Notes under the pieces: model-generated
What the model saw: the letters and a program-made list of their open reading frames with translations, nothing else
Told to the model about the DNA's origin: nothing
Database searches by the model: none
Program-made: the position numbers and the translations under genes
Shown: positions 1 through 19,128 of the stretch, piece by piece
Numbering within the stretch: position 1 is the first letter of the stretch
Layout of the letters: each line of letters starts with the position of its first letter
DNA from: an uncultured Blautia sp.
GTDB taxonomy: Bacteria > Bacillota > Clostridia > Lachnospirales > Lachnospiraceae
DNA: 19,128 nucleotides
Direction of reading: 5' to 3'
NCBI GenBank assembly: GCA_900552095.1
Contig: URYM01000010.1
Span: 1 to 19,128, forward strand

Positions 1-48
1 CGAGATCTAGTACGGTCTCGTGGGCTCGGAGATGTGTATAAGAGACAG
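1..48 (+). other. Untrimmed Illumina Nextera adapter (i7 side)
   Basis: Not genomic. The bases are the tail of the P7 adapter, an 8-base index reading CTAGTACG, and the Nextera read-2 transposon adapter ending in the 19-base Tn5 mosaic end (30-48, AGATGTGTATAAGAGACAG). Genomic sequence begins at 49. Open frames crossing this stretch, such as one starting MYKRQ, are artefacts. Confidence 0.98.
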
Positions 49-1139
49 GCCTTCAAAATGCAGGTAAGCACGAGAAGGAACTGCACATTATCGTGGGGCG
101 TTTTGCCCGGATCCAGAAGATTAATTCCATCGTCCGTCGTCAGAGACCAGTTATTGTGCTTTCCTGATCCATTTACCCCGGCGAAAGGCTTCTCATGGAG
201 CAGGCACTGCATTCCATGGCGGCTGGCCACCGTCTTTAAGGTCTGCATAATGATCTGGTTGTGATCCACAGCCACATTCACTTTCGCATAAATCGGAGCC
301 AGCTCATGCTGAGCCGGAGCTGCCTCGTTATGCTGGGTCTTGGCGGAAACTCCCAGCTTCCACAGCTCCTCATTGACATCCTTCATATAGGAAGCAATGC
401 GCTGGCGGATCTTTCCAAAATAATGATCGTCCATCTCCTGACCCTTGGGCGGCATTGCTCCAAAAAGCGTTCTCCCGGTAAACACCAGGTCTTTTCTCTT
501 TCTGTATTTTTCTTTGTCAATCAGAAAATATTCCTGTTCAGGCCCGACCGAAGGCGTTACCCGTTTGGAAGTCGTATTTCCAAAGAGGCGCAGCAGACGC
601 AGAGACTGGACATTAATCGCTTCCATAGAGCGCAGAAGCGGCGTTTTCTGATCCAGTGCTTCCCCTGTATAAGAGCAGAAAGCGGTGGGAATACACAGCG
701 TAGCACCGCCGGCATCATGGCGCACAAAGGCCGGCGACGTGCAGTCCCAGGCCGTATAGCCCCGGGCCTCGAAGGTTGCCCTTAAGCCGCCGGAGGGGAA
801 GGAGGAAGCGTCCGGCTCTCCCTTGATCAGTTCTTTTCCGGAAAAACTCATCAGCACTTTCCCGCTCTCCAGAGGCGCGCTGATAAAAGAATCATGCTTT
901 TCCGCAGTCACTCCTGTCAGAGGCTGAAACCAGTGGGTATAGTGGGTAGCCCCCTGCTCGATCGCCCACTCCTTCATCTCGTGGGCAATTACGTCAGCTG
1001 TGGCCAGATCCAGCTCTTTGCCTTCCTCGATGGTATTCTTCAGTTCCCGGTAAATTTTCTTGGGCAGTCTCTCCTGCATGACTGTATCGTTAAATACATT
1101 CTGACCGAAAATCTCTGAGACATTTATGTACTCGCTCAT
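49..1139 (-). CDS. glnN: Glutamine synthetase type III, N-terminal half (cut by contig end)
   Basis: ATP-dependent ligation of ammonia to glutamate, in the cytoplasm. I translated this strand by hand: it starts [20 protein letters not shown] and stays open for 363 codons to the adapter. Family hallmarks are [11 protein letters not shown] (about residues 198-208), [14 protein letters not shown] (about 268-282) and [11 protein letters not shown] (about 320-330), which belong to the long GlnN class rather than GlnA. GSIII proteins are usually about 700 residues, so roughly half is present and the 3' end is lost at the contig edge. The ATG at 1139-1137 is preceded by GGAGGAAGG at good distance. 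The gene follows a sensory lipoprotein gene by 54 bp on the same strand; it may be read through or use its own weak promoter. No functional link to sugar sensing is evident. Confidence 0.95.
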
Positions 1140-1177
1140 ATTCTAATCCTTCCTCCGCCGTCTTTTTATTCAGTAAT

Positions 1178-1206
1178 AAGATACCGCATTTTTTTATGGA
1201 TTGCAA
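1178..1206 (-). promoter_or_regulatory. Possible glnN promoter
   Basis: On the minus strand TTGCAA (1201-1206) and TATCTT (1178-1183) are separated by 17 bases. Each matches four of six consensus positions. The -35 lies inside the 3' end of the upstream gene. Weak, offered only because glnN is functionally unrelated to its upstream neighbour. Confidence 0.25.
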
Positions 1207-2231
1207 GGAAATTCCGACACGTTCTCCCTGGTGACTTTCCGGTAGGGAAGATAGATGGATTTTCCATTTTCCAGCTCCAGATCTCCCGCTCCCTGGCCCA
1301 GGCTCAGGGACACTGCCAGCTCCGCGATCACTTCCGCCTGTTTCTCCTTGTCATTGTAAACAGTGGCATACATACTGCCGTCCCGCACTGCCTGCAGCCC
1401 CTCCGCCGTCCCGTCAATGCCCAGAAAGACCGGAAGCGTGGACTCTGTATAATTCAGTTTTTTGTAGGCGTCGATAGCTCCCAGCGCCATGGCATCGTTG
1501 TTAGCCAGCACCAGCTCAATATCATTCTGATGCTGACCGATCATCTGCTCCATCCGGTTCTGCGCCTGAACCCGGTTCCAGTTGGCAATGCCGTAACTGA
1601 GCTTCTCCAGCTCAATCCCCTTGCTTTTCATCGTATCTACCGCATTCTCCGTTCGGATAATCGTATCCTGATGGCCCGGTTCTCCCTCCAGCACCACATA
1701 CTGGATCTTCCCGTCCCGGTTGCGGTCAATCTGCACATTCTCCCAGATCAGATCAGCTGCCAGCTCTCCCTGCAGACTGCCTGACTGACGGGCATCCGCC
1801 CCTACGTAATAAAGCTTCTCCCACTGTCTCAGGTCTTCTGCCACCGGTTCCCGGTTGAAGAAAATAACGGGAACATCCTTCTCCCTGGCCAGATCAATAA
1901 TCTCCGAGGCGCTGGCCCGGTCTACCAGGTTGACACAGAGCACATTGCAGCCCGCATCCAGCATTTCTTTCACCTGATCATCCTGGGTCCGCTGCGATCC
2001 GGCGGCTTCCCGCACGGTCACGGTAATATCCACCTTCTCACTCTCCCGTTCCTTCCATTCCTTTTTCAGACAGTTTAAAAGTTCTCCCAGATAGGTGTCC
2101 GTCTGATTGTAGTAAGTCACACCCACATAGATCTTTCCGTCTTCTCCCGGAGCCGGCTTCCCGCATCCCGCCAGGATTCCCGCCCCTGCAAGGAATACAG
2201 CCGCCCCTCTTAAAATCTGTCTTATCTTCAT
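1194..2231 (-). CDS. MglB-like glucose/galactose-binding lipoprotein, sensory cassette A
   Basis: A 345-residue extracytoplasmic sugar-binding lipoprotein of the Peripla_BP_4 family, in normal (unpermuted) domain order. Signal peptide with lipobox LAGC (Cys23). Aligning by eye to E. coli MglB, nearly all ligand contacts are present: D45 and Y47 (D14/F16), N126 in FFNREP (N91), H187, D189 and R193 in GHQDTIIR (H152/D154/R158), W218 (W183), N245 (N211), D273 (D236) and N293 (N256). The EF-hand-like calcium loop DRNRDGKIQ (169-177) and E239 also match. Glucose, galactose or a close pyranose is the likely ligand. The ATG follows AAAGGCGG and lies 15 bp after the preceding gene's stop. It is last in a regulator-kinase-binding protein-binding protein cassette, with no transport genes beside it, so a sensory role with the kinase at 3195-5075 is inferred; sharing the nearby MglA/MglC is also possible. 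Confidence 0.88.
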   Translation of the reverse strand: MKIRQILRGAAVFLAGAGILAGCGKPAPGEDGKIYVGVTYYNQTDTYLGELLNCLKKEWKERESEKVDITVTVREAAGSQRTQDDQVKEMLDAGCNVLCVNLVDRASASEIIDLAREKDVPVIFFNREPVAEDLRQWEKLYYVGADARQSGSLQGELAADLIWENVQIDRNRDGKIQYVVLEGEPGHQDTIIRTENAVDTMKSKGIELEKLSYGIANWNRVQAQNRMEQMIGQHQNDIELVLANNDAMALGAIDAYKKLNYTESTLPVFLGIDGTAEGLQAVRDGSMYATVYNDKEKQAEVIAELAVSLSLGQGAGDLELENGKSIYLPYRKVTRENVSEFPCNP

Positions 2232-2246
2232 CGCCCGACCGCCTTT

Positions 2247-3155
2247 CTACTGATTCATGGTAAAAAGCATATCCTGATTTTCCCGGGAAAACAGATTATC
2301 CCGCCGGATCGCCCGATGGGGAACTACCAGGTCTTCCATCTTATAAAAATAGTGATCCATCTTCTGTGCCAGCAGCGTCATACACTGATATCCCATTTGA
2401 AATCCGTCAGGAACTACAAGGCAGGACGCCCGGCCGGTATCCAGATAATAGACCGCCTCTGTAGAGTCCCCCATACCGTAGATCAGGGCGCCGTGCAGAT
2501 CATTTGCCGCGGCACACGCCCCCGCTCCTTCCATACTGCTGTCATCCAGAGCCACCACAAAATCCGCCGCTTCCTGCGCCTCCAGGAAAGCAGTGTCGCC
2601 GCCCTCAAAAGATCCTTCCACATGCCAGAGTACTTCAATTCCCGTTTCCTCCAGCGCTTCCAGCACCCCGTCCATTCTCCGTGCCGCCGCTTCTGAATCT
2701 TCCTGTGCAGACACAAATCCCAGCGTCTTCCCCTCCAATCTGCCGCCATAATCTTTCAGGAGTTCTTTCCCCAGCGTGACTCCCATCTCATAATGATCCG
2801 GCTCCACACTGGCGAAACGGCCATTTTTTTCTTCCACCGGCTCGCCGGTAAATACAGCCGGGATCTTCGTCCCGGAGAGAAGTTCTTCCGGATCCCCTCC
2901 CGGAACTGCCAGAAGGATCAGTCCGTCTGCCCCCAGCGCCGTCTCCTCTTCAATCAGTTCTCTCTCTTCTTCTTTGCTTCCTATGTTCCCCGTGCTCACC
3001 ACGGAGAGCTCGATCCCCTGGTCTTCCGCCGCCATCTTAAGTCCGTACTTAAAAGCAGCCCACTGATTGTCCTCAGAATTGGGGATCACCACCGATACCC
3101 GGTACCTCTCCCCTGTTTCCCGCTCCCGGAACATCATAAGAGCCAGAGCCAGCAC
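2247..3155 (-). CDS. Membrane-anchored sugar-binding-like protein, cassette A; start apparently frameshifted
   Basis: Periplasmic-binding-protein fold (Peripla_BP_4/BP_1 type), about 300 residues, with the usual opening (SVVIPNSEDNQWAAFKYGLK) and strand-loop segments such as ADGLILLAVPG, TLGFVSAQED, ADFVVALDDSS and IYGMGDSTEA. It lacks the MglB calcium loop and the GH-D-R ligand motif, so its ligand is unknown. The given start is a GTG with a poor ribosome site that leaves only a stub of the membrane anchor. The frame is open upstream to 3195, encoding KTYLLIEAILGILVLALALM, a good transmembrane anchor, but without an ATG. An ATG with a good GGGGGAAGG site lies at 3208-3206, overlapping the kinase end exactly as in cassette B, but is one base out of frame. 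One extra A in the A6 run (T6 at 3191-3196) would give MKNGKKTYLLIEA. Read as a real gene with an N-terminal sequence error or a genuine disruption. Confidence 0.8.
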   Translation of the reverse strand: MLALALMMFRERETGERYRVSVVIPNSEDNQWAAFKYGLKMAAEDQGIELSVVSTGNIGSKEEERELIEEETALGADGLILLAVPGGDPEELLSGTKIPAVFTGEPVEEKNGRFASVEPDHYEMGVTLGKELLKDYGGRLEGKTLGFVSAQEDSEAAARRMDGVLEALEETGIEVLWHVEGSFEGGDTAFLEAQEAADFVVALDDSSMEGAGACAAANDLHGALIYGMGDSTEAVYYLDTGRASCLVVPDGFQMGYQCMTLLAQKMDHYFYKMEDLVVPHRAIRRDNLFSRENQDMLFTMNQ

Positions 3156-3194
3156 CAGAATTCCCAGAATAGCTTCTATTAAGAGATAGGTTTT

Positions 3195-5075
3195 TTACCG
3201 TTTTTCATCTTTGCCTTCCCCCGATTCTTCTGCTTCTGTCAGATCTGCTCTGCCGGGCATGCGCCCTTTCTCCAGGATCGTCCGGTTCTCTTCTGTGCAG
3301 AAAACTGCCGGAAAACGAATCGATACCCGGGTTCCCTCATCCGGCTCGCTCTCTATAAAAAGTCCATACTCCCTCCCAAAAAGCAGACGGATCCGGTTGT
3401 TCACATTGATAAGCCCCACACCGGAACCTTTTTTTTCCACCCGCGGAGTATCCGTCAGCAGAAGTCCTACCTCCTCTTCCGACATGCCGATCCCATTATC
3501 TTCCACGGCAAGAAGAATACAGCCTTCCCGCAGCTCTCCCGTCACCCGGATCCTGCCACAGTCATCTTTTCCGCTCACACCGTAATTGATTGCATTTTCC
3601 AGAATGGGTTGAAGGATCAGTTTCACCGTACAGTAATTTTCTATCTCCGGATCGATCTCATATTCTACGGAGAAAGAATCTTTGTACCGGATCTTCTGGA
3701 TATTCATATAGCTTCTGGCATGCTGCAGCTCATCCCGCACAGGAATTACAGTCCTCCCTTTAGAAAGACTGATCCGGAACAGTTTTGCCAGCTGCGACAC
3801 CATAAAGGCAGCCGCGTCATTCCGCTCTCCTTCAATCATCCATACAATAGATTCCAGTGTATTATAAAGGAAATGGGGATTGATCTGACTCTGCAGGGCA
3901 TCCAGCTCACTCTTCCGCCTCTCGGTCTGCTCCAACACGATCTTTTTCATCAGCATATCGATCTGCTCGTAAGAATCCTGGATGGAATGCCCCAGATGCC
4001 GGATTTCCCTGGAACCGCCGATATAAATTTCCGGTTTCTCTCCGGCCTCGTATTCCACCACAGAATCATTCAGCTTCAGGATCGGGCTTGAGATCCGCAC
4101 GGAGATCACCCGGTTAATGATCACCAGCATCATCGCCATCAGAAGCATCAGCATCAGGATAAAATACCGCATCCCCACCATACCCAGCGTAAAAGCCTCG
4201 TAGGGGATCACTCCCACCAGCTTCCACCCCGTATAACCGATCGTGTTGACCAGCACCTTCCGGTGAACGCCCTCAAACGTCTCGTCATAGACGCCGTCCT
4301 TATATTCCGCTGCCGCCGCGCTGTTCTCCCTGCTGATCCCCTCGCTGATCTGCATCTGCCGGTTGTGATAGATAATCTGCCCATTGCTGTCACAGAGATA
4401 ATAATACTGCCCGTTGGTAAAGGTATTGATCTGCTTCATCATCCGGGAAATGCTGGAATAATCCATATCCACCAGAAGGATGCCCAGCTGAGGCACCCCG
4501 TTCTCCGTAATCTCCACTGCCCGGCTCAGAGAAACCACCCAGTGATAGCGAAAGGCCGCATCTTCAAAGAGATTCTGGATGTGCGGTACAGAAAAATGCA
4601 TATTTTCCACTTCATCCATGGCCTGCTGATACCACTCCTGCCTGGTCACATCGGGATTTTCCTTCTGCGCCGCCACCGGCTCCGCCGCCATCAAACTTCC
4701 GTAATTATTATACACGGCAATGCTGCGCAGCTTATCTCTGTTCGCCTCATAGAGAAGATTCATCCCTCTCTGGATATTCTTGTCCTGACTGGCAAAATCG
4801 CTTTCTTTTATTACGTTATAGTAAACCGCATCTGAGATCTGCCGCATACTGAGCAGATAATCCTCCAGTTTTTCTCCGGTCTGCTCCATCAGATTCCGAC
4901 TGCTCTGGATCACTTCCTGCCGGGAAGAAACCGAAAAAGCCACATACATCACCGTTCCCAGGATCAGCATGATCGCTGTGGAAATCACCGTAAATGCAAT
5001 CATGATCGTGGTCTGCATTCCCTTTGGATTCACCCGCTTCAGGCGTTCTATCATTTTATGCTTCACTTGTCCCAT
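3195..5075 (-). CDS. YesM-type sensor histidine kinase, cassette A
   Basis: A 626-residue membrane kinase that should phosphorylate the regulator encoded immediately upstream. Order: short cytoplasmic N-terminus, TM1 (about 22-47), extracellular dCACHE sensor (about 50-295) ending in GYTGWKLVGVIP, TM2 (about 300-322), HAMP, His_kinase domain with His401 in QSQINPHFLYNTL, and HATPase with N-box QPILENA (489-495), DNGIGM (526-531) and GSGVGL (550-555). A charged tail of about 35 residues follows the ATPase domain and is absent in the cassette B paralogue. I chose the ATG at 5075: it has AGGACGGAGT before it, overlaps the regulator's end by 20 bp, and gives MG at the N-terminus as in the paralogue. 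An ATG at 5054 is the alternative. Two binding-protein genes follow, suggesting the dCACHE domain may sense them rather than, or besides, a free ligand. Confidence 0.92.
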   Translation of the reverse strand: MGQVKHKMIERLKRVNPKGMQTTIMIAFTVISTAIMLILGTVMYVAFSVSSRQEVIQSSRNLMEQTGEKLEDYLLSMRQISDAVYYNVIKESDFASQDKNIQRGMNLLYEANRDKLRSIAVYNNYGSLMAAEPVAAQKENPDVTRQEWYQQAMDEVENMHFSVPHIQNLFEDAAFRYHWVVSLSRAVEITENGVPQLGILLVDMDYSSISRMMKQINTFTNGQYYYLCDSNGQIIYHNRQMQISEGISRENSAAAAEYKDGVYDETFEGVHRKVLVNTIGYTGWKLVGVIPYEAFTLGMVGMRYFILMLMLLMAMMLVIINRVISVRISSPILKLNDSVVEYEAGEKPEIYIGGSREIRHLGHSIQDSYEQIDMLMKKIVLEQTERRKSELDALQSQINPHFLYNTLESIVWMIEGERNDAAAFMVSQLAKLFRISLSKGRTVIPVRDELQHARSYMNIQKIRYKDSFSVEYEIDPEIENYCTVKLILQPILENAINYGVSGKDDCGRIRVTGELREGCILLAVEDNGIGMSEEEVGLLLTDTPRVEKKGSGVGLINVNNRIRLLFGREYGLFIESEPDEGTRVSIRFPAVFCTEENRTILEKGRMPGRADLTEAEESGEGKDEKR

Positions 5076-6666
5076 ACTCCGTCCTGTACTTGGAAGGCGA
5101 TACCCCGAATTTCCGCTTAAATACATAGCTGAAATAATTGGGATCACTGTAGCCTACATGCTTTGCTATGATATAACTCTTCTCGTTCGTCTCGATCAGG
5201 AGTCTGGATGCCCGCTCCATCCGGTAATCTGTCAGATAACCGATAAACGTACTGCCGGTCTCCTTCTTGAAGATGGTGGAAAAATAAGAGTTAGAAACTC
5301 CCAGGAATTCACAGATACTGTCCAGGGACAGATCTTCATCCGAATAATTATTGCGTACATACTCCCTGGCTTTGGAGACAAAGGACTGGGTCGAACGGCT
5401 TCTGGCCCGCAGCAGACGCTCATGAAAGGCAAAGCTGATATTCATAATCCATTTTTTCAGGCTCTGCGGTCCCAGATCCAGCAGTTCCCCGTACAGCTTT
5501 CGCATATCGCTGGAAAACTCGTCCACCGAAATCTCATTGTTGGAGGCGAAACGGTACAGCGCACTGACCAGATTCATCACCTCAATGTGATACTGCTGCA
5601 GCGACTTTTCCTGCAGCGCCAGATGGCTCCAGTAGCTTTCCACCGCCTCTTCGATCTCTTCCCGATCATTCAGACGGATTGCCTTAAACAGGTTGGACAG
5701 CTCTGTGTCGTCTGTATCATCTGACTTTTTCATTTCCTGGGGAGCAATCTCCTTCATATTGATTGCCTTTCCGGTTCCATAGATCACCCGATAGGAAACT
5801 GCTTCCCTGGCGCTGGTATAGGAAGATGCAAGATCCAGTACCCGGCTGCAGACCTGGCCGATCCCCACCGTGACAACTGCTCCGATCATCCTTCCCACAT
5901 AACCACAGAACCGGTCGCAGTCGTCTGTCAGATCTGACACCTCGTTCTCATTGGAAAGCTGGGCCAGGAGTACAGTATTCCCCAGGTAAGAGAAACATTT
6001 CGCCCTCCATCTCTCCCCCAGACGCTCCTGCACCTGCTTCTGCACTGCCGTAGCCAGAAGCAGGGGATTCATATTCTCCGGTACCTGACTGGACGAAGTG
6101 TGTACCACAAGGCAGCAGAAAAAAGGCCCCTCAAAAACCAGCTGATAATCCTCCAGAAATTTGGGCAGCTCATCTTCATGGATTCTTCCCTCGATCAGTG
6201 TGGAATAAAAATTTGCCTGGAGAAGCGGCAGAGAATCCAGATAATATTTCTGCAGAATCTCCGCATTCCTCTTTTCACTGATCTCCTGATCCAGCTTCTC
6301 CTTCAGATGGGCAAAAACCCTCTTCAGTTCCATGGAGTTGACCGGTTTTAAAATGTACTCCTCGATCTCAAGATGAACTGCCTCCTTTGCATACTCAAAA
6401 GCATCAAAGCCGGTGAGCAGCAGGATTTTTGTGGCAGGAAATTTCTCCTTGATATGCCCGGACAGTTCCATCCCATCCATATAAGGCATCTTGATATCCG
6501 TCATAACCACATCCGGCTGAAATTCTTCTACCATCTCCAGAGCCTTAACTCCGTTGTTGGCATAACCGATCACAGAAAATCCCAGCTCTTCCCAATCTAT
6601 TTTTTTCATGATGATCTGGATTACTTCTTCCTCATCATCCACCAAAAGTACCGTATACCTATCCAT
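5056..6666 (-). CDS. YesN-type response regulator (REC + AraC HTH), cassette A
   Basis: A 536-residue transcription factor. The receiver domain (about 1-120) has acidic pocket D10/D11, phospho-acceptor D57 in MTDIKMPYMDG, T85 and K107 in YILKPV. A long helical middle region follows. The C-terminal AraC/XylS DNA-binding domain (about 430-530) contains LSLDSICEFLGVSNSYFSTI and HVGYSDPNYFSYVFKRKFGV, the two helix-turn-helices. ATG at 6666 follows GGAGAAAAAGG. It opens the cassette, overlaps the kinase start by 20 bp, and has an extended -10 promoter 50 bp upstream, directly beyond the mglC terminator. Probable targets are the mglB promoter and its own operon; this is inferred from position only. 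Confidence 0.93.
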   Translation of the reverse strand: MDRYTVLLVDDEEEVIQIIMKKIDWEELGFSVIGYANNGVKALEMVEEFQPDVVMTDIKMPYMDGMELSGHIKEKFPATKILLLTGFDAFEYAKEAVHLEIEEYILKPVNSMELKRVFAHLKEKLDQEISEKRNAEILQKYYLDSLPLLQANFYSTLIEGRIHEDELPKFLEDYQLVFEGPFFCCLVVHTSSSQVPENMNPLLLATAVQKQVQERLGERWRAKCFSYLGNTVLLAQLSNENEVSDLTDDCDRFCGYVGRMIGAVVTVGIGQVCSRVLDLASSYTSAREAVSYRVIYGTGKAINMKEIAPQEMKKSDDTDDTELSNLFKAIRLNDREEIEEAVESYWSHLALQEKSLQQYHIEVMNLVSALYRFASNNEISVDEFSSDMRKLYGELLDLGPQSLKKWIMNISFAFHERLLRARSRSTQSFVSKAREYVRNNYSDEDLSLDSICEFLGVSNSYFSTIFKKETGSTFIGYLTDYRMERASRLLIETNEKSYIIAKHVGYSDPNYFSYVFKRKFGVSPSKYRTEYGTSEA

Positions 6667-6704
6667 CCTTTTTCTCCATCTCGTCTGTTTTCCGGCAATG
6701 ATCC

Positions 6705-6723
6705 GTCACTGAACACTATTATA
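6705..6723 (-). promoter_or_regulatory. Extended -10 promoter of sensory cassette A
   Basis: On the minus strand TGGTATAAT has a perfect TATAAT at 6718-6723 preceded by the extended-10 TGn. No good -35 is seen at 16-18 bases (the position reads roughly TTTTCT), and it overlaps the U-tract side of the mglC terminator. Start of transcription would be near 6711, giving a leader of about 45 nt. The TTCCGGC direct repeats at 6690-6696 and 6729-6735 flank it. Confidence 0.6.
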
Positions 6724-6739
6724 CCAAATTCCGGCGAAA

Positions 6740-6783
6740 TAGAAAAGAGGATGCCGCATAAGTATGTGCTTATGCGGCATCCT
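6740..6783 (-). terminator. Intrinsic terminator of mglBAC
   Basis: Perfect inverted repeat: 15-bp arms 6748-6762 and 6769-6783 (AGGATGCCGCATAAG and its complement) with a 6-base loop. On the minus strand the stem is followed by TCTTTTCTATTT, so it works leftward, about 17 bp after the mglC stop. The plus-strand side has no T-run, so it is one-directional. Confidence 0.88.
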
Positions 6784-6799
6784 GCCATATAAAAGTTTC

Positions 6800-8449
6800 T
6801 TATTTTTTCTGAACGTATTTCAGACAGTCAAGCGTTACTGCTACCAGAATGATAATACCGGAGAATACGAACTGCAGGTTCGTATCGATACCCAGGATCG
6901 TCAGAGAGTAGGTCAGAGCGGTGAAGATCAGCACACCGACAACAACTCCGGAGATCTTACCGATACCACCGGTAAAGGATACGCCGCCAACTACGCAGGC
7001 TGCGATCGCGTCAGTCTCCCAGCCCTGTCCATAAGCTGCAGAACCGGAACCAACCATTCTCGCACACTCCAGCCAGGAACCAAATCCGTAAAGGATACCG
7101 GCCAGGATGAAGGCGCCGATTGTCACACGGAATACAGAAATACCGGAAACGGCTGCTGCCTCCGGGTTTCCGCCGACTGCATACAGATTTTTACCAAAGG
7201 TAGTCTTATTCCAGATAAACCATACAATAGCAACTGCTGCCACTGCCCAGATAATGATGGTCGGGAAACCATTTACCTTGGGAATGATCATGTTGGGGAT
7301 CGTCGGCTCAATCGCACCGAAGGATACACCCTTGGTCGCATAAGTAACAAGACCGAAGATCATCAGCATGTTTGCCATCGTGGAAATAAACGGATGCATC
7401 TTAAATTTCGCGGTAAAGAATCCTGCGATGGAAGTAAAGAAGGTACACAGCACGATACAGACTACCAGAGCCAGGATCATCTTTGCCACCGTAGACATGC
7501 CGGTAAAATCAAATACATGACCGAACACGGCACCGGTATTGATTCCCTGATGCATGATGATCGTAGCTGCCGTCATACCCATACCAACCATACGTCCGAT
7601 GGAAAGGTCGGTACCAGTCAGCAGGATCAGTCCGGCAACACCCAGAGCCAGGAACATTCTCGGGGAAGCCTGCTGCAGAATGTTCAGCACGTTATTGTAG
7701 GTCAGAAGGGGAGATCCCTTCACAGCCGGCGTGATGATACAAAGTGCGATGAACACCAGAATAATTGCAATATACAGACCATTCTTCAGAAGGAAATTTC
7801 TGCGGTTGAATGTATATTTGTAGTTCTCCCACTTCTGTGCCCTTGTCTCCATGAAAGTGAACTTGGACATCCTGAGCAGGTCGATCAGATGATAGCGATG
7901 CGCAAAAGCCGCATGGCGTCTGTCTTTAATCTGCTGATAATCCTTCTCCAGCTCCATCTTCGCATCGAAAAGACGGTTCTTGTAAACATACTTCTCATCT
8001 TTGATTTCCTGATGATCGGTAAGTTTCGCGCTGGTTGCCTGATGCTCCTTTTCCAGCTCGGCGATTCTCTTCTGATATTTTTCTTTCGCCAGAACCTTCT
8101 CCTGATCGCAGCTTTCTTTCACCTTCTGATAATAATCTTTGTCAAAATGCTCTTTTAAATAAGCTTCCGCATCCGCAATCAGCCTGGAAACCTCATCCTT
8201 GTGCTGTGCTTCCACAGCTTTGGCCTGATCTACCTCTTTGCGGAGTTTTCCGATAATATCTTCTTTCTCCGGTTTTGTGTAGTTCCGGTCTCTCTTGATT
8301 CCGTCAATACGGTTCTGCAGAGCAACGACTTTATCTGTACCGTCTACTCTGAGACTGTCAATTTTTTCCTGAATTTTTCCGACATAATCGTCGATCGGCT
8401 GACGCAGCTTCCGCTCTTCTTCAGCCGTAAGAATCTTACTGTTAGCCAT
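6800..8449 (-). CDS. mglC: MglC-like galactose/glucose ABC permease with large N-terminal coiled-coil extension
   Basis: Membrane subunit of a CUT2-type sugar importer. The last about 330 residues (from about 220, starting LLKNGLYIAIILVFIALCII) are a standard MglC/RbsC permease with multiple TM segments and the blocks GVAGLILLTGTDLSIGRMVG, GGNPEAAAVSGI and ACVVGGVSFTGGIG. E. coli MglC is about 336 residues; this one is 549. The extra about 220 N-terminal residues are very hydrophilic, rich in K, E, D and Q, have no signal or TM segment, and look like long helices or coiled coil (for example RIAELEKEHQATSAKLTDHQ). I chose ATG at 8449 because GGAG lies 10 bp upstream; a GTG at 8458 sits too close to it. 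It follows mglA by 18 bp and is the last gene before the terminator. Confidence 0.92.
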   Translation of the reverse strand: MANSKILTAEEERKLRQPIDDYVGKIQEKIDSLRVDGTDKVVALQNRIDGIKRDRNYTKPEKEDIIGKLRKEVDQAKAVEAQHKDEVSRLIADAEAYLKEHFDKDYYQKVKESCDQEKVLAKEKYQKRIAELEKEHQATSAKLTDHQEIKDEKYVYKNRLFDAKMELEKDYQQIKDRRHAAFAHRYHLIDLLRMSKFTFMETRAQKWENYKYTFNRRNFLLKNGLYIAIILVFIALCIITPAVKGSPLLTYNNVLNILQQASPRMFLALGVAGLILLTGTDLSIGRMVGMGMTAATIIMHQGINTGAVFGHVFDFTGMSTVAKMILALVVCIVLCTFFTSIAGFFTAKFKMHPFISTMANMLMIFGLVTYATKGVSFGAIEPTIPNMIIPKVNGFPTIIIWAVAAVAIVWFIWNKTTFGKNLYAVGGNPEAAAVSGISVFRVTIGAFILAGILYGFGSWLECARMVGSGSAAYGQGWETDAIAACVVGGVSFTGGIGKISGVVVGVLIFTALTYSLTILGIDTNLQFVFSGIIILVAVTLDCLKYVQKK

Positions 8450-8467
8450 ATCCGTCACACTCCCTCA

Positions 8468-9976
8468 CTATAAGTACTTTGCACTGAGCCTTAACAGCTC
8501 TTCCTGGTCTGTCTCTTTCGTATTGACAATTCCAGAAAGACGTCCGTTGGACATAACACCAATGCGGTTGGTAATTCCCAGAATCTCCGGCATCTCAGAA
8601 GAAACAACGATGATCGTCTTTCCCTGTTTTGCCATATTGATGATCAGCTCATAGATTTCATACTTGGCGCCGACATCAATTCCACGGGTAGGCTCATCCA
8701 TCATGAATACCTGCGGTCCTCTCTCCAGCCATTTTCCGAAGATAACCTTCTGCTGGTTTCCTCCGGACAGACTGGAAATCATATCCTCCGGACCCATACA
8801 TTTTGTATGCATGATCTTAATTTCATTTGCAGTTGCTTTTACCATCTTCGCATCAGAGAGTGCTACACCGGATTTATAACTGTTCAGGTTCGCAATCGTC
8901 GTATTGAAGGTAAGGTCCCCTTTCAGGAAAAGGCCGTTGGCCTTTCTTTCCTCCGTGATCATGGCAAAACCATGCTCCATCGCTTCTTTTGCACTGCTGA
9001 AGTTTACCAGACGGTTGTTGAAATACACCCGGCCCGCCGCTCTTGTGCGGACGCCGAAAATAGTTTCCAGAAGTTCGGTACGGCCGGCGCCTACCAGCCC
9101 GTACAGTCCGAAAATCTCACCTTCTCTTACATCGAAGGTAACGTCCTGCAAATGAGGCTCATATTTGGTGGACAGATGCTGAACGGAGAGAATCACATCC
9201 TTCGGAGTATTGTCAACCGGCGGGAAACGATTTTCCAGAGAACGGCCTACCATGGCTGCGATCAGCTCATTCATGTCCGTCTCTTTGGAACTCTTCGTCA
9301 TAACCAGGTTTCCGTCACGAAGTACGGAGATCTCATCACAGATCTCAAAAATCTCATCCATTTTGTGAGAAATGTAGATCAGGGAGATTCCCTGTTCTTT
9401 TAACATGCGCATCATCTCAAAGAGCTTGTCAACCTCCTGCACCGTCAAGGAAGAGGTCGGCTCGTCGAGAACGATAACTTTTGAATTATAGGAAATTGCC
9501 TTGGCGATCTCACACATCTGGCGCTGTGACACAGACATATTCCGCATCGGCTGGGTGAGGTTTACTGTCATGCCCAGTTTACGAAACAGTTCGGAGGCCT
9601 CTTTCTTCATCCGCCCCTCGTCGATCACGCCCATAGAATTGACCGGATAACGTCCAAGGAATAAATTGTCGATTACATTGCGCTCCAGACACTGATTCAG
9701 CTCCTGATGCACCATCGCGATCCCGTTTTCAAGAGCATCCTTCGGTCCGGAAAAATTTACTTCCTTTCCATCCAGGAAGATATTTCCTTCATCTTTCTGA
9801 TACGTACCGAAAAGGCATTTCATCATCGTTGATTTACCGGCGCCATTTTCCCCCATAAGTCCCATAACCGTTCCGCGCTTCACATCCAGATTGATGTGAT
9901 CCAGAACCCGGTTCCGGCCGAAGGACTTGCTCATACCGCGTATCGATAAGATGATATTATCGTTCTTATCTGTCAT
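8468..9976 (-). CDS. mglA: MglA-like sugar ABC transporter ATPase (duplicated ATPase domains)
   Basis: Cytoplasmic energising subunit, 502 residues, the normal size for CUT2 tandem ATPases. Domain 1: Walker A GENGAGKST (42-50), signature MSVSQRQMCEIAKAI and Walker B VIVLDEPTSSL. Domain 2 has the degenerate Walker A usual in this family (GLVGAGRTELLE), an intact signature LSGGNQQKVIFGKWL and Walker B VFMMDEPTRGIDVGA. ATG at 9976 follows CAGGAG. It is separated from mglB by 142 bp of structured sequence, which probably lets the binding protein be made in excess. The substrate class (galactose/glucose/methyl-galactoside) follows from the partner proteins rather than the ATPase itself. Confidence 0.95.
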   Translation of the reverse strand: MTDKNDNIILSIRGMSKSFGRNRVLDHINLDVKRGTVMGLMGENGAGKSTMMKCLFGTYQKDEGNIFLDGKEVNFSGPKDALENGIAMVHQELNQCLERNVIDNLFLGRYPVNSMGVIDEGRMKKEASELFRKLGMTVNLTQPMRNMSVSQRQMCEIAKAISYNSKVIVLDEPTSSLTVQEVDKLFEMMRMLKEQGISLIYISHKMDEIFEICDEISVLRDGNLVMTKSSKETDMNELIAAMVGRSLENRFPPVDNTPKDVILSVQHLSTKYEPHLQDVTFDVREGEIFGLYGLVGAGRTELLETIFGVRTRAAGRVYFNNRLVNFSSAKEAMEHGFAMITEERKANGLFLKGDLTFNTTIANLNSYKSGVALSDAKMVKATANEIKIMHTKCMGPEDMISSLSGGNQQKVIFGKWLERGPQVFMMDEPTRGIDVGAKYEIYELIINMAKQGKTIIVVSSEMPEILGITNRIGVMSNGRLSGIVNTKETDQEELLRLSAKYL

Positions 9977-9999
9977 TCTTTTTTACTCCTGTATCCTGC

Positions 10000-10048
10000 G
10001 GATATTCCCGTCTTTGGGAAGAATCCTTTCACACAAAGGCGAATATCC
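10000..10048 (-). other. Possible structured RNA in mglB-mglA intercistronic region
   Basis: Outer 8-bp complement GGATATTC (10000-10007) / GAATATCC (10041-10048) encloses a hairpin CCTTT-CACAC-AAAGG (10025-10039) and a shorter CCC/GGG pair (10007-10017). It would form a branched element just before the mglA ribosome site. Modest stems; function unknown. Confidence 0.35.
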
Positions 10049-10064
10049 CGTTTCTCAATTATAA

Positions 10065-10096
10065 GCTATTAGGGAGAATTTCTTCTCCCTAATAGC
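10065..10096 (-). other. Intercistronic stem-loop after mglB (stabiliser or attenuator)
   Basis: Perfect 14-bp inverted repeat, arms 10065-10078 and 10083-10096 (GCTATTAGGGAGAA and complement), with a 4-base loop, 22 bp after the mglB stop. On the minus strand it is followed by TTATAATTGAG rather than a T-run, so a partial terminator or a 3'-end stabiliser for mglB mRNA fits better than a full stop. Confidence 0.7.
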
Positions 10097-10118
10097 AAGC
10101 CACTTCTATTTCACAATA

Positions 10119-10358
10119 TTACTGAGTCAGCAGAGAGGTGTAAGAAGCTGCATTGTCTGTCTTAACCATGTTGATTGCGAATGCATCATAGCCATCCGGA
10201 TTTCCAAGACGGTTGGTGATGTTGGACTCGGTCTGTCCGTCGCCGCCGATGTACTCAACTTCCAGGTTCAGCAGATCATCGTAGTTCTGCAGCAGCGGCT
10301 GATAGGTGGAGCTTAAGAAGTTATCAGCTGCGTTGTAGATGTTCAGCCATACTTTCTT
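10119..10358 (-). other. Transposed N-lobe segment of MglB (permuted part)
   Basis: These 79 codons plus stop encode the strand-helix units that begin every normal MglB: the ligand loop YNAADNF, a second strand followed by DGQTESNI (compare SQNDQSKQN), and DAFAINMVKTDNAAS (compare KALAINLVDPAAAG). The cut falls between the third helix and the fourth strand of the N-terminal lobe. Confidence 0.8.
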
Positions 10359-11441
10359 AGTTGCATGTTTGCTCTCATCCAGCTGGTTGGATACCGGCTC
10401 ATAAACCTTGGTGGAATCCAGGAAATCTTTGTAGTTGTCAGCGGTAACTGCAACGTTTAATGCATAGTAAGAACGCTGCTCTTCATTGTAGGTGTATACG
10501 TCTTCGCTCAGAACGTTTCCTGCATCGTCAGCGGTACCGATACCGGTATCGATATCAACGCCATCCAGTGCGTTACGCAGAACACGCAGAGTTAAGTAAG
10601 CCTGAACGTCAGCATGCTGGCTGATGGTTCCGCCGTAACCGTCTGCAATTGCTGCCACTGCGTCATTGTTTGCATCGTATCCGAAGGTGGGAATCTTGTT
10701 ATCTTTGGACCATGCGTTGAACATGGACATTCCCATACCGTCGTTATTGGAAACAACAACATCGATCTCATCGCCGAAGGAAGAAGACCAGGTTCCGATG
10801 GTATTGCCTGCAGTTGCTGCATCCCAGGTAGCTCCTGCGGAGTTCTTCATCTCCTGAGAAGCCAGCTCACGTACTACGTATTTCTTTCCGTTTACTTCCA
10901 GGGTTCCGTCCTGTACTGCGGTTGCACTTCCGTCAGCGTTGGTTCCTACCGGCTCGCTGTTGATGTTGCCGTCTTTCTCAACAGCAGTTCCCAGAGCTTT
11001 ACGAACACCTCTGGTACGGGCGATGGAGTCGTTATGTCCGATATCACCGATTGCCAGAACGTAACCGATCACGCCGTCTTTGTTGCGGTCGATGGTATCA
11101 ATGTTCTGCTCCAGGTACTCTTTTACCATGGTTCCCTGCAGCTCAGCACCCTGATTTGCATCAAATCCCACATAATATGTATTCTCGTTGAAGTTCAGCG
11201 CCGTCATATCCAGTTCTCCGGTGGAGCTGTTGGAAGGCTGACGGTTGAACCATACCAGCGGTTTGTCCTTGTTTGCCACATCTCCGGAAGCTGCATCGTC
11301 TTTTGCAGCGTCATCCTTTGCCTCATCTTTTGCGGCATCATCTTTCTTAGCATCATCCTTTCCGGAATCGCTGGAACCACATGCAGTAACAGAAAGTCCC
11401 AGAACTGCTGCCATTGTCAGTAAAGCCAGTTTTTTCTTCAT
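10119..11441 (-). CDS. mglB: MglB: apparently circularly permuted galactose/glucose-binding lipoprotein
   Basis: Extracytoplasmic receptor of the MglABC importer, 440 residues from ATG 11441 (GGGAG 10 bp upstream). Lipobox VTAC with Cys21, then a D/K/A-rich linker. The binding domain starts at about residue 60 with KPLVWFNRQP, which matches E. coli MglB residues about 86-93 (VPVVFFNKEP); everything that should precede it is absent. It continues in family order: calcium-like loop DRNKDGVIG (118-126), GHNDSIAR (H136, D138, R142), an approximately 40-residue insert, W206, SNNDGM (N233), FGYDAN (D256), and the usual C-terminus. After a linker (about 350-361) comes KVWLNIYNAADNFLSSTYQP and DAFAINMVKTDNAASYTSLL, matching the E. 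coli N-terminus (IYKYDDNFMS..., ALAINLVDPAAAGTVIEKA). D373 and F375 replace D14/F16. N256 is replaced by Q275. One uninterrupted frame, so it is not a split gene. Confidence 0.93.
   Translation of the reverse strand: MKKKLALLTMAAVLGLSVTACGSSDSGKDDAKKDDAAKDEAKDDAAKDDAASGDVANKDKPLVWFNRQPSNSSTGELDMTALNFNENTYYVGFDANQGAELQGTMVKEYLEQNIDTIDRNKDGVIGYVLAIGDIGHNDSIARTRGVRKALGTAVEKDGNINSEPVGTNADGSATAVQDGTLEVNGKKYVVRELASQEMKNSAGATWDAATAGNTIGTWSSSFGDEIDVVVSNNDGMGMSMFNAWSKDNKIPTFGYDANNDAVAAIADGYGGTISQHADVQAYLTLRVLRNALDGVDIDTGIGTADDAGNVLSEDVYTYNEEQRSYYALNVAVTADNYKDFLDSTKVYEPVSNQLDESKHATKKVWLNIYNAADNFLSSTYQPLLQNYDDLLNLEVEYIGGDGQTESNITNRLGNPDGYDAFAINMVKTDNAASYTSLLTQ
11289..11360 (-). repeat. mglB: D/K/A-rich repeat in the MglB lipoprotein linker
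   Basis: Encodes imperfect copies of KDDAA/KDEA between the lipid-anchored cysteine and the binding domain. At DNA level the unit is about 15 bases (gcatcatctttcttag-like on the plus strand). Probably a flexible spacer lifting the receptor off the membrane. Confidence 0.6.
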
Positions 11442-11652
11442 AATAGAAATTCTCCCTTCCCTGCGGCACTTCATAACTGTGCCTGCCTTTGATGTTTTTA
11501 TTATCGCTGATAGCGGAAGGAAAAAACATAGAATATTTTTTTCTATTCATTGAAATTATTAAGATTTTCTATGTATATATTGTACAGCTTTTCTTTCTTT
11601 TCCTGCATTTTTTTATCCCATTCGACGCTTTCTTTCTTTTTTCTCCCTTTTT
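11442..11652 (-). promoter_or_regulatory. mglB upstream region with purine-rich tract and repeats
   Basis: The longest gene-free gap in the window (211 bp). The half nearest the upstream gene (about 11587-11655) is almost all purine on the minus strand. It contains a direct repeat GCTTT(T)CTTTCTTTT on the plus strand at 11587-11601 and 11627-11640, about 40 bp apart, and an inverted repeat CATAGAA / TTCTATG at 11527-11533 and 11567-11573. No hairpin-plus-T-run is seen after the upstream cassette, so readthrough into mglB is possible. Confidence 0.45.
11500..11505 (-). promoter_or_regulatory. Candidate mglB -10 box
   Basis: Minus-strand GATAAT, 59 bp upstream of the mglB start codon, with only a T-rich stretch at the -35 position. 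A weak -35 would suit a promoter that depends on an AraC-type activator such as the neighbouring YesN-like regulators. Low certainty; the region is AT-rich and offers other choices (for example TACAAT near 11580-11585). Confidence 0.3.
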
Positions 11653-12675
11653 CTATCTACATTCTACCGAATCTTCCCGGCTTTTTATCTCCCAGGGTAT
11701 CCAAACTTTCTTCCCGTCCGTATCCATCTCCCCCGGAAGTTCCTCTCCTCGGGCCAGGTTCAGGGACATCTCAATCAGTGCCCCCGCGTAACCTTCCCGG
11801 TCCGCACTCACAGTCCCGAGAAGTTCTCCCTTCTCCACCGCCGCCAGCGCTTCCTCTGTCCCGTCAATCCCCACCACGCCGATTTTTGGTCCGCTCTCTT
11901 TTTTCAGCGTATCCAGAACCCCCAGCGCCATGTCGTCGTTATTACAGATAAAAAGTTCAATCTGATCCCCATACAGAGACAGCCACTGCTCAGACAGGGC
12001 CGCAGCCTGATCCCGCTCCCAGTCCGCCACACCGCTCTCTGTCATCTGCCAGGGAACCCCCGCCTCTTCCAGACTGCGGATCACCCACTCCGTCCGGATC
12101 ACAGCATCCTGATGTCCCCGCTCTCCTTCCAGAAGTGCAAAAGAGAGGACACCGTCCCCGTTCAGATCCAGCTCCTCTCTGTTCTCTTCCCAGGCCTCCG
12201 CGATCATGCGCCCCTGCAGCCTGGCAGACTCCTGAGCGTCGGAACCCACATAATAAATATCTTCTCCCCGATAAAGATCGTCATCCACCGGTTCCCGGTT
12301 AAAAAAGATCAGCGGCACCTCCGCTTCCATGGCCAGATCCACCATCCGCCCCACGTCAGTTCTGTCTACCGCATTTACACAGATCACATCATATCCCAGG
12401 GAGAGAAAACGCTCCACCTGTTCATCCTGATCATTCTGACTGTTCTTGGCGGAAACGATATTTAAAAGCGCCTCCCCGGCATAGTTCTCCTGAAAAAGCT
12501 GTTTCATCTCCGCCACAATGGAATTAATATAGGTATCATCGTCCCGGTAAATACTGACTCCCACTTTCAGCCGCTCCGGCATCTTCTCCGCGCCTCTGCA
12601 TCCGGCCAGCAAAAAGGGAGCGGCCGCCCAGACCATACCGGCTCTGAACAGAATTCTTCTTTCGTTTCTCTCCAT
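11653..12675 (-). CDS. MglB-like sugar-binding lipoprotein, sensory cassette B
   Basis: A 340-residue extracytoplasmic lipoprotein with normal MglB order. Lipobox LAGC (Cys26). Ligand residues by alignment to E. coli MglB: D47 and Y49, N126 in FFNREP, H188, D190 and R194 in GHQDAVIR, W219, N246 and D271. The calcium loop DLNGDGVLS (170-178) and E240 are present. The position of E. coli N256 is A291 (TVSAD), unlike the cassette A paralogue, so the ligand or affinity may differ. ATG at 12675 follows GAGGAAACGAA and lies 9 bp after the preceding stop. It ends the cassette 211 bp before mglB. It could serve sensing, transport or both. Confidence 0.88.
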   Translation of the reverse strand: MERNERRILFRAGMVWAAAPFLLAGCRGAEKMPERLKVGVSIYRDDDTYINSIVAEMKQLFQENYAGEALLNIVSAKNSQNDQDEQVERFLSLGYDVICVNAVDRTDVGRMVDLAMEAEVPLIFFNREPVDDDLYRGEDIYYVGSDAQESARLQGRMIAEAWEENREELDLNGDGVLSFALLEGERGHQDAVIRTEWVIRSLEEAGVPWQMTESGVADWERDQAAALSEQWLSLYGDQIELFICNNDDMALGVLDTLKKESGPKIGVVGIDGTEEALAAVEKGELLGTVSADREGYAGALIEMSLNLARGEELPGEMDTDGKKVWIPWEIKSREDSVECR

Positions 12676-12684
12676 TTCGTTTCC

Positions 12685-13590
12685 TCACCCAATCGGGAAC
12701 AGCACATATTCATATTTCCCGTACGCATCCTCCGGACGAACAGAAATGCTCTCCTGCTCCACATATGTTTCCTGCCATTTTCCTTCCAGACGGCGGATCG
12801 TATAATAAACCGCCTGGTATCCCATATCATACTCATTAACCAGAACAAGCCCCTCGATCTGCCCTTCTGCCAGCGCTTCGGCAATCCTGTCATTATATCC
12901 CAGCCCGTACAGCGCCGTTCCTTCCGGTTTCAGATCCAGCAGCTCTTCCATCCCGTCCGGATCCAGAACTGCCGCGCTCCCCTCCTGCACTTCTGAAACC
13001 CGGCTGCATTTCCGGAACCCGATCCCGTTTTCTGAAAGTTCCTCCATGAGAGCCTTGCAGACGGTCTGCACGTTTTTATTTCCCCACTGTGTGCTGAATA
13101 TCTGAACGCGCTCCCCTTCTCCCAGATCCTCCTGCAGAAGATGAGCCAGCCGCCCGCCCATTGTCCTGTAATCTACTGCGATCTTGCAGTATCCGGCTAC
13201 GCTGGTCCTGATATTTCCCATGAGAAGCACCGGCGTCCTCTGATTAATCTCGCGGATCCAGTCGTTCTCCTCCTCATCCAGAGAAGCCAGGATAAGAATT
13301 GCCTCGGCTCCATTTTCCTGAGCCCGGCGCGCAGCCGCCTCATAATCCGTCTTTCCGTTCCGAACCGAAGCGGTCTCATAATAAATATCCGCATTTTCTG
13401 TCCGGGCAGCCTGATCGATCCCCTTCCGGTAGATCTGATACCTACTGTCATTTTCATCCTGAATCACAGAAATCGTATAGATTTCCTCTCTCTCCTCCTC
13501 AAAAAACAGATCCGTGGAGGAGAGCAGAAACAAAAAGCCCACCACTGCCAGTCCCAGCAGGATCACTTTCCACTCCCTACGCCTCTTCAT
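12685..13590 (-). CDS. Membrane-anchored, divergent sugar-binding-like protein, cassette B
   Basis: 301 residues: KRRREWK, then one TM segment (about 8-24, VILLGLAVVGFLFLLSS), then a periplasmic-binding-protein fold (YTISVIQDENDSRYQIYRKG; GAEAILILASLD; TPVLLMGNIRTS; LYGLGYNDRIAEALAEGQI; GLVLVNEYDMGYQAVYYTI). There is no lipobox, calcium loop or MglB ligand motif. It is the positional counterpart of the anchored protein at 2247-3155 and is much diverged from it. ATG at 13590 overlaps the kinase 3' end by 14 bp and follows GAGAGG, indicating translational coupling. The overlap suggests it is made with the kinase and may be its membrane partner; ligand unknown. Confidence 0.82.
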   Translation of the reverse strand: MKRRREWKVILLGLAVVGFLFLLSSTDLFFEEEREEIYTISVIQDENDSRYQIYRKGIDQAARTENADIYYETASVRNGKTDYEAAARRAQENGAEAILILASLDEEENDWIREINQRTPVLLMGNIRTSVAGYCKIAVDYRTMGGRLAHLLQEDLGEGERVQIFSTQWGNKNVQTVCKALMEELSENGIGFRKCSRVSEVQEGSAAVLDPDGMEELLDLKPEGTALYGLGYNDRIAEALAEGQIEGLVLVNEYDMGYQAVYYTIRRLEGKWQETYVEQESISVRPEDAYGKYEYVLFPIG

Positions 13591-15367
13591 TGATCATCCT
13601 CTCATATTCCACAGCCGGCTGGGTCAGCGTAACCACCGTCCCCTCATCCAGCTCCGTATCAATTGCAAGCCCGTAATCCTCCCCGAAATACAGGGCGATC
13701 CGCTCATTTACATTACGCACGCCGATCCCAGATCCCTTTCCGGAGGGGCTTATCTTTCCCCTGCGCAGGTCTTCCAGACGATCCGGCGGAATCCCCAGTC
13801 CATTGTCCTCCACCTGCAGGATCAGGCTGCCCTCTTCCTGATAGGCACGGATCCAGATCTCGCCGTCCCCGTCCTGATACTGCACCCCGTAGGCGATGGC
13901 ATTCTCTACCAGCGGCTGGAGGATCAGTTTCAGGGTTGCCAGATTCTCCACTTCTTCCTGAATCTCGAAATGGTACTGGAATTTATTCTTGTGCCGCATC
14001 ATCTGAATGGTCAGATAACTTTTCACATGTTCCAGTTCCTCCCCCACAGAGATGATCGTTCTTCCGCCGGAGAGACCAATGCGGAAAAATCTGGCCAGTG
14101 CCGTAAGCGCCTGCACCGCATCCTCTTTTTTCTCATTTTGTACCATCCAGATCACAATATCCAGTGTATTATACAGGAAATGGGGATTGATCTGAGACTG
14201 CAGAGTATTCAGCTCATTTTTTCTCTGGATCTCATGCTCCCTCTCTGCCTGCTCCATCAGCCGGTGCAGTTCCACTGCCATCTGCTTTACGCTTCGGCTT
14301 AAATGCCGCAGCTCATAACAGCCCTTTTCCCGTATCACCGCATCAAAATTTCCTCCCTCGATTTCCTTGAGGGCGATTTCCAGACGGCTGATCGGATCAG
14401 TTACCCGGTCCGAGATAAACCCGTTGATCATCCCCAGCCCTATGATAAAGAGAAGAGCTACGGCCACCAGGGACAGCACGCTCTTTGGCGAAATCAGCGT
14501 CGTGTACCAGCCCTCCGTCACACTCACCAGCTTCCACCCTGTATAGCCGATCGTCTTAACCGCCGTCATTCGCCGTTCTCCCTGAAATTTCCCGTTATAG
14601 ACACCGTCGCTGTAGCCCGCTGCCTCCAGATTATCCTCCTTTACTTTTCCATTTAAGATCATCTGGTGGCTGGGATGATAAATAATCTCACCGCTCCGGT
14701 CTGTCAGATAAACATAAGAAGCGCTGCCCGGAGAAATACTGGTGATCATCCTGGCAATGGCATCGTAGGAGAGATCGATCAGGAGAACTCCTTCTTCCAG
14801 CTGTCCGTTTTCCTTGATCTGTACCGCCTGGCTGATCGAGATCACCCAGTTGTAGGAGTGATCCCGGTGCACAAAAAGTTTCTGCACATGCGGCAGGGAA
14901 AAATGCATATTTTCCGGCTGCTCCACAGCATTTTGAAACCATTCTTCTTCTGCCGCGTGCACCCCTTCCCGGAGAGTAGCCGCCGGCGCTTTTGCCAGCA
15001 TCTCCCCATCCTTGCGGAAAAGGACGATATTCTGGATATAATTTTTATTGCTGTCGTAGATCAGACGAAATTTCTCTTCCATATCTGTCCTGGCCAGATC
15101 ATTTTCCTTCAGAACAGAGTAAGACAGCGTATCTGATATCTTCATCATATTCCGCAGTGTAGCCGTCAGCGTATAACTCACCTGCTCCAGCAGCGCCTGG
15201 CTCTGTACGGAAGCCACATACTCCAGCTGACTAGTAAAGCGCTGATAGAAAGAAGAGCCAATGAGCACCGCACAGGATATGGCCGCAATACTGAATGCCA
15301 TCCAGATCACGGAGCGCAGCCGCATTCTGGCATAAATCTTCTGACATTTTTCCCATATCTTTCCCAT
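13577..15367 (-). CDS. YesM-type sensor histidine kinase, cassette B
   Basis: A 596-residue membrane kinase. TM1 about 20-40; dCACHE sensor about 45-290 with blocks shared with the cassette A kinase (ENMHFSLPHVQKLF, YNWVISISQAVQI, GYTGWKLVSV); TM2 about 296-316; HAMP beginning at DRVTDPISRLE; His396 in QSQINPHFLYNTL; N-box QPLVENA (484-490); DNGLGI (521-526); GKGSGIGV (543-550). The start ATG directly abuts the regulator stop codon (TAG-ATG), and the 3' end overlaps the next gene, so the four genes are tightly coupled. The cognate partner is the regulator at 15368-16978. The conserved sensor blocks suggest that both kinases detect similar partners. Confidence 0.94.
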   Translation of the reverse strand: MGKIWEKCQKIYARMRLRSVIWMAFSIAAISCAVLIGSSFYQRFTSQLEYVASVQSQALLEQVSYTLTATLRNMMKISDTLSYSVLKENDLARTDMEEKFRLIYDSNKNYIQNIVLFRKDGEMLAKAPAATLREGVHAAEEEWFQNAVEQPENMHFSLPHVQKLFVHRDHSYNWVISISQAVQIKENGQLEEGVLLIDLSYDAIARMITSISPGSASYVYLTDRSGEIIYHPSHQMILNGKVKEDNLEAAGYSDGVYNGKFQGERRMTAVKTIGYTGWKLVSVTEGWYTTLISPKSVLSLVAVALLFIIGLGMINGFISDRVTDPISRLEIALKEIEGGNFDAVIREKGCYELRHLSRSVKQMAVELHRLMEQAEREHEIQRKNELNTLQSQINPHFLYNTLDIVIWMVQNEKKEDAVQALTALARFFRIGLSGGRTIISVGEELEHVKSYLTIQMMRHKNKFQYHFEIQEEVENLATLKLILQPLVENAIAYGVQYQDGDGEIWIRAYQEEGSLILQVEDNGLGIPPDRLEDLRRGKISPSGKGSGIGVRNVNERIALYFGEDYGLAIDTELDEGTVVTLTQPAVEYERMINEEA

Positions 15368-16978
15368 CTACTGCTTCCCTTTATGATAGCGGCTGGGCGA
15401 TACGCCAAACTGCCGTTTAAACACATAACTGAAATAATTCGGCTCTGTATAGCCTACTTTTCCCGCAATCACATACGTTTTATCATCGGTAGTGTTCAGA
15501 AGTTCCACCGCCTTTTTCATTCTCACTTCCGTGAGATATGTGCTGTAATTCTTGCCTGTTTCTTTCTTAAACATCATAGAAAAATAAGAAGGGCTTAAAT
15601 GAAATTCCTGACAGAGAACTTCCACAGACAGATCCGGCCTGGCATAATTTGCCTCGATGTACTCCTGAGCCTCCCGGATCAGAGTATTGCAGTTTCCCTC
15701 TCTCTGGCAGACCAGCTGCTGATGGATCTTCGTACACAGCCGGTTAAAGTAAGCCTTCAGTTCGTGGCTGGTGCGCAGTTCCAGAAGCTCGCCGTAGAAA
15801 TTTTCTCCCGTTCCAAAAAGTGCCTTCTCATCCAGTTCATACCGCCATACCAGCTTCATAAGCGTATTCAAAAGCGTTACGCTGTAGCTCTGGGACTGTC
15901 TCCAGTAAACCTTGTCATCCCCCATCTTATCGATCAGGGCATTGACCTGCTCCTCAATTTCCTTTTCCTCGCAGAACTTCAGGGCATGGAACAGATTTCC
16001 TTCCTCCTGCCCGCTCAGGGAGAGCACCTGTCTCTTCTGCGGTTCCACATCTCGGATATAGATTGCCCGGTCTTCCCCCAGCACCACGCGGTACTCCAGA
16101 GCTTCCTTGGCTTCCCGGTAAGACTCTGCCAGTTCTTCCGGATTCTTCCTCGGATTTCCCAGGCCTGCCGTGACCTCCAGGGCAAAAACCTGACTGCACT
16201 CCCTCCCCGCCTGATTTAAAAGCGCCAGAAGTTCATTCATGGTCTGTCCTTTCTGCAGTGCGCAGATCAGCCCCAGTTCTTTCTGCCCGTTAAACAGGTG
16301 GCAGCAGAACTTTCCTTCCAGCAGTTCACGCACCACTTTTAGGACGGATACCTGCACCAGCTGCTGTTCCCACAGCCACCGGCTTTCTTCCTCCCGCCCC
16401 TTCTGACGATCCACGCAGATCAGCCCGGCCGTCCAGGCCTCTGCTTCCCGGAACCGGGGCAGATACTGTTTCATCAGGCGGGAAATCTCCCCTCCTGGAA
16501 TATTTCCCTCAACCCACTCGTTGACAAATTTCTCCCTTAAAACAGGATAAGCCCTCCGGTAACTTTCCCGCAGAGCATTCACATCCCTTTTTTCTTCTAA
16601 TTCCCGGTCAATAGAATCCCTTAATTTCTGCAGAACCGCCGTGAGTTCTCCGATATTGATCGGTTTTAAGATATATCCGGTCACCCCCAGCCGGATTGCC
16701 TGTTTCGCATACTCAAATTCATCATACCCGGAAAAGAGAACAACCTTTTTCTCCGGGTATTCTTTCTGCAGCGCCTCGGCCAGCTGCAGACCATCCATAT
16801 AGGGCATCTGAATATCCGTGATCACCACATCCGGTTCCAGCGAGGTCACTTTTTCCAGCGCCTCCCTGCCGTTCTCCGCCTCCCCGGCAATCTCAAATCC
16901 CAGGGCGTTCCAGTCCATCAGCTTAACAATACTTTTTCTTACTTCTTCTTCATCATCTACAAATAAAATCTTGTACAT
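15368..16978 (-). CDS. YesN-type response regulator (REC + AraC HTH), cassette B
   Basis: 536 residues, the same length as its paralogue at 5056-6666. Receiver domain with D8/D9, phospho-acceptor D55 in ITDIQMPYMDG, S83 and K105 in YILKPI. Helical linker region in the middle. C-terminal AraC HTH pair (LSVEVLCQEFHLSPSYFSMM and KVGYTEPNYFSYVFKRQFGV). ATG at 16978 has only a weak ribosome site (GAAG about 5 bp upstream). It starts 39 bp after the lipid kinase gene and no convincing promoter lies in that gap, so it may be transcribed from the lipid kinase promoter. Confidence 0.93.
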   Translation of the reverse strand: MYKILFVDDEEEVRKSIVKLMDWNALGFEIAGEAENGREALEKVTSLEPDVVITDIQMPYMDGLQLAEALQKEYPEKKVVLFSGYDEFEYAKQAIRLGVTGYILKPINIGELTAVLQKLRDSIDRELEEKRDVNALRESYRRAYPVLREKFVNEWVEGNIPGGEISRLMKQYLPRFREAEAWTAGLICVDRQKGREEESRWLWEQQLVQVSVLKVVRELLEGKFCCHLFNGQKELGLICALQKGQTMNELLALLNQAGRECSQVFALEVTAGLGNPRKNPEELAESYREAKEALEYRVVLGEDRAIYIRDVEPQKRQVLSLSGQEEGNLFHALKFCEEKEIEEQVNALIDKMGDDKVYWRQSQSYSVTLLNTLMKLVWRYELDEKALFGTGENFYGELLELRTSHELKAYFNRLCTKIHQQLVCQREGNCNTLIREAQEYIEANYARPDLSVEVLCQEFHLSPSYFSMMFKKETGKNYSTYLTEVRMKKAVELLNTTDDKTYVIAGKVGYTEPNYFSYVFKRQFGVSPSRYHKGKQ

Positions 16979-17017
16979 ACTTACTTCATTATCTTTCTAA
17001 AACTTTTACGGGGTAGT

Positions 17018-17926
17018 TCACTCATCTTTCTGATCTTCTTTCAGGAAAATCTTCATGGCATGTTTGCGCGCCTCAATGCGGGCGATCCTGTGATCTCCTC
17101 CGAATTCGCCGTCCAGCGTCCAGGAAATCTCCTCCTCGGCCTCCATCACAATGTGATCTGTCTTAAAGGATTCTATCAGATCTGTATTATCCACCCGGGT
17201 CACCAGCGCTACCAGGATTTCATTTAATTCCAGCGGATTCCTGGGACGCTTGATCAGAGTTACTTCCAGAAGTCCGTCATCCATCTGCACATCACGCTTT
17301 GCCGTCAGATTCTTAAATCCCCCCACCGACCGGGAATTGCTCACCATCCCGTAGATATAATCATCTTCAAAAGTCTCACCGTTGGAAGTTACTTTCATAT
17401 GATACGTCTTCACATTGAAAATCCGCTTCGTCCCTTCCAGAACGTAAGCCAGATGTCCCAGCAGATTCTTCAGATTCTGATCTGTCTGATAGGAGACGTC
17501 GGTGAAAATCCCGAACGCCGCCACATAGACGAAGGTATCCTCATTAAAAGATCCCACATCGCAGGAGTAACATTTCCCCTCCACAATCGCCCGGGCCGCC
17601 TGTGCCATGTCCTTTGGAATTGACAGGCTGTTGGCAAAATCGTTGGTGCTTCCCGCCGGGATATATCCCAGAGGCACCTCTTTCTCCACTTCCATCAGCG
17701 CTGTCACCACTTCATCCAGGGTTCCATCCCCGCCGCTGCAGACCACCAGATCCACATCCTGGGCAAATTTTTTCACCTGACGATATCCATCCTGCGGTTC
17801 CTGCGTAGGATGCACCAGCACCTCATAACCGCCTTTTACAAAAATATCAATGATTTCCAGCAGTTTTGTTTTTATTTGGCCTTTTCCCGAACAGGGATTA
17901 AAGACAAAAAGCATTTTCTTGTCCAT
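17018..17926 (-). CDS. YegS/DagK-type diacylglycerol kinase family lipid kinase
   Basis: 302 residues, typical for the soluble DAGK_cat/YegS/BmrU family, which phosphorylates diacylglycerol or a related lipid from the cytoplasmic face. Motifs: NPCSGKG (10-16, nucleotide loop), GGDGTLDEV (65-73, catalytic glycine-rich motif) and PAGSTNDFA (90-98). The C-terminal beta domain includes DGLLEVTLI and SWTLDGEFGG, as in the DgkB family. No TM segments. ATG at 17926 follows AGAGGAAAAAACA. It is divergent from the SDR gene and heads the leftward run; substrate is not determined from sequence. Confidence 0.93.
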   Translation of the reverse strand: MDKKMLFVFNPCSGKGQIKTKLLEIIDIFVKGGYEVLVHPTQEPQDGYRQVKKFAQDVDLVVCSGGDGTLDEVVTALMEVEKEVPLGYIPAGSTNDFANSLSIPKDMAQAARAIVEGKCYSCDVGSFNEDTFVYVAAFGIFTDVSYQTDQNLKNLLGHLAYVLEGTKRIFNVKTYHMKVTSNGETFEDDYIYGMVSNSRSVGGFKNLTAKRDVQMDDGLLEVTLIKRPRNPLELNEILVALVTRVDNTDLIESFKTDHIVMEAEEEISWTLDGEFGGDHRIARIEARKHAMKIFLKEDQKDE

Positions 17927-17974
17927 TGTTTTTTCCTCTAGTTCTCTTTTGCATAATTTACGGATTATTTTTTT

Positions 17975-18003
17975 ATTTTACTACGACACGGATATTTGTG
18001 CAA
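17975..18003 (-). promoter_or_regulatory. Promoter of the lipid kinase gene
   Basis: Minus-strand TTGCAC (17998-18003), a 17-base spacer and TAAAAT (17975-17980), which matches five of six -10 positions. Transcription would start near 17968. It may also serve the downstream regulator-kinase cassette. Confidence 0.55.
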
Positions 18004-18021
18004 GAATAAGCCCTGCACAAA
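17995..18021. promoter_or_regulatory. Dyad operator candidate overlapping the lipid kinase -35
   Basis: Perfect 8-bp inverted repeat TTTGTGCA (17995-18002) / TGCACAAA (18014-18021) with an 11-base spacer, in the divergent intergenic region. Its left arm covers the -35 of the minus-strand promoter. Arm length and spacing suit a dimeric repressor; the regulator is unknown. Confidence 0.45.
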
Positions 18022-18041
18022 CCGTCAGAAATTCTCCTGCC

Positions 18042-18070
18042 TTGCGCCCGCCAGGAATCTGTGCTATGCT
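18042..18070 (+). promoter_or_regulatory. Possible promoter of the SDR gene
   Basis: TTGCGC (18042-18047), a 17-base spacer, and TATGCT (18065-18070) preceded by an extended-10 TGC. The two hexamers are partial matches, but the spacing and TGn are right. Confidence 0.4.
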
Positions 18071-18111
18071 CTTTTTCAGAATCTATTTTTCAGAAAGGAT
18101 CTTACTGTGAT

Positions 18112-18846
18112 ATGAAAGAAAAAAATGTCCTGATCACCGGCGCTTCCCGGGGAATCGGCCGGGAAACTGCCCGGATCTTTGCGCAAAACGGCTACACTCT
18201 GTTTCTCACCTGCCAGAACCGTATTGATCTTCTGAGAGAAACTGCCGGGGAACTGAACGATCTATTCTCCGTTCCCTGTTTTCCCTTCGTCGGAGATATG
18301 GGAGACGAATCTTTCGTCACGGATCTTTTTTCCGAAATCCGGACGCGCTGCGGCCATCTGGATGTGCTGATCAATAATGCGGGAATCTCCCATATCGGTC
18401 TGCTCCAGGATATGAGTCTTGCCCAGTGGAACCAGATGCTCTCCACAGATCTCACCTCTGTTTTCCTCACCTGCCGGGCCGCCATTCCGCTGATGCTCTC
18501 CCGCCATCAGGGATCCATTGTGAACGTGTCCTCTGTCTGGGGAAATGTGGGAGCCTCCTGCGAAGCCGCCTACTCCGCAGCCAAATCCGGTGTAAACGGT
18601 CTTACCCGCGCTCTCGCCAAAGAACTGGCTCCCAGCCAGATCCGGGTAAATGCAGCTGCGTTCGGCGCAATCGAAACTTCTATGAACCAGTTCTTAAGCC
18701 CGGAAGAGAAGGAAGCTCTCACCGCTGAAATCCCGGCCGGCCGCTTCGGTTCCGCCGCAGAAGCTGCCGCTCTCCTCTACGATCTGGCTGTCCATCACCC
18801 CTATCTCACCGGACAGGTAATCTCCATGGACGGAGGATGGATCTGA
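18112..18846 (+). CDS. SDR family oxidoreductase, FabG-like; possibly EF-P 5-aminopentanone reductase (YmfI-like)
   Basis: A 244-residue NAD(P)-dependent classical SDR, cytoplasmic. Rossmann motif TGASRGIG (9-16), NNAG, catalytic Ser in VNVSSVWG and Tyr-x3-Lys in AAYSAAK, ending TGQVISMDGGW. The SSVWGNVGASCEAAYS block resembles, from memory, the B. subtilis YmfI group, which reduces the 5-aminopentanone modification on elongation factor P; general FabG proteins usually differ here. The usual proline of the APG motif is replaced (AAFGAIET). ATG 18112 is preferred over an upstream GTG at 18061 because the Rossmann strand starts right after it. Its AGGA is about 12 bp upstream, rather far. Only complete plus-strand gene here, convergent with the exporter. 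Confidence 0.88.
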   Translation: MKEKNVLITGASRGIGRETARIFAQNGYTLFLTCQNRIDLLRETAGELNDLFSVPCFPFVGDMGDESFVTDLFSEIRTRCGHLDVLINNAGISHIGLLQDMSLAQWNQMLSTDLTSVFLTCRAAIPLMLSRHQGSIVNVSSVWGNVGASCEAAYSAAKSGVNGLTRALAKELAPSQIRVNAAAFGAIETSMNQFLSPEEKEALTAEIPAGRFGSAAEAAALLYDLAVHHPYLTGQVISMDGGWI

Positions 18847-18885
18847 TCTCTTTTATCAGGTTCCCTGAAAGAAAAGAGAGATCAG
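18843..18885. terminator. Hairpin overlapping the ends of two convergent genes
   Basis: CTGATCTCTTTT (18843-18854) pairs with AAAAGAGAGATCAG (18872-18885) with a 2-base bulge, and an inner TCAGG-TTC-CCTGA stem (18856-18868) extends it. It includes both stop codons (18844-18846 and 18856-18858). No T-run follows on either strand, so it is a possible bidirectional terminator of non-standard form. Confidence 0.45.
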
Positions 18886-19102
18886 GATCGGGACAAAGAA
18901 AGAACAGATCATGCCGTTGAGCACAGAGAGAACCACGGTCTCCTCATCTGTATATTTCAGCATTACCGGCAGGGTAGTGTCTTCGCTGGTCGCTCCCGCC
19001 GGGGCAATGCAGCTATAAAAGTTCAGTTTCCCGGCGAGAATCGGAATTAATACAAAAGAAAAAATTTCCCGCATAAGATTGCTCATAAAGGCAATACTTC
19101 CC
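18856..19102 (-). CDS. lysO: LysO-family (DUF340) lysine exporter, C-terminal 81 residues (cut by contig end)
   Basis: Inner-membrane protein. The visible part reads SNLMREIFSFVLIPILAG, then IAPAGATSEDTTLPVMLKYT, then a hydrophobic C-terminal helix (VLNGMICSFFVPILISLFF). The GATS-DTTLP motif and the NLxREI segment are characteristic of the LysO/YbjE C-terminal half. Bases right of 19102 are Nextera adapter, so a translated start such as MCIRDR is false and the true N-terminus lies outside the window. The stop lies 10 bp from the SDR stop (convergent). Confidence 0.82.
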
Positions 19103-19128
19103 CTGTCTCTTATACACATCTCCGAGCC
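19103..19128 (-). other. Untrimmed Illumina Nextera adapter (read-2 side)
   Basis: CTGTCTCTTATACACATCT followed by CCGAGCC is the reverse complement of the Nextera read-2 transposon adapter seen at the left end. Not genomic. Confidence 0.98.

Follow-up and report, generated by a model that had tools for sequence, protein, structure and literature searches.

Our analysis indicates, with a probability of roughly 95%, that one gene of the window (the whole 19,128-nucleotide stretch of DNA analysed here) encodes the tethered, sugar-binding receptor belonging to mglBAC, an ABC importer of the Mgl type (CUT2), and that this receptor is a Gram-positive member of the class of circularly permuted binding proteins already described as 'Type Ic' or 'Cluster Bc' and typified by TpMglB-2. 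The permuted chain order, a fold match over the full length, the retained ligand and Ca residues, the operon with mglA and mglC, and the position of TpMglB-2 on the same side of a well-supported tree branch were all obtained by computation. The initial annotation had correctly recognised the permutation from the raw sequence alone; the observation is real and was correctly read, but it is already known: the crystal structure of such a protein has been solved, a name for the class has been proposed, and Pfam lists a corresponding family. To the question of whether such a protein had been described before, the answer is yes: in 2016, TpMglB-2 (Tp0684) of Treponema pallidum was reported together with Gram-positive gut homologues (Brautigam and others 2016, PMC4990184, cited throughout from excerpts of its text). 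Its crystal structure shows a circular permutation with the strand order 5-4-6-1-2-3, and it binds D-glucose with a conformational change (domain closure). Homologues of the same topology were noted to be numerous, both among treponemes and among bacteria that are mainly Gram-positive and often gut commensals, and the two class names were proposed for permuted ligand-binding proteins with, by BLAST, >90% coverage and a matching N-terminus relative to TpMglB-2 (PMC4990184). Residues 57-438 of the window protein are collinear with the TpMglB-2 chain 19-385 of 387 (phmmer, E 6.2e-89), which agrees with that definition, and 164 of 362 aligned residues (45%) are identical. Apart from the excerpted paper, no other description of the permuted MglB family was found among the open-access matches listed, and PMC9602780 mentions PF18610 a single time, within a list.

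The features of the receptor gene, its operon partners and the flanking cassettes are as follows.

11379-11441, minus strand: signal peptide and lipobox, residues 1-21, with Cys21 as putative lipidation site (sequence; lipoprotein reading by inspection)
11274-11378, minus strand: charged low-complexity tether, residues 22-56 (sequence; AlphaFold2 pLDDT <50 for residues 1-52)
10542-11273, minus strand: MglB body from old strand 4 onward, residues 57-300, comprising the rest of the N-lobe, the C-lobe and the Ca-loop 118-126 (Pfam, PDB alignments, hhalign, conservation)
10362-10541, minus strand: old C-terminal end and connector to the relocated piece, residues 301-360 (collinear with TpMglB-2, where it is the fourth hinge)
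10122-10361, minus strand: relocated N-terminal piece, residues 361-440, old strands 1-3 and helices 1-3 (PF18610 full length, hhalign, AlphaFold2 secondary structure)
8468-9976, minus strand: mglA, importer ATPase, 502 aa (NCBIfam MglA PRK10982, E 2.8e-201)
7802-8458, minus strand: N-terminal helical arm of mglC, about residues 1-219 (predicted helices; surveys of the arm against permuted MglB)
6803-7801, minus strand: mglC membrane core, residues 220-552 (NCBIfam MglC PRK09478, E 6.4e-80; Pfam BPD_transp_2)
1194-2231, minus strand: MglB-like lipoprotein of canonical order, sensor cassette 1, internal control (Pfam, NCBIfam)
2247-6666, minus strand: response regulator, dCache histidine kinase and second PBP of sensor cassette 1 (Pfam)
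11653-12675, minus strand: MglB-like lipoprotein of canonical order, sensor cassette 2, internal control (Pfam, NCBIfam)
12685-16978, minus strand: response regulator, dCache histidine kinase and second PBP of sensor cassette 2 (Pfam)

The receptor gene itself (10119-11441, minus strand) encodes 440 aa counted from MKKKLALL; with an alternative start at an upstream ATG the ORF extends to 11474 and the product to 451 aa. Cys21 is nearly invariant (at least 90% in A2, our 60-row alignment of permuted proteins), and after the tether the MglB body opens at KPLVWFNRQP. Pfam, PDB alignments, profile-profile comparison and an AlphaFold2 model concur on a natural circular permutation of MglB. Residues 86-294 match Peripla_BP_4 profile positions 94-256 (of 258), and PF18610 (Peripla_BP_7) is present in full length (1-71 of 71, E 3e-42) at residues 361-431. 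The ordinary MglB model NF011924 matches in two stretches with 96.8 bits and does not reach its cut-off of 420. The two other MglB-like lipoproteins of the window do act as normal-order controls, as had been proposed: they match Peripla_BP_4 from position 1 to 256 / 258, and each matches NF011924 in a single stretch, at 247.6 and 207.3 bits likewise short of 420.

It is hardly credible that there is no permutation at all and that an MglB fragment lacking the start of its N-lobe has merely gained an unrelated C-terminal domain. Such an addition would fit the separate Pfam family name of the C-terminal piece and its low pairwise similarity to MglB, since the best local match, which in both paralogues lies at the N-terminus, is a weak one, equalled in score by 87/500 and 4/500 shuffles. 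Against it, the profile built from residues 355-440 (60 rows) aligned to canonical columns 48-129, the missing N-terminal ones, with a score of 38.2 (E 1.1e-5, hhalign probability 81.8%), compared with 27.1 for the best of 60 column-shuffled controls, while an alternative match stayed at noise level. Residues 55-300 aligned to canonical columns 134-332 (E 2e-31, probability 99.9%); residues 296-356 matched the canonical C-terminal end weakly, with a probability of 7%. Also at odds with an added domain, D373 and F375 fall on the E. coli D14 and F16 positions and are conserved in 60/60 rows, and the model matches the permuted crystal structure 5JX2 end to end (VIA-align, 357-365 residues aligned). 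The C-terminus of the AlphaFold2 model consists of strand 362-368, helix 374-390, strand 393-399, helix 405-412, strand 420-424 and helix 428-439, and because of this order the new ends are placed between the third helix and the fourth strand, just where the annotation had put them. The preferred reading is thus that the first three N-lobe strands and helices have been relocated to the C-terminus, with the sheet order of the model predicted from its superposition on 5JX2. It follows from the rotated topology that the tether exits the N-lobe at a different place, a point also made in the discussion of PMC4990184.

Ligand residues from both pieces had been said to be kept, and the nine named ones do occur at the numbers given. 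N66, H136, D138, R142, W206, N233, D256, D373 and F375 correspond, through the TpMglB-2 alignment, to E. coli N91, H152, D154, R158, W183, N211, D236, D14 and F16; eight are identical in 60/60 rows of A2 and D138 in 59/60. The first seven lie in the body (residues 57-300) together with Q275, and the relocated piece carries D373 and F375. Gln275 takes the tenth ligand position, E. coli N256, is identical in 60/60 rows and has its counterpart in Gln215 of TpMglB-2. The TpMglB-2 residue numbers used here agree with Table 2 in the excerpts of PMC4990184, and by comparison with that table the glucose-site residues of EcMglB are retained in both pieces. Salmonella MglB and the window's two MglB-like proteins of ordinary order agree at the same ten positions, except that both of the latter have Tyr for F16 and one has Ala for N256. 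An EF-like Ca site is predicted as well: D118, N120, D122 and D227 align with TpMglB-2 D71, N73, D75 and D166 and are kept in A2 (N120 in 59/60 rows).

From this layout, and by analogy with the known receptors, we infer how the window protein would work. Anchored by a lipid at Cys21, the chain would begin at the old fourth N-lobe strand and continue into the C-lobe. The connector, some 60 residues long, would then carry it across the hinge a fourth time, and what were once the first three strands and helices would complete the N-lobe. Both pieces would contribute ligand side chains to the bilobed trap, which would shut on D-glucose or D-galactose and pass the sugar to MglC, with MglA driving transport. 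The assignment to an Mgl-type importer is consistent with the operon, which contains both MglA and MglC, although both partners score below their NCBIfam equivalog cut-offs (mglA 669.5 bits against PRK10982, cut-off 828; mglC core 269 bits against PRK09478, cut-off 386).

Many related gut bacteria encode proteins of this form. With the window protein as query, 7728 of 7996 scored database clusters reached E 1e-10, and both Pfam families were present in all 120 listed of those 7728. TpMglB-2 as query yielded 2642 of 6328 candidates at the same threshold; the 120 listed again all carry both families, and the legible organism names among them are Treponema. In evenly drawn, partly overlapping genome samples, PF18610 occurred in 32/299 genomes of the Lachnospiraceae, taken as the family to which Claveliimonas bilis (locus L016) belongs, in 4/391 of the same class and in 2/398 of the same phylum. 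The proteins of the four positive genomes in the class sample (L016 and L152-L154, two of them shared with the phylum sample) are all permuted and collinear, and no ordinary-order protein with PF18610 was seen among them. A contig scan confirmed at least 539 permuted loci, of which the best 80 were analysed. MglC lies downstream as a complete gene in 70 of these 80 (508-563 aa, with five shorter ones of 508-516 aa), is cut at the contig end in four and broken in two, and does not occur in the stretch examined in the remaining four. One record titled Bacteroidales (L020) holds a permuted MglB 83% identical to that of the window; this contig is probably mislabelled or mis-binned.

The MglC of the window differs from ordinary ones by an N-terminal arm of about 215 aa, which is modelled as long helices (12-37, 41-56, 62-145, 149-196 and 202-216) and is presumably cytoplasmic. 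The model, computed from the window and 52 further rows (40 of all 53 long-form), has a mean pLDDT of 85.4 and a pTM of 0.62, with block pLDDT of 88-93 for residues 11-190 and lower values near the join. Foldseek with this model gave nothing at E <0.001 (best 2QI9, BtuC, 4.8e-3), and by sequence no PDB entry matched MglC at E 0.1. In the database search with arm residues 1-215, 7014 of 7982 scored candidates reached E 1e-5; the permease domain is present in 118 of the 120 listed matches and missing from the other two, which are short proteins. Across the family sample the arm (query residues 1-221) was detected in 36/299 genomes, namely all 32 PF18610-positive ones, including partial matches at contig ends in G606 (34 residues) and G646 (86 residues), and four marginal ones. 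The latter (G620, G675, G441 and G434, E 8e-5 to 1e-3) were taken as chance coiled-coil matches. The MglC core reached E 1e-70 in 31/299 genomes, every one of them PF18610-positive; the sole PF18610-positive genome without a core match is G646, where the arm match stops at the contig edge. No description of the extended MglC was found in the open-access literature, judged on titles and abstract starts.

Ordinary MglB operons of the same family offer a comparison. NF011924 was found at E 1e-30 in 32/100 Lachnospiraceae genomes, and of 20 regions picked around such matches 15 hold an ordinary MglB with MglA and MglC, counting L194, whose MglB is cut by the contig end. The 215-aa arm is missing from the MglC of 15/15 operons: there is no room for it, and alignment extends only over its last few residues. 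Thirteen of these MglC proteins have 328-356 aa, and two have 409-410 aa (L186:6988-8217 and L187:9991-11223) with a different N-terminus, an unrelated extension of about 80 aa that looks membrane-spanning. One ordinary operon (L201) lies in a genome, G449, that has the permuted system too. Outside the fifteen, L070 also has a 332-aa MglC adjoining an MglA, with no ordinary MglB in the stretch.

The importer of the window is flanked by two paralogous sensor cassettes (1194-6666 and 11653-16978, minus strand). Between the kinase and the MglB-like gene, each has a second, divergent Peripla_BP_4 protein (2247-3155 and 12685-13590, minus strand; Pfam), so that there are two binding proteins per kinase. 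The cassettes presumably sense sugar through their own ordinary MglB-like proteins. They resemble three-component sugar sensors of the SBP-histidine kinase-response regulator type, of which XylFII-LytS-YesN is one.

The initial annotation had suggested that the permutation could prevent cross-talk with these sensor kinases, and an adaptation insulating the importer receptor from neighbouring kinases that use ordinary MglB-like proteins would fit the arrangement of the window and of the 49 loci among the best 80 of 539 that have both a kinase and an ordinary MglB-like gene downstream (a kinase was found in 55/80). We consider this very unlikely. A full RR-HK-PBP-MglB cassette likewise lies beside the importer in 10/15 ordinary operons of the same family (L186-L195), and therefore the cassettes are not special to permuted importers, which counts against the cross-talk idea. 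Of the other ordinary operons, L199 and L204 have only a kinase and regulator adjoining, and L198, L200 and L201 have no kinase in the stretch examined. Among the same best 80 permuted loci, 25 have no downstream kinase in the stretch examined, some of them because of contig ends, and an upstream cassette like the window's second occurs in six, some loci being cut short. Somewhat more plausible, though still doubtful, is the suggestion in PMC4990184 that the permutation keeps the tethered N-terminus clear of the ligand site and so spares sugar binding the strain of anchoring. According to the excerpts of that paper, most organisms with permuted proteins probably tether them, and the permuted N-terminus is near one ligand residue, not two. 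Tethering does not require permutation, however, because apparent lipoproteins of ordinary order occur in the same window.

For the history of the permuted form we calculated a maximum-likelihood tree with the pieces reset to ordinary order (50 rows: 16 of the 60 in A2, TpMglB-2, 32 of 73 ordinary ones and Salmonella MglB). A 100/100 branch separates 17 permuted from 33 ordinary rows, in a tree with an arbitrary root and a long-branch warning, in which L026, ordinary and on a very long branch, joins the permuted side. A single origin of the permuted form is the simplest reading. The two paralogues of the window fall among the ordinary rows, and therefore they did not recently give rise to the permuted protein. 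Circular permutation is generally modelled as tandem duplication followed by trimming. No duplication intermediates were found among four proteins checked (P0001, P0004, P0013 and P0062) from the best 120 of 7728 matches; two of these are oversized (P0001, 525 aa; P0004, 479 aa) and were considered as carrying a doubled N-terminal piece, but their repeats lie inside the body and are probably assembly artefacts.

A lone cousin was found in the class sample. L152 (genome G1026; 8639-12027, minus strand) encodes a permuted MglB 58% identical to that of the window; its gene directly follows, on the same strand, a GGDEF gene and one with an HD domain (HD_5). Neither MglA nor MglC was found in the 18-kb region examined, and the best MglC-like match in G1026 has 37% identity over part of the core. 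This protein may serve signalling, possibly as a sugar receptor for c-di-GMP enzymes, and not as an importer part. Like the MglC arm, it appeared in no description among the open-access matches listed, from searches directed at the permuted family and the extended MglC.

Permuted MglB thus travels in one importer lineage with an enlarged MglC. Since operons laid out in the same way elsewhere make do with ordinary MglB, the permutation does not seem to be forced by tethering or by sensors nearby. Association with the arm alone shows no functional link, because neighbouring genes are inherited together, and the coupling may reflect only shared descent from one ancestor. It is conceivable, if rather unlikely, that permuted receptor and enlarged permease form one co-adapted importer type, in which the arm could act as a regulator or scaffold of the transporter, the rotated receptor perhaps being matched to this particular permease; in a side branch, L152, permuted MglB may instead have been recruited to c-di-GMP enzymes. 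The arm is a concrete, testable lead on why the permutation persists.

Among known systems, the receptor of the window most resembles TpMglB-2 (PDB 5JX2/6BGC/6BGD), with which it shares the cut point, collinearity over the full length, the fold, the ligand and Ca site residues, the connector preceding the relocated piece, and its presumed role as the lipoprotein of an Mgl-type importer. It differs in having Asp373, like E. coli D14, where TpMglB-2 has Asn311, in 14 extra residues in the stretch after residue 152, and in the sensor cassettes on the flanks of its gene. Compared with the ordinary MglB/GGBP of E. coli and Salmonella (NF011924; 2FVY, 1GCA), ligand residues, Ca loop, two-lobed fold and an operon with MglA and MglC are alike, whereas the chain order is rotated. 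The flanking cassettes appear to resemble the SBP-histidine kinase-response regulator sensor CuaDSR (PMC10384115, excerpts) in that a kinase of the His_kinase/dCache type goes together with a regulator of the AraC type and with binding proteins outside the cell. Unlike CuaDSR, they have two binding proteins each, and it is the ordinary MglB-like proteins that belong to them, while the permuted one does not.
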